Shown here piece after piece: positions 1-64,000 of a stretch of 64,000 nt of DNA. How positions within the stretch are numbered: position 1 is the stretch's first letter; the number at the start of each line of letters is the position of its first letter. The DNA comes from Pseudoxanthomonas suwonensis (lineage in GTDB: Bacteria > Pseudomonadota > Gammaproteobacteria > Xanthomonadales > Xanthomonadaceae): positions 3,035,118 to 3,099,117 of the forward strand of contig NZ_CP011144.1 of assembly GCF_000972865.1 (NCBI RefSeq), in the 5' to 3' direction. The translations under genes were made by a program, and so were the position numbers. The notes beneath the pieces were generated by a model. It had not been told where the DNA came from, ran no database searches, and worked only from the letters and a program-made list of their open reading frames with translations.

Positions 1-680
1 TCGGCGCGGCCGCGGCCCGGGCCTGCGCCGCCGCCGGCGCGACCCTGGTCCTGGCCGGGCGCCGGCTGCCCAAGCTCAACCGCGTCTACGATGCCGTGGC
101 CCAGGCCGGCCCCGAGCCGCTGCTGTACCCGCTGGACCTGGAGGGCGCAGGCCCGGACGACTACGCCGAGCTGGCCGACCGCCTGCAGGCCGAACTGGGA
201 CGGCTGGACGGGCTGCTGCATTGCGCCGCCGAGTTCCGCGGCCTGACCCCGCTCGAGCACCTCGACCCGGCTGCCTTCGCCCGCGCCATCCACGTCAACC
301 TGACCGCGCCGTGGTGGCTGGTCCAGGCCTGCCTGCCGCTGCTGCGGCAGGCGCCGGACGCCGCGGTGGTGGTGGCGGTCGACGACCCGGCCCGGGTCGG
401 CCAGGCCTACTGGGGCGGCTACGGCGTGGCCCAGCACGGCCTGCATGCGCTGGTCCGGATGCTGGCGGCCGAGCTGGCCGGCACCCCGGTGCGGGTCGCC
501 GGCCTGCAGCCGGGCCCGATGCGCACCCCGCTGCGCGCCCGCGCCTACGCCGACGACCTCGGCGAGGACCTGCGCGACCCCGAGGCCTACGCCGGCGCCT
601 GCGTCACCCTGCTGTCGGCGGCCGGCGCGACCCACCGCGGCACGGTCTGGGACGCCGCCGCCGGGAACGCCGCGCCATGA
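1..680 (+). CDS. SDR-family protein (YciK-like), 5' end outside window
   Basis: The frame is open from position 3 (phase 3) to the stop at 680, so the start lies upstream of the window. The visible part covers most of a Rossmann-type short-chain dehydrogenase: the beta-strand ATLVLAGR, the NVNLTAPWWL-type helix (HVNLTAPWWLV), and the late PGPMRTPLRARA loop. It resembles E. coli YciK. The catalytic tetrad looks broken. The position of the active-site Ser reads AVDDPAR, and YxxxK reads YGVAQ, so the Tyr (codon 420-422) stays but the Lys is Gln (432-434). Reductase activity is therefore doubtful. It overlaps marC by ATGA, which suggests translational coupling. Confidence 0.8.
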   Translation, partial: GAAAARACAAAGATLVLAGRRLPKLNRVYDAVAQAGPEPLLYPLDLEGAGPDDYAELADRLQAELGRLDGLLHCAAEFRGLTPLEHLDPAAFARAIHVNLTAPWWLVQACLPLLRQAPDAAVVVAVDDPARVGQAYWGGYGVAQHGLHALVRMLAAELAGTPVRVAGLQPGPMRTPLRARAYADDLGEDLRDPEAYAGACVTLLSAAGATHRGTVWDAAAGNAAP

Positions 681-1270
681 CCATCCTGTCGGCCGCGCTG
701 CTGCTGTTCCTGATCCTGGACCCGTTGGGCAACGTCCCGGTGTTCCTGAGCGTGCTCAAGCCGCTGCCGCCCAAGCGGCAGCGGGTGGTGCTGATCCGCG
801 AGCTACTGATCGCCCTGGCGGTGCTGATGCTGTTCCTGTGGTGCGGCAAGTACGCCCTGGAGCTGATGCACCTGCGCCAGGAGTCGGTCTCCATCGCCGG
901 CGGCATCGTCCTGTTCCTGATCGGCATCCGCATGATCTTCCCGCGGCCGGAAGGGTTGATGGGCGAGATCCCGGACGGCGAGCCGTTCATCGTGCCCCTG
1001 GCCATCCCGCTGGTCGCCGGCCCTTCGGGCATGGCCGCGGTGATGCTGATGGGCAGCAGCGAGCCGGACCGGCTGGGCGAATGGAGTCTGGCCCTGTTCC
1101 TGGCCTGGGCCGCCACGGCGGCGATCCTGCTGGCCGCGCCGCTCCTGTACCGGCTGCTGGGCCGGCGCGCCCTGACCGCCATCGAGCGGCTGATGGGCAT
1201 GCTGCTGGTCGCCATTTCGGTGCAGATGCTGCTCGACGGCCTGGTGGCCTACCTCAAGCTGGGCGGCTGA
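677..1270 (+). CDS. MarC/YhgN-family integral membrane protein
   Basis: This is a 197-residue hydrophobic protein with about six membrane segments, the same length as E. coli YhgN. Family marks seen are the N-terminal LFLILDPLGNVPVFLS, the GGIVLFLIGIRMIFP segment and VPLAIPLVAGPSGMAAVML. MarC proteins sit in the inner membrane; their transport role is unresolved, and the old link to multiple antibiotic resistance was withdrawn. The start ATG at 677 overlaps the stop of the upstream SDR gene (ATGA), so the two are probably co-translated. No intrinsic terminator is visible after the stop. Confidence 0.88.
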   Translation: MTILSAALLLFLILDPLGNVPVFLSVLKPLPPKRQRVVLIRELLIALAVLMLFLWCGKYALELMHLRQESVSIAGGIVLFLIGIRMIFPRPEGLMGEIPDGEPFIVPLAIPLVAGPSGMAAVMLMGSSEPDRLGEWSLALFLAWAATAAILLAAPLLYRLLGRRALTAIERLMGMLLVAISVQMLLDGLVAYLKLGG

Positions 1271-1480
1271 TCACGAAGCTGGGGGCGTCCGCGGCACGGC
1301 GCCGACGGGACGCTCATGACGGATTGCTGCGTCGCAATAGTTTTTTGTCATATCGCCGTCACACGCCCTTTCTAGCATGTTAATCTGATGTTAACCCCTG
1401 TGACGGTGGTCGCAGGGAAGCCATCTCGCCGCTTTGCACCGGGCAAATCGCCTGAACGCCATCCAATCCGAGGCCCTCTC

Positions 1481-4400
1481 ATGACTGATACCCGTCGACT
1501 CCGGATGTCCAAACTCACCCTGGGTCTGGTCGCCGCTCTCGCCGCCGCTCCCGCCTTCGCCCAGAGCACCTCCGCCGGTGTCGGCGGCGTGGTCACCAGC
1601 ACCTCCGGGCAGCCGGTCGCCGGCGCCGAAGTGACCATCGTCCACGTCGAGTCGGGTACCGTCAGCCGCGCCGTGACCGACGCCAGCGGCCGCTTCAACG
1701 CGCGCGGCCTGCGCGTCGGTGGTCCGTACACCGTCACCTTCCTCAAGGACGGCCAGACCGACCGGCAGGAGGGCATCTTCCTCGGCCTGGACCAGGTGGT
1801 CGCGGTCAACTCGCAGCTGGGCGGCGACATCTCGACCCTGGGCGTGGTCTCGGTCACCGGCACCCGCGGCAGCGACGTGTTCCAGCCGGACAACCGCGGC
1901 GTCGGCACCAACCTGTCGCGCGGCGACATGGACCGCATGCCCACCCCGGACCGTTCGATCCAGAACATCGTCCGCGCTGATCCCCGCATCGTCGTCACCG
2001 ACCGCGACCGCGGCGCGTTCTCGGCGATGGGCCAGAACAACCGCTTCAACAGCATCACCATCGACACCATCGGCGCCGGCGATCCGTTCGGCCTGAACGA
2101 CAACGGCCTGCCGACCAAGGGCACGCCGATCTCCCAGGACGCGATCGAGAGCTACAACATCTCCACCGCCAACTACGACGTGGCCACCCGCCGCGGCGTC
2201 GGCGCGTGGGTCAACGCGGTCACCAAGAGCGGCACCAACGAGTTCCACGGTTCGGCGTACTACGCCTACCAGAACGCGGACAACATGATCGGCAAGGGCG
2301 TCAACGACGCCAGGTGGACCGGCTTCACCAAGGACAGCACCATCGGCGCGACGCTGGGCGGCCCGATCGTCAAGGACAAGCTGTTCTTCTTCGTGTCCTA
2401 CGAGGAGAGCGAGAAGAAGAGCCCGGGCTCGACCTGGGGCGCCTCGGATTCGAACGCCGCCAACCGCGTCAACGGCATCACCAATGCCGACGTGAGCGCG
2501 ATCATCGCCGCCGCCGAGGGCTGGGGCATGACCCCGGGCGACACCGGCTCGGCCAGCTCGGACATCCTCGCCAAGCGCGGCCTGGTCAAGCTGGACTGGA
2601 ACATCAACGACTACCACCGTGCCAGCCTGCGCCTCAGCCGTACCGAGGAGGACGAGCCGATCATCACCACCAGCAGCACCTCGCTGCTGCGGCTGTCGAG
2701 CAACTGGTACGTGTTCGACAAGGAGAACACCAGCTACGCGCTGAGCCTGTACGACGACTGGACCACCAATTTCTCGACCGAGCTGTCGGTGGGCTACAAC
2801 AAGTTCGACCAGACCCGCGGCCCGCTGGTCGGCGGCTACCAGCCCGAAGTCCTGATCCGCACCAGCGGCACCGACAGCGGTTCGGCCGTGCAGCTCGGCA
2901 CCGAGTTCTCGAGCCACGCCAACGTCCTGGCGGTCGAGACCTGGAACGCCTACTTCGCCGGCAGCTGGTACCTCGGCGACCACCTGATCAAGGGCGGCAT
3001 CGACTACCAGAGCGACGACTACTACAACCTGTTCCTGCAGCGTTACTACGGCACCTACCAGTTCAACTCGATCCAGGACTTCGTCAACGGCACCTATCGC
3101 CGCTACCAGCTCAACCAGCCGGCAGCCGGCTACGACCTGAGCAACGTCGCCGCCGAGTTCAAGATGAAGCAGTACGGCCTGTTCATCCAGGACACCTGGC
3201 AGGTCAACGACAAGCTGTCGGTGCAGTACGGCCTGCGCTACGACGTGCCGAAGGTCGATCCGGACCCGACCTTCAACCCGTGCTTCGCCGCGGCGCCGGG
3301 TACCCTCGGCAACCTGGGCGTGTGCGGCCTGCGCAACAACCCGACCAACCCGAACGCCGACGTCGGTGGATTCGGCATGACCAACGCCAGCACCATCGAC
3401 GGCAACGGCGTGATCCAGCCGCGGTTCTCGTTCAACTACGCGCTGGACACCGATCGCCCGACCCAGCTGCGCGGCGGCGCCGGCGTGTTCATCTCCAACA
3501 CCCCGGCGGTGTGGGTGGCCAATCCGTACTCCAACAACGGCGTGGCGGTGGCGTCCTTCGACGTCAACCGGCTGCGGCTGCCGACCGACCCGGCGTTCAA
3601 TCCGCAGAATCCGCAGATTCCGGGCAGCAGCACCACGCCGGGCCTGGGCAGTTCGACCATGACGGTCAACGTCGTCGATCCCGACTTCGAGATGCCGACC
3701 GTGGCCAAGTACAGCCTGGCCCTCGACCATGAGCTGCCGTGGTGGAACCTGGTGGCGAGCGCGGAGTTCGAGCGGGTCGACACGCTCAAGGGCATCCGCT
3801 ACTACGACCTCAACATCGGCGATCCGACCGGCACCCTGCCGGACGGCCGTCTGACCTACGCCCGTTTCCCGACCCAGGCCCCGGGCAGCGCCAACACGGT
3901 CAACTGGAACAAGAACCCCTCGTTCGGCAACGTGATCTACCTGACGAACACCGACAAGGGCGTGTCCGACAACCTGACCCTGTCGCTGAAGAAGCCCTTC
4001 GACGGCACCTGGGCCGGCAACCTGGCCTACACCTACAGCCGGGCCACGGACGTCAACCCGGGCACCTCGAGCGTGGCCTTCAGCAGCTACCAGAACCGTG
4101 CGTGGGTCAACCCGAGCGAGGATGTCGAGTCGACCTCGAATTACTCGATCCCGAACCGCATCATCGCCTCGCTGAGCTGGCAGCGCAGCTTCTTCGGCGA
4201 CTATGCGACCCGGATCTCGGCCTTCTACGACGGCCACAGCGGCGCGCCGTACAGCTGGGTCTTCGGCAACGACGCCCAGGGCATCGCGCTCTCCAACCGC
4301 TCGCTGGCCTACATCCCGGCCGGTCCGAGCGACGTGGTCTGGGCCAACGCCACCTCGCAGCAGCTGGCGGCGTCCTTCTGGGAGTACGTGTCCAGCAGCC

Positions 4401-4780
4401 CGGAGCTGGCGCGCTACCGCGGCCAGATCTTCGAGCGCAACTCGGCCCGCGCGCCGTGGGTGAACCAGCTCGACCTGGGCTTCAGCCAGGAGATCCCGGG
4501 CTTCGCCAAGGGCCACAAGGGCGAGATCCGCTTCGACATCTTCAACGTGCTGAACATGATCGACAAGGATTGGGGCGTGGAGTACCGCGCGGACTTCCCG
4601 TTGATCCGCCAGTTCGCCAATGTTGCCGGCGTCAGCGCGGACGGCAGGTACATCTATGACATCTCCGGCAGCCAGTACAACAAGGGCGGCACCTACCAGC
4701 CCAACGACCTGGGCGTGAACGAGTTCCTGAACCCCTCGCAGCGCTGGTCGATGATGATGACGGTTCGCTATTCGTTCTGA
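1481..4780 (+). CDS. Oar-like TonB-dependent outer-membrane receptor
   Basis: About 1099 residues. The signal peptide is read as LGLVAALAAAPAFAQ, followed by a carboxypeptidase-regulatory-like beta-sandwich (GVVTSTSGQPVAGAEVTIVH, roughly residues 35-110). Next come a plug domain (MPTPDRSIQNIVRADPRIVV, NRFNSITIDTIGAGDPFG, VNAVTKSGTNEFHGSAYYAY) and a large beta-barrel ending in aromatic Phe (MMMTVRYSF). This is the OmpA-related/Oar class, numerous in Lysobacteraceae and often tied to uptake or protease secretion; the substrate cannot be told. An in-frame ATG at 1505 would give a shorter, equally plausible leader. The gene stands alone and ends in a strong terminator. Confidence 0.88.
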   Translation: MTDTRRLRMSKLTLGLVAALAAAPAFAQSTSAGVGGVVTSTSGQPVAGAEVTIVHVESGTVSRAVTDASGRFNARGLRVGGPYTVTFLKDGQTDRQEGIFLGLDQVVAVNSQLGGDISTLGVVSVTGTRGSDVFQPDNRGVGTNLSRGDMDRMPTPDRSIQNIVRADPRIVVTDRDRGAFSAMGQNNRFNSITIDTIGAGDPFGLNDNGLPTKGTPISQDAIESYNISTANYDVATRRGVGAWVNAVTKSGTNEFHGSAYYAYQNADNMIGKGVNDARWTGFTKDSTIGATLGGPIVKDKLFFFVSYEESEKKSPGSTWGASDSNAANRVNGITNADVSAIIAAAEGWGMTPGDTGSASSDILAKRGLVKLDWNINDYHRASLRLSRTEEDEPIITTSSTSLLRLSSNWYVFDKENTSYALSLYDDWTTNFSTELSVGYNKFDQTRGPLVGGYQPEVLIRTSGTDSGSAVQLGTEFSSHANVLAVETWNAYFAGSWYLGDHLIKGGIDYQSDDYYNLFLQRYYGTYQFNSIQDFVNGTYRRYQLNQPAAGYDLSNVAAEFKMKQYGLFIQDTWQVNDKLSVQYGLRYDVPKVDPDPTFNPCFAAAPGTLGNLGVCGLRNNPTNPNADVGGFGMTNASTIDGNGVIQPRFSFNYALDTDRPTQLRGGAGVFISNTPAVWVANPYSNNGVAVASFDVNRLRLPTDPAFNPQNPQIPGSSTTPGLGSSTMTVNVVDPDFEMPTVAKYSLALDHELPWWNLVASAEFERVDTLKGIRYYDLNIGDPTGTLPDGRLTYARFPTQAPGSANTVNWNKNPSFGNVIYLTNTDKGVSDNLTLSLKKPFDGTWAGNLAYTYSRATDVNPGTSSVAFSSYQNRAWVNPSEDVESTSNYSIPNRIIASLSWQRSFFGDYATRISAFYDGHSGAPYSWVFGNDAQGIALSNRSLAYIPAGPSDVVWANATSQQLAASFWEYVSSSPELARYRGQIFERNSARAPWVNQLDLGFSQEIPGFAKGHKGEIRFDIFNVLNMIDKDWGVEYRADFPLIRQFANVAGVSADGRYIYDISGSQYNKGGTYQPNDLGVNEFLNPSQRWSMMMTVRYSF

Positions 4781-4804
4781 TCGGCGATCCGGAAACGGCA
4801 AGTC

Positions 4805-4838
4805 GGAAACGGCCGGGGCGACCCGGCCGTTTCCTTTT
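4805..4838 (+). terminator. Rho-independent terminator of the TonB receptor gene
   Basis: A perfect 13-bp stem pairs GGAAACGGCCGGG (4805-4817) with 4822-4834. The loop is GCGA and TTTT follows at 4835-4838. It starts 25 nt after the receptor stop codon. Confidence 0.9.
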
Positions 4839-4874
4839 CGGCTGCCGCGCCGTGCTTTGCGCGCGCGGCTGGAG

Positions 4875-4880
4875 TAGAGT
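4875..4880 (+). promoter_or_regulatory. Candidate -10 element of ppnN
   Basis: TAGAGT lies 32 nt before the ppnN ATG. The same TAxAxT shape recurs before pyrG (TAGACT) and uvrB (TATACT). No convincing -35 box is seen. Confidence 0.4.
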
Positions 4881-4911
4881 CGGCGGCCGGTTTCCACGGA
4901 TCGCAAGACCC

Positions 4912-6294
4912 ATGAACGAAGCGGTTTCGAGCACGCTGCCCGTGCAGGACGCACGCATCTACCCGCGCGGCGGGCTGGACATCCTGTCGCGCACGGAAGT
5001 GGCGCGCCTGCGCGACGCCTCCAGCGGCGGCATGCACGAACTGCTGCGCCGCTGCGCGCTGGCGGTGCTGACCAGCGGCAGCGCCAGCGACGACCCGCGC
5101 GCCGCGCGCGACCTGTACCCGAACTTCGACATCCAGGTCACCCAGCAGGACCGCGGCGTGCGCATCGACCTGGTCGACGCGCCGGGCATGGCCTTCGTCG
5201 ACGGCCAGATCATCCGCGGCGTGGCCGAGCTGCTGTTCGCCACCGTGCGCGACCTGGCCTGGACCGCGATCGAGCTGGGCGAGGGCTGCGGCGTCGACCT
5301 GGACAGCTCGTCGGGCATCACCGATTCGGTGTTCGGCCTGCTGCGCAACGCGCGCACCCTCAAGCCCGGCGACCCCAACCTGGTGGTGTGCTGGGGCGGG
5401 CATTCGATCTCGCGCGAGGAATACCTCTACACCAAGCAGGTCGGCTACGAGCTGGGCCTGCGCGGGCTGGACATCTGCACCGGCTGCGGTCCGGGCGCGA
5501 TGAAGGGGCCGATGAAGGGCGCCACCATCGCCCACGCCAAGCAGCGCCAGCGCCGCCCGCGCTACATCGGCATCACCGAGCCGGGGATCATCGCCGCCGA
5601 ATCGCCCAACCCGATCGTCAACGAGCTGGTGATCATGCCGGACATCGAGAAGCGGCTGGAGGCATTCGTGCGCATGGCGCACGGCATCATTGTGTTCCCC
5701 GGTGGCGTGGGTACCGCCGAGGAGATCCTGTACCTGCTCGGCATCCTGCTGCGCGAGGAGAACGCGGACCTGCCGTTCCCGCTGATCCTGACCGGCCCGA
5801 CCATCGCCGCGCCGTACTTCGAGCAGATCGACCGCTTCCTGCGCCTGACCCTGGGCGAGGCGGCGACCTCGCGCTACGAGATCGTGATCGGCGACCCGGA
5901 TGCGGTATCGAGGAAGATGGCCGCCGGCATCCGCAAGGTGCGCGAGGCGCGGATCGCGAGCAGGGATTCGTTCTACTTCAACTGGGGCATCGGCATCCCG
6001 CTGGAGTTCCAGCGCCCATTCGTGCCCAGCCACGAGGCGATGGCCGCACTGGACCTGCACCACGGCCGGCCGCCGTCGGCGCTGGCCGCCGATCTGCGCC
6101 GGGCCTTCTCCGGGATCGTGGCCGGCAACGTCAAGGAGGAGGGCATGCGCCGGATCGAGGAGCACGGCCCGTTCGAGATCCACGGCGCCCCGGACATGAT
6201 GCAGGCCCTGGATGGCCTGCTGCGGGCGTTCGTGGAGCAGCGGCGGATGAAGATCGCGGGCGAGTACCGGCCCTGTTATCGGGTGGTGGCCTGA
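4912..6294 (+). CDS. ppnN: Pyrimidine/purine nucleotide 5'-monophosphate nucleosidase (YgdH/PpnN, LOG family)
   Basis: 460 residues, close to E. coli PpnN (454), an enzyme that hydrolyses nucleoside 5'-monophosphates to base and ribose 5-phosphate and is stimulated by (p)ppGpp. The N-terminal PpnN domain is recognisable (LRRCALAVLTSGS, NFDIQVTQQDRGVRIDLV, AFVDGQIIRGVAELLFA). The central LOG Rossmann domain carries VVCWGGHSISREEY, GLDICTGCGPGAMKGPMKGA and the diagnostic PGGVGTAEE (PGGxGTxxE) motif. The ATG at 4912 was chosen because the upstream open frame runs into the promoter and terminator area. It appears monocistronic. Confidence 0.93.
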   Translation: MNEAVSSTLPVQDARIYPRGGLDILSRTEVARLRDASSGGMHELLRRCALAVLTSGSASDDPRAARDLYPNFDIQVTQQDRGVRIDLVDAPGMAFVDGQIIRGVAELLFATVRDLAWTAIELGEGCGVDLDSSSGITDSVFGLLRNARTLKPGDPNLVVCWGGHSISREEYLYTKQVGYELGLRGLDICTGCGPGAMKGPMKGATIAHAKQRQRRPRYIGITEPGIIAAESPNPIVNELVIMPDIEKRLEAFVRMAHGIIVFPGGVGTAEEILYLLGILLREENADLPFPLILTGPTIAAPYFEQIDRFLRLTLGEAATSRYEIVIGDPDAVSRKMAAGIRKVREARIASRDSFYFNWGIGIPLEFQRPFVPSHEAMAALDLHHGRPPSALAADLRRAFSGIVAGNVKEEGMRRIEEHGPFEIHGAPDMMQALDGLLRAFVEQRRMKIAGEYRPCYRVVA

Positions 6295-6421
6295 GGATGT
6301 ACTGACGGTCCACGCCTGGCCTTCCGTCCCTCCCGCCATTCCGACCGCTCGTCCCCCGGCCGCTTGCCTCCCGTCGCTGGCAGGCTAGGCTGCCAAGCTA
6401 TAGACGCTGGGGAGCGACCGC

Positions 6422-6928
6422 ATGCCGTCCGACCGCCAAGCTGGCTTCACCCTCGTGGAGCTCATGATCACACTCGCCGTGCTGGCGGTGCTGCTTGCCA
6501 TAGGTCTGCCCAACTTCCAGCAGAGCCTGCGCAACAACCGGGTGGCCACGACCACGAACGACATGATCGCCGCGATCTCGCTGGCGCGCAGCGAGGCCAT
6601 CCGCAATACGCGTGGCGGCGCCATATGCGCCAGCGAGGACGGACTGACCTGTGGCGACGACTGGAGCCTGGGCTGGATCGTCTGGCGGGACGGCAATGCG
6701 AACGGCACCCCCCAGGCAAACGAGATCGTGCGTTTCACGCAGGGTAATCCGAGGATGGTGGTCACCGGTCCCGACGCGCCGGTCGTGTTCGATGCCCGCG
6801 GCCGGGTCAACGCGCCCGTCGACATCACCGTGCGGCCCCACGAATGCGGCAGCAGCCCCATGCTGCGGACCCTGTCGATCGGCGTGACCGGACAGGTGCG
6901 CAAGCAGGCCCCGGGGGTGTGCTCATGA
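6422..6928 (+). CDS. fimT: GspH/FimT-family type IV minor pilin
   Basis: 168 residues with a short 8-residue leader ending in Gly, then FTLVELMITLAVLAVLLAIG. This is a class III prepilin N-terminus cut by PilD, with Glu5 present for pilus assembly. The globular part follows the GspH/FimT pattern (ISLARSEAIRN, SLGWIVWRDGN) and has paired cysteines (AICASEDGLTCG). It is the first gene of a six-gene operon fimT-pilV-pilW-pilX-pilY1-pilE, whose products prime type IV pilus assembly at the inner membrane. A GGGGAG ribosome site precedes the ATG. The stop overlaps the pilV start (ATGA). Confidence 0.9.
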   Translation: MPSDRQAGFTLVELMITLAVLAVLLAIGLPNFQQSLRNNRVATTTNDMIAAISLARSEAIRNTRGGAICASEDGLTCGDDWSLGWIVWRDGNANGTPQANEIVRFTQGNPRMVVTGPDAPVVFDARGRVNAPVDITVRPHECGSSPMLRTLSIGVTGQVRKQAPGVCS

Positions 6929-7383
6929 GTGCGTCCAGGCGTTTTCGCCCCGTCAAGCACCGGCAATCGGGCTTCACGCTGATCGAAGTCATGATCGCGA
7001 TCCTGATTCTGGCCTTCGGCCTGTTGGGTTTCGCCCTGCTGCAAACCATGAGCGTGCGCTTCTCGCAAAGCGCGAATGACCGCACGCAGGCGACGAATCT
7101 GGCCTACGACATACTCGACCAGATGCGCTCCAACCGTCTGGCGGCGGCGCAGTACGGCGGCAACTACACCGGAACCACTACCGGATGCGATCCGGATGCG
7201 GCCATCACCCCCGGCGGCTATCGAACCGTGTGGCAGTGCCGGCTGGGTTCGGCCCTCGGAGCAGGTGCGACCGGCAATGTCGTGTACGCCAATGGGGTTG
7301 CGACGGTCACCATTACCTGGGGTGACCAGCGCTGGGATGAAGTCAATCCCAATACCACCTTCCAGGTAAGGAGCCGCCTGTGA
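6925..7383 (+). CDS. pilV: Type IV pilus modification/minor pilin PilV
   Basis: 152 residues. The leader is longer than usual (about 18 residues ending in Gly), followed by FTLIEVMIAILILAFGLLGFA, the typical PilV prepilin helix with Glu5. The following stretch (SQSANDRTQATNLAYDILDQMRSN) matches the PilV family. The start overlaps the fimT stop and the stop overlaps the GTG of pilW, so the three genes are tightly coupled. PilV is expected to join PilW, PilX and FimT/FimU in the tip complex with PilY1. Confidence 0.9.
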   Translation: MSASRRFRPVKHRQSGFTLIEVMIAILILAFGLLGFALLQTMSVRFSQSANDRTQATNLAYDILDQMRSNRLAAAQYGGNYTGTTTGCDPDAAITPGGYRTVWQCRLGSALGAGATGNVVYANGVATVTITWGDQRWDEVNPNTTFQVRSRL

Positions 7384-8510
7384 AGCGCCCCAGTCGTTCG
7401 CGCATGCTGGGCATGTCGCTGCTTGAGCTCATGATCGCGGTGCTGATCGGGACCATCCTGCTTATTGGCCTGGTCCAGGTGTTCAATGCCTCGCGCGCCG
7501 CCTACCAGTTGTCTGAAGGCATGGGGCGGGTCCAGGAGAATGCGCGCTTTGCCATGGACTACCTGCAGCGCGACTTGCGGATGGCGGGGCACTATGGTTG
7601 CGTGAACGACCAGTCGCACCTGCAGGTACCCGGCGCCCTGGTCACGCATTTCGGTGCAGCCCCGCCGTTCGGCCTCGATTTCGGCACCTCCGTCGTCGGC
7701 TACGACGCCGATGGAACGGCTCCCGGGGACGTGCTGGAACTGGGTTCGGAAGCGACGACGTGGACGCCGGCGCTGCCGGCTGCCGTTGCCGGCCTCAATC
7801 CGCTTCCCGGCAGCGACATCGTCGTGTTGCGTTACCTCAGCAGCTCGGGCGCTCCGCTGACGGCGATGAGCGCGGGCGGTGATTCGATCAGCGTCCCGGT
7901 CGCCCGTTGGGGGGCGCTGACCCAGGACGGCGTGGCCAATCCCACGTTGTTCGGCGTGGCCGACTGCAGCCATGTCGACATCTTCCAAGGTGTCGCCAAC
8001 GGCTCCGGTACGGTCACGCTCGATCCCTCGGTCGGGCTTATCGAACGTTACACGGTCCAGCCCGCGGGTCAGACCATGCTTCATCGCGCCGAGTCGCTGG
8101 TCTACTACGTGGGAACGGGCGCGGGCGGCGGTCCCAGCCTATTCCGCGCGCGCTTCAACGGCGCCGCCTATGTGCCTGAGGAGTTGGTCGAAGGCGTCGA
8201 GAACCTCCAGCTGCTGTTCGGACAGGACCAGGTGGTCGACCTCGGCGCGGCGGCGCCGAGCGGGTTCATGGCGTTCCAGAATCCCGCATCGGCGATCACG
8301 AATACCGAACCCCATTGGCGGCGGGTCGGCATGGTCGAAGTCGGACTGCTGGTCCGCAGCCCCGACGCCGCCGCTTCCGCGGACCCCGAAGAAGTGAACC
8401 GGAAAACCGCCCTCGGGGTGGTTTTCGATCCCACGGGTGCCGCCGACCGGCGCTTCCGTGACAGCTACGAAACGACGGTCGCGCTGCGCAACCGGCTGTA
8501 TGGAAACTAG
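7380..8510 (+). CDS. pilW: Type IV pilus assembly minor pilin PilW
   Basis: 376 residues starting at a GTG that overlaps the pilV stop (GTGA). The prepilin site is GMSLLELMIAVLIGTILLIG, with Gly at -1 and Glu at +5. The PilW hallmark ENARFAMDYLQRDLRMAGHYGC follows, then a large beta-rich domain with VNRKTALGVVFDPTG and YETTVALRNRL near the C-terminus. It is required for pilus biogenesis with PilX and PilY1. No second start is plausible in this overlap. Confidence 0.92.
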   Translation: MKRPSRSRMLGMSLLELMIAVLIGTILLIGLVQVFNASRAAYQLSEGMGRVQENARFAMDYLQRDLRMAGHYGCVNDQSHLQVPGALVTHFGAAPPFGLDFGTSVVGYDADGTAPGDVLELGSEATTWTPALPAAVAGLNPLPGSDIVVLRYLSSSGAPLTAMSAGGDSISVPVARWGALTQDGVANPTLFGVADCSHVDIFQGVANGSGTVTLDPSVGLIERYTVQPAGQTMLHRAESLVYYVGTGAGGGPSLFRARFNGAAYVPEELVEGVENLQLLFGQDQVVDLGAAAPSGFMAFQNPASAITNTEPHWRRVGMVEVGLLVRSPDAAASADPEEVNRKTALGVVFDPTGAADRRFRDSYETTVALRNRLYGN

Positions 8511-8523
8511 ACGAGGTCCCCCA

Positions 8524-9045
8524 ATGACCCTGAGCGCTTGCCTCCCGTCCCGGTCCAGGCCGCCTGTTCCGCCCTCCAGGCAGGAAGGTGCGGTGTTGTA
8601 CATGGCGCTGATGATCCTGGTGCTGCTGGCGCTGATCGGAATAGTCGGCATGCAGGTTGCCGGCCTGCAGGAGCGCATGTCGGCCAACTACCGCAGCGCG
8701 AACCTGGCCTTCCAGAACGCCGAAGAGCAGGCCAGGCTCCAGGAGTGCGCACTGGAAGACCTGGTCAACCGCACCAGCACGGTGGGTTGCCCGCCGGTGT
8801 CTCCGGACCAGTTCTGCGACAACGGCTTCGATCCCGCGGGCTGGGCACAGGGGTTCGGCATGGCCGGCGGCGCGCAGACGAACGCACGCCTTATCGGCCC
8901 CTGCATTTCAGGAAACACTTCGGTTGACATGGGTGCGCCGGTCAACGAAGACCCCAATCCGATCTACCAGGTGACGGTCTACGCTACCGACATGCCGGCG
9001 AACCCGGCTGCGGACGCGGCGATCGACATCATCTTCAGGCCCTGA
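8524..9045 (+). CDS. pilX: Type IV pilus assembly protein PilX
   Basis: 173 residues. The N-terminus is RQEGAVLYMALMILVLLALI, the PilX-type segment in which Gly precedes an Ala/Val rather than Phe. It continues into GMQVAGLQERMSANYRSANLAFQNAEEQ, a strongly conserved PilX signature. The gene lies 13 nt after pilW and 10 nt before pilY1, so it belongs to the same transcript. Two Cys pairs in the globular domain (VGCPPVSPDQFC) could form disulfides. Confidence 0.9.
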   Translation: MTLSACLPSRSRPPVPPSRQEGAVLYMALMILVLLALIGIVGMQVAGLQERMSANYRSANLAFQNAEEQARLQECALEDLVNRTSTVGCPPVSPDQFCDNGFDPAGWAQGFGMAGGAQTNARLIGPCISGNTSVDMGAPVNEDPNPIYQVTVYATDMPANPAADAAIDIIFRP

Positions 9046-9055
9046 GGTAAGTGCC

Positions 9056-12000
9056 ATGGCATCTCGTCGCTTCCATCTGACCGTCGCCGCCGCTGTTGTG
9101 GCGCTGGGCGCCGGCGGCTACTACCTGTACCAGGCCTTCGCCGTGCAGGGGCAGGGCACGCTTGCGCAGGCCCCGCTGAACATCCAGTCCAGCGTGACGC
9201 CGGCCTTCATGATGGCCATCGATGATTCCGGTTCGATGATGTTCCAGAACCAGTTTCCCGGCAACGACGGCAAGGGTTGCTGGGGACGGGACACGAGCAC
9301 TCAGCCATACAGTTTCTTCGTGACGAGCGGGGCCAATGCCGGCCAGGTCCGCGCCCAGCAGGGCGTCAATCTGACTTGCGATTTTGCCTACTCGTATGGC
9401 GCGCACTATCGCCTCAACGACAATGCTGGCACCAACACCTGGGTAGGCATCCCGCCGGTGGATACCTTCGGGTTCGCACGTTCGCACGAATTCAATCCGG
9501 CCTATTTCAATCCTTCTGTCACCTATCAGCCCTGGCTCAACAGCCTGGGTGTTTCCTATGCCAATGCCACACCGGCCAGTGCCCGTATCGATCCATCCGG
9601 CAATGTCACCACGGCCACGGTCAATTTGACCGTTCCGGTGGAATCCGTCCAGATGGCCAATGGCAACGGCAATCTCTCTTCGAAGTTCCGCCTGTTGACC
9701 GGCATGCACCTGCCTGCCGGCACGGTCTACCAGTTGCGCTTGGCCGACGACTGCGGCACCGGCGCCAGCACGCTTACCGGTGGCAACGTCTGGCACACGG
9801 TGCCCGCCGGCGGCATCACCACGAATGCCGCTTGCGATGTGTTCATCCGCCACTACCTGCCCACGTTCTACCTGCGACAGGACACCGCGGTGCCCGTGGG
9901 GTATGAGTCGGTTTCCCGCGAACTGGTCAACAACGCCTGTGGCGCCGGTTGCAACATGTACCGCTACACCATCGCAGCCTCCAATACGGCCGCGATGCAG
10001 AATTTCGCGAACTGGTTTTCCTACTACGGCAACCGGCACAAGTCGCTGATCGCCGGCCTCACCCATTCGATGGCTTCGGTCAACGACCTGCGGGCCGGGT
10101 ACTTCCGCATCAGCCAGTATGACAGCAGGGGCTACACGACCGATCCGGTGACGACCGCGGGTCAACGGGTGGCGATGCGCGAGCTTGCCGTGCAGGCGCA
10201 GAAGGATGCGCTGTACACCGATATCCTGGCCCGGCCAAGTTGGAGTAGTACCTTCAACCGCCAGGCTGTCCAGGCTGCGGGTCGCCAGTTCAGGCGCACC
10301 GATTCCGGCGCTCCGGTGCAGTTGTCGTGCCAGAAGAACGCCATCATGTTGTTCACCGACGGATACAGCAACAACAACGGCCCGACCGTGGGCAATGTGG
10401 ACGGCACCATGGGTGCGCCGTTCCAGGATCTCCATAGCGACACCCTGGCCGATATCGCCACCCAATACTATGTGAATGACGGCGGGAATTCCCCGATCCG
10501 CCCTGATATGACGCCGGGGAACGTGCCTGTACCAGGCGTATGCCCCACGACGGATCCAAGGGTGGATTGCCAGAGCAACCTGCACGTCAACTTCTATGGT
10601 GTAACGCTGAACGGGCGCGGGAACCTGTTCAATCCCGACATCGTCCAGGATCCCTATACCGATTCGTCCATCTACAACAACTGGCCGACGCGGCAGAACG
10701 ACAACCGCAGCACCATCGACGACATCTGGCACGCCGCGGTCAATACACGTGGCGAACTGGTCAACGCGCGGACGCCGGTGGACATCATCGACGCGATCCG
10801 GCGGATTCTCCGCGCGGTAGGCGAAGGCAGCTCGCCCTCGGGCACCATCGGACTGACCGGTTCCCGCATCGGTGCCGGCTCCTTGACCGTCGTGCCCTTC
10901 TACGAGGCGCTCAACGAGGGCACGGACTGGTACAGCACCCTGACGGCGCAATCGGTGGCGAGCAATCCGCTGACCGGCCAGGTCTCGCTGACGACGCTCT
11001 GGGAAGCCAGCGACAGGCTTCCGTCCGCGGCGGTCCGCAGCACCAAGGTCTGGTATGGCGCGAGCGATGGCAGCGTCCGCCTGTTCAACGCCGGCAACCT
11101 TACGCTCGCGGATCTGTGCAACAACCCCGCGGCAGGCATGTCCCTGTGCACCGCACCGCTGATCACCTCGAGGCTGGGCGTCGACATCAGCCAGGCGGTG
11201 TCTTACCTCCTGGGCGATTCGACCCTTGAGGTGGCGAACGGCGGACCGCTGCGCGACCGCAGCGGCCCGCTGGGCGACATCATCAACTCCACGCCGGTGG
11301 TGGTTTCGCCGGCGAACGATTACGGCTACCGCGTGCTGCAGGATGGCTCGGGTAACTACGACTGGCTCGACTATGCCGGCTACCTGACCTCCAAGGCCGC
11401 CGCCAGCGGGCCACCGGCGATGGTGTATGCCGGTGCCAACGACGGCATGCTCCACGCATTCCACGGCGAGACGGGCGTGGAACAGTTCGCCTACGTGCCT
11501 GCCACTGCCCGTGGGCACATGGGCAACCTGCTCTTCCCCTATGTGGACGACGAGGTCGGCCAGATCTTCGAGCACCGCTACTACGTGGACGGTCCGATCA
11601 CGGTCTCCGACACCTACTACGGCAGCGCCTGGCATACGACCCTGGTGGGGACGGCAGGGGCGGGTGGCAGGAGCGTGTTCGCGATCGACGTCACCAACCC
11701 CACGACCTTCTCGGCTACCAGCCGGCGCTGGGAGATCACCGACCAGCACACGAACGCGACGGTCCGCAACAACATCGGCCATGTCCTGGGCCGCCCGGTG
11801 ATCGTGCCGGTCAAGAACACCACCGGTGCGGTCAGCTGGAAGGCGATCTTCGGCAACGGCTACAACAGCATCAACGGGCAGGCTGCGCTCTACGTGGTGG
11901 ACATCGGCACGGGAGCCGTGCAGGTGATTCCCGCCGTCGAGACCGGCGCACCGGCCGGCAGCAACGGCCTGGGCAACATCGTCGTCATCGACCGCTGGGG

Positions 12001-12850
12001 CGGGAGCACGCTGAATACTCCTTTCAGGGATGGTTACGCGGATACGGTATACGCAGGCGACCAGAAGGGAGCGCTCTGGAAGTTCGACCTGCGCGCCGCG
12101 ACCCCTGCGTCCCCGGCTGCACCGGTGTTCATCGCGCAGGATCCGTCGAACGCCTCCATCAGGCAGCCGATCATGGGCGGCTTGACGGCTGCGTTCGGAC
12201 CGGGCGGCGGCCTCATGGTCTACTTCGGGACCGGCAGCTTCTCCTTCGTCAACGACGGCGACCCGGCCAACAGCCACGTGCAGTCGCTCTACGCGGTGAA
12301 CGACCGTGGTGGTACGACGACGCTGACCCGGGCCGACCTGCACGTGCAGACCATCACGGCCGACGCGGACGGCGTGGCGCAGGTCAGCAGCACGCCGATG
12401 ACGGCGGGCAAGTCGGGGTGGCGCATCGACCTTCCCGCCAGCGAAAGGTTCGTGGGCTATCCGCAGATTGCCAACGGCATCGTGTTCTACCCGACCTACG
12501 ATCCGCGAGCAGGCGCCGGGTGCACGGGCAACGGATCCAACCGGCTGTTTGGCCTGAACGCGCTGAACGGCGCCGCCGGTCTGGGGTTCGTGCGCGTCGG
12601 CTCTCCGACCGGGGACCCGTACGCGTCCGGCACGGGTGCCGTCCCGCTGAACACGGGGGGCAGTGCGCCCGCCAAGGACGTGGCCGTGATGACCACGCCG
12701 CGTATATCACCCTTGGGGGCGGGGGCGTCGGATGATGATCTGGCGGCGGCTCTGGCTGCGCAGTGCTCGATGGTGGTACAGGCTCCGGGTGCGCCGCCGC
12801 TGTACATGCCGCGCGCATGTGGCAGGCAGTCGTGGCGCCAGATCCGGTGA
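9056..12850 (+). CDS. pilY1: PilY1 tip adhesin / pilus assembly factor
   Basis: 1264 residues. A hydrophobic export segment (VAAAVVALGAGGYYLY) is followed by a von Willebrand A-like domain with the MIDAS triad at residues 56-60 (DDSGS) and LFTDGYSNNNG further on. The C-terminal half is the PilY1 beta-propeller: MVYAGANDGMLHAFHGETG, DRSGPLGDIINSTPVVVSP, FGNGYNSINGQAALYVVD, and the terminal CGRQSWRQIR. PilY1 sits at the pilus tip with the minor pilins and links calcium, adhesion and twitching. Length and ends look complete. The coding sequence seems somewhat less GC-rich than neighbouring housekeeping genes, as is common for surface proteins. Confidence 0.94.
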   Translation: MASRRFHLTVAAAVVALGAGGYYLYQAFAVQGQGTLAQAPLNIQSSVTPAFMMAIDDSGSMMFQNQFPGNDGKGCWGRDTSTQPYSFFVTSGANAGQVRAQQGVNLTCDFAYSYGAHYRLNDNAGTNTWVGIPPVDTFGFARSHEFNPAYFNPSVTYQPWLNSLGVSYANATPASARIDPSGNVTTATVNLTVPVESVQMANGNGNLSSKFRLLTGMHLPAGTVYQLRLADDCGTGASTLTGGNVWHTVPAGGITTNAACDVFIRHYLPTFYLRQDTAVPVGYESVSRELVNNACGAGCNMYRYTIAASNTAAMQNFANWFSYYGNRHKSLIAGLTHSMASVNDLRAGYFRISQYDSRGYTTDPVTTAGQRVAMRELAVQAQKDALYTDILARPSWSSTFNRQAVQAAGRQFRRTDSGAPVQLSCQKNAIMLFTDGYSNNNGPTVGNVDGTMGAPFQDLHSDTLADIATQYYVNDGGNSPIRPDMTPGNVPVPGVCPTTDPRVDCQSNLHVNFYGVTLNGRGNLFNPDIVQDPYTDSSIYNNWPTRQNDNRSTIDDIWHAAVNTRGELVNARTPVDIIDAIRRILRAVGEGSSPSGTIGLTGSRIGAGSLTVVPFYEALNEGTDWYSTLTAQSVASNPLTGQVSLTTLWEASDRLPSAAVRSTKVWYGASDGSVRLFNAGNLTLADLCNNPAAGMSLCTAPLITSRLGVDISQAVSYLLGDSTLEVANGGPLRDRSGPLGDIINSTPVVVSPANDYGYRVLQDGSGNYDWLDYAGYLTSKAAASGPPAMVYAGANDGMLHAFHGETGVEQFAYVPATARGHMGNLLFPYVDDEVGQIFEHRYYVDGPITVSDTYYGSAWHTTLVGTAGAGGRSVFAIDVTNPTTFSATSRRWEITDQHTNATVRNNIGHVLGRPVIVPVKNTTGAVSWKAIFGNGYNSINGQAALYVVDIGTGAVQVIPAVETGAPAGSNGLGNIVVIDRWGGSTLNTPFRDGYADTVYAGDQKGALWKFDLRAATPASPAAPVFIAQDPSNASIRQPIMGGLTAAFGPGGGLMVYFGTGSFSFVNDGDPANSHVQSLYAVNDRGGTTTLTRADLHVQTITADADGVAQVSSTPMTAGKSGWRIDLPASERFVGYPQIANGIVFYPTYDPRAGAGCTGNGSNRLFGLNALNGAAGLGFVRVGSPTGDPYASGTGAVPLNTGGSAPAKDVAVMTTPRISPLGAGASDDDLAAALAAQCSMVVQAPGAPPLYMPRACGRQSWRQIR

Positions 12851-12867
12851 TCGGCAAGGAAATCGAG

Positions 12868-13308
12868 ATGACCCCATCCACCCAGCCAAGAGACCACAGT
12901 GCCATGTCCTCGAAAACCGGTGGTTTCACCCTGATCGAGCTGATGATCGTGGTCGCGGTACTGGCCATCCTCGCTGCGATCGCGTTCCCGTCCTACCAAG
13001 AGCACGTCAGGAAGGCGCGGCGTGCCCAGGCCAAGGCGGACCTGGTGGAATATGCACAGGCCGCGGAGCGTTTCTTTTCGGTCAACAACACGTACGTCGG
13101 GTTTCCGCTTCCCAGCACCGTGTCGCCGCGGGAAACGGGAGCTACCCCACGTTACAACCTGGCCGCGAACCTCGGGGCCACGACCTTCACATTGACCGCA
13201 ACCCGAGCTTCCGGTCCCCAGGCTGGCGATCGTTGTGGAGACCTGTCGATCACCAACACAGGACGGAAGACCGCAACCGGACCGGCGTCATTGGCCGAAT
13301 GCTGGTAG
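12868..13308 (+). CDS. pilE: Type IV pilin PilE-like minor pilin
   Basis: 146 residues from the ATG at 12868, preceded by AAGGAAATCGAG, a good ribosome site. An inner ATG at 12904 would shorten the leader from 19 to 7 residues but has a poorer site; both give the same mature protein. The processing site is TGG-FTLIELMIVVAVLAILAA, and the body has SYQEHVRKARRAQAKADL and a C-terminal Cys pair (GDRCGDLS...AECW). The gene closes the minor-pilin operon, 17 nt after pilY1, and is followed by an intrinsic terminator. Confidence 0.9.
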   Translation: MTPSTQPRDHSAMSSKTGGFTLIELMIVVAVLAILAAIAFPSYQEHVRKARRAQAKADLVEYAQAAERFFSVNNTYVGFPLPSTVSPRETGATPRYNLAANLGATTFTLTATRASGPQAGDRCGDLSITNTGRKTATGPASLAECW

Positions 13309-13325
13309 CGGGCGGATGGAATCGG

Positions 13326-13356
13326 GAAGGCCGTCTCATGACGGCCTTCTCCTTTT
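13326..13356 (+). terminator. Terminator of the minor-pilin operon
   Basis: A 9-bp perfect stem pairs GAAGGCCGT (13326-13334) with 13341-13349. The loop is CTCATG and the tail TCCTTTT. It lies 18 nt after the pilE stop. Confidence 0.82.
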
Positions 13357-13389
13357 CAGGCGCGCGCGATCCCATGTACAGGACTTTCA

Positions 13390-13420
13390 GAAACGACAAA
13401 GGCCGCGATCGCTCGCGGCC
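13390..13420 (-). terminator. Terminator of tRNA-Asn
   Basis: On the minus strand GGCCGCGA pairs with TCGCGGCC around a 4-nt loop (13401-13420), then comes TTTGTCGTTT. It lies just 3' of the tRNA and converges with the pilin terminator. Confidence 0.75.
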
Positions 13421-13437
13421 TAAGTGCATGAATTTCT

Positions 13438-13514
13438 TGGCGCCCGAAGTTGGACTCGAACCAACGACCCCCTGATTAACAGTCAAGTGCTCTAACCGGC
13501 TGAGCTATTCGGGC
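13438..13514 (-). tRNA. tRNA-Asn (anticodon GTT)
   Basis: A 77-nt cloverleaf reads on the minus strand. The acceptor stem is GCCCGAA/TTCGGGC, the discriminator G, and CCA is encoded. The anticodon stem CTTGA/TCAGG carries the loop CTGTTAA, giving anticodon GTT. The T arm is GTTGG-TTCGAGT-CCAAC. It would decode both AAC and AAU, including the Asn codons of the asnB leader at 60118. Confidence 0.95.
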
Positions 13515-13604
13515 GGGGGCGCACATTGTAGAGGCAGGCCGCGCCGGGCGGCAAGCGGGGAGCCGATTGATCGCCTGTTGGCCATTCGATGGGGTTGTGG
13601 GCAT

Positions 13605-14147
13605 TCAGGAAGCCGGACAGGGCGCGGGTGCCACGCTCTTCCGCGTCCTGACGCGACCGACGTTGTTGACGATGACCTCCCCCCGCAACACCGCACCCGC
13701 GCACACCCTCAAGGTCAGGTTGTTTCCGCCGCTGCGTCCGTCGGGCTGGTAACGGACGCGCAGGCGACCGGCGCTGGCGGTCACCCGGACCGATTCGTGA
13801 ATGGGGTGGCGGACGTCGCGGAGTATGTCCTCGGGCCGCCTTGGCTGGTCGCTACGCGCGGGATCGAGGTAGAGCAGCCAGCCGGTGCTCCAGTCGGGCT
13901 CGGTCCGGCACCTGCCGTCGCCCCGTGACGGGCAGGCCGTGACCGGGATGCGGCGCGCAATGGCGGTATTCCGGGCCTGCGCCAGCTCGGCACCCAACTG
14001 GTGCATGGCGGAGGCGGCGCGTTGCCGCTTCAGCGTTTCCTGGAAGCCGGGCAGGGCCAGGCCCATCAGGATGGCGAGAACGGCCACGACCACGGAGGTC
14101 TCGGCCAGGGTGAATCCGGGGGCGGGTCCCGGCGCGTCCTTGCGCAT
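13605..14147 (-). CDS. Orphan GspH/FimT-family pseudopilin
   Basis: 180 residues. The leader MRKDAPGPAPG is followed by FTLAETSVVVAVLAILMGLA, a prepilin helix with Glu5 kept. The downstream pattern (AELAQARNTAIARRIPVTACPS, DWSTGWLLYLDP) is that of FimT/GspH. It is transcribed towards tRNA-Asn and is separate from the fimT-pilE operon, so it is a second FimT-type minor pilin in the window. Two Cys pairs are present. It could serve the type IV pilus or a type II secretion pseudopilus; the sequence does not decide. Confidence 0.85.
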   Translation of the reverse strand: MRKDAPGPAPGFTLAETSVVVAVLAILMGLALPGFQETLKRQRAASAMHQLGAELAQARNTAIARRIPVTACPSRGDGRCRTEPDWSTGWLLYLDPARSDQPRRPEDILRDVRHPIHESVRVTASAGRLRVRYQPDGRSGGNNLTLRVCAGAVLRGEVIVNNVGRVRTRKSVAPAPCPAS

Positions 14148-14248
14148 GGGCGAAATCCTTTTCGCTCGGGACGGTCAGGATGGCTTTGGCCCACGTGAGC
14201 CGGGATCGGGTGGCATTGCGGCTGGTTGTAGGAATTCCCGCCCGTTCC

Positions 14249-14275
14249 TGTAGGAGCCGGTCTTGCCGGCGACAC
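14249..14275 (+). repeat. Single GTAG-type REP element in the uvrB upstream region
   Basis: TGTAGGAGCCGG-TCTT-GCCGGCGAC is one arm of the REP family described at 16917-17018. A related partial start (TTGTAGGAATTCC) lies just before it at 14226. The rest of the 14148-14480 gap holds no other recognisable element except the uvrB -10 box. Confidence 0.65.
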
Positions 14276-14442
14276 GGGCAGGAACCATCAGCCAGTTGCC
14301 TGGGCGTGGCGCGGCTTCCACGGGACTGGCCCCTGGCAGCACAACCTTCGGAGCCATCTTGGCGACGATAGGGAGCCGCGGCGTCGGAGCAGCCACCCTG
14401 AACCGGCCCCGTAGCCCTCGCGGCGTGCCCACGCCCGCTGTC

Positions 14443-14448
14443 TATACT
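14443..14448 (+). promoter_or_regulatory. Candidate -10 element of uvrB
   Basis: TATACT lies 32 nt before the uvrB ATG. No clear -35 box and no convincing LexA operator are seen around it. Confidence 0.4.
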
Positions 14449-14480
14449 GGCCAGTCCCCCGGAATGGTGCCGATCCGCGC

Positions 14481-16508
<2,028 letters not shown>

Positions 16509-16515
16509 CCGCCTC

Positions 16516-16612
16516 TTGCAGGAGCCCGCTCATGGGCCACACCGGCATCGGAATTCCGAGGGCGTCGCCTGTGCCGACAGTGCCGCACCGCGGACAAGCC
16601 CGGCTCCTGCAA
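16516..16612 (+). repeat. Diverged REPIN after uvrB (GCAG/CTGC ends)
   Basis: This is a decayed member of the GTAG family: the ends read TTGCAGGAGCCC and CGGCTCCTGCAA, and the shared core GAGGGCGTCGCCTGTGCCGAC is partly kept. A further half-copy (TTTTGCAGGAGTCC) follows near 16635. Confidence 0.7.
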
Positions 16613-16680
16613 TCGCAGCCGGACCGGCTTTTGCAGGAGTCCAGCTTGCTGGCGGTTTCGCCACGCTTCTTTCCGGCAAC

Positions 16681-16706
16681 AAAAAAGCCGGCACGCCGGC
16701 CGGCTT
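16681..16706 (-). terminator. Terminator of tRNA-Val
   Basis: On the minus strand AAGCCGGC pairs with GCCGGCTT around a 6-nt loop, followed by TTTT (complement of 16681-16684). It lies 41 nt beyond the tRNA 3' end. Confidence 0.78.
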
Positions 16707-16746
16707 GTTGTTTGTCCACAAAATGCCCTGGAATCAGGGCCTTAGG

Positions 16747-16821
16747 TGGTGGGCGGTACAGGGTTCGAACCTGTGACCCCTACCATGTCAAGGTAGTGCT
16801 CTACCGCTGAGCTAACCGCCC
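16747..16821 (-). tRNA. tRNA-Val (anticodon GAC)
   Basis: 75 nt including CCA, minus strand. The acceptor is GGGCGGT/ACCGCCC with discriminator A. The D arm is GCTC-AGCGGTA-GAGC, the anticodon arm CTACC-TTGACAT-GGTAG (anticodon GAC), and the T arm ACAGG-TTCGAAC-CCTGT. Confidence 0.95.
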
Positions 16822-16916
16822 GGATATTGCGGCCCGTGCGGATTGCCCGCGACAGGGGCGCGCATTCTACCCCGCGGTCGGGGCGGCCCACAACCGGGAA
16901 GTGCCGGTCCCACCCT

Positions 16917-17018
16917 CTTGTGTAGGAGCGGGCATGACCGCGACACGGGCGTCGGGATCACGAGGGCGTCGCCTGTACCGGCGTCGTCGTGTCGCGGTCA
17001 TGCCCGCTCCTACACAAG
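16917..17018 (+). repeat. REPIN, perfect 31-bp inverted repeat
   Basis: Two inverted REP arms (16917-16947 and 16988-17018) are perfect reverse complements over 31 nt. Each arm starts with GTAG after CTTGT and folds as GCGG-GCATGA-CCGC. The spacer carries GTCGGGATCACGAGGGCG, shared with the other copies. The remaining 16822-17229 gap (about 400 nt between tRNA-Val and the SDR gene) shows no gene. The GTAG start, short hairpin and paired layout resemble the SMAG repeats of Stenotrophomonas, which are mobilised by RAYT transposases; no RAYT gene is in this window. Confidence 0.88.
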
Positions 17019-17229
17019 CCAGGGTGGCTGGCTCCGGTGCAAGGGGCGGATGCCCGGGCGTTCGCGGCAGCCCGCGGGGGCGCGTGCCGCCCGGCACGAC
17101 TGGCCAGGGTCTGCCCTTTACCGGCTCCGCCCCGGCCGGGCATATTCGCGCGGCAACGCGACAACCGTACTTGGATCGATGCGTGACCACGTCGATCCAC
17201 TGGCATCCAACGCAGATCGGGACACCCAC

Positions 17230-18030
17230 ATGACGATTGCGACAGGCGGCGCGACACAGCGGCTGCAGGAGCAGGTGGCCTATCCGCACCTGGCCGGCCG
17301 CAGGGTATTCGTCACCGGGGGAGGCAGCGGCATCGGCGCGGCGCTGGTGGAGGCGTTCGCGCGCCAGCGGGCGCAGGTCGCCTTTGTCGACGTCGCCGTC
17401 GAGGCCAGCGACGCGCTGGTGGAGCGGCTAGCCGCCGCGGGGCATCCGCGCCCGTGGCACCGTCGCTGCGACGTCACCGACGTGGCGGCGCTGCAGCAGG
17501 CCATCGCCGAGGCCGCTGCCGAACTGGGCGACTTCCACGTACTGGTCAACAACGTCGGCAGCGACGACCGCCATGCTTTGGACGAAGTCACGCCCGAGTA
17601 CTGGGACCGTTGCGTGGCGGTCAACCAGCGCCCGGCCTTCTTCGCCATCCAAGCGGTGCTGCCCGGCATGCGCCGGCTCGGCAGCGGTGCGATCGTCAAC
17701 CTGGGGTCCAACGGTTGGCGGATCCGGAACGACGGCTACCCGGTGTACGCCACCGCCAAGTCCTCGGTGAACGGGCTCACCCGCGGCCTGGCCCGCGAAC
17801 TGGGCGCGCAGCGGATCCGCATCAACGTGGTCACGCCAGGCTGGGTCATGACCGAGCGCCAGGTCACGCTGTGGCTGGACGAGGCGGGCGAGTGCGAGAT
17901 CCAGCGCAACCAGTGCCTGCCCGACAAGGTCCAGCCGGACGACATCGCGGCGATGGTGCTGTTCCTGGCCTCGGACCAGGCGCGCGCGATCACCGCGCAG
18001 GAGTTCGTGGTGGACGCCGGCTGGAGCTGA
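17230..18030 (+). CDS. SDR oxidoreductase, D-xylose 1-dehydrogenase-like
   Basis: 266 residues. The cofactor motif is TGGGSGIG, followed by NNVGSDDRHALDEVTPEYWD, the active-site Ser in NLGSNGW, and YATAK as YxxxK; the end is EFVVDAGWS. Line by line it resembles Caulobacter XylB (NAD-dependent xylose dehydrogenase: same YP-L-G-R-V--TGGGSGIG start, NDDRH motif, VLFLASDxA and DAGW ending). The likely reaction is pentose to pentonolactone in an oxidative pentose pathway. The next gene encodes a semialdehyde dehydrogenase that would fit the last step. Exact sugar specificity (xylose, arabinose or other) cannot be read. REPINs flank the gene on both sides. Confidence 0.8.
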   Translation: MTIATGGATQRLQEQVAYPHLAGRRVFVTGGGSGIGAALVEAFARQRAQVAFVDVAVEASDALVERLAAAGHPRPWHRRCDVTDVAALQQAIAEAAAELGDFHVLVNNVGSDDRHALDEVTPEYWDRCVAVNQRPAFFAIQAVLPGMRRLGSGAIVNLGSNGWRIRNDGYPVYATAKSSVNGLTRGLARELGAQRIRINVVTPGWVMTERQVTLWLDEAGECEIQRNQCLPDKVQPDDIAAMVLFLASDQARAITAQEFVVDAGWS

Positions 18031-18108
18031 GTTCCCTGGCCCGCGCGTGCGGCGCGCAGGCCGGAGTGGGATGCGCACGGTGCCAGGCCGTCGTGGCTGC
18101 GCCCAGCT

Positions 18109-18206
18109 CCTGTAGGAGCGGGCATGACCGCGACCCGACGCCGTCGGTACAGGCCACGCCCTCGTGATCCCGACGCCCGGGTCGCGGTCATGCCCGCTCC
18201 TACAGG
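18109..18206 (+). repeat. REPIN between the SDR and aldehyde dehydrogenase genes
   Basis: The 29-nt arms (18109-18137 and 18178-18206) are perfect reverse complements with the GCGG/CCGC stem. The core is in the orientation opposite to that of the 16917 copy (GTCGGTACAGG...CGCCCTCGTGAT). It lies between two co-directional genes and could act as a processing or termination signal. Confidence 0.85.
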
Positions 18207-18321
18207 AAGCAACGAGGCGTCAGGTTTCCGGCTGAAGGCCACGCACAAATGCGCACCGGAATCCGCCGCACACGGCCGCGGCAGCCGCATACTGCACCCG
18301 GGAGCACAGAGGAGGATCTCC

Positions 18322-19758
18322 ATGAGTCGACGTTTCAGCAGCTACATCGCCGGGCAGTGGATCGAAGGCGAGGGCGGCCACGCCGACGAGAACCCGTCCG
18401 ACCTGGCCACGCCGGTCGGCGAGTACGGCGTGGTCGACGCCGCGCATACCGCGCAGGCGGTCGAGGCGGCAGCGGCGGCCTTGCCGAAGTGGGCGTTCTC
18501 CACGCCGCAGCAGCGGGCCGACGTCCTCGATTTCGTCGGCAGCGAGATCCTGGCGCGCAAGGAGGAACTGGGCCGCCTGCTGGCGATGGAAGAGGGCAAG
18601 ACCCTGCCGGAGAGCATCGGCGAAGCCGCCCGCGCCGGGCAGATCTTCAAGTTCTTCGCCGGCGAGGCGTTGCGCATCCCCGGCGAGAAGCTGGCGTCGA
18701 CCCGCCCGGGCGTGGATGTGGAGATCACCCGCGAGCCGGTCGGCGTGGTCGGCATCATCGCGCCGTGGAATTTCCCGCTGGCGATCCCGGCCTGGAAGAT
18801 CGCGCCGGCGCTTGCCTACGGCAACACGGTGGTGTTCAAGCCGGCCGAGATCGTGCCCGGCTGTGCCTGGGCGCTGGCCGATATCCTCTCCCGCGCCGGC
18901 CTGCCGGAGGGCGTGTTCAACCTTGTGCTCGGCGGCGGCCGCACGGTCGGCCAGGCGCTGGTCGCGCACCCGCGGCTGGACGCGCTGACCTTCACCGGCT
19001 CGGCGCCGACCGGCCACGCGCTGCTGCGCCAGGCGGCGGAGCGCGCGCTGAAGGTGCAGATGGAGATGGGCGGCAAGAACCCGCTGGTGGTCCTGGCCGA
19101 CGCCGACCTGGACAAGGCGGTGGAGTGTGCGGTCAACGGCGCCTACTTCTCCACCGGCCAGCGCTGCACCGCCTCGAGCCGGCTGATCGTGGAGAACGCG
19201 GTATACGACGAGTTCGCAGCGCGCATGCAGGCGCGGCTGGCCAAGGTCAGGGTCGGCGATCCGCTGGAGCCGGGCGTCGACATCGGCCCGGTCGCCAGCG
19301 GTGCGCAACTGGATACCGATCTGGCCTACATCGAGGCCGGCCATGCCGACGGTGCCGAACTGCTGGCCGGCGGCGAACAGGTGGAATGGAAGACGCCGGG
19401 CCACTTCCTCGCGCCGACCCTGTTCGCGGCCAAGCCCTCCGACCGCATCGCCCGCGAGGAGATTTTCGGCCCGGTCGCCGCGCTGCTGCGCGCCGACGAC
19501 TACGAGCACGCGCTGGCGCTGGCCAATGACACCGAGTTCGGCCTGTGCGCGGGCATCTGCACCAACTCGCTGAAACATGCCACGCACTTCAAGCGGAACG
19601 CGCAGGCCGGCATGGTGATGGTCAACCTGCCCACCGCCGGCGTGGATCCGCACGTGCCGTTCGGCGGCCGCAAGGCTTCCAGCTACGGCCCGCGCGAACA
19701 GGGGCGCTACGCGGTGGAGTTCTACACGACGGTCAAGACGGCCTATACCTCGGCCTGA
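18322..19758 (+). CDS. NAD(P)-dependent aldehyde dehydrogenase, probable 2,5-dioxopentanoate dehydrogenase
   Basis: 478 residues of the aldehyde dehydrogenase superfamily. Motifs are the oxyanion Asn in PWNFPLAIP, the cofactor lysine in VVFKPAEI, FTGSAPTGHAL, the general-base Glu in QMEMGGKNPLVV, the nucleophilic Cys in STGQRCTAS, and EEIFGPVAALL. The ending (PFGGRKASSYGPREQGRYAVEFYTTVKTAY) is typical of alpha-ketoglutarate semialdehyde dehydrogenases encoded in oxidative pentose or hexarate clusters. Together with the upstream xylose-dehydrogenase-like gene this suggests a partial Weimberg-type route; the lactonase and dehydratases are not in the window. The ribosome site AGAGGAGG is excellent. 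The substrate is inferred from context. Confidence 0.82.
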   Translation: MSRRFSSYIAGQWIEGEGGHADENPSDLATPVGEYGVVDAAHTAQAVEAAAAALPKWAFSTPQQRADVLDFVGSEILARKEELGRLLAMEEGKTLPESIGEAARAGQIFKFFAGEALRIPGEKLASTRPGVDVEITREPVGVVGIIAPWNFPLAIPAWKIAPALAYGNTVVFKPAEIVPGCAWALADILSRAGLPEGVFNLVLGGGRTVGQALVAHPRLDALTFTGSAPTGHALLRQAAERALKVQMEMGGKNPLVVLADADLDKAVECAVNGAYFSTGQRCTASSRLIVENAVYDEFAARMQARLAKVRVGDPLEPGVDIGPVASGAQLDTDLAYIEAGHADGAELLAGGEQVEWKTPGHFLAPTLFAAKPSDRIAREEIFGPVAALLRADDYEHALALANDTEFGLCAGICTNSLKHATHFKRNAQAGMVMVNLPTAGVDPHVPFGGRKASSYGPREQGRYAVEFYTTVKTAYTSA

Positions 19759-19981
19759 GGCCGCGGCATCCGCCGGCGCAATGCGCCGGTGCGAAGGCCA
19801 GGGAGCCGGTCGGTCACGCGCTGACGACGACGAACGCCGCTGCCACCGGCAGATCCCATGGCCGGTTCTGCCTTGCGCGCGCCAGCTGGCGTGCAGGCGA
19901 CCACTGGGCATGTCGCTTCGTTCCGCTTCCGGCCGCGGCGAACGCCACGATGCATCCGCCCGGCCACCGGCGGGCAATGCC

Positions 19982-19987
19982 TATAAT
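19982..19987 (+). promoter_or_regulatory. Candidate -10 element of the ECF sigma operon
   Basis: A consensus TATAAT lies 52 nt before the proposed TTG start at 20039. No TTGACA-like -35 is seen at the right distance. The 19759-20038 gap otherwise holds nothing recognisable. Confidence 0.45.
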
Positions 19988-20038
19988 CCGGGTGTGCCGC
20001 CGTTGCCGCGGCACCGGTCCGTCCATGGGGAAGCTGGC

Positions 20039-20599
20039 TTGTCCGACGACATCACCCGACTGCTGCTGTCCTGGCGCGCCGGCGACCTGCAGGCGCGCGA
20101 GTACCTGTTCGATGCGGTCTACGAAGTGCTGCGCGAGATGGCCATGGCCCGCCTGGGCGCGGCGCACGGCGACATGACCCTGCGCCCGACCTCGCTGGTC
20201 CACGAGGCGCTGCTGCGCATGCTCGGCCGCGACGTCGGCTATGCCGACCGCGCCCACTTCTTCGCCCTGGCCGCGCTGAAGATGCGCGCGGTGCTGGTCG
20301 ACCACGCCCGTGCCAACGTCGCCGCCAAGCGCGGCGGCGGCGCGGTCAACGTCACCCTGTCGCACGTCGACCAGGGCGGCGTGCACAACGAGGACGTCGG
20401 CGATTACGACGTGCTGGCGCTGCACCAGGCGCTGGAGCAGTTAGGTGGGCACGACGAGCGGGCCGGCCGCGCAGTGGAACTGGCGTACTTCGGCGGCATG
20501 TCGCACGAGGAGATCGCCACGGTGCTGGAGATCTCGGTGCCGACGGTGGACCGCGACCTGCGCTTCGCCAGGGCCTGGCTCAACCGGCAGCTCGGCTGA
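20039..20599 (+). CDS. ECF-type RNA polymerase sigma factor (TIGR02999-like)
   Basis: 186 residues from a TTG start at 20039, chosen because GGGGAAG lies 7 nt upstream and family members start with a similar S-x-DIT-LL--W--GD. Region 2 reads FDAVYEVLREMAMARL and LRPTSLVHEALLRM; region 4 is VELAYFGGMSHEEIATVLEISVPTVDRDLRFARAWL, a clear helix-turn-helix. The region 2.2 acidic stretch of ordinary ECF factors (DAED type) is replaced by PTS (Thr51, Ser52). The next gene is a Ser/Thr kinase with TPRs 24 nt downstream, a pairing common in this family and suggestive of control by phosphorylation rather than by an anti-sigma factor. Confidence 0.87.
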   Translation: MSDDITRLLLSWRAGDLQAREYLFDAVYEVLREMAMARLGAAHGDMTLRPTSLVHEALLRMLGRDVGYADRAHFFALAALKMRAVLVDHARANVAAKRGGGAVNVTLSHVDQGGVHNEDVGDYDVLALHQALEQLGGHDERAGRAVELAYFGGMSHEEIATVLEISVPTVDRDLRFARAWLNRQLG

Positions 20600-20623
20600 G
20601 CGCCGCATCCTAGGGGGAAGGGC

Positions 20624-23395
20624 ATGACCGGGAACGAACGCTGGCAGCAGCTGCGGGAACTGTTCGACGCGGTCTGTGACCTGCCGCCGGAGGCCTGGAG
20701 CGGCGAGCTGGAGCGGCTGACCGCCGATCCTGGACTCATGCGCGAGACGCTCGAACTGCTGCGCGCGCAGACCCAGACCCTGGAGCGCGCCCGTGCGCCG
20801 CTGGACGGCCTGCTGTCGCGGATCGCGGCGCCGGAACTGCAGCCGGGCGATACGCTCGGGCCCTGGCGCCTGACCGGGCGCCTGGCATCCGGCGGCATGG
20901 GCGTGGTCTTCGCCGCCGAACGCGCCGACGAGCTCTACGTGCAGACCGTGGCGGTGAAGCTGCTGCGCGGCTTGTCCGATCCGCGCACGGCCGAGCGCCT
21001 GGCCGAGGAGCGCCGCATCCTGGCGGGCCTGCAGCATCCCAACATCGCGCGCCTGTACGACGGCGGCACCACCGCCGCCGGCCTGCCGTACCTAGTCATG
21101 GAGTTCGTCGACGGGCAGGCGCTGGACGCGTACTGCCGCGACCAGGCGCTGGACCTGCGCCAGCGGCTGGCACTGTTCGTGCGCGTCTGCCGCGCGGTGC
21201 AGGCGGCGCATGCGCACCTGGTCGTGCACTGCGACCTCAAGCCCGGCAACGTGCTGGTCCGGGCCGACGGCGAGCCGGTGCTGCTGGATTTCGGCATCGC
21301 CCGACTGCTGGACGGCGCCGGGCAGGGCGAACGCACCGCTTACTGCACGCCCGCCTACGCCGCGCCGGAAACGCTGTCTGGCCAGCCCGTCGGCGTCGCC
21401 AGCGACGTCTTCAGCCTCGGCGTGATCCTGGTCGAACTGCTCGCCGATCGCCGGGTCGAGCGCGACGCGGCCGACCGCGACCGTCCGGTCGCGGCACCCA
21501 GCAAATGGGCCGGTGCCGACTGTCCCTGGCGCCGGCGCCTGCGCGGCGACCTGGACGCGATCGCCGCCCGCGCCTGCGCGCTGGAGCCGGCGTGGCGCTA
21601 CGCCTCGGTCGAGGCGCTGGCCAACGACGTGCAGCGCTACCTGGACCACCGCGCAGTGGCCGCGCGGCGGGGCTCGCGCCTGTACCGGCTCGGCCGTGGC
21701 CTGCGCCGCCACTGGCGCGGCGCCAGCGTTGCGGCGATGGTGCTGGCGCTCAGCGGCGCGTTCGTCTGGCGCCTGGGCGAGGAACGCGAACAGGCGCGGC
21801 AGGAGGCGCTAATGGCCGAACAGGTCGGCCGCTTCATGCTGTCCGCGTTCGAGGCGGCCGACCCACGCAAACGCGGCAAGGGCGAGACCGAGGCCTCCGC
21901 GCGCGAGGTGCTGGACGCCGGCGCCGAACGGATCGACCGGGAACTGGCCGATTCGCCCGCCATCCGTGCGCGCGTGCAGCACGTGATCGGGCAGGCCTAC
22001 ATGAATGTCGGCCAGTCGCAGCGTGGCGAGGAACTGCTGCGTGCCGCGGCCGGGTCGCTGCTGTCGGCGGAGGTCGACCGGCCGCTGGAGGCGGTCGATG
22101 CGCTCAATGAACTGGCGGTGCTGCTGGCCAACGGCCGGCGCGGCGACGAGGCCGAGCAGGTCGCGCGGCAGGCGCTGGCACTGGTCGAGGAACGTGGCGG
22201 ATCCGATGCGAAGGAAGTCCAGGACGTGCGCGCCAGGGCATGGAACTCGCTCGGCCTGGCGCTGATGAACCAGGAGCGTTTCCAGGAAGCGTTGGATGCG
22301 TTCGAACATTCGCTCGAACTGCGCGACTCGCTGCCCGACGTGCAGCGCCACCGTGCCCGGGTCAACCACAACATCGGGCTGCTATACCGGAAGTGGGGCG
22401 ACCTGGGCCGCTCCGAAGCGATCCTGCGCGACTCGCTGGCGATGAAGATCGAACTGGAGGGGGCCAACTCCTACGCGACCTGGATAACCCGGCACGTGCT
22501 GGCGATGACCGTGGCCGAACAGGGGCGGCTGCGCGAAGCCGAGGCGCTGCAGAAGGAGAACCTGGCGCTGGCGCTGGCCCTGTTCGGCGACGACAGCGAC
22601 CACACCGCCACGGTCTACAACGAACTGGCCAGCCTCAACCAGGACCTGGGCGACTACCAGGCGGCGGGCGCCTATTACGCCCATGCGCTGGAGATCAAGG
22701 CGCGGGTAGCGGGCGAGGACAGCGTCGACTACGTGGTCACGCTCAACAACCTCGCCAGCCTGGAGGAGTCGCGCGGCGATTCCGAGCGCGCGCTGCAGCT
22801 CTACCGGCGCTCGTTCGAGTTCCGCCACGCCAAGCTGGGCGCGGAAAACCCCAGCACGCTGCGTGCCGAGGCCAACCTGGGGCGCGCGCTGATGCGCAGC
22901 GGGCGGGTCGACGAGGCCGAGCCGCTGCTTGCCCATGCCTTGGCGGTCTGGTCGGCGCGGCTGGCCGCGGACGCGACCGACGTGCTGATCACGCGGCTGG
23001 GTTGGGCCGAATGGGAGATCCGCGCCGGCCGCCACGCCGCGGCGCGGGCCACGCTGGAGGCGCTGCGGCCGCTGCTGGCGGGCAAGCCGCCGCAGCTCGC
23101 CTTGCGCCACCAGGCCCTGGTGGCCGACCTGCTGCAGCGCGAAGGCCGCGCGGCCGATGCGGCGGCGGCGTGGTCGCAGGCAGTGGCCCTGGCCGAGCAG
23201 CAGTACGGGACGGACACCATCTCCACCGCGCGCCACCGCGTACCGCTGGCCGAGTCGCTGTTCGACGCCGGCCAGCCCGGACCGGCCCGCGAGCAGCTGC
23301 GCCAGGCCGCGCCGGTGCTGCGCGAGCAGTTGCTGCCCGGCTCGGAACTGCCGCAGCGGATGGCGCGGCTGGAGTCGGTGTTGGGAGCAGGCTGA
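20624..23395 (+). CDS. Serine/threonine protein kinase with membrane anchor and TPR domain
   Basis: 923 residues. The N-terminal region (1-75) is helical. The kinase domain has the Gly loop LASGGMGVVF, Lys112 in VAVKLL, the catalytic HCDLKPGN with Asp204, DFG at Asp222, and AYAAPE. It therefore looks active, although HRD is HCD. One membrane segment lies near residues 367-382 (ASVAAMVLALSGAFVW). The rest, probably periplasmic, is a tetratricopeptide array (for example HNIGLLYRKWGDLGRSEAIL, NNLASLEESRGDSERALQLY). It is co-transcribed with the ECF sigma gene, so it probably senses an envelope signal through the TPRs and phosphorylates the sigma factor. Confidence 0.9.
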   Translation: MTGNERWQQLRELFDAVCDLPPEAWSGELERLTADPGLMRETLELLRAQTQTLERARAPLDGLLSRIAAPELQPGDTLGPWRLTGRLASGGMGVVFAAERADELYVQTVAVKLLRGLSDPRTAERLAEERRILAGLQHPNIARLYDGGTTAAGLPYLVMEFVDGQALDAYCRDQALDLRQRLALFVRVCRAVQAAHAHLVVHCDLKPGNVLVRADGEPVLLDFGIARLLDGAGQGERTAYCTPAYAAPETLSGQPVGVASDVFSLGVILVELLADRRVERDAADRDRPVAAPSKWAGADCPWRRRLRGDLDAIAARACALEPAWRYASVEALANDVQRYLDHRAVAARRGSRLYRLGRGLRRHWRGASVAAMVLALSGAFVWRLGEEREQARQEALMAEQVGRFMLSAFEAADPRKRGKGETEASAREVLDAGAERIDRELADSPAIRARVQHVIGQAYMNVGQSQRGEELLRAAAGSLLSAEVDRPLEAVDALNELAVLLANGRRGDEAEQVARQALALVEERGGSDAKEVQDVRARAWNSLGLALMNQERFQEALDAFEHSLELRDSLPDVQRHRARVNHNIGLLYRKWGDLGRSEAILRDSLAMKIELEGANSYATWITRHVLAMTVAEQGRLREAEALQKENLALALALFGDDSDHTATVYNELASLNQDLGDYQAAGAYYAHALEIKARVAGEDSVDYVVTLNNLASLEESRGDSERALQLYRRSFEFRHAKLGAENPSTLRAEANLGRALMRSGRVDEAEPLLAHALAVWSARLAADATDVLITRLGWAEWEIRAGRHAAARATLEALRPLLAGKPPQLALRHQALVADLLQREGRAADAAAAWSQAVALAEQQYGTDTISTARHRVPLAESLFDAGQPGPAREQLRQAAPVLREQLLPGSELPQRMARLESVLGAG

Positions 23396-23406
23396 GGCGG
23401 CGGTTC

Positions 23407-23744
23407 TTGTGTAGGAGCCGGGTTCAGCCGGCGACCCGACACCGTCGGCACAGGCGACGCCCTCGTGTTTCCGGCGCCCGTGTCGCCGACTGAAGTCAGC
23501 TCCTACAAGAAGAGCGGCCGCGCGCGGCTGTTGTAGGAGCCGGGTTCAGCCGGCGACCCGACACCGTTGGCCCAGGCGACGCCCTCGTGTTTCCGACGCC
23601 CGTGTCGCCGACTGAAGTCAGCTCCTACAGAACAGCGGGCGCGCCGCGGCTGTTGTAGGAGCCGGGTTCAGCCGGCGACCCGACGCCGTCGATACGGATG
23701 TCGCCCTTGCAATCCCGGCACCCGTGTCGGTCGCGCTCCTGCAT
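23407..23744 (+). repeat. Tandem array of three REPINs
   Basis: Three GTAG-type REPINs follow each other head to tail (23407-23510, 23531-23631, 23652-23744), about 121-124 nt apart. The spacers are related too (CGCGGCTGTTG). Left arms fold GCCGG-GTTCAG-CCGGC, while right arms of the first two fold with a different but still paired stem (GCCGAC-TGAA-GTCAGC). The third copy has a decayed right arm ending CTCCTGCA. Confidence 0.88.
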
Positions 23745-23766
23745 GCGATGGGGTGATGAGGTCTGC

Positions 23767-24046
23767 GCCGTCGCCACGGCCGCGCCGCTGCGTGCCATGA
23801 GAGCGTTGAGGTCATGCCGTCGCCACGGCCCTGCGGAGTTGAAGCGCGAGGCTTCGCTCAGACTTCCAGCGAAGCCGCGCCCCTGCGCGCGATGAGCGGC
23901 GATGAGGTTCGTGCCGTCGCCACGGCCCTGCGATGGTGAAGCGCGAGGCTTCGCTCAGACTTCCAGCGAAGCCGCGCCCCTGCGCGCGATGAGCGGCGAC
24001 GAGGTTCGTGCCGTCGCCACGGCCCTGCGGTGTCGAAGCGCGATGC
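23767..24046 (+). repeat. 97-bp tandem repeats abutting the parE stop codon
   Basis: A unit of about 97 nt begins with CTCAGACTTCCA at 23857, 23954 and (truncated) 24046, where TCAGACTTCCA is the parE C-terminal coding end. GCCGTCGCCACGGCC recurs at 23767, 23816, 23913 and 24010. The first two full copies are almost identical, differing by about one base over the first 75 nt. The last unit runs into parE. No gene is seen here. Confidence 0.85.
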
Positions 24047-25954
24047 TCAGACTTCCAAGGAGGCCAAGTCGCCCTTCGCCTCCAGCCACGCCTTCCGGTC
24101 CGACGCCCGCTTCTTCGCCAGCAGCATGTCCATCAGCGCACGGGTCTCGTCGCCCTCGTCCACGGTCAGCTGCACCAGCCGGCGCGTGTCCGGGTGGATC
24201 GCCGACTCGCGCAGCTGCTCCGGGTTCATCTCGCCCAGGCCCTTGAAGCGGGTGACGTTGACCTGCCCCCCCATGCCCTTCTTGGACTCGGCCTTTTCCC
24301 GCGCGATCTTCTCCAGCAGCAGGCGCTTCTCCTCCTCGTCCAGCGCGTAGAACACCTGCTTGCCCACGTCCACGCGGAACAGCGGCGGCATCGCCACGAA
24401 CACGTGGCCGGCCGCGACCAGCGCCGGGAAGTGGCGCAGGAACAGCGCCGACAGCAGGGTGGCGATGTGCAGGCCGTCGGAGTCGGCGTCGGCCAGGATG
24501 ATCACCTTGCCGTAGCGCAGGCCGGTGATGTCGTCCTTGCCCGGGTCGCAGCCGATGGCCACGGCCAGGTTGTGCACCTCCTCGGAAGCCAGCACGGTGG
24601 TGCTGGCGACTTCCCAGGTGTTGAGGATCTTGCCGCGCAGCGGCAGGATCGCCTGGAAGTCCTTGTCGCGCGCCTGCCGCGCGCTGCCGCCGGCCGAGTC
24701 GCCCTCGACCAGGAACAGCTCGGTGCGCGACAGGTCCTGGCTGATGCAATCGGCCAGCTTGCCCGGCAGCGCCGGGCCCTGGGTGACCTTCTTGCGCACC
24801 ACCTGCTTCTCGGTCTTCAGCCGCGCGCTGGCGCGCTCGATGGCGATCTGCGCGATCTTCTCGCCCAGTTCCACGTGCTGGTTCAGCCACAGGCTGAAGG
24901 CGTCGTGCGCGGCGCCCTCGATGAAGCCGGCGGCCTGGCGCGAGCTCAGCCGCTCCTTGGTCTGGCCGCTGAACTGCGGGTCGGTCATCTTCAGCGAAAG
25001 CACGAAGGCGACGCGGTCCCACACGTCCTCAGGCGCCAGCTTCACGCCGCGCGGCAGCAGGTTGCGGAAGTCGCAGAATTCGCGCAGTGCGTCGGTCAGG
25101 CCGCTGCGCAGGCCGTTGACGTGGGTGCCGTGCTGGGCGGTCGGGATCAGGTTGACATAGCTCTCCTGCACCAGCTCGCCTTCCGGGATCCAGGCCACCG
25201 CCCAGTCCACTACCTCGGTGTCCTTCTTCAGCGCGCCGGCGAACAGTTCGGCCGGCAGCAGCTCGCGCCCGGCCAGCTCGCCCTTGAGGTAGTCGCGCAG
25301 GCCATCCTCGTAGTGCCAGCTGTCGCGCTCGCCGCTGGCCTCGTCGAACAGGGTCACGGTCAGGCCGGGGCAGAGCACCGCCTTGGCCCGCAGCAGGTGG
25401 CGCAGGGCGCGCAGGTTGATCTTCGGGCTGTCGAAGTACTTCGGGTCCGGCCAGAAGCGCACGCGGGTGCCGGTGTTCTTCTTCCCGACCGTGCCGACCA
25501 CCTCCAGCGGGGTGGCGCGGTCGCCGTCGCGGAAGGTGATCCGGTGCTCGCTGCCCTCGCGCTTGATGTGCACCTCGACCAGCTTGGACAGCGCGTTGAC
25601 CACGCTCACGCCCACGCCGTGCAGGCCGCCGCTGAAGGTGTAGTTCCTGTTGTTGAACTTGCCGCCGGCGTGCAGGCGGGTGAGGATCAGTTCCACGCCC
25701 GGGATCTTCTCCTCGGGATGGATGTCCACCGGCATGCCGCGGCCGTCGTCGGCCACCTCGCAGCTGCCGTCCCTGTACAGAACCACCTCGATCTCGCGGG
25801 CGTGGCCGGCCAGCGCCTCGTCGACCGCGTTGTCGATGACTTCCTGCGCCAGGTGGTTGGGCCGGGTGGTGTCGGTATACATGCCCGGGCGGCGCTTGAC
25901 CGGATCCAGGCCGGAGAGGACTTCGATGTCGGCGGCGTTGTAGCGGCTGCTCAT
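24047..25954 (-). CDS. parE: DNA topoisomerase IV subunit B
   Basis: 635 residues (E. coli ParE 630). ParE is the ATPase subunit that works with ParC to decatenate daughter chromosomes. GHKL ATPase motifs are NAVDEALAGHA, ADDGRGMPVDIH and GGLHGVGVSVVNALS. The transducer and TOPRIM parts show VEGDSAGGSARQARDK, ILPLRGKILNTW and ILADADSDGLHIATL. The C-terminus ends DLASLEV, and its last 11 coding bases are repeated in the tandem array downstream. ParE rather than GyrB is favoured by the short length and lack of the gamma-proteobacterial GyrB insert. Confidence 0.96.
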   Translation of the reverse strand: MSSRYNAADIEVLSGLDPVKRRPGMYTDTTRPNHLAQEVIDNAVDEALAGHAREIEVVLYRDGSCEVADDGRGMPVDIHPEEKIPGVELILTRLHAGGKFNNRNYTFSGGLHGVGVSVVNALSKLVEVHIKREGSEHRITFRDGDRATPLEVVGTVGKKNTGTRVRFWPDPKYFDSPKINLRALRHLLRAKAVLCPGLTVTLFDEASGERDSWHYEDGLRDYLKGELAGRELLPAELFAGALKKDTEVVDWAVAWIPEGELVQESYVNLIPTAQHGTHVNGLRSGLTDALREFCDFRNLLPRGVKLAPEDVWDRVAFVLSLKMTDPQFSGQTKERLSSRQAAGFIEGAAHDAFSLWLNQHVELGEKIAQIAIERASARLKTEKQVVRKKVTQGPALPGKLADCISQDLSRTELFLVEGDSAGGSARQARDKDFQAILPLRGKILNTWEVASTTVLASEEVHNLAVAIGCDPGKDDITGLRYGKVIILADADSDGLHIATLLSALFLRHFPALVAAGHVFVAMPPLFRVDVGKQVFYALDEEEKRLLLEKIAREKAESKKGMGGQVNVTRFKGLGEMNPEQLRESAIHPDTRRLVQLTVDEGDETRALMDMLLAKKRASDRKAWLEAKGDLASLEV

Positions 25955-26194
25955 GGACTCGTTGCGGTGCTGCGGAAGCGACTCGGAAGTGTGCGGCCTG
26001 GCCCCGGTTTTTGCACCCCTTCCGCGTCCTTGCGCCCCTGTTCAGGGCCGCGCAGGCGGCCGGGGGGTATAAGGGGCGCAGGTCTGGAATGGAGGGCCTG
26101 GACGCTGGAAAACCGCCGCATCCGCCTCCATGTTCCATGCCTGGAACGAAGGGCCCGGTGGATCCCCGCCGGCCCATGCAGCAGGAGACGACGC

Positions 26195-26461
26195 ATGAAC
26201 CGACGACTGTTCTGGACTGCCGTGGCCGCCGTGGTAGCGCTGTCGGCCGCGGTGCCGCTGCTGGCGCAGACCCGCCAGGGCGGCCAGTCCCAGCAGGACC
26301 AGCAGGCCCTGGCCGAACACAAGGCCCAGGAGCAGCGCGAGCGCGAGCAGGCCGCCGAGCGCGCCAAGCGCCGCGAAGCCGCCCGCAGCGGGCAGGACAA
26401 CCGGGACAAGGCCCGCCCGCAGAAGGAAGAGGAAGAGGAGCAGAAGCGCGATCCGCGCTGA
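26195..26461 (+). CDS. Small secreted or anchored Gln/Glu/Arg-rich protein, unknown
   Basis: 88 residues. The start is fixed by GCAGGAGACGACGC before the ATG and by a signal-like segment (LFWTAVAAVVALSAAVPLLAQ). The mature part is almost entirely charged or Gln (HKAQEQREREQAAERAKRRE) and ends in a run of Glu, so it is probably an extended helix or coiled coil. I do not recognise a family. It is divergent from parE and followed by a repeat-filled gap. A periplasmic location is likely. Confidence 0.6.
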   Translation: MNRRLFWTAVAAVVALSAAVPLLAQTRQGGQSQQDQQALAEHKAQEQREREQAAERAKRREAARSGQDNRDKARPQKEEEEEQKRDPR

Positions 26462-26520
26462 GGCCCGCTAGGCGGCTGAGCCGGCGTGGCCGACCTTCCG
26501 CGGAAGGTGCACTGAGCCTG

Positions 26521-26639
26521 CCGTCGTCCCGGCGCACGCCGGGACCCAGCGACTTTGCCCTGTGCACCGGCCGTTGCCGCTGGAACGGGGCTGATATGGC
26601 GTGAAAGGCACTGGGTCCCGGCGTGCGCCGGGACGACGG
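26521..26639 (+). repeat. Inverted-repeat element, family B (perfect 29-bp arms)
   Basis: Arms 26521-26549 and 26611-26639 are perfect reverse complements (CCGTCGTCCCGGCGCACGCC... / ...GGCGTGCGCCGGGACGACGG). Each arm is itself hairpin-forming (CCCGGCG-CA-CGCCGGG). A second copy is at 28691 and a decayed one at 33097. The 26462-26794 gap holds no other feature apart from the pyrG promoter. Confidence 0.85.
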
Positions 26640-26767
26640 GTGCGGCGGGACGGTGCCAGGCGGCTGCGCCTGCGGCCGCCACCCGGCGCGGCGGATACGG
26701 CTACTGCCCGGTCACGCGGAACAATGCATCCACGCCCTGCCGGCTTGGGCGATCGCGGGCGAGTCGG

Positions 26768-28471
<1,704 letters not shown>

Positions 28472-28478
28472 GCTGTTG

Positions 28479-30306
<1,828 letters not shown>

Positions 30307-30319
30307 CGAAGACGCGGCG

Positions 30320-30670
30320 ATGCGCGCCATGCGCTGGGTGCTGCTGGGGCTGGTGCTGCTGCTGGGATGGCTGCAGTACCGGCTCTGGTTCGGCATCGGC
30401 AGCGCGGGCGAGGTGGCGGCGCTGGAGGCCCAGGTGGAGCACCAGCGCCGCGAGAACGGCGGCCTGGAGGAACGCAACGCGGCGCTGGCTGCCGAAGTGC
30501 GCGACCTCAAGGAGGGCGTGGCCGCGGTCGAGGAGCGCGCGCGCAGCGAACTGGGCATGATCAAGCCCGGCGAGGTGTTCTACCGCGTGGTGGAGGATCC
30601 GGCGCAGCGCGCCGGCACCCCGGACAAGGCCGACGAACCCGCGGGCGCGGACGCCGGGGAGCGTGACTGA
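30320..30670 (+). CDS. ftsB: Cell division protein FtsB
   Basis: 116 residues, bitopic. A short cytoplasmic Met-Arg start leads into [20 protein letters not shown] (membrane segment), then a coiled coil ([20 protein letters not shown]) and the conserved [17 protein letters not shown]. FtsB forms the FtsQLB divisome complex in the inner membrane. The C-terminal tail is Ala/Asp/Glu-rich. A second ATG at 30329 is possible. Its stop overlaps the ispD ATG by one base (TGATG). Confidence 0.92.
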
Positions 30671-31365
30671 TGGCCTCGGTCTGGGCGGTGGTGCCCGCCG
30701 CGGGCCGCGGCACCCGCTTCGGCGGGGACGTGCCCAAGCAGTACCTCGAGGCAGCCGGCCGGCCGCTGCTGGCCCATACCCTGGATACGCTGCTGGCCCA
30801 TCCGGCGGTGGCCGGCGCGATCCTGGCGCTGTCCGCGGACGATCCGCGCTGGCCGGGCTGGCGCGAGCACGCCGGCAAGCCGCTGCTCGCCTGCACCGGC
30901 GGCGACAGCCGCGCCGCCTCGGTCCTGGCCGCGGTGGAGGCGCTGCCCGGATCGGTGCGCGCCGACGACTTCGTCCTGGTCCACGATGCCGCGCGGCCCA
31001 ACCTGGCGCTGGCGGACCTGGACCGGCTGCTGGAACTGGGCCGCGCCGACCCGGTCGGCGCGATCCTGGCCGCGCCGGTGCGCGACACCCTCAAGCGCGC
31101 CGGCGACGACGGCGGCATCGACGCCACCGAACCGCGCGAGCGGCTGTGGCGCGCACTGACCCCGCAGCTGTTCCGCCGGCTGCAGCTGACCCGCGCTTTG
31201 CAGGCCGCGGCCGCGGCCGGGATCGAAGTGACCGACGAGGCGATGGCGCTGGAGCGGCAGGGCCTGCGCCCGCTGCTGGTCGAGGGCCGCGAGGACAACT
31301 TCAAGGTCACCACCCCGGCGGACCTGGCCCGCTTCGAGTTCGAACTGTCCCGCCGCTCCCTGTAG
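30670..31365 (+). CDS. ispD: 2-C-methyl-D-erythritol 4-phosphate cytidylyltransferase
   Basis: 231 residues. The CTP-binding motif is [19 protein letters not shown], followed by [10 protein letters not shown] and VTDEAMALE. It acts in the MEP isoprenoid pathway, making CDP-ME from MEP and CTP. It is translationally coupled to ftsB and stands just before ispF, the usual ispDF order. Its last codons are CTG TAG, and this TAG (31363-31365) is also the GTAG start of a REPIN, so the natural C-terminus coincides with the repeat boundary. Confidence 0.96.
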
Positions 31366-31457
31366 GAGCCGGGTTCAGCCGGCGACACGGGCGTCGGGAA
31401 CATGAGGGAGTCGCCTGTGCCGACGTGGCGTGTCGCCGGCTGAACCCGGCTCCTACA
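31361..31457 (+). repeat. REPIN overlapping the ispD stop codon
   Basis: The 29-nt arms 31361-31389 and 31429-31457 are perfect reverse complements with the GCCGG/CCGGC stem. The GTAG of the left arm contains the ispD stop. It separates ispD from ispF, which in many relatives are adjacent. Confidence 0.9.
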
Positions 31458-31499
31458 ATAGCCCGTTGCGGCGTATCACCTTTCCGCGGAAGGACCTCC

Positions 31500-31991
31500 A
31501 TGGCAGACATCCCCCCCATCCGCATCGGCCAGGGCTTCGACGTGCACGTCTTCGGCGAGGGCGACCACGTGATGCTCGGCGGAGTGCGCGTGCCGCACGA
31601 GCGCGGCGTGGTCGCGCACAGCGACGGCGACGTGGCGCTGCACGCGCTGTGCGACGCGATCCTCGGCGCGCTGGCGCTGGGCGACATCGGCGTGCACTTC
31701 CCGCCCTCGGACGAGCGCTGGCGTGGCGCCGACAGCCTGGGCCTGCTGCGGCATTGCGTCGGCTTGGCCGTCGACCGCGGCTGGCGGCTGGGCAACGCCG
31801 ACATCACCGTGGTCTGCGAGCGGCCGAAGGTCGGCCCGCATGCGGCGCTGATGCGCGAACGCATCGCCGGGGCCTGCGGCGTGGGCGTCGACGCGGTCAG
31901 CGTCAAGGCGACCACCAGCGAGAAGCTGGGGTTCACCGGCCGCGGCGAGGGCATCGCCGCGCAGGCGGTCGCGCTGCTGGTGAAGGCATGA
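31500..31991 (+). CDS. ispF: 2-C-methyl-D-erythritol 2,4-cyclodiphosphate synthase
   Basis: 163 residues. The metal-binding motif is [11 protein letters not shown] (Asp and His), with the flexible loop [27 protein letters not shown] and the C-terminal [16 protein letters not shown]. It converts CDP-ME 2-phosphate to MEcPP in the MEP pathway, probably as a trimer. The stop overlaps the truD start (ATGA). The ribosome site GGAAGGACC precedes the ATG. Confidence 0.97.
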
Positions 31992-33028
31992 GCGATCCCC
32001 TCGCGGCGTTCGGCGCGCCGGTGCTGGCGGCGCGCATCCGCGCACAGCCCGAGGACTTCCGGGTTGAGGAGCTGGATGGCTTCGAGGCCAGCGGCGAGGG
32101 CGAGCACCTGCTGCTGACCGTCGAGAAGCGCGGCATGAACACCGGCTTCGTCGCCCGCGAGATCGCGCGCTGGGCCGGCGTGCCCGAGCACGCGGTCGGC
32201 TACGCCGGACTGAAGGACCGGCATGCGGTGACCCTGCAGCGCTTCAGCGTGCACCTGCCCGGTCGTGAGGCGCCGGAGGTGGCCGCGCTGGAGCACGACG
32301 GGCTGCGGGTGCTGGCGCAGGACCGCCACCGGCGCAAACTGCCGCGCGGCGCGCTGGCCGGCAACTGCTTCGTGCTGGTGCTGCGCGAGGTGGCCGGTGC
32401 GCGCGATGCCATCGAGGCGCGGCTGGCCCAGGTCACCGCCCGTGGCGTGCCCAACGCGTTCGGCGAGCAGCGCTTCGGCCATGGCGGTGGCAACGTCGGC
32501 AAGGCGCTGGCAATGTTCGGCGGGCGCAGGGTGGGCCGCGAGCAGCGTTCGCTGCTGCTGTCGGCGGCGCGTTCGGTGCTGTTCAACCGGGTGCTGGCCG
32601 CGCGCGTGGCCGCCGGCAGCTGGGATGCCGGGTTGGAGGGCGAGGTCTGGATGCTGTCGGGCAGCCGCAGCGTGTTCGGGCCCGAACCGTGTAGCGAGGC
32701 CCTGGCGCAGCGGCTGGCGGCGTTCGACATCCACCCCAGCGGGCCGCTGTGGGGGCGTGGCGGGTTGCGCAGCGAGGGTGCGTGCCGGGAGCTGGAACTG
32801 GCGGCGCTGTCGGACCACGAATCGCTGGCGCTGCGCGAGGGACTGGAGCGCGCCGGCCTGGAGCAGGAGCGGCGTGCGTTGCGGCTGCGGGCGGAGGACC
32901 TGTCCTGGGACTGGCCGGATGCGGCCAGCCTGCGCCTGTCGTTCTCGCTGCCGCCCGGCAGCTATGCCACGGCCGTGCTGGCGCAGCTGGGCAGGGTCGA
33001 GGACGCGGCCGTGGGCGCGGATTCCTAA
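31988..33028 (+). CDS. truD: tRNA pseudouridine(13) synthase TruD
   Basis: 346 residues. The catalytic motif is [14 protein letters not shown] (Asp of GxKD). Other TruD marks are PEDFRVEEL near the N-terminus, [17 protein letters not shown] and the C-terminal [15 protein letters not shown]. It modifies U13 of tRNA-Glu and others. It is coupled to ispF. In related genomes surE usually follows truD; here the next gene is the convergent bamA. Confidence 0.95.
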
Positions 33029-33096
33029 GACGCGTGGAGGCGGCATGGCCGCGGCGCACGGCGGGAGCGGCACCCGGCTTCTCGGCACCCCACCTC

Positions 33097-33184
33097 CCGT
33101 TGTCCCGGCGTGATCAGCCATGATCAGCCATTCGGCTGTTGTGAGGCTCTTCGGCTGCTATGAAGCGTTTCGCCGGGACGACGG
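33097..33184 (+). repeat. Decayed family B element between truD and bamA
   Basis: The ends CCGTTGTCCCGGCG and CGCCGGGACGACGG are imperfect inverted copies of the family B arms. Inside are direct repeats TGATCAGCCA (33111 and 33121) and TTCGGCTG (33131 and 33150). It sits exactly in the truD/bamA junction. Confidence 0.65.
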
Positions 33185-33232
33185 AGGCGGGGTTGCACAC
33201 GTGGCGGGCGACACAAGCCGCACGTGGCTGCC

Positions 33233-33263
33233 AAAAAAACGACGGCCCCATCTGGGGCCGTCG
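33233..33263 (-). terminator. Terminator of the bamA operon
   Basis: On the minus strand CGACGGCCCC pairs with GGGGCCGTCG (10 bp, loop AGAT), followed by TTTTTTT. It lies 47 nt after the bamA stop. Confidence 0.92.
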
Positions 33264-33310
33264 CGGTCGTGCCTGGACGCTGCGGCGCGCCCGGCAGGCG
33301 CGCCGTCGAC

Positions 33311-35776
33311 TCAGAAGCCGCCGCCGAAGGTGAACTGCAGCCGCTCGAGCTCGTCGCCTTCCTTCTTCTTGAACGGATAGGCGTAGCTGATCGAGATCGG
33401 GCCCACAGGTGCGCGCCACAGCAGCGCCACGCCGGCCGAGGCGCGCAGTTCGTTGGCGTCGAAGTTGTCGATGCCGTCGTACACGTTGCCGAAGTCGACG
33501 AAGGCGGACACGCGCGCGGCCTTGCTGTCGAACAGGCGCGGGAACACCATCTCGATCTGGCCGACCGTCTTCAGCGAGCCGCCCAGCGGCTGGCCGCGGT
33601 AGCCGCCGATCACCTCCGAGCGCGGGCCCAGGGTGTTGTCGCGGAAGCCGCGCACCGAGCGGGTGCCGCCGGCGTAGAAGTTCTCGAAGAACGGCAGGCC
33701 GGTCGCGATGACCGTCTTGTCGTAGTCCGGCGAGGTCGGCAGGCAGGGGTTGCTGGGATCCGGGCCGGGCACGTAGGTGTCCCACGTGCCATCGCCATCG
33801 GTATCCACGTAGGAACCTGCGGTGTAGCAGAGGTTGCGCACCGTGTCGCTGCCGTAGCTGTCGCCGTAGCCCAGGTCCAGGCCGGTGCGCAGCACGAACG
33901 CCGGGCTGAGCCGCCAGTACTTGGAGAACTCGTAGTTGAGCTTGTAGTACTGGGCGGTGGAGCCGGGCAGGGTGGTCTCCAGGCCCACGCGCTGGTACAT
34001 GCCGTTGGTCGGCATGAAGAAGTCGTTGCGGGTGTCGCGCGCCCAGCCGAGCTCGCTGCGCCAGGCGTGGAAGGTGCGCTGGCCGATCGCGTCGATGTAG
34101 TCGACGATCGACTGCGGCGTGTAGCCGGGGTAGGCCTGGATCTGGTTGCTGTCGATGCCGAACAGCAGCGAGACCGAGCTGTGCTCGGTGATCGGCAGGC
34201 CCAGGATCGCCTGCGCCGCCGCGTTGGTGCTGTTGTACTGGGCGGTGTTGAAGTTCGAGTAGTCCAGTTCGCGCCACCACAGGTTGTAGCCGAGCGACAG
34301 GCCCTCGTCGGTGAAGAACGGGTTGAGGTAGGAGAACGCGTAGCGCTGCATGTAGTCGCTGCGCTGCGCTTCGACCGACACCCGGTTGCCGCCGCCGAGG
34401 AAGTTGTTCTGCGACAGCTGGATCGAGGCGGTCATGCCGGCCAGCTGCGAATAGCCCAGGCCGAACACGAAGCTGCCCGAGGTGGTCTCCTTGACGTTGA
34501 ACACCACGTCGACCTGGTCGCCGGCGCCGGGAACGGCCGGGGTCTCGACCTCGACCGTCTCGAAGTAGCCCAGCCGCTGCAGGCGGATCTTGGAGCGGTC
34601 GATCGCCGCCTGCGAGTACCAGCTGTTCTCGAACTGGCGCATCTCGCGGCGCAGGACCTCGTCGGAGGTGCGGGTGTTGCCCTTGAACACCACCCGGCGC
34701 ACGTTCACGCGCGGGCCCGGCACCACCTGCAGGTTGATCGCGACGGTGCGCTCCTCGCGGTTGGTGGTCGGCACCGGGTTCACCCGGGCGAAGGCGTAGC
34801 CGATGTTGCTCAGGGTGTTGGTGATCATGTCGGAGGAGATTTCCAACAGCGCGCGCGAGAACGTGTCGCCGGCCCTGGAGAGCACCAGCCGCTCGATCTG
34901 CTCCTGCGGCAGGATCGTGTCGCCGGTGACCTTGATCTCGGAAATCGTGTAGACCTCGCCCTCGGTGACGCTGGCGGTGAGGTACATGTCGCGCTTTTCC
35001 GGGCTGATCGACACCTGGGTGGAGTCGATGCTGAAGTCGATGTAGCCGCGGTCCAGGTACCAGGAGTTGAGCTTCTCCATGTCGCCGGAGAGTTTCTCGC
35101 GCGAGTACTGGTCGTCGCGGCGGTACCAGGACAGCCAGCTGCTCTCGCGTGACTCCCAGTTGGCCAGGATCTCGTCGTTGTCGAAGGCCTCGGTGCCGAT
35201 CACGTTGACGTGGCGGATCTTGGCCGCCTTGCCTTCCTTGACGTCGATGGTCACGTCCACGCGGTTGCGGTCCAGCTGGGCCACCGTCGGCGTGATCTGC
35301 ACGTTGTACTTGCCGCGGTTGTTGTACTGGCGGGTCAGCTCCTGGACGACGCGGTCCAGGGCCAGCCGGTCGAAGGTCTCGCCCTCTGCCAGGCCGATGT
35401 CCTGCAGGCCGCGGGTCAGGTCCTCGGTCTTGATGTCCTTGTTGCCCTGCAGGGTGAGCTTGTTGATCGCAGGGCGTTCCTGGACGGTGATCACCAGGAT
35501 GTCGCCCTGGCGGTCCAGGCGCACGTCCTCGAAGAAGCCGGTGCGGTACAGGGCGCGGACGGTGTCGCCGGCCGTGGCCTGGTCCAGGGTCTCGCCGCGC
35601 TCGACCGGCAGGTAGGTGAACACGGTGCCGGCTGCGATGCGCTGCAGTCCGTCGATGCGGATGTCGCTCACGGTGAACGGCTCGACCGACTGGGCCATCG
35701 CGGGCAGGCCATAGGTGGAGGCCAGCGCAGAGGCGAGGGTGAGGGCGAGCAGGCGGCGCACGGGGTATCGCGTCAT
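33311..35776 (-). CDS. bamA: Outer-membrane protein assembly factor BamA
   Basis: 821 residues. After a signal peptide (LTLASALASTYGLPAMAQ) come five POTRA domains, beginning FTVSDIRIDGLQRIAAGTVF. The 16-strand barrel follows, ending RLQFTFGGGF with terminal Phe; loop 6 carries the VRGF lock motif (TRSVRGFRDNTLGP). BamA folds and inserts outer-membrane proteins. An extracellular loop before VRGF contains DTDGDGTWD (33779-33808), an EF-hand-like acidic motif. It is the last gene of a minus-strand operon with rseP and dxr. The lpxD/fabZ/lpxA genes that often follow bamA are absent here. Confidence 0.96.
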   Translation of the reverse strand: MTRYPVRRLLALTLASALASTYGLPAMAQSVEPFTVSDIRIDGLQRIAAGTVFTYLPVERGETLDQATAGDTVRALYRTGFFEDVRLDRQGDILVITVQERPAINKLTLQGNKDIKTEDLTRGLQDIGLAEGETFDRLALDRVVQELTRQYNNRGKYNVQITPTVAQLDRNRVDVTIDVKEGKAAKIRHVNVIGTEAFDNDEILANWESRESSWLSWYRRDDQYSREKLSGDMEKLNSWYLDRGYIDFSIDSTQVSISPEKRDMYLTASVTEGEVYTISEIKVTGDTILPQEQIERLVLSRAGDTFSRALLEISSDMITNTLSNIGYAFARVNPVPTTNREERTVAINLQVVPGPRVNVRRVVFKGNTRTSDEVLRREMRQFENSWYSQAAIDRSKIRLQRLGYFETVEVETPAVPGAGDQVDVVFNVKETTSGSFVFGLGYSQLAGMTASIQLSQNNFLGGGNRVSVEAQRSDYMQRYAFSYLNPFFTDEGLSLGYNLWWRELDYSNFNTAQYNSTNAAAQAILGLPITEHSSVSLLFGIDSNQIQAYPGYTPQSIVDYIDAIGQRTFHAWRSELGWARDTRNDFFMPTNGMYQRVGLETTLPGSTAQYYKLNYEFSKYWRLSPAFVLRTGLDLGYGDSYGSDTVRNLCYTAGSYVDTDGDGTWDTYVPGPDPSNPCLPTSPDYDKTVIATGLPFFENFYAGGTRSVRGFRDNTLGPRSEVIGGYRGQPLGGSLKTVGQIEMVFPRLFDSKAARVSAFVDFGNVYDGIDNFDANELRASAGVALLWRAPVGPISISYAYPFKKKEGDELERLQFTFGGGF

Positions 35777-35841
35777 GTCACATCCGGTGGAAAACAGGTG
35801 TTTGGGCAGGAACCGCGGTGGAGGGCCGGGACTACGGTGGG

Positions 35842-37200
35842 TCATCGCGGCATCAGGCCCAGAATGTCGTTGTAGAAGGCCAGTCCCATCAGCCCGGCAA
35901 GCAGCGCCAGGCCCAGGTACTGGCCGGCAACCATCGCGCGTTCGCTCAATGGGCTGCCTTTGACCAACTCTATAAGGTAGTACAGGAGGTGACCGCCGTC
36001 CAAGATCGGGATCGGCAGCAGGTTGATGATCGCCAGGCTCAGGGAGAGCAGGGCCAGGAAATACAGGAACCAGTCGGCGCCGCGCTTGGCCGAGGCGTTG
36101 GCCGCCCGGGCAATGGTGACCGGGCCGGACAGGTTCTGGACCGAGGCCTGGCCGGTCAGCATGCGCTTCATCATGCCCACCGAATCGGAAGCCAGCCGGC
36201 CGGTCTCGCGCAGCGCGGCCGGGATCGCCGACAGCGGGCCGTAGCGTTGCACGGCGTCGTAGGCCGGGGCCTGGGGCGCGGCCAGGGCGATGCCCAGCTC
36301 CCACTGCCCGGCGCGCTGCGGGTCGGCGCTGCGCCGCGGTTCCAGCTCCAGCGCCAGCCGGTCGCCGCCGCGTTCGACCTCGACCATGCCGGTGCCGCCG
36401 CGTTCGCCCAGCGCCTGCACCAGCGGCGAGACGTCGCCGGCCGACTCGACCCGGGTGCCGTCGACGGCCAGGACCAGATCGCCGGACTGCAGCACGCCGG
36501 AGGCGGCCCCGTCCTCGCGGACCGCGTCGATCCGCGCCGGCGCCAGCAGGAAGCGCCAGGTGAAGCCGGCCTGCTCGGCGATGCGGCGTTCGTCCAGCGC
36601 CTGCGGCAGCTGCGACAGGCGCAGGGTGCGCACGACCGGGTCGCCGTGGCGGGTCTCGGCGCGCACCTCGATGTCGCGGCGGTCCAGCGCCGGGGTGGCC
36701 AGGGCCATCGCCATCTCGGTCCAGGTGCCGATGGCGCGCCCGTCGACCGCGGTCAGGCGGTCGCCCGGCTGGAAGCCGGCCTGGGCGGCGATGCCGGTGG
36801 TCTGGCCGACCACCGGTGCGTAGTCCTGGCGCCCGACCATGAACATGACCCAGAGCAGGGCCACGCACAGCAGCAGGTTGGCGGCCGGCCCGGCGGCCAC
36901 GATCGCGATCCGGCGCCAGACGCTCTGCCGGTTGAAGGCATGGGCCTGGCGGTGGACCGGCACGTCCGCCTCGCGCTCGTCGAGCATCTTGACGTAGCCG
37001 CCCAGCGGGATCGCGGCGATGGCGAACTCGGTGCCGGCGCGGTTGCGGCGCGACCACAGCGGCCGACCGAAGCCGACCGAAAAGCGCAGCACGTCCACGC
37101 CGCAACGGCGGGCCACCCAGTAGTGGCCGAACTCGTGGAAGGTGACCAGCAGGCCGAGGCTGACCACCAGCCACCAGACGGAGCCGAGGAAGTCACCCAT
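35842..37200 (-). CDS. rseP: Site-2 protease RseP
   Basis: 452 residues. The zinc motif HEFGH is at residues 22-26 and the second metal site in NLLPIPILDGGHLLYY near the C-terminus. Between them lie two PDZ domains (GIAAQAGFQPGDRLTAVDG and GAASGVLQSGDLVLAVDG). About four membrane segments are seen. It performs the second cleavage of anti-sigma-E RseA in the envelope stress response and also clears signal peptide remnants. Its place between dxr and bamA is the usual one. Confidence 0.96.
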   Translation of the reverse strand: MGDFLGSVWWLVVSLGLLVTFHEFGHYWVARRCGVDVLRFSVGFGRPLWSRRNRAGTEFAIAAIPLGGYVKMLDEREADVPVHRQAHAFNRQSVWRRIAIVAAGPAANLLLCVALLWVMFMVGRQDYAPVVGQTTGIAAQAGFQPGDRLTAVDGRAIGTWTEMAMALATPALDRRDIEVRAETRHGDPVVRTLRLSQLPQALDERRIAEQAGFTWRFLLAPARIDAVREDGAASGVLQSGDLVLAVDGTRVESAGDVSPLVQALGERGGTGMVEVERGGDRLALELEPRRSADPQRAGQWELGIALAAPQAPAYDAVQRYGPLSAIPAALRETGRLASDSVGMMKRMLTGQASVQNLSGPVTIARAANASAKRGADWFLYFLALLSLSLAIINLLPIPILDGGHLLYYLIELVKGSPLSERAMVAGQYLGLALLAGLMGLAFYNDILGLMPR

Positions 37201-37227
37201 GGGCGGTGCCTGGACGGTGGGTGGCGC

Positions 37228-38430
37228 TCATGCGGCGGGGATCCCGGCGGGGTGCATCGTGTCGATCCGTTGGCGGGCGAAGCGGCGCGCGTCCGCGTCG
37301 GCGGCCAGCAGCGCTTCGAGCGAACCGGCCGGCGCCGCGGGCAATGCGGCGAGGGCGTCCTCGACCAGCGCGGGAATGCCTAGGAAACCCATACGGCCCT
37401 GAAGAAAGGCTGAAACCGCTTCTTCGTTGGCCGCATTGAGCACCGCCGGGGCGGTGCCGCCGGCGGCCATCGCCTCCTGCGCCAGGCGCAGGCAGGGGAA
37501 GGCAGCCAGGTCCGGCGCCTCGAACTCCAGCCGTCCCTGCGCCAGCAGGTCCAGCCCGCCGACCCCCGAATCGATCCGCTCCGGCCAGCCCAGGCCGACC
37601 GCCAGCGCGGTGCGCATGTCGGGCAGGCCGAGCTGGGCCAGGGTCGAACCGTCGACGTACTCGACCAGGGCGTGGACCAGGCTCTGCGGATGGACCAGCA
37701 CGCCGATGCGCCCGGCGGGCAGGCCGAACAGGTGGTGGGCCTCGATCACCTCCAGGCCCTTGTTCATCAGGGTGGCCGAATCGACCGAGATCTTCGGGCC
37801 CATCGACCACTTCGGGTGCGCCACCGCCTGCGCCGGCGTGACCTGCGCCAGGCGGGTGCGGTCCCAGCCGCGGAACGGGCCGCCGGAGGCGGTCAGCATG
37901 ATCCGGCTAACGCCCTCAGCCTGGCAGGAGCGCAGGCACTGGAACACCGCGCTGTGCTCGCTGTCGACCGGCACGATCTCCGCGCCGGAGGCACGCGCGG
38001 CGGCGATCACCAGTTCGCCGGCCAGGACCAGCGACTCCTTGTTGGCCAGCAGCAGGCGCTTGCCGGCGTGCGCCGCGGCCAGGGTCGAGCCGAGTCCGGC
38101 GGCGCCGACGATCGCGGCCACCACCGTGTCGCAGCCCGTGCCGGCGACCAGCGCTTCGAGTGCCTGGTCGCCGGTGTGCGCCTGGGTGTCCAGCCCGGCC
38201 GCGCGCAGGCCGTCGCGCAGCGCGGGGTAGGCGGCCGGGTCGGCGATGACCGCGTGGTCCGGGCGGTGGCTGATGCACAACTCGAGCAGCGCATCCACGT
38301 TGCCGCCGGCGGCCAGCACGCTGGCCCGCAGCCGCCGCGGATGGCGCGCGATCACGTCCAGCGCCGAAGCGCCGATCGAGCCGGTGGCGCCGAGTACGGC
38401 GACCTGGCGAATGTCCGCAACGGGCTGCAT
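37228..38430 (-). CDS. dxr: 1-deoxy-D-xylulose 5-phosphate reductoisomerase
   Basis: 400 residues. NADPH fold motif [13 protein letters not shown] at residues 14-26, [13 protein letters not shown], the metal/substrate motif [15 protein letters not shown], and the flexible loop [23 protein letters not shown]. It makes MEP from DXP, the second step of the pathway that also contains ispD and ispF in this window. The ATG at 38430 was chosen over longer frames because the extension reads antisense through cdsA-frame sequence. Spacing to cdsA is 14 nt. Confidence 0.97.
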
Positions 38431-38444
38431 GTCCGTGGTCCGCT

Positions 38445-39314
38445 TCAGAAGCCCAGGATGTCCTTGCCGATCGCGAACACCGGCAGGGCCGCCAGTACGC
38501 CGTCGATCCGGTCCAGGACCCCGCCATGGCCCGGGATCAGCGTGCCCGAGTCCTTCACCCCGGCCTGGCGCTTGAGCAGGCTCTCGACCAGGTCGCCCAC
38601 GATCGAGGCCAGCACCGCGGCGGCGGCCACCAGCGCCAGGGCCGGCAGCTGCGCCGTGGCGGCGCCGGCGAACACGCCGAAGGCCAGGGCCACGGCCACG
38701 CCCGCGACCAGGCCGCCGACGGCGCCCTCGACGGTCTTGTTCGGGCTGATGCTCGGCGCCAGCTTGTGCCGGCCGAAATGGCGGCCGGCGAAGTAGGCGC
38801 CGGAGTCGGCGGCCCAGACCAGCGCCAGCGCGGCCAGCAGCCAGCGGTGGCCGCTGGCGTCGAGCGCGGTCGAGGCGCTCAGCGCGCTGAAATTGTCCGA
38901 ATGGATCAGGCACAGCGCGCACCAGGCCGGGACCACCGCCAGGGTGCCGGCGGCCAGCTTGAAGGCCGTGGTCCAGGGGCGGTGGCTGGCGGTGAAGCCC
39001 GGGCGCCACAGCCACAGCAGGGCGAGCAGCCAGCCCAGGGTGCCGGCCAGGGTGGTGATCTGGAACAGCACCGGGGAGAAGCCGCCGGTACCGCGCGAAG
39101 CCCAGACCAGCAGCACCATCAGCAGCAGGTTCAGCCCGACCAGCACGGTGCGCGCCAGGCTGTCGTCCACGCCGGCCAGCTTCAGCCATTCCCACAGGCC
39201 GGCCAGCAGCACCAGGGCGGCCACGGCGGCGAGCCACTGCGTGGGCAGCAGCAGGATGGCGGCGATGGCGACCGGCGCCATGACCAATGCGGCGATCACC
39301 CGGGTGCGGGTCAT
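38445..39314 (-). CDS. cdsA: Phosphatidate cytidylyltransferase
   Basis: 289 residues, about eight membrane segments. The family signature is complete near the C-terminus: [20 protein letters not shown] followed by [14 protein letters not shown]. It makes CDP-diacylglycerol from phosphatidate and CTP, the precursor of all phospholipids. The start overlaps the uppS stop (ATGA), so synthesis is coupled to uppS. Confidence 0.96.
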
Positions 39315-40063
39315 GGTGTGGCCTCCGCGCCGAGTTGGGCGCTGGTCAACCCGAAGCGGCGTTCGCGCCGGGCGTAGTCGTCCAGGGCCTGCTGCAATAC
39401 GCCGGCGTCCATGTCCGGCCACAGGGTTTCGGTGAACCACAGCTCGGTGTACGCCAGCTGCCAGAGCAGGAAGTTGCTGATCCGCTGGTCGCCGCCGGTG
39501 CGGATGAACAGGTCCGGCGGCGGCAGGTCGGCCAGCGCCATGCGCGCGCCGACCGCGGCCTCGTCGATGTCCGCGGACCGCAGCCGCCCGGCCGCGACGT
39601 CCTCGGCCAGCGCACGCGCGGCCGTGGCGATGTCCTGGCGGCCGCCGTAGCTGGCGGCGATGACCAGCTGCAGGCGCCCGTTGCCGGCGGTCTGCGCCTC
39701 GGCGGCGGCCATGCGCTCGCGGATCGCTGCGGCGAACAGCGCGCGTTCGCCGATGAAGCGCACCCGCACCCCGCGCCGGTCGAGCTCGTCGACTTCGCGC
39801 TCGAGCGCGGCGAGGAACAGCTTCATCAGCGCGCCGACCTCGTCCTCCGGCCGGCCCCAGTTCTCGCTGGAGAACGCGAACAGGGTCAGCGCGCCGATCC
39901 CGCGTTCCAGGCAGAAGTCGATCACCAGGTTGACCGCGCGCGCGCCGGCGCGGTGGCCGATCGCGCGCGGCCGGCGCCGGCGCTGGGCCCAGCGGCCGTT
40001 GCCGTCCATGATGATCGCCAGGTGGCGGGGAACCGGCGCGGTGGTGGCGGGAGCTGCAGTCAT
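39311..40063 (-). CDS. uppS: Undecaprenyl-diphosphate synthase
   Basis: 250 residues. Motifs: [16 protein letters not shown] (catalytic Asp), [23 protein letters not shown], and the C-terminal [20 protein letters not shown] with AYTELWFT. It makes C55-PP, the lipid carrier for peptidoglycan and O-antigen, by cis-condensation of IPP on FPP. It lies between frr (17 nt) and cdsA (4-nt overlap). Confidence 0.97.
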
Positions 40064-40080
40064 GCCGGGATGCAGACCGC

Positions 40081-40638
40081 TCAGACCGCCATCAGTTCCT
40101 GTTCCTTGCCCTTGACCACCTCGTCGACGTCCTTGATCGCCTTGTCGGTGATCTTCTGGATCTCCTCCTCGGCGCGGCGGACCTCGTCTTCGGTGACCTT
40201 CTTTTCCTTCAGCAGGTCCTTGACGTGCTGGTTGGCGTCGCGGCGGATGTTGCGGATCGCGACCTTGGCGTCCTCGCCCTCGCCGTGCACGACCTTGGTC
40301 AGTTCGCGGCGGCGCTCCTCGGTCAGGGCGGGCAGGTTCAGGCGGATGGTGGTGCCGGCGGTGTTCGGGGTCAGGCCCAGGTCGGAGGCCAGGATCGCCT
40401 TCTCGACCGCGCCGACCATGCCCTTGTCCCACGGAGTGATCACCAGCGAGCGGGCGTCGGAGACGGACACCGCGGCGACCTGCGACAGCGGCACGTCGCT
40501 GCCGTAGGCGCTGACCTTGATGGTGTCGACCAGGCCGGTCGAGGCGCGCCCGGTGCGGACCTTGACCAGGTTGTGGCGAAGGGCGTCGATGCTCTTCGCC
40601 ATGCGGGCCTGCGCGTCTTGCTTGATCTCGTTGAGCAT
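40081..40638 (-). CDS. frr: Ribosome recycling factor
   Basis: 185 residues, exactly the E. coli length. It starts [20 protein letters not shown], with KVRTGRAS, the hinge [14 protein letters not shown], and [17 protein letters not shown] before the C-terminal helix ([15 protein letters not shown]). Together with EF-G it splits post-termination ribosomes. A large palindrome with T-runs (40728-40790) separates it from pyrH. Confidence 0.98.
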
Positions 40639-40727
40639 CGCCGTATTCCGTCGAAAAAGCCGAATCGGCCGATTATACGGGGTTGGCGATGGCCGCGGCG
40701 CCCGCGCCGGCCGGCTGCCGTGGGCCT

Positions 40728-40790
40728 CCAAAAAAAGGGATCAGAGACATTTACCGTTTGAAGCGGTAAATGTCTCTGACCCCTTTTTTG
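40728..40790 (-). repeat. Near-perfect palindrome with T-runs between pyrH and frr
   Basis: Arm CCAAAAAAAGGGATCAGAGA...(40728-40756) and its complement (40764-40791) form about 28 bp with one bulge; the loop is 7 nt. On the minus strand, the direction of the operon, the stem is followed by TTTTTTT, so it looks like an intrinsic terminator inside an essential operon. A partial extra copy of the end (GGACCCCTTTTT) follows at 40790. The GGGGTCAGAG motif resembles widespread mobile repeats in gammaproteobacteria. Confidence 0.8.
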
Positions 40791-40813
40791 GACCCCTTTT
40801 TGCCTCCCGTTTC

Positions 40814-41536
40814 TCAGCGGCGGGAGCGGACCAGGGTGCCGACGCGGTCGCCGCGCAGGATCCGCATCAGGTTGCCGGGGACGGAGATGTCGTAGACGCG
40901 CAGCGGGATGCCGTGGTCGCGGCACAGGGCGAAGGCGGCGGTGTCCATCACCTGCAGGTCGCGGGCGATGACCTCGTCGTGGTCCAGTTCCTCGAAGCGG
41001 ACCGCGTCGGGATGCTTCTTCGGGTCGCGGTCGTAGACGCCGTCGACCTTGGTCGCCTTCAGCAGCAGGTCGGCGTTGATCTCGATCGCGCGCAGGGCGG
41101 CGGCCGAGTCGGTGGTGAAGAACGGGTTGCCGGTGCCGGCGGCGAAGATGCCGATCCGGCCCTTCTCGAGATGGCGCACGGCGCGGCGGCGGATGTAGTC
41201 CTCGCACACGTCGTTGATCTTGAGCGCGCTCATCACCCGGACCTTGCCGCCGAGCTTCTCCAGCGCGTCCTGCATGGCCAGCGCGTTGATCACCGTGGCC
41301 AGCATGCCCATCTGGTCGCCGGTGACGCGGTCCATGCCGGAGGCGGCCAGGCCGGCGCCGCGGAAGATGTTGCCACCGCCGATGACCAGGCCGATCTCGG
41401 CGCCGGCCTCGCGCACCTCGATGATCTCGCGCGCGATGCGACCGATCACCACCGGATCGATGCCGTAGTCCTCCGCCCCCATCAGCGCCTCCCCCGAGAG
41501 CTTCAGCAGGACGCGGCGGTAGGCGAGTTCGGACAT
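40814..41536 (-). CDS. pyrH: UMP kinase
   Basis: 240 residues. Bacterial UMP kinase of the amino-acid-kinase fold: [60 protein letters not shown] and [14 protein letters not shown]. It phosphorylates UMP to UDP as a hexamer under GTP/UTP control. It heads the pyrH-frr-uppS-cdsA-dxr-rseP-bamA run on the minus strand. Confidence 0.98.
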
Positions 41537-41723
41537 GGCGGCCTCTGGGGGAATGGCAAACGCGCGAATTCTAGAGCAAATCCGTGCCAGACGCTTACAA
41601 CTCCTTCGTTCCCGCGGCTCTTCACAGGCCTATATCTGCTCACGCGGGAAGCGCTCTTCAGCGGCCGCATGGCCGCGCATCGGCGGAACGCGCGCGGTGC
41701 GGCTCGCTCGCCGCGGGCGGCGT

Positions 41724-43205
41724 TCACTGCCCGTGCTGGCTGACCCGGTTGCGGCCTTCGCGCTTGGCGCCGTAGAGCGCGTCGTCGGCGGCCTGCAGCA
41801 GGCTGCGCGCGTCGGCGAACTGGCGGGTGGTGCCGTGCGTGGCCAGGCCCGCCGAGAAGGTGACGTACAGCGGCTTGCCCTCGACCTCGGCCATCGGCAC
41901 GCGCGCGGTTTCCTCAAGGATGCGCTTGAGCACGCGCGCGGCCGACACCTCGCTGGAGTGGCTGAGCACCACCAGGAACTCCTCGCCGCCGTAGCGTGCC
42001 ACCAGGTCGGTGCTGCGCAGCAGGCGCTGCAGGGTCTGGGCGAACTGGTGCAGGACCCGGTCGCCGACCAGGTGGCCGTAGCGGTCGTTGATGTGCTTGA
42101 AATCGTCCAGGTCGATGAAGGCGATCGACAGCGGATGCTGCAGCGCCACCGCGGTGGCGAACTCGCGCTCCAGCACCTCTTCCATCTGCAGCCGGTTGTA
42201 GACCCCGGTCAGCGGGTCGCGGCGCGACTGCTCGGTGAGGCGGCGCACCTGGTCCTCGGAGGCCTGCGCCTCGGAGCGCGCGCGCGCCGCGTCCTGGATC
42301 TCGCGCAGGTTGCGCAGGATCAGCAGTTCCTTGGCGTGGTCGGTGATCGCGTCCAGGTGCGCGGGGTGGGCAATGTGCAGGTCGAACATGGCGCTGATCT
42401 CGGGCAGCGCGGCGGCGACCTGTACCAGCAGGTCGTCCAGCCCGGTGCCGTCGGTGGCGCACGCTGCCACCCGCGCGGCGGCCGAGGCGCGCAGCGTTTC
42501 GACGTCGCCGTCGGCCAGCCACAGGTCGGCGATGGTGCCGGAGGCGACCACGCAGGCCTGGAAGGCGTCGCCGGTGCCGTCGTCCTCGCTGGCGCCGATC
42601 GCGTCGACCAGATAGACCGGCAGCCGCCAGTGCCGCGCCAGCCAGGCGCCCACTTCGGCGTGGTCGGCGCCGAAGGCGGCGCGCTCCAGCTCCGGCAGCG
42701 CCGCGTTGCCCGGCGCGCCGGCGCGCAGCGCAGCGTACTCCTCCGGCAGCGCCTGCAGCAGCGCCAGCGCGCCGACGTCCTGCAGCAGGCCGGCAAGCAT
42801 CAGGTCTTCCAGGCGCTCGAGGCCGGCATGGCCGCCGAGCAGCCGCGCGACCAGCGCCGCCAGCGCGCTGCGCCGCCAGATCCGTTCCTGCTCGGCGGCG
42901 GTGCCGTTGCTGCCGCGCAGGCCCTGCACCAGCGAGAAGCCCAGGGCCAGGCTCAGGGTCGCGTTGAAGCCGAGCAGGGTCAGCGCCTGGCCCAGGTTGT
43001 CCACCCGGCGGCGGCCGGCGTACAGCGGCGAGTTGGCCACCCGCAGCATGCGCGCACTGAGCGCCGGATCCATCCCGATCACCCGCGCGGTCGCGTTCAG
43101 GTCGGCACCCGGGTCCTGGGCCAGCTCGATGATGCGCAGCGCCACTGCCGGCGGCGACGGCAGGTTGCGGCAGTGCAGGAGGTGGGCTTCGAGTTCCGGG
43201 CGCAT
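41724..43205 (-). CDS. HDOD-GGDEF protein, probable diguanylate cyclase
   Basis: 493 residues. The N-terminal HDOD domain (residues about 10-210) has LPSPPAVALRIIELAQDPGA and MDPALSARMLRVANSPLYAG. A linker coiled coil (LREIQDAARARSEAQASEDQ) leads to a GGDEF domain with RRDPLTGVYNR, FIDLDDFKHINDRYGH and the active site RYGGEEF (residues 404-410). RSTD at 397-400 is an intact RxxD inhibitory site, so c-di-GMP feedback is expected. It makes c-di-GMP from GTP. It lies between tsf and pyrH, co-directional but about 190 nt from each and separated from tsf by a terminator. Confidence 0.9.
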   Translation of the reverse strand: MRPELEAHLLHCRNLPSPPAVALRIIELAQDPGADLNATARVIGMDPALSARMLRVANSPLYAGRRRVDNLGQALTLLGFNATLSLALGFSLVQGLRGSNGTAAEQERIWRRSALAALVARLLGGHAGLERLEDLMLAGLLQDVGALALLQALPEEYAALRAGAPGNAALPELERAAFGADHAEVGAWLARHWRLPVYLVDAIGASEDDGTGDAFQACVVASGTIADLWLADGDVETLRASAAARVAACATDGTGLDDLLVQVAAALPEISAMFDLHIAHPAHLDAITDHAKELLILRNLREIQDAARARSEAQASEDQVRRLTEQSRRDPLTGVYNRLQMEEVLEREFATAVALQHPLSIAFIDLDDFKHINDRYGHLVGDRVLHQFAQTLQRLLRSTDLVARYGGEEFLVVLSHSSEVSAARVLKRILEETARVPMAEVEGKPLYVTFSAGLATHGTTRQFADARSLLQAADDALYGAKREGRNRVSQHGQ

Positions 43206-43311
43206 CGCTCAGGTGCGGTTCAAAAATGCAGTAACCGAAGTATGCCGGCAAAACTGCGACGAGATAAGCATCTTTACCTTATTTCCATCGCTGGAATCGT
43301 GCGTTCGTGCC

Positions 43312-43348
43312 CGGAAAAAAGAAAAGCCGCGGCATGCCGCGGCTTTTC
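43312..43348 (-). terminator. Terminator of rpsB-tsf
   Basis: A perfect palindrome GAAAAGCCGCGG-CATG-CCGCGGCTTTTC (43321-43348) is followed on the minus strand by TTTTTT (43315-43320). It ends the tsf transcript before the HDOD-GGDEF gene. Confidence 0.92.
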
Positions 43349-43380
43349 CGGGAAGCATCCCGCCGCGAGGCGGGGATGAA

Positions 43381-44259
43381 TCAGGCCAGGCCGGCCTGCT
43401 TCATCACTTCGGCGGCGAAGTCGTCTTCCTTCTTCTCGATGCCTTCGCCCACGGCCAGGCGGTCGAAGCGCACGACTTCGGCGCCGGCGGCCTTCAGCGC
43501 GGCTTCGACGGTCTGGTTGGTGTCCAGCACGTACGGCTGGCCGTACAGGGTCACCTCGTTGACGATCTTGGCGATCTTGCCGCTGATGATCTTCTCGAGG
43601 ATGTCGGCCGGCTTGTTCTTGTCCTTGTCGGACATCTTGGCCAGCTCGATTTCCTTCTCCTTGGCGACGAACTCGGCCGGCACGTCGGACGCCTTGATGT
43701 GCGGCGGGTTCATCGCCGCCACGTGCATGGCGATACCGCGGGCCAGGTCGGCGTCGCCGCCCTTGACCTCGACCAGCACGCCGATGCGGCCGCCGTGGAC
43801 GTACGCAGCGACGTTGTTCGCGCTATCGATGCCGGCCAGGCGACGGACCTGCACGTTCTCGCCGACCTTGGCGATGACCGCGGCGCGGGCTTCCTCGATG
43901 GTCTCGCCGCCCGGCAGCCTAGCCGCCTTCAGCGCCTCGACGTCGGCGGCGCCGGAGGCCAGCGCGGCCTGGGCGACGGCGTCGACGAAGGCCAGGAAGT
44001 TGGCGTCCTTGGCCACGAAATCGGTCTCGGAGTTGATCTCCACCAGCACGGCCTTGCCGCCGTCCTGGGCGACCGCGATGCGGCCGTCGGCGGCGATGCG
44101 GTCTGCCTTCTTGTCGGCCTTGGCCAGGCCCGACTTGCGCAGCCACTCGGCCGCGGCGTCGATGTCGGCGTTGTTCTCGGTCAGTGCCTTCTTGCACTCC
44201 ATCATGCCGGCGCCGGTGCGCTCGCGCAGTTCCTTGACCAGGGAAGCGGTGATTTCCAC
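43381..44259 (-). CDS. tsf: Elongation factor Ts
   Basis: 292 residues. The N-terminal UBA-like module is [20 protein letters not shown]; the TDFVAKD motif that contacts EF-Tu follows ([14 protein letters not shown]), then the core domains with [19 protein letters not shown]. It is the nucleotide exchange factor for EF-Tu. It follows rpsB after 164 nt, and the spacer contains a strong hairpin. Confidence 0.98.
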
Positions 44260-44358
44260 GGGATTACCTCGTTATGGGATGAATGTGGCTCCGCGGGGCG
44301 GAGCAGGGCGGACGGCGGTCACGCCTGCGGCGCGCACCGGGCATCCGGCCCGGGACCG

Positions 44359-44384
44359 CGGACGGCGCGCAGCGCGGCCGTCCG
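44359..44384 (-). other. Hairpin in the rpsB-tsf spacer
   Basis: CGGACGGC (44359-44366) pairs with GCCGTCCG (44377-44384), extended by GCG/CGC inside. There is no T-run, so it is more likely a processing or stability element than a full terminator. Confidence 0.5.
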
Positions 44385-44423
44385 GCGGGGTGGCGGCCGC
44401 GCTGCGGCGGCCGCCGGGGTGGA

Positions 44424-45248
<825 letters not shown>

Positions 45249-45378
45249 TGCTTGTGACTCCTGGCAGTGGAATCGTGCCCGGGCGGCCGTGGTTTCGGCG
45301 GGTGCGCGGGGCGTGCGGCCATGGCGGCTCGCAGCAACGATTCCGGGGTTGGGCCTCCCTGGCGCTTCCGTGTCCGAA

Positions 45379-45396
45379 CCCGCTTCGCGAAGCGGG
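45379..45396 (-). other. 18-nt palindrome in the rpsB leader
   Basis: CCCGCTTCGCGAAGCGGG is a perfect palindrome 131 nt before rpsB, inside the inferred 5' leader. It could be part of an S2-binding structure. Apart from it and the promoter, the 45249-45552 gap shows nothing else. Confidence 0.4.
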
Positions 45397-45517
45397 CACC
45401 CCGGCACGGAGGGTGGCGTCAGGTGTGTATTCGCCGGTGCCGGACGGGCCGGCGCTTCCCGCCCGGCGTGGGCGGCCCCGGGGCCGGATCGGCATTGGGG
45501 CGGAAGAAAGCCGCGGG

Positions 45518-45547
45518 AGTATAGCCGGAGCGGGTGGCTCCGGGCAA
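45518..45547 (-). promoter_or_regulatory. Candidate sigma-70 promoter of rpsB-tsf
   Basis: On the minus strand TTGCCC (45547-45542) and TATACT (45523-45518) are 18 nt apart. Transcription would start near 45511 and give a leader of about 260 nt before the rpsB ATG. Confidence 0.5.
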
Positions 45548-45552
45548 ACCGG

Positions 45553-46287
45553 TCAGCGGCCGGTGAGCAGGCCCGCCTCCGGGACCAGCACCACCGTCTT
45601 GCCGTTCACGTCGGCCTCGAAGCGGCCGTGGGGTGGGCCGGCGGCGGCCTCGGGCAGCGGCCAGTGCTTGTAGCGGCCGGCCAGGACGTAGCCGGCCAGG
45701 TTGGGCGCCAGGACGTGCCGGCGGCCGCCCGGTCCGACGAAGGTCAGGCCGGCGATGCGGGCGTGGCGGTCGCCGCTGTTCTCCAGGCGCAGCAGGCGCC
45801 GGCCGGTGGTGTCCTCCTCGATCCGGGCGCTGAGCCGGTGGCCGGCCGTGGCCGGTGCCGTCGGCAGGGCGAAGACCGGGATCGAATAGCGCAGCAGGGT
45901 GCCGTCGGCGGGCAGTTCGCCGGCCGGGGGCAGTTCGTCGACGACCAGGCGGTAGGCGGTCTCGGTCGCCGGCACGGCCGGCGCGAGGCGGACCAGCCGT
46001 ACCCGCTGGCGGCCCATCGGCGGTACTTCCAGCAGGGGCGGGCTGACCGCCAGTTCGCGGGTCGGCACCAGCACCTCGCCGCCATCGGCCTGGCTCCAGG
46101 AGAAGATACGGACCTGGGCCTGCAGCGGCACCTTGCCGGTATTGCTCAGCCACAGGGTGGACGCCTCCTCGCCGGAGCGCAGGATCACCGAGACCGGCTC
46201 CAGGCGCAGGTCGCCCGGATGCGCAGGCGTGGCGACCAGCCCTGCGGCCAGGGCGAACAGCCAAGCCGTGGCCCTGCCGCGCGGCAT
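45553..46287 (-). CDS. Second periplasmic pilus chaperone of the Csu cluster
   Basis: 244 residues. Signal peptide [18 protein letters not shown], then a PapD-like fold: [40 protein letters not shown], the conserved donor strand region and [23 protein letters not shown]. It resembles the CsuC class (archaic chaperone-usher). It is the second chaperone of the cluster; its start overlaps the stop of the small SCPU-like gene (ATGA). It probably serves that small subunit, but this is inference. Confidence 0.85.
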
Positions 46288-46589
46288 CAGAACACGATGG
46301 TGGTGACGCGCGCGCCGTCGATCGGGCCGCTGCGCGGGACCGGGAGGTGGCTGGCGTGGGTTCCGTCGGCGACCAGGGAAGGCGCGACCGCGGCGGCGGC
46401 GGCTGGGGAAGCCACCGTCCAGGGCACCCCGGTCGAGCAGTCGACGCTGGGACTGGCGTGGCCGTCGCGGATGTCGCAGCGGTCGACGATGGTCAGGGAG
46501 ATGCGCAGCACGGTGTTCTTGCTAGATGCCTGGACGGTACCCATCGCCACCAGACAGGCGAGCAGGACCACGGCTTTGAACGGGCGCAT
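46287..46589 (-). CDS. Small SCPU-like secreted protein
   Basis: 100 residues. Signal peptide (AVVLLACLVAMGTVQA) then a compact region VLRISLTIVDRCDIR and SPSVDCSTGVPWTV, matching the first strands of the spore-coat-U (SCPU) domain found in Csu pilins. It ends ARVTTIVF, like the last SCPU strand. The middle is short and Ala-rich, so the domain is either minimal or degraded. It is coupled to the following chaperone gene. A 171-nt gap separates it from the CsuE-like gene, so it may have its own promoter. Confidence 0.65.
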   Translation of the reverse strand: MRPFKAVVLLACLVAMGTVQASSKNTVLRISLTIVDRCDIRDGHASPSVDCSTGVPWTVASPAAAAAVAPSLVADGTHASHLPVPRSGPIDGARVTTIVF

Positions 46590-46760
46590 CGGCGGCTCCT
46601 TGCCGATCCGGATGTCGGCTGTCAGCCACGCTTTCGGCGGATGCCGCTGAAAGTTGAGCCCATCGTGGGGCTGGAGGTGTCGCGAAAGCGTGATTTGTGG
46701 ATTGGATCACGCAAACGACGCCGTCCAGCGGCCATCCGTCCGGCACGCCAGGCAGGGGCT

Positions 46761-47747
46761 TCAATACGTCAGGGTGACGGTGATCGTGTCCGCATAAGCG
46801 CCGGCGGAGCCCGCAGCCTGTGCGGGTACGCGGCCATAGACAGTGAAGCTCTGGATGGCGTTGTTGCCGGTGTCGGACACATCGTTGGAGTTAGTGTTTC
46901 CCCATATCTGAGTGCGTCCCGCGTTCCGGTAAAGCTGGTAGGTCAGGTAGTTGCCGCCGGGGCCGAGCATGCGTCGGACTGTGCCGCCGGTGCTGTGGCC
47001 GCCATAGTTCAGCGCGATCCGGTAATTGGTGCCGATGGGGCAGCGGACGCTGACGGTGGACGTCTGATCGCGGTTGCCGGCCAGGCTGACCACGGCGCCA
47101 AAATCCATGTCCGTCGCGGTGCTGATGTAGCAAGTGTTGGCGAAGGTCGCGCTCACTTCCGTGTAGTTCTGGCCGGTGATGGGCGCTGTCGCGCACTGCG
47201 TGGCCGAGGGTGCGGTGGTTCCGGTCTGCGAGGTACTGCGCATGAAGTCGGTGATCTGGGACACGTAGTTGCCGGCCGTCACTGTCTGCGCCGGGATGCG
47301 CCCGTACACCGGCATGGAGCTGTAGGTCCTGCCAGTGGCCGTCATGGTCAGTGCGATGCTGTAGACGGCATGCCCGCTCGTCGTAGAGCCGATCACCTGG
47401 GTCATGGCCGGGTCGGCATAGAGATGGTAGTCCAGGTAGTCGAGTGGCCACCATTGGATCATCTGCCGCGGATCCAGGCCAGTCGGAAGGATCGGGTTCA
47501 TGTACAGGCAGACGCGGAAGCTGCGCACCGCCGGTCCGTCGTTCTGGCAGTAGAACCGGATCGAGCCGGTGGTGGTCGCGCCGCCGCCGCCGACGGTTCC
47601 GAAGCTGATCGGGTTGGAGCCGTCGATGTTGCATTCGTTGGCGGCCATCGCCTCGCCCGGCAGCAGCCAGGCGGTGGCCAGCGCAAGGACGAGGGAGGCC
47701 GCGCGCCACCAGGAGCGAAGGATGGTGACAGTGCAAATGCTGTTCAT
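46761..47747 (-). CDS. Csu-type tip adhesin with two SCPU domains (CsuE-like)
   Basis: 328 residues. After the signal segment (AASLVLALATAWLLPGEAMA) there are two spore-coat-U domains: the first with FGTVGGGGATTTGSIRFYCQ and VYGRIPAQTVTAGNYVSQIT; the second with FGAVVSLAGNRDQTSTVSVR and the standard ending VYGRVPAQ...YADTITVTLTY. In Acinetobacter, two-domain CsuE is the pilus tip adhesin for abiotic surfaces. The start overlaps the usher stop by 4 nt. Confidence 0.87.
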   Translation of the reverse strand: MNSICTVTILRSWWRAASLVLALATAWLLPGEAMAANECNIDGSNPISFGTVGGGGATTTGSIRFYCQNDGPAVRSFRVCLYMNPILPTGLDPRQMIQWWPLDYLDYHLYADPAMTQVIGSTTSGHAVYSIALTMTATGRTYSSMPVYGRIPAQTVTAGNYVSQITDFMRSTSQTGTTAPSATQCATAPITGQNYTEVSATFANTCYISTATDMDFGAVVSLAGNRDQTSTVSVRCPIGTNYRIALNYGGHSTGGTVRRMLGPGGNYLTYQLYRNAGRTQIWGNTNSNDVSDTGNNAIQSFTVYGRVPAQAAGSAGAYADTITVTLTY

Positions 47748-50191
47748 CGGCAGACGACTCCTTCCAGTTCGACGAAGCCCCTCGGCTTCGCCAGCACGGG
47801 CAGCACCACGTCGCAGTAGCCGCCATTGTGGCGGATCTTGAGCCCCGTTCCCGGCCGGAGTTCCTGCAGGTAGAGCAGGCCGTCGTAGCCGACCACGGTC
47901 AGGGCCGGGGTCGTCGCCGGATCGTCGTCACGCAGCCAGACGGAGCTGCCGGCGGGGATGGGCTGGCCATCCTGGCCGGTCACGGTGGCTTGAATCGACA
48001 GCACCGCCCGCATCGGGAACCGCGCCAGCATGCCGCTGCGGCTGGCCGGAACGGCATGCATCTCGGTGCGGACCAGGCGTACGTCGGTCGGCGCCTGCAG
48101 CGGGTCGATCGACAGCCGGTTGCTCTGCCACGCGTTGAGCCGGTTGACCAGCAGCAGCCCATCCTCGTTGGTGTGGCCGACAAGGCGGTTTTCCTGGAGG
48201 ATCGGGACGTCGGCGACGCCATCGGTGGATACCAGCGCGAAAGCGTCCTCCACCCGGCGCATGGCGAACAAATGCTTCTCCATCAGCAGGATGCTGCCAT
48301 TGGCGGACGCGAAGCCGGTGGTGCTGTCCGGCACTGGGCCTTCGCCGCGCTGGTACAGCACTCCTGCGTTCCACGCGCCATGCCGGCCGAGTCCGGCGAT
48401 CTGGCCCTGCGCGCCCGGTCGGCCGCCGACGGTAGTCTGCAGGCGCCAGCCCAGTCCGCCCAGATCGCTGTCCACCGGTCGGTTGGCTTCCACGCTGAGG
48501 TTGTCGGCAGTCCGGCTATGGCGGGCCGAGGCGGACAGAGACGTGCGGCGGTCCAGCGGCATCGACCAGTACAAGAAGGCGCTGTCGGCGGCACGGTTCC
48601 CGAGGTCGCGGCTCACGCTGAGACTCAGGTAGCCGCTGCGAGGCAGCTGTCGCGACCAGGTCAGACTCGCGAAGCGCGCCGAGGGCTGGGCGAAGATATC
48701 CTGCCGCACATAGCTGGCGCCGACCTGCGCTACCCCCCAGTTGATGCCTACGAACGCGCTGTCCATGCGTCGTGGCAGCGCCGCTTCCTCGAGGCTGGCG
48801 ACGTCGGCGAAATCCTCGGTGCGACGCAGCGTGGCCAGGCCCAAGTTGAACCGTGACGAGTTCCACTGGTAGCCCAGGCCGTACTGGTGGCCGGATTCGC
48901 CGGCATAGTTGCTTCCGGCCACGGATGCATCCAGGACGCCGCCGCGATCCCCCAGCAGCCACGTGCCGCCCGCGCCGGCCATCTGCAGGCCGGACGTGGC
49001 TTCGGCATGGACTTCCAGCGTGGTTCGGTTGCTGAGGCCGTGCCGGACGGAGGCGCTGCCCATGGTGTCGCCGGCATAGGAGAAGGAGCGTAGGCCGTAC
49101 TCGCGGCGCACCCTGCCAGCCTCCACCGACCAGTCGGTCAGCCCCTGCTGAAGTAGCTGGGCAGTGTTGTACAGCGAGAAGTTCACCACGCGGCTCTGAC
49201 CGTTTATGTCGGTGATCACCATCTGCGCCTGGCCGACGCCGTTGACCGTGGGGATGCTGTCGATTTGGAACTGGCCAGGCCGGACCTGCTGGCTCGACTG
49301 GCGGATGCCGTTGATGAACAGGTCGACGGTCGAAGGGAGCACCGCATCGCCGGCAAAGGAGGCCAGCGGCGTGGTCACGCGATAGGGTTGAAGGGCGAAG
49401 TTGGTCGAAGCGCGCACGCCGCCGATGCGCGTGGTCCGGGTCCAGCCGAGCGATCCGCTGTAGGTATCGCCTGCAACCACCGAAACCATGCTGTCTTGCA
49501 GGTCGAGCTGCCAGGAGGTGTCCAGGCGGACCATATCGTGCCGGTCTTCCAGACCCGGAAGGCTGTCGAGCCGGCTGACGGTGCTGTTGCTCCAGACGCC
49601 GGGTCCCACGCCGAACAGGCGCAGCTCGGTCCAACCGCTGAGGGAACGGTAGTCGCTGTCGCCCTGCGCATAGAGGTCGTAGTTGAGAAGCAGGCCGGGC
49701 GCGCGCGTAGACGGGTCGATGCGCGGCATCGGCTGTTCCGTTTCGCTGAAATGTTCGCGTTCACCGGACAGCCTCTCGAGTGGCGCGGTGAGGGCTAGTT
49801 GCTGGTTGCCGGCGTCGTAGCGCGCCTGCAGTCCCGGGATTGTGTCGAGCGCGACGAGACCATCGGCGTCCTGGCTTCCGGGCCATTGCAGACCGAGCTC
49901 ACGCAGTGTAGATATGCTGGCATGCAGGCGTCCGTCGATTACGACGAAACGCGCCAGGCGTCCGGTGGCGAACTCGTTGAGGGAGACTTCGAGGTACAGC
50001 TCCTGCAAACCGCTGGCTGCGTCAGCATCGGGTTCGCTGGTTGCTATCAGATTCAGCGTGCCCGGGGTGGCGAAGCCGGCGGGCGATGGCTCGGGAGTGG
50101 GGGTGGCTGACAGCGCGCCGGGCGCGCAAGCCACCGCGATGCTAGCCGTGAGGATCTTCCAGCGGCAATGTCTGATCGTTCGGATCGTCAT
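47744..50191 (-). CDS. Outer-membrane usher of a Csu-type pilus (CsuD-like)
   Basis: 815 residues. Signal peptide, N-terminal usher domain (LYLEVSLNEFATGRLARFVV), a 24-strand barrel region including the plug (VDLFINGIRQSSQQVRPGQF, VNGVGQAQMVITDINGQSRV) and C-terminal domains ending GYCDVVLPVLAKPRGFVELE. It is the secretion pore for pilus subunits. The first 50 nt overlap the end of the preceding chaperone gene, in a different frame, a compact arrangement typical of this cluster. Confidence 0.92.
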   Translation of the reverse strand: MTIRTIRHCRWKILTASIAVACAPGALSATPTPEPSPAGFATPGTLNLIATSEPDADAASGLQELYLEVSLNEFATGRLARFVVIDGRLHASISTLRELGLQWPGSQDADGLVALDTIPGLQARYDAGNQQLALTAPLERLSGEREHFSETEQPMPRIDPSTRAPGLLLNYDLYAQGDSDYRSLSGWTELRLFGVGPGVWSNSTVSRLDSLPGLEDRHDMVRLDTSWQLDLQDSMVSVVAGDTYSGSLGWTRTTRIGGVRASTNFALQPYRVTTPLASFAGDAVLPSTVDLFINGIRQSSQQVRPGQFQIDSIPTVNGVGQAQMVITDINGQSRVVNFSLYNTAQLLQQGLTDWSVEAGRVRREYGLRSFSYAGDTMGSASVRHGLSNRTTLEVHAEATSGLQMAGAGGTWLLGDRGGVLDASVAGSNYAGESGHQYGLGYQWNSSRFNLGLATLRRTEDFADVASLEEAALPRRMDSAFVGINWGVAQVGASYVRQDIFAQPSARFASLTWSRQLPRSGYLSLSVSRDLGNRAADSAFLYWSMPLDRRTSLSASARHSRTADNLSVEANRPVDSDLGGLGWRLQTTVGGRPGAQGQIAGLGRHGAWNAGVLYQRGEGPVPDSTTGFASANGSILLMEKHLFAMRRVEDAFALVSTDGVADVPILQENRLVGHTNEDGLLLVNRLNAWQSNRLSIDPLQAPTDVRLVRTEMHAVPASRSGMLARFPMRAVLSIQATVTGQDGQPIPAGSSVWLRDDDPATTPALTVVGYDGLLYLQELRPGTGLKIRHNGGYCDVVLPVLAKPRGFVELEGVVCR

Positions 50192-50963
50192 TGAACCTGA
50201 CCTTCAGGCTGCCTCCGTTGGCACGCAATTGCGGCGATAGCGGAATCGTCCACTGCATCCGCTGGCCCGCCAGCACATAACCAAATAGACCGGGTACCAA
50301 CTCGATGCGCTTGCCGGCTGAGTCCACCCAAGCCAGATTGCTCAGCCTGACCCGCTGCCGTCCTGCATTGGCGATGCTCAGCACACTGGCATCACCTGCA
50401 ACTTCGAGGTGCACGGCCAGTCCGTCAGAATTGCCGACTGCGGTGGTCGCAGTCCGACGCGAGGGGCTTAGCGGCTCGGTTCCCTCGGCGAGCAAGAAAA
50501 CCGGCACCGAATACTGCAGCAGGAACTGCAGGCCTGGATCGCGTGGCGCAGACGCATCGGCAGGCAACTCGTCGATGGTGAGACGATAGGCGGCCTCGGA
50601 CTGCGACGGATCGGAACGAGGCCGGATCAGGCGCACTAGCTGCTGCTCGCCGGCGGCGACTTCTAGAATCGCCGGGCTGGCCACTAGGTCACGGGTCGGC
50701 GTCAGCTGATCTCTGCCGTCCACCTGGGTCCAGCTGGATACCCGGACCTGCGCCTTGAGCGGCTTGGTGCCGGTATTGGTCAGCCAGATGGCCTGCGACT
50801 GCTCGCCGGCGGTGAATTCGATCATGATCGGATTCACCTGCAGGTCGGCCGCCTGCGCGACAGTTGCTGCCATCGCCATCGCAGCCACGAACAGCCAGCG
50901 TGCGATGTGCCGGGCGCGGCCCATCCGAGCGCGCGCCGTGTCCTGTCGTGTCATCGGGGCCAT
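50142..50963 (-). CDS. Csu-type pilus chaperone (CsuC-like)
   Basis: 273 residues from the ATG at 50963, which has GAGG 6 nt upstream; TTG, GTG and inner ATG starts (50978, 50954, 50924) are alternatives. After the signal peptide (WLFVAAMAMAATVAQA) the chaperone fold reads LQVNPIMIEFTAGEQSQAIW, LTNTGTKPLKAQVRVSSWTQ, AAYRLTIDELPAD and LLQYSVPVFLL. It binds major and tip subunits in the periplasm. It overlaps the usher gene by 50 nt and follows the major-pilin gene by 20 nt. Confidence 0.87.
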   Translation of the reverse strand: MAPMTRQDTARARMGRARHIARWLFVAAMAMAATVAQAADLQVNPIMIEFTAGEQSQAIWLTNTGTKPLKAQVRVSSWTQVDGRDQLTPTRDLVASPAILEVAAGEQQLVRLIRPRSDPSQSEAAYRLTIDELPADASAPRDPGLQFLLQYSVPVFLLAEGTEPLSPSRRTATTAVGNSDGLAVHLEVAGDASVLSIANAGRQRVRLSNLAWVDSAGKRIELVPGLFGYVLAGQRMQWTIPLSPQLRANGGSLKVRFNDDPNDQTLPLEDPHG

Positions 50964-50983
50964 TCCCGACCTCACCAAGTCGA

Positions 50984-51493
50984 TCAGTACGTGATCGTCG
51001 CCTGGATGGTATCGGTATACACGCCTGCCGGCACGTTCACCGCCGCACCGCCTGCCACGCGGCCATACACGGAGATGCTTTGGTTGGCACCAGTGCCGGT
51101 GCCGGCGTGGGTGTCGGTGGAGACGGTGTTGCCCCAGTTCAGGGTCCGGTTGCTGTCGCGGTACAGGCTGTACGGGATGCTGTTGGCGCCGTTACTCATG
51201 CGGCGAGTGGCGACGGTGGCGCCGGTATAGGTGCCCGCGTTCAGACCGATGTTGAACGGGGTGCCCTGGGTGCAGTTGACCACCAGGGTGCCGGTATTGT
51301 CGGCGTTGCCGGACGAGGAGCGGGCCTTGTCGCCGAAGTTGACGTCCGATGCGCCGGTGGTGCTGAACGCGCAGGACTCGGTGATGTTGATCCGCACCTG
51401 GAAGTTACCAGTGGCGGTAGCGGCACTGGCATTGCCGGCGATACCGGCGGCAACCAGGGCAGAGGCGATCAGGGTGCTCTTGAACAGGTTCAT
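50984..51493 (-). CDS. Csu-type major pilin, SCPU domain (CsuA/B-like)
   Basis: 169 residues. Signal peptide MNLFKSTLIASALVAAGIAG, then a single SCPU domain: TGNFQVRINITESCAFSTTG, VNFGDKARSS, GTLVVNCTQGTPFNIGLNAG, and the ending SISVYGRVAGG...YTDTIQATITY. It should form the pilus rod by donor-strand exchange. The ATG at 51493 has GGAG upstream. It is the first gene of the minus-strand csu operon and lies behind a -24/-12 promoter candidate (51548). Confidence 0.87.
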   Translation of the reverse strand: MNLFKSTLIASALVAAGIAGNASAATATGNFQVRINITESCAFSTTGASDVNFGDKARSSSGNADNTGTLVVNCTQGTPFNIGLNAGTYTGATVATRRMSNGANSIPYSLYRDSNRTLNWGNTVSTDTHAGTGTGANQSISVYGRVAGGAAVNVPAGVYTDTIQATITY

Positions 51494-51547
51494 CGGGGAC
51501 TCCGGGATTTTGTTTTTTGGGTGGTTGTGTTGCTTGCCAAAGGTCAG

Positions 51548-51563
51548 AGCAGGAAGCGTGCCA
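51548..51563 (-). promoter_or_regulatory. Candidate sigma-54 (-24/-12) promoter of the csu operon
   Basis: On the minus strand TGGCACGCTTCCTGCT matches the consensus TGGCACG-N4-TTGCW at every defined position but one (C for T). GG and GC are 10 nt apart as required. Transcription would start near 51538, 45 nt before the major-pilin ATG. The rest of the 51494-51842 gap is AT-richer than its surroundings and may hold activator sites; none is identified. Confidence 0.6.
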
Positions 51564-51830
51564 ACTCTCTGACGCCAAGTCTCCCGGTCCCTGGAAGCAG
51601 GAATTGACGTCTTCGCCACATTCCTGAATAGGGATATGGTGACACAATCCTCACATGTGGAGCGGCCTATTCAGCAAAAAGTGACCTGCCGCGTCAGTCT
51701 TCTGGCGTTAATTGTTCAGGGACTTGGGTCAACTCTGGCAGGCGGCAGATGGCCGGGCCTTGATTAGCGTCAATTTCCCGGGTCTGGCGGGTTCGCTGGC
51801 ACCCGCGTTCAGGAAGCCCGCCGGATCGGC

Positions 51831-51836
51831 GATAAT
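51831..51836 (+). promoter_or_regulatory. Candidate -10 element of map
   Basis: GATAAT ends 6 nt before the map ATG, so the transcript may start at or next to the A of the start codon (51843). No ribosome site is visible, consistent with a leaderless message. Confidence 0.4.
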
Positions 51837-51842
51837 CCCGGC

Positions 51843-52643
51843 ATGACCCTGCACCTGAAGACCCCCGAGGAAATCGAGAAGATGCGCATCGCCGGCCGCC
51901 TGGCCGCCGAAGTGCTGGAAATGGTCGGCGCGCACGTGAAGCCGGGCGTGACCACCGAGGAACTGGACCGGATCTGCCACGACCACATCGTCAACGTGCA
52001 GGGCGCGATCCCGGCCAACGTCGGCTACCGGGGCTACCCGAAGACGACCTGCACCTCGGTCAACAACGTGATCTGCCACGGCATCCCCAGCCCTGGCAAG
52101 GTCCTCAAGGACGGCGACATCCTCAACATCGACGTCACCGTCATCAAGGACGGCTGGCACGGCGACACCAGCCGCATGTACTACGTCGGCACCCCGTCGG
52201 TGATGGCCAGGCGGCTGGTCGAGACCACCTTCGAGGCGATGTGGCGCGGCATCCGCGCCGTGAAGCCAGGCGCGACCCTCGGCGACATCGGCCACGCGAT
52301 CCAGAGCTACGCCGAAGCCGAGCGTTTCACCGTGGTGCGTGAGTACTGCGGCCACGGCATCGGCAAGGTCTACCACGACGAACCTCAGGTGCTGCACTAC
52401 GGCCGCCCTGGCGAGGGCATGCTGCTGCGGCCGGGGATGACCTTCACCATCGAGCCGATGATCAACGAGGGCACCCGCTACACCAAGGTCCTGCCCGACG
52501 GCTGGACCGTGGTGACCAAGGACCGCAAGCTCTCCGCGCAGTGGGAACACATGGTCGCGGTGACCGAGGACGGCGTGGACGTGCTGACGCTGGCCCCCGG
52601 CGACGTGTCCTTGCTGGCCGCTGGCCAGATGCCGCCGGCGTGA
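51843..52643 (+). CDS. map: Methionine aminopeptidase, type I
   Basis: 266 residues. Metal ligands are in NIDVTVIKDGWHGDTS (two Asp), CGHGIGK (His), FTIEPMIN (Glu) and SAQWEHMVAV (Glu); the substrate His is in VICHGIPS. It removes the initiator Met from new proteins. In relatives map stands next to rpsB; here the csu pilus genes lie between. Its stop overlaps the GTG of glnD. Confidence 0.97.
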   Translation: MTLHLKTPEEIEKMRIAGRLAAEVLEMVGAHVKPGVTTEELDRICHDHIVNVQGAIPANVGYRGYPKTTCTSVNNVICHGIPSPGKVLKDGDILNIDVTVIKDGWHGDTSRMYYVGTPSVMARRLVETTFEAMWRGIRAVKPGATLGDIGHAIQSYAEAERFTVVREYCGHGIGKVYHDEPQVLHYGRPGEGMLLRPGMTFTIEPMINEGTRYTKVLPDGWTVVTKDRKLSAQWEHMVAVTEDGVDVLTLAPGDVSLLAAGQMPPA

Positions 52644-55305
52644 GCGCAGGCATGGGCGCCGGTCCGTTGGCCGCCGACGCCCCGGGCGGGCAGGCGCCGG
52701 CGGGCGACGCCGGCTGGGCGGCCCGCGCCCGCGAACTGCTCAACCACGGCGACGCGCGCCTGCTCAAGCGCTACGACCGCGAGGTCGACATCGACCGCCT
52801 GCTGGCGCTGCGCGCGCGGCTGGTCGACGACCTGCTGCGGCGCGCCTGGCACCACTGCGTGCCCGACGACGCGGCGCTGTCGCTGATCGCGGTCGGCGGC
52901 TACGGCCGCGGCGAGCTGTTCCCGCGCTCGGACATCGACCTGCTGGTGCTGGCCGAACCGGAGGCGCAGCAGGCGCACCAGGCGGCGCTGTCGCGCTTCT
53001 TCGCGCTGCTGTGGGACACCGGCCTGCCGGTCGGCCACGCGGTGCGCTCGGCTGCCGAATGCACCGCCGCGGCCGCCGACCAGACGGTGATGACCGCGCT
53101 GCTCGAGGCGCGCCCGGTGGCGGCCGGGCCGGAGGCCATGGCGGCGCTGGCCGAGGCGATCGCGCCGCAGCGGATCTGGCCGCCGCGCGAGTTCTTCCTG
53201 GCCAAGCGCGAAGAGCTGCAGGCCCGCCACCGCCGCTACGGTGACACCTCCGACAACCTCGAGCCGAACATCAAGGACGGCCCGGGCGGCCTGCGCGACC
53301 TGCACACGCTGGGCTGGATGGCGCAGCGCGCGTTCGGCGTGCGCGACCTGGAGGCGCTGGTCAGCCTGGGCCAGCTCGGCCCGGACGAGGCCGCGGCGCT
53401 GGTGCGCGAGCGGCGTTCACTGGGGCGGCTGCGCTTCGGCCTGCACCTGGTCGCCGGGCGGCCGGAGGAGCGCCTGCGCTTCGACTACCAGAAGGCGCTG
53501 GCCGAGCGCCTGGGCTACCAGGACGACGAGCACAGCCTCGGCGTCGAGAAGATGATGCAGGGCTTCTACCGCAGCGCGGCGATCGTGCGCCGGATCAGCG
53601 ACCGGCTGCTGCAGCGCTTCGAGGAGACCTTCGACGGCGAGGCCGTGCCGGAGTCGCTGAACCCGGACTTCGTGCTGCGCCGCGGCTACCTGGCCGCCGC
53701 CGCGTCGTACTGGCCGGAAGCGGACCTGCGCGAGGTGCTGGCGCTGTTCTCGACCTGGGCCGCGCACCCGGAAGTGCGCGGCCTGCACTCGCAGACCGCG
53801 CGCGCACTGGCCGAGTCGCTGAAGCGGCTGCCGGCCTACGACGAGGCCGGCCCGGCCGCGCGCGCGCGCTTCATGGCCCTGCTGCGCGGGCCGCGACCGG
53901 TGGAGACACTGACCCGGATGGCGCGGCTGGGCGTGCTCGGCCAGTACCTGCCGGCGTTTGCGCAGGTCTCCGGGCGCATGCAGTTCGACCTGTTCCACGT
54001 CTACACCGTCGACCAGCACACGCTGATGGTGCTGAAGAACATCGCCGGTTTCGCCAGTGGCATGGCGGACGAGCGCTTCTCGATCGCGCACGAGGTCTGG
54101 CCGCGGCTGCGCAAGCCCGAACTGCTGCTGCTGGCCGGCCTGTTCCACGACATCGCCAAGGGTCGCGGCGGCGACCACTCCGAACTGGGTGCGGTCGACG
54201 CGCGCGAGTTCTGCGCCGCGCACGGGCTCAGCGAGGCCGACACCGGCCTGGTGGTGTGGCTGGTCGAGCAGCACCTGCGCATGTCGATGACCTCGCAGAA
54301 GCAGGACATCTCCGATCCGGACGTGGTCCGTGCCTTCGCCACCCTGGTCGGCGACCGCGAGCGGCTGGACTACCTGTACCTGCTGACCTGCGCCGACATC
54401 GCCGGCACCAGCCCCAAGCTGTGGAACGCGTGGAAGGACCGGCTGCTGGCCGACCTGTACCTGGCCACCCGCCGGGCGCTGCGCGAGGGCCTGGAGATGC
54501 CGGTGGCCGCCGAGGCGCGCGCGGTCGAGGCGCGCGAGGCCACCCGCGAACTGATGTGCGATCAGGGCTACGACGACGGCACCATTGGCCGCCAGTTCGC
54601 CGAGATGCCCGACGAGAGCTTCCTGCGTTTCCGCCCCGAGCAGCTGGCCTGGCAGGCCGCCGCGCTGGTCGATGTGCGGATGGGCGATACCCAGGTGGCG
54701 GTGCGTCCCGTCGGTGGCCAGGCCGGCGCACAGGGTGGGGCGCTGGAGGTGTTCGTGCATTCGCCCGACCGCGACGGCCTGTTCGCCGCGATCGTCGCCA
54801 CCCTCGACCGCCACGGCTACGGCGTGCACCAGGCGCGGATCCTGATGGGCCCGCACGGCACCGTGTTCGACACCTTCGAGGTGTTGCCGGCCGACAGCTT
54901 CGCCAGCGGCGATCCGCTGCAGCTGGAACGGGCGCTGCGTCAGGCCCTGTCCGGCGCGCTGGAGAACGTGCGCGCGCCGCGCCGGGCCGCGCCGCGGCAG
55001 CTGCGCCACTTCCGCTTCGCGCCGAAGGTGGAGTTCAGCACCACTACCGACGGCCGCCGCAGCCTGTTCGGCCTGGTCTGCCCGGATCGCCCCGGGCTGC
55101 TCGCCGACGTCGCCCAGGCACTGCGCGCCCGCCGGCTGCGCGTGCACGACGCGCGCATCGCCACCTTCGGCGAGCGCGTGGAGGACCTGTTCCAGATCAC
55201 CGACGAACACGACCAGCCGCTGGACGCTGCCGCGCAGGATGCCCTGCGCGCCGAGCTGCGCGCGCGGCTGGACCCCGACAGCCCAACGACCGGAGCCCCC
55301 CGCTG

Positions 55306-55306
<1 letters not shown>
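52640..55306 (+). CDS. glnD: [Protein-PII] uridylyltransferase / uridylyl-removing enzyme
   Basis: 888 residues from GTG 52640, which overlaps the map stop (GTGA); ATG 52652 is the alternative. Domains in order: nucleotidyltransferase ([19 protein letters not shown]), the GlnD helical linker ([20 protein letters not shown]), the HD hydrolase ([18 protein letters not shown]) and two C-terminal ACT domains ([40 protein letters not shown]). It senses glutamine and modifies PII (GlnB/GlnK), controlling nitrogen assimilation. The stop overlaps the dapD ATG. Confidence 0.96.
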
Positions 55307-56205
<899 letters not shown>

Positions 56206-56283
56206 TCGCTCTTTTCTTATCCCTCCAAGATAAAACCTGTCCTTACATACCTTGGATTGCCCGAAAGGCGGACCGGCATTTTT

Positions 56284-56483
56284 CTTCTCCCTCCGGGAGA
56301 AGGTGCCCCGAAGGGGCGGATGAGGGTACGGTTTCCCAGCACCGGTTCCGGTTCGCAGGCGCCCGACCCTCACCCCAACCCCCGCTCCGCGCCCCGGCCC
56401 TCGCGTGGACGCGAGGGCGCTCAGTGGACCGCGAACCTGCGGTTCGCAAACGGTCCCCTTCGCCCCAGAGGGAGAGGGGCTTT
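56284..56483 (+). repeat. Family C repeat, second copy, with a related inverted part
   Basis: The 56284-56331 part repeats the pyrG-eno element: TTCTCCC-TCC-GGGAGAA and a second hairpin GCCCC-GAA-GGGGC, whose stem differs from GGCGC/GCGCC but still pairs. A related inverted stretch follows (CGCCCCAGAGGGAGAGGGG, ending 56480). This accounts for nearly all of the 56206-56507 gap; no gene is seen. Confidence 0.7.
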
Positions 56484-56507
56484 TGACAGCAAGAATCCGG
56501 AATCCCG

Positions 56508-56858
56508 ATGACCACGATCTACGGCCTGAAGAACTGCGACACCTGCAAGAAGGCCACCAAGTGGCTGGACCGCTTCGGCGTGGCGTACACCTTCGTCGAC
56601 TACCGCGACAGCAAGCCCTCGCCGGAGACGCTGGTGGAATGGGCGGGCAGGGCCGGCGGCTTCGACGCGCTGGTCAACAAGTCCTCCACCACCTGGCGGC
56701 AGCTGCCGGACAACCGCAAGTCGCCCGGCAGCGAGGCCGAATGGAAGCTGCTGCTGCGCGAGCATCCGCAGCTGGTCCGGCGGCCGGTGGTGGTCAAGGA
56801 CGATGGCGCCTTCAGCCAGGGTTTCTCCGACAACGGTTTCAAGAAGTTGTTCGGATAA
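56508..56858 (+). CDS. yffB: ArsC/Spx-family protein YffB
   Basis: 116 residues. Thioredoxin-like ArsC fold with a CxxC ([13 protein letters not shown]), [11 protein letters not shown], and [18 protein letters not shown]. It resembles E. coli YffB, whose gene also lies directly before dapE. The biochemical role is not settled (glutathione-dependent reductase activity has been suggested); arsenate reduction should not be assumed. A REPIN separates it from dapE. Confidence 0.88.
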
Positions 56859-56882
56859 CCATCCCGCTACCGTTTCCCACTG

Positions 56883-56978
56883 TTGTAGGAGCCGATTCAT
56901 CGGCGACCCGACACCGTCGGCACAGGCGACGCCCTCGTCATCCCGACGCCCGTATCGCCGTCATGCCGGCTCCTACAA
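56883..56978 (+). repeat. REPIN between yffB and dapE
   Basis: Left arm TTGTAGGAGCCGATTCATCG (stem GCCGA/TCGGC) and right arm ending GCCGGCTCCTACAA (stem GCCG/CGGC) are different but each self-complementary. The core orientation is as in the 18109 copy. Confidence 0.85.
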
Positions 56979-57029
56979 GAAGCTGCGGCGGCTGGTGCTC
57001 CCGCAAGAGCCGGCCGGGCCGGCCTCGCC

Positions 57030-57035
57030 TACAAT
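57030..57035 (+). promoter_or_regulatory. Candidate -10 element of dapE
   Basis: TACAAT lies 30 nt before the dapE ATG, just beyond the REPIN, suggesting a separate dapE promoter. No clear -35 is present. Confidence 0.35.
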
Positions 57036-57064
57036 GCCGCAGCCCTTCCACCCGGCGAGCGCCG

Positions 57065-58195
57065 ATGAGCGATGTGCTTGAACTGGCGCGCGAATTGATC
57101 GCGCGTCCTTCCGTCACCCCCGACGACGCCGGCTGCCAGGCGCTGCTCGCCGCGCGCCTGCAGCGCGCCGGCTTCGCCTGCGAGCACTTGCGCTTCGGCG
57201 AGGTCGACAACCTCTGGGCCACGCACGGCAGCGGCGCGCCGGTGCTGGTCCTGCTCGGCCATACCGACGTGGTGCCGCCCGGCCCGCGCGAAGCCTGGAG
57301 CAGCGATCCGTTCGCGCCGGAAATCCGCAACGGCGTGCTGTACGGCCGTGGCGCGGCGGACATGAAGGGCAGCGTGGCCGCGTTCGCGGTCGCCGCCGAG
57401 CGGTTCGTGGCGGCGCATCCGGAGCATCCCGGCACGCTGGCCATCCTGCTCACCTCGGACGAGGAAGGCGACGCCATCGACGGCGTGCGACGGGTCGCCG
57501 ACCTGTTCCGCGAGCGCGGCCAGCGCATCGACTGGTGCATTACCGGCGAACCGTCCTCGACCGCCAGGCTCGGCGACCTGCTGCGCGTGGGCCGCCGTGG
57601 CAGCCTGTCGGGCACGCTGACGGTGAAGGGTGTGCAGGGCCACGTCGCCTATCCGCACAAGGCGCGCAACCCGATCCACCAGGCCGCGCCGGCGCTGGCC
57701 GAACTCGTCGGGCAGGTCTGGGATGGAGGCTATGAGAGCTTCCCGCCGACCTCGCTGCAGATCAGCAATATCCACGCCGGCACCGGCGCCAACAACGTCA
57801 TCCCCGGCGAACTGCAGGTGCTGTTCAACCTGCGCTACAACCCGCACTGGAATGCGCCGGCACTGGAGGCGGAGATCGCCGCGCTGCTGGACCGGCACGG
57901 CCTGGAGTACGAACTGCGCTGGCACCGCAGCGGCGAGCCGTTCTACACGCCCGAGGGCCGGCTGCGCGCGGTCGCGCGCGAAGTGCTGGGCCAGTTTGCC
58001 GGCGAGCCGCCGGAGGAGAGCACCGGCGGCGGAACCTCCGACGCCCGCTTCATCGCGCCGCTGGGTGCGCAGTGCATCGAGATCGGCCCGGTCAACGCCA
58101 GCATCCACCAGGTCGACGAGCACGTATCAGTCGCCGATCTGGAGGCGCTGCCCGCCCTCTACGGCCGCCTGGTCGAACGCCTGCTGTTGTTGTAG
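57065..58195 (+). CDS. dapE: Succinyl-diaminopimelate desuccinylase
   Basis: 376 residues, M20 metallopeptidase family. Metal and catalytic motifs: [12 protein letters not shown] (His, Asp), [14 protein letters not shown] (Asp), [12 protein letters not shown] (Glu-Glu), and the C-terminal [11 protein letters not shown] and NASIHQVDE. It releases succinate from N-succinyl-L,L-DAP, completing the step begun by DapD. The last codons are CTG TTG TTG TAG; this TAG belongs to the GTAG of the next REPIN. Confidence 0.96.
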
Positions 58196-58288
58196 GAGCC
58201 GGCATGACGGCGACACGGGCGTCGGAATCGCGAGGGCGTCGCCTGTGCCGACGGCGTCGTGTCGCCGGCTGAACCCGGCTCCTACAAC
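58190..58288 (+). repeat. REPIN overlapping the dapE stop codon
   Basis: Left arm (stem GCCG-GCATGA-CGGC) and right arm (stem GCCGG-CTGAAC-CCGGC) are different REP subtypes. The GTAG includes the dapE stop (58193-58195). It separates dapE from the convergent ABC1-kinase gene. Confidence 0.88.
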
Positions 58289-58307
58289 AGCAGGTTGGGC
58301 GAGGCGC

Positions 58308-59981
58308 CTAGTGCGGCCCGTGCTGCTCGTTCGGCCTGGCCTTGCGGTCGCGCAGCAGGGCGCTGAGGGCGATCGTCAGTCCCAGTACCGCCGCGATCAG
58401 GAACAGCACCACCGCCAGCGCCGGATAGCCGAACAGCTGCGCCTTGGTCTCCACCCGCATCAGCATCGCCGACGAGATCAGCAGCGCGGCGGTGACCACC
58501 GCGGCGGCGATGCGGTTGGCGATCTTCTGCATGTTCTCCATCAGCCGCGAGTGCTCCAGGCCCTCGAGGCGTACCTGCAGCCGGTTCTCGGCCAGCAGCG
58601 ACAGCACGTCGGAGATCTTGCGCGGTGCGTCGCGCAGCAGGCCCTGCACCTCGAGCGCCTCGCTGGCCAGGTTGGCGCTGGTGAAGGAGCGGCGCAGTTG
58701 CGCACGCATGATCGACTGCAGGTGCGACTCGACCAGCGTGCGCACGTCCATCTGCGGGTTCAGCGCGTCGGCGACCCGTTCCAGATTGAGCAGGGTTTTG
58801 CCCAGCAGGCTGATCTCGGCCGGCACGCGCAGGCCGTGCTCGGCGGCGCAGCCGACCAGCTCCAGCAGCAGCCGGCCCTCGGAGGTGCGCTTGCCGCCGG
58901 TGGCGTAGCGCGCGACCAGCTGGCCGGTGTCGCGGTTGAAGGCGACATCGTCGAACTGCTCCAGCCGCGTGCCGATCGCGACCAGCTCGCGCGCCACGTC
59001 CTCGCCGCGCGCGTCCACCGCCGCGAACAGCAGCTTGAGCAGGCGCTCGCGCATGCGCGGCGGCACCTGCGCGACCATGCCCAGGTCGATCAGCGCCAGG
59101 CGCCCGTCCTCGCACAGCAGCACGTTGCCCGGGTGCGGGTCGGCATGGATGTCGCCGTTCACGAACACCTGGTCCAGGTAGGCATGCATCAGTTCGGCCG
59201 CCGGCGTGGCCAGGTCCAGCTCGGTGCGGCGCAGGCCGGAGATGGTGGTGACCTTGACGCCATGGACCAGTTCCATGGTCAGCACGCGCGAGGTGCACAG
59301 GCCCCAGAGCGGCGCCGGCACGTACAGGTTCGGGTAGGCGGCCAGGTGCTCGCGGAAGCGATCCAGGTTCTCTGCCTCGCGCCGGTAGTCCAGCTCCAGC
59401 AGCAGGATCTTGCGGAACTCGGCGATCCAGCCGGCGAAGTGCATGCGCCGGCCAGTCTCGGTCAGCGCGTCGGCGGTGCCGGCCAACCCTGACAGCACCT
59501 CCAGGTCCAGGCGGATGGCCGCGTCCATGCCCGGGCGCTGCACCTTCACCGCGACCTCGCGGCCGTCGCGCAGGGTGGCGCGGTGCACCTGCGCCAGCGA
59601 GGCGGCGGCCAGCGGCACCGGGTCGAAGGACAGGAACAGCCGGTTGAGCTTGGCGCCCAGCTCGTCCTCGACGATCTTCTCGACCACCGCGGTGTCCACC
59701 GGCGCGACCTCGTCCTGGATCCGGTCCAGTGCGTCGATGTAGGCCGGCGGCACCAGGTCCGGGCGGGTGGACAGCGACTGGCCGAGCTTGATGAAGGCCG
59801 GGCCCAGCGATTCCAGGTCGGCGGCGAAGGCCTGCGCCTCGGCGATGCCCGACGCGTCGGCGATGGTCGGCTCGACCGGCGGTGCGTGGCTCCAGTCCAG
59901 GCCGGTCAGCACCCGCCGGTGCCGGGCCAGGCGGGCGACGACCTGGGCGGTGCGGGCGAGGCGGTGGGTGGTATCGGGCAC
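58308..59981 (-). CDS. AarF/ABC1/UbiB-family kinase-like protein
   Basis: 557 residues from a GTG. The unusual-kinase motifs are all present: the KxGQ motif in PAFIKLGQSLSTRPDL, the Ala-rich loop in PLAAASLAQVHRATL, VAVKVQRPGM, and the catalytic NGDIHADPHPGNVLL with LIDLGMVAQV. Two hydrophobic segments lie at the C-terminus (IAAAVVTAALLISSAMLM and ALAVVLFLIAAVLGLTIALS). UbiB helps ubiquinone synthesis or transport, but no other ubi gene is here and this may be a paralogue, so no symbol is given. It is convergent with dapE and divergent from the asnB leader. Confidence 0.88.
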   Translation of the reverse strand: MPDTTHRLARTAQVVARLARHRRVLTGLDWSHAPPVEPTIADASGIAEAQAFAADLESLGPAFIKLGQSLSTRPDLVPPAYIDALDRIQDEVAPVDTAVVEKIVEDELGAKLNRLFLSFDPVPLAAASLAQVHRATLRDGREVAVKVQRPGMDAAIRLDLEVLSGLAGTADALTETGRRMHFAGWIAEFRKILLLELDYRREAENLDRFREHLAAYPNLYVPAPLWGLCTSRVLTMELVHGVKVTTISGLRRTELDLATPAAELMHAYLDQVFVNGDIHADPHPGNVLLCEDGRLALIDLGMVAQVPPRMRERLLKLLFAAVDARGEDVARELVAIGTRLEQFDDVAFNRDTGQLVARYATGGKRTSEGRLLLELVGCAAEHGLRVPAEISLLGKTLLNLERVADALNPQMDVRTLVESHLQSIMRAQLRRSFTSANLASEALEVQGLLRDAPRKISDVLSLLAENRLQVRLEGLEHSRLMENMQKIANRIAAAVVTAALLISSAMLMRVETKAQLFGYPALAVVLFLIAAVLGLTIALSALLRDRKARPNEQHGPH

Positions 59982-60081
59982 GGCGCTTTCCCTGTACAGG
60001 TCCCCGCCCGGTGGGCGGCATGCAGTCGTCGGGAGTATTGGACGGCGGATGTGAGCGCCTTGTCAGTTGCCCCTGCAACGG

Positions 60082-60111
60082 TTGCGGGGCCGCCGCGGGC
60101 CGGGTTAGTGT
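60082..60111 (+). promoter_or_regulatory. Candidate promoter of the asnB leader
   Basis: TTGCGG (60082-60087) and TAGTGT (60106-60111) are 18 nt apart. Transcription would start near 60118, the A of the leader ATG. An imperfect inverted repeat (GCCCC-T-GCAA/TTGC-GGGGC, 60069-60090) overlaps the -35 and could be an operator. Confidence 0.4.
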
Positions 60112-60117
60112 CGGCCC

Positions 60118-60216
60118 ATGCTCTCCACCCGCCGCGCCAATCCGGTCAATCGCAACCGCAACAACAATGCGGTCAATAACCGTGCGCGGCCGATGCGGGA
60201 GCGTGAGCGGGGCTAG
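60118..60216 (+). CDS. Asn-rich leader peptide of the asnB attenuator
   Basis: A 32-codon frame, ATG to TAG. The first seven residues are MLSTRRA, then residues 8-21 read NPVNRNRNNNAVNN: eight Asn in 14 codons (four AAT, four AAC). The end is Arg/Glu-rich. No ribosome site precedes the ATG, and a -10 box ends 6 nt before it, so the message may be leaderless. Downstream lie an antiterminator segment, a strong terminator, and asnB. This is the layout of a leader whose translation senses the supply of charged tRNA-Asn. Confidence 0.82.
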   Translation: MLSTRRANPVNRNRNNNAVNNRARPMRERERG

Positions 60217-60270
60217 AGCAGCGACAGCCCGGTCACCACGAAACCCGCATCGGCCGATGCGGGTTTTTTT
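60188..60270 (+). promoter_or_regulatory. Attenuator of asnB: antiterminator/terminator switch
   Basis: Segment 3 (60244-60255, CCCGCATCGGCC) is complementary over 12 nt to two identical sequences GGCCGATGCGGG: segment 2 at 60188-60199 inside the leader frame, and segment 4 at 60252-60263. Pairing 2:3 gives the antiterminator; pairing 3:4 gives the terminator (palindrome 60241-60266, AAACCCGCATCGG/CCGATGCGGGTTT, with T7 at 60264-60270). A ribosome stalled on the Asn codons would leave segment 2 free; one that reaches the stop at 60216 would disturb it. asnB starts 76 nt after the T-run. Confidence 0.85.
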
Positions 60271-60345
60271 GTGCCCGGAGCAGGCGCCGCGTGGCCGCGA
60301 TCGATGCACGGATACGTATCACCACCCACACCCAGGAGTCTTCGC

Positions 60346-62055
60346 ATGTGTTCGATCTTCGGCATCTTCGGGCTGCAACCGGGCGACGACCTGCAGGCGC
60401 TGCGCCGGCAGTCGCTGGACCTGTCGCAGCGGCAGCGCCACCGCGGCCCGGACTGGAGCGGGGTGTACCTGGACGACGGGGCGATCCTGGTGCACGAGCG
60501 CCTGGCCATCGTCGATCCGGCCGGCGGCTCGCAGCCGCTGCTGTCGGAGGACGGGCGGCTGGCGCTGGCGGTCAACGGCGAGATCTACAACCACCGGGCG
60601 CTCAAGGGCGAGCTCGCGCAGCCCTACGCGTTCCAGACCGCCTCGGACTGCGAGGTGATCAATGCGCTGTACCTCGAAGGAGACGGGCTCGGCGATGAAC
60701 CGGCCTCGTTCCTCAACCGGCTCAACGGCATATTCGCCTTCGCCCTGTGGGACAAGGCGCAGGGCCGGGCGATCATCGCCCGCGATCCGATCGGGGTCTG
60801 CCCGCTGTACTGGGGCCATGACCGCGAGGGCCGCCTGCGCGTAGCCTCGGAGATGAAGTCGCTGGTGGACGAGTGCGCCGACGTGGCCCAGTTCCCGCCC
60901 GGCCACTGGTACGACACGGCCACCGGCACGCTGACCAGGTACTACGAGCGTCCCTGGCGCGACTACGCCGCGGTGGAAGGCGTGGACGTATCTGCGCAGG
61001 AGCTGCGCGAGGCCTTCGAGGCGGCCGTACACCGCCAGCTGATGACCGACGTGCCCTACGGCGTGCTGCTGTCCGGCGGCCTGGATTCCTCCCTGGTGGC
61101 CGCGGTCGCGGCGCGCTACGCCCGCCACCGCATCGAGGACGGCGACAGGACCGAGGCCTGGTGGCCGCGGCTGCATTCCTTCGCCATCGGCCTGAAGGGC
61201 TCCCCCGACCTGGCCGCGGCCAAGGTCGCCGCCGAGGCGCTGGGCACCGTGCACCACGGCTTCGAATACACCTTCGAGGAGGGCCTGGACGCGCTGCCGG
61301 AGGTGATCCGCCACATCGAGACCTACGACGTCACCACCATCCGCGCCTCCACGCCGATGTTCCTGCTGGCGCGGCGGATCAAGGCGATGGGGGTGAAGAT
61401 GGTGCTGTCGGGCGAGGGCAGCGACGAGGTGTTCGGCGGCTACCTGTACTTCCACAAGGCGCCGAACGCGCGCGAGTTCCACGAGGAGCTGATCCGCAAG
61501 CTCGACGCGCTCAACAACTACGACTGCCTGCGCGCCAACAAGTCGATGATGGCCTGGGGCGTGGAGCCGCGGGTGCCGTTCCTGGACCGCGAGTTCCTCG
61601 ACGTGGCCATGCGCATGGATGCCAGCCACAAGATGGTGCGCAAGGGCGGCGACGGCCCGCAGCGGATGGAGAAGGGCGTGCTGCGCCAGGCCTTCGACGG
61701 CTACCTGCCCCAGCAGATCCTGTGGCGGCAGAAGGAGCAGTTCAGCGACGGCGTCGGCTACGGCTGGATCGACGGGCTCAAGGCGCAGGCCGAGGCGCAG
61801 GTGAGCGACCGCGAGCTGGCCGCGGCCGACAAGCGTTTTCCGGTGAACCCGCCGCAGACCAAGGAGGCGTACTTCTACCGGTCGATCTTCGAGCGCTTCT
61901 ATCCGACTCCGGCTGCGGCCGAGACCGTGCCGGGTGGCAAGTCGATCGCCTGCTCCTCGCCGGCGGCGATCGCCTGGGACGCGAGTTTCGCGACGATGGC
62001 CGATCCGTCCGGGCGCGCCGTCGCAGGCGTGCACGAGTCCGCGCACGCTTTGTAG
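60346..62055 (+). CDS. asnB: Asparagine synthetase B (glutamine-hydrolysing)
   Basis: 569 residues. Cys2 follows the initiator Met (MCSIFGIFG) and is the glutaminase nucleophile; RHRGPDWSG, ERLAIVDPAGGSQPL and VNGEIYNHRAL complete that domain. The synthetase domain has the pyrophosphatase loop LLSGGLDSSLVA (about residues 241-252), SGEGSDEVFGGYLYFHKAP and the C-terminal VPGGKSIACSSPAAIAWDA. It makes Asn from Asp, ATP and Gln. The ribosome site CAGGAG is clear. The gene lies behind an Asn-rich leader and terminator. Its stop TAG (62053-62055) is part of a REPIN GTAG. Confidence 0.97.
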   Translation: MCSIFGIFGLQPGDDLQALRRQSLDLSQRQRHRGPDWSGVYLDDGAILVHERLAIVDPAGGSQPLLSEDGRLALAVNGEIYNHRALKGELAQPYAFQTASDCEVINALYLEGDGLGDEPASFLNRLNGIFAFALWDKAQGRAIIARDPIGVCPLYWGHDREGRLRVASEMKSLVDECADVAQFPPGHWYDTATGTLTRYYERPWRDYAAVEGVDVSAQELREAFEAAVHRQLMTDVPYGVLLSGGLDSSLVAAVAARYARHRIEDGDRTEAWWPRLHSFAIGLKGSPDLAAAKVAAEALGTVHHGFEYTFEEGLDALPEVIRHIETYDVTTIRASTPMFLLARRIKAMGVKMVLSGEGSDEVFGGYLYFHKAPNAREFHEELIRKLDALNNYDCLRANKSMMAWGVEPRVPFLDREFLDVAMRMDASHKMVRKGGDGPQRMEKGVLRQAFDGYLPQQILWRQKEQFSDGVGYGWIDGLKAQAEAQVSDRELAAADKRFPVNPPQTKEAYFYRSIFERFYPTPAAAETVPGGKSIACSSPAAIAWDASFATMADPSGRAVAGVHESAHAL

Positions 62056-62150
62056 GAGCCGGATTCAGCCGGCGACGCGACGCTATTGGCACAGGCGACG
62101 CCCTCATGATCCCGACGCCCGTGTCGCCGACTGAAGCCAGCTCCTACAGT
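62050..62150 (+). repeat. REPIN overlapping the asnB stop codon
   Basis: Left arm TTGTAGGAGCCGGATTCAGC (stem GCCGG/CCGGC); right arm ends GCCAGCTCCTACAG, with stem GCCGACTGAAGCCAGC partly paired. The GTAG holds the asnB stop codon. Confidence 0.88.
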
Positions 62151-62172
62151 AAGGACAGCCGCGCCGCTGCTG

Positions 62173-62273
62173 TTGTAGGAGCTGGCTTCAGCCGGCGACA
62201 CGACGCCGGCGGCACAGGCGGCGCCCTCCGGGTTCCGACGCCCATGTCGCCCACTGGAGTGGGCTCCTGCAAG
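62173..62273 (+). repeat. REPIN, second copy after asnB
   Basis: Tandem to the preceding element. The left arm (TTGTAGGAGCTGGCTTCAGC) keeps a paired stem (GCTGG/CCGGC with a G-T pair); the right arm GCCCACTGGAGTGGGC forms GCCCACT/AGTGGGC and ends CTCCTGCAA. The two elements fill the 62056-62295 gap. Confidence 0.85.
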
Positions 62274-62295
62274 AAGGCGCAGCGGTTGCTTCGCC

Positions 62296-62616
62296 TCAGC
62301 CGCAGGTGACCCGGGTGATGGTGTTGTTGCCGTCGATCTCGACGTTGACCCGGTCGGGGCGGAAATCGCGGGTCACCGCCGTGCCCGGGCCGATCGGGCG
62401 GATCAGGCCGGCGCCGCTTTCGCGCCAGACCCGGCCCATCACCTCCTGCTCGGCCTGCTGGCCGACGGCCCAGGCCACCGGTTCGGCATTGCAGGCGCCG
62501 GCCGCGGTGCCGTTGCGGCCGGGTGCGCCCGGATCGGGCTGGACCGAACTGCACGCGGCCAGCTGTACCGTGGCGGCGAATATAGTGAGGGACAGGACGG
62601 CGGAGTGCGGTTGCAT
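62296..62616 (-). CDS. Lipoprotein of the I78 peptidase-inhibitor family
   Basis: 106 residues. Signal with lipobox LAAC-SS at about residues 19-24. The mature part has the I78 pattern: Cys (GACNAEPVAWAVGQQAEQEV), ESGAGLIRPIGPGTAVTRDF, RPDRVNVEIDGNNTITRVTC, ending CG. The two Cys probably form a disulfide. I78 proteins resemble Aspergillus elastase inhibitor; the target protease is unknown. The gene lies 66 nt downstream of the penicillin-acylase-like gene and in the same direction. Confidence 0.82.
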   Translation of the reverse strand: MQPHSAVLSLTIFAATVQLAACSSVQPDPGAPGRNGTAAGACNAEPVAWAVGQQAEQEVMGRVWRESGAGLIRPIGPGTAVTRDFRPDRVNVEIDGNNTITRVTCG

Positions 62617-62681
62617 CGCGGCGGTTCTCCATGGACCCGGGGCGATTGTGCGACAAACCCGGCGGCGTTGCCGCGCCGGGT

Positions 62682-64000
62682 TCACTGCGCGGCCGGCGCC
62701 AGGGTCAGGCTGTGCCGCGTCGGCCCGGGCAGGAATGGCGTCGGCCGGCCCCGCACCCAGTCGTCGTGGCCGGCGCCCCAGAACGGCGAGAGCGGATGGC
62801 CGCTCTGGCCGCCGGGCATGTGCACGATGCCGTCGGCCTCGTGGCCAGGCGCGACGACCATGCGCTGGGACGCGCCGAACGCCGGTCCCTGCACCCGCGG
62901 CATGGAACCGTCGCCCGGCAGCGGTTCGGCCGGCATGCACAGCCGCGGACGGATGAAGCCGGGCAGGGCGTTGGCCAGCGGATGGCAGATCCGCGCGGTG
63001 TTGCGCTCGCCCCAGCGGCGTTCCGACAGCGGCCCCTTCCCGGTCAGGTCGTCGCGCACCTCGCGCGCGGCGTCCTCGAGCAGCGCGTCCCAGCTGTCGT
63101 AGCGGCGCGACAGCAGGTGCGCCGGGCGCTGCTCCAGCAGCGGCCAGGCGACGCCTTCCAGTTGCGGCAGGTCGGGCATGGCGAAACCGTCGCCGAGCGC
63201 GGCCTGCGCCGGCGCGGTCAGGCCGTCGGCGATGCGCGCGTGCACCGCCAGGCGCCAGGCGCGCACCAGCCGGTAGCTGACCGAGTCGACCGTGGCGTGG
63301 CCTTCCCAGGTCGCGCCGGCGCCGGCCAGGGCGGCCAGCGCCGAGTCCGCCGGCCGGGCCTTCGCCTCGTCCTGCAGCAGCTGCCACCAGCGCTGCAGGA
63401 ACAGGGCACGGTCGTCGAGCTGGATCGCCAGCAGGTCGGCTTCGTCGAAGCGGTCCTTCGCCAGCAGGCCGTCGCGGATCTGCCGCGCGCGCGCGCCGAG
63501 CGCGTAGCCGCCGTCGCCTGCCAGGGCCAGCGCTTCGCCGTCGAGCACGCGGGCGTTGGCGGTCCACAAGCGATGGTTGGCCGGGTCAGCCAGGGCAGGC
63601 GTGTAACCCGAGAAGATCAACCAGGGATAGCAGTGCCCGGATGCGGCATCGACATCGTCCTGTGCATCCGGCGGCGGCCCCGGAACTGGCCGGAACGGGC
63701 GCGACAGGCGGGTAGGCCAGGGCAGCTCGCCCGTGCAGCCGCGGCCGCGGCCGGGCAACGGGCCGATGATGCGCCATGCGATCCGTCCCGCGCTGTCGCC
63801 TACGACCAGGTTCTGCGCCGGCATCCTCGCCTTGCCGGCGATGGACAGCGCGGTCTGGAGGTCGCCGGCCCGTGCCATATCGGCCAGGCCCACGTCGAGC
63901 GCGCCGGGCAGATGCGCCACCCAGCGCAATGCGAGCGCGGGCGCATCGCCGCGCGCCTCGTGCAGGATCGGGCCCTGTACGGTTTCCAGCACCTCCAGGG
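62682..64000 (-). CDS. Penicillin-acylase-family (Ntn-hydrolase) protein, 5' part outside window
   Basis: The frame is open to the window edge on the minus strand; the visible 439 codons are the C-terminal part of the beta subunit of an S45-type amidase. Recognisable are QNLVVGDSAGRIAWRIIGPL and PGRGRGCTGELPWPT, ANARVLDGEALALAGDGGYA, and the late PSGQSGHPLSPFW-like motif (HMPGGQSGHPLSPFWGAGHD) ending in TLTLAPA-type sequence. The catalytic N-terminal Ser of the beta chain lies outside the window. Substrates of this family include penicillins, acyl-homoserine lactones and other amides; none can be assigned here. Confidence 0.85.
   Translation of the reverse strand, partial: LEVLETVQGPILHEARGDAPALALRWVAHLPGALDVGLADMARAGDLQTALSIAGKARMPAQNLVVGDSAGRIAWRIIGPLPGRGRGCTGELPWPTRLSRPFRPVPGPPPDAQDDVDAASGHCYPWLIFSGYTPALADPANHRLWTANARVLDGEALALAGDGGYALGARARQIRDGLLAKDRFDEADLLAIQLDDRALFLQRWWQLLQDEAKARPADSALAALAGAGATWEGHATVDSVSYRLVRAWRLAVHARIADGLTAPAQAALGDGFAMPDLPQLEGVAWPLLEQRPAHLLSRRYDSWDALLEDAAREVRDDLTGKGPLSERRWGERNTARICHPLANALPGFIRPRLCMPAEPLPGDGSMPRVQGPAFGASQRMVVAPGHEADGIVHMPGGQSGHPLSPFWGAGHDDWVRGRPTPFLPGPTRHSLTLAPAAQ

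Follow-up and report, generated by a model that had tools for sequence, protein, structure and literature searches.

The window, the whole 64-kb stretch of DNA analysed here (bases 3035118-3099117 of a 3.89-Mb single-contig genome), carries asnB behind a short asparagine-rich reading frame and a hairpin with a T run. The sequence-only reading had named this gene asnB, and profile PRK09431 confirms the name with 863.7 bits against a cut-off of 499; the nearest AsnB among the 73 sequences of our tree is that of Pseudoxanthomonas kalamensis (91% identity). The features of the locus, numbered from the first base of the window, are as follows.

58308-59981, divergent from asnB and upstream of it: UbiB-like kinase gene, scoring below the UbiB cut-off
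60082-60087, + strand: predicted -35 element, TTGCGG (TTGC near this distance, by eye, in nearly all of 40 aligned loci)
60106-60111, + strand: predicted -10 element, TAGTGT, after an 18-nt spacer and ending 6 nt before the leader ATG (promoter scan of loci)
60118-60216, + strand: leader peptide frame, ATG to TAG, 32 codons, eight Asn (sequence; conserved in relatives)
60120-60137, + strand: candidate segment 1, pairing with about 60184-60202 (minimum-energy fold; not constant in relatives)
60139-60180, + strand: Asn codon block, four AAT and four AAC, the predicted sensing part (kept in relatives)
60187-60199, + strand: segment 2, CGGCCGATGCGGG, antiterminator arm near the frame end (duplex and fold tests)
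60241-60266, + strand: intrinsic terminator hairpin 3:4 (sequence and fold)
60244-60256, + strand: segment 3 in the antiterminator, its 5' part doubling as the terminator 5' arm (duplex and fold tests)
60264-60270, + strand: T run of the terminator, seven T (sequence)
60334-60338, + strand: Shine-Dalgarno-like AGGAG of asnB (sequence; such a word before asnB in 69 of 73 loci)
60346-62055, + strand: asnB, asparagine synthase B (profile match PRK09431)

The leader frame and its alternative hairpins

The leader frame encodes MLSTRRANPVNRNRNNNAVNNRARPMRERERG, with asparagine at residues 8, 11, 13, 15, 16, 17, 20 and 21, and direct reading of the sequence bears out the earlier description of a 32-codon frame with eight Asn in residues 8-21. 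It is the sole stop-free stretch of 14 residues with at least six Asn in the six frames of the 64-kb window, the runner-up having five. A leader-peptide attenuator would be expected to show, in a short frame ahead of a gene, a series of codons for the amino acid that this gene makes.

Between the frame and asnB lies an intrinsic terminator (60241-60270), whose arms AAACCCGCATC (60241-60251) and GATGCGGGTTT (60256-60266) enclose the loop GGCC (60252-60255) and form 11 pairs, or 12 including one G-U. The run of seven T (60264-60270) had been read correctly before, and the arm of 13 nt assigned to the hairpin is to be replaced by this shorter stem. The 12-nt word GGCCGATGCGGG, previously reported at 60188-60199 and 60252-60263, is indeed present at both places. 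As a partner of segment 3 the first copy gains one 5' base (C at 60187), and the antiterminator pairs 60187-60199 with 60244-60256 over 13 pairs. The earlier proposal that the terminator 5' arm has two exclusive partners holds in this form, with other arm coordinates: the 5' and 3' arms first proposed overlap, 60244-60263 being a perfect palindrome. A fixed-pattern terminator scan of 59950-60400 did not list the leader terminator, probably because its stem runs into the T run.

The 2:3 duplex of the window is calculated at -31.1 kcal/mol against -16.3 ± 2.3 for shuffled sequences, none of 200 being as good. The fold z is -4.6 for 2:3 and -3.4 for the whole leader, the terminator being formed in the latter. 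Both in the window and in most relatives, pairing 2:3 would exclude 3:4 and segment 2 lies at the frame end. Candidate segment 1 forms a 1:2 hairpin in the whole-leader minimum-energy fold of the window. In shorter folds the core of segment 2 is paired upstream, with shifting partners, at 40 of 60 loci, the window not being one of them, and a constant 1:2 hairpin was not established. Fourteen bases separate segment 2 from the stop codon in the window, so that a ribosome at the stop, to judge from the usual size of its footprint, would mask segment 2 only partly.

The genome of the window encodes an AsnRS, found with a score above its curated cut-off, and a single asnB; a search of it for asnA returned none. 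With this set of genes, charged tRNA-Asn should depend on free asparagine and, asnB being the sole asparagine synthase gene found, would be a signal for the product of the gene under control. Control of asnB by tRNA-Asn charging would make sense in such a genome. The asnS of the same genome has no frame with at least three Asn in 14 residues within 1.5 kb upstream on either strand.

Leader, terminator and predicted promoter in related genomes

A scan of named genomes with AsnB was used for comparison, and the best 80 of more than 80 loci were kept. In the AsnB tree, the Lysobacterales asnB clade comprises 39 leader loci of these 80, the window, and L015, L022 and L039. Of the 42 clade loci among the best 80, 39 have an Asn-rich frame before asnB, always at the same place, with 3 to 8 Asn in 14 residues and at least five in 34 of the 39. 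Among the 38 loci outside the clade, where start-codon frames of 8-60 codons were counted, L068 has four Asn and the other 37 at most four in 14; before the asnB genes of Shewanella, Vibrio, Colwellia and similar bacteria, no start-codon frame with more than four was found. One control without leader (L048) reaches five Asn in 14 if read from stop to stop and has no terminator behind. The three asnB genes inside the clade that have no attenuator (L015, L022 and L039) come from assemblies named Holophagales, Rhodococcus and Deltaproteobacteria and are transferred or misbinned genes.

An independent, even sample covered 121 genomes of the order, 77 of which, the window's included, have AsnB at E 1e-100 or better; upstream DNA was read for the other 76. 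Three families have the Asn frame in 18 of 19, 15 of 16 and 3 of 3 genomes (36 of 38), with 3 to 8 Asn in 14 residues (L121 has three, L117 four and all others at least five). The two misses inside these families, G061 and G082, have distant AsnB (66 and 64%). The remaining families of the order, with AsnB at most 68% identical, contribute the frame in 1 of 38 genomes, namely L133. The sequence-only reading had proposed looking for the Asn run in relatives, and the run is found there in both samples. The leader of L133, MFAIYNTINTTNNRLLRSAGSF, belongs to a distant family of the order (AsnB 64%) and is followed by a terminator with eight T. Its frame end pairs with the terminator arm, to a degree that 9 of 500 plain shuffles reach, and it looks like a true leader and was counted as one.

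A hairpin of at least seven pairs with a T run stands behind the frame in 73 of the 77 leader loci, the four that fail being L018, L019, L045 and L102. Controls were tested at the Asn-densest frame of each locus. Of 85 loci taken as having no leader, 41 contain some stretch of at least three Asn in 14 and four have a terminator behind: L133, and L070, L072 and L146, which by eye resemble ends of upstream genes and were rejected as leaders. Further, 17 additional genomes of the class, outside the order, have at most four Asn in 14, and a terminator follows the frame in none of them. The leaders of L018 and L019 combine 7-8 Asn and a strong hairpin with a poor T run and no convincing segment 2 in the usual place.

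The pairing of segments 2 and 3 was examined by comparing the frame end with the terminator 5' arm plus loop against dinucleotide shuffles in 41 loci (the window, the 39 clade loci and L068). The duplex beats at least 95% of shuffles in 28 and falls below that level in 13 (L002, L011, L018, L019, L026, L031, L032, L033, L037, L040, L045, L068 and L075). A strict test of a five-base core is passed by 63 of 77 loci and failed by 14, several of which have one mismatch within a longer pairing. Conservation of the alternative pairing, the other check that had been suggested, is in these two tests a property of most relatives and not of the rest. The words of the two segments change together between clades: GATGCGGG is found with CCCGCATC in Xanthomonas, Stenotrophomonas and Pseudoxanthomonas kalamensis, GGCGGGCC with GGCCCGCC in most Rhodanobacter loci, and GGTGGGCC with G-U pairs in Dyella, and L020 has GCAGGCC with GGCCTGC, its terminator retaining a G-U.

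The five-base core hardly varies and thus gives little information, and the positions beside it were scored separately. The 63 fully core-paired loci reduce to 40 distinct triples which, with six flanking positions each, give 240 cells; 137 of these are paired, whereas 2000 shuffles gave 102.4 on average and 123 at most. The excess is to be read as an upper estimate, since the register was fitted to the best pairing before the shuffles and the loci are kin, both of which bias it upward. In a cross-pairing control, the segment 3 of a locus had a better match in its own leader than in that of another locus in 1115 of 1640 comparisons; with a core common to the loci, this excess is weak. From the start of the segment 2 core to the stop codon there are 13 bases in most loci, 19 in the window and as many as 25 in L014.

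Codon usage of the leader indicates that the frame is read codon by codon. In 20 alignable leaders (15 distinct), the Asn columns switch between AAC and AAT, and single-base differences at Asn codons are synonymous in 226 cases versus 52 nonsynonymous ones, counted over leader pairs that are not independent of each other. Over the last 25 codons of the named leaders, AAT accounts for 116 of 245 Asn codons, about half, versus 52 of 327, about one in six, in asnB of the same loci. In the window itself the leader has four AAT and four AAC, and asnB one AAT and nine AAC. The other codons of that leader stretch end in G or C in 633 of 728 cases. The earlier remark that half of the Asn codons are AAT, and that this is uncommon, was right and applies generally. 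Slower decoding or avoidance of long repeats may underlie the preference for AAT, both being guesses.

The promoter of the leader is predicted from conservation and not from consensus strength, a fixed sigma-70 scan of 59950-60400 having returned no promoter. In 40 loci aligned on the leader start, 17 starts being hand-picked, TTGC stands near -36, 6-7 bases separate the -10 box from the start, and position -1 is C in 37. A promoter scan that allowed distances of 0-25 gave 6-7 nt between the -10 box and the leader start for 55 of 73 loci, and at L001, L021, L025, L089 and L120 an earlier in-frame ATG lies, by eye, at this distance. Ribosome-site-like words stand before asnB in 69 of 73 loci and before the leader start in 11 of 73, where by eye they always coincide with the -10 box. 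The position of the -10 box in those 55 loci predicts a leaderless mRNA, a point absent from the sequence-only reading, with a transcript that would start at the leader AUG or no more than a base or two away. L133, which by eye has a -10-like box about 25 bases upstream of its ATG, does not look leaderless.

Asn frames before asnB in Rhodothermia

Five loci of the Rhodothermia, L068 (a Rubrivirga assembly, labelled Rhodothermota), L165, L166, L167 and L169, also have an Asn frame before asnB. Their frames, with TTG, GTG or ATG as the apparent start codon, contain 3 to 5 Asn in 14 residues and are followed by a GC-rich terminator with a T run, the stem of which is altered in both arms in L166 and L169. 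By eye they do not look leaderless. Five other genomes of the class, with AsnB at most 68% identical to that of L068, have at most four Asn and no terminator behind; two further partial matches were left out of this comparison. The 2:3 pairing beats 95% of shuffles at none of the five loci (69 to 298 of 500 were as good), so that what is shown in Rhodothermia is the Asn frame and the terminator. A 10-pair 2:3 match in L169 is suggestive only. In the AsnB tree the five loci form one clade, apart from the Lysobacterales clade, which makes two gains, carriage of the leader, or its loss all possible.

Proposed control of asnB and its relation to known systems

We consider it very likely that the leader is a transcription attenuator of asnB, predicted to work by ribosome stalling at the leader Asn codons; it is real and conserved, and probably functional. 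Transcription would start at about the leader AUG, and a ribosome would load on the leaderless 5' end. With ample charged tRNA-Asn, this ribosome would reach the stop codon and cover segment 2 wholly or partly; the 3:4 hairpin would then form and RNA polymerase would stop near 60270. If charged tRNA-Asn is short, the ribosome would stall within 60139-60180; segment 2 (60187-60199), left uncovered, would pair with segment 3 (60244-60256), and RNA polymerase would read on into asnB.

Three other explanations were weighed. The Asn frame may be a conserved small protein with a function of its own, the hairpin being its terminator and the asnB promoter lying elsewhere. Such a protein would fit a conserved frame with a terminator at its end, and the available text of PMC7298713 describes a leader peptide of S. 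meliloti, peTrpL, that can also work in trans. However, the N-terminal part of the leader and its length (about 20 to 44 codons) vary among relatives. In the leader, conservation chiefly concerns the richness in Asn, the location and the final codons, which form segment 2, and segment 2 matches segment 3; we regard this explanation as improbable. Less probable still is a ribosome-free riboswitch or a protein-bound leader that controls the terminator, with the Asn frame as an incidental feature. A terminator with an alternative fold is present, and other kinds of attenuators share this layout, but an Rfam search of 59000-62500 yielded no family at gathering score (Leu_leader, the best leader-type match, has 20 bits against 50), and what stays constant is a run of codons that differ by synonymous changes. 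The same search showed no T-box among its matches up to E 5; its microRNA matches are taken as chance. Chance in GC-rich DNA, where short frames are common and GC-rich words easily repeated, hardly merits consideration for the densest Asn stretch of the window, which recurs in 36 of 38 genomes of three families with synonymous AAC/AAT switching.

Ribosome-mediated attenuators control the his, trp, leu, ilv, thr and phe operons of Proteobacteria. The asnB leader resembles them in being rich in the end product, in its exclusive 2:3 and 3:4 pairings and in the terminator before the first gene, and differs from them in the amino acid predicted to be sensed, in the gene, asnB, and in that no constant 1:2 hairpin was established here. 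In Firmicutes, Asn-specific T-box leaders recognise uncharged tRNA by direct binding and need no ribosome. They likewise tie transcription of an asparagine gene to tRNA-Asn charging through a terminator and an antiterminator, as is predicted here; unlike these direct binders of uncharged tRNA, the asnB leader has no T-box match up to E 5.

The predicted leaderless start has a counterpart in trpL of S. meliloti, where, in the available text of PMC7298713, the attenuated RNA begins with the leader AUG and is a leaderless small mRNA. The likeness is drawn from promoter position on the asnB side, whereas trpL is a Trp leader of an alphaproteobacterium with a 5' end described in that paper. Leader-peptide systems are also mentioned in the available part of PMC2965389, among them His leader peptides of bacilli, before hisS and hisZ, as predicted attenuators. 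They parallel the Rhodothermia loci as predictions of leader-peptide attenuation outside Proteobacteria, and differ in their His codons and in belonging to Firmicutes (PMC2965389, same part).

No published Asn attenuator was found in the literature searched, most subscription papers lying outside its reach, and this partial search agrees with the earlier statement that no experimentally characterised one is known. A term search of the main text, as available, of PMC2965389, PMC1262725 and PMC8632094 found neither asparagine nor asn/asnB, and in the accessible part of PMC3771888 asnB occurs a single time, as a table entry whose expression ratios are 1.0. The mechanism, classical leader-peptide attenuation, is known; its asparagine specificity appears new as far as the literature was searched, absence of reports being no proof.

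A broader reading can be offered tentatively, at somewhat less than an even chance. Asparagine would be sensed by classical attenuation with at least two origins, in Lysobacterales and in Rhodothermota, whose asnB genes are not sisters; the Lysobacterales switch would operate on a leaderless mRNA; and the terminated RNA of about 153 bases, being a leaderless small mRNA as well, could have a trans activity like that of rnTrpL. On a leaderless mRNA the AUG would be exposed once made, and ribosome and polymerase would be coupled from the first codon. The predicted leaderless frame would offer a test bed for ribosome-polymerase coupling without an upstream initiation site. If the attenuator is borne out, asparagine would be added to the few amino acids that leader-peptide attenuation senses. 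Such control would then explain how bacteria of the order to which Xanthomonas, Stenotrophomonas and Lysobacter belong match asparagine synthesis to translation, and with the Rhodothermia cases this kind of attenuation would reach into another phylum.

A separate observation concerns the flanks of the locus. A weak mir-975 match, probably chance, falls on a palindromic intergenic repeat, similar to the REP type, at 62050-62277 and 58183-58293. It is present 3' of asnB as two direct copies of about 105 nt each, 80% alike, and before the 3' end region of the UbiB-like gene as an inverted copy of 80-85 nt that is 90-91% complementary.
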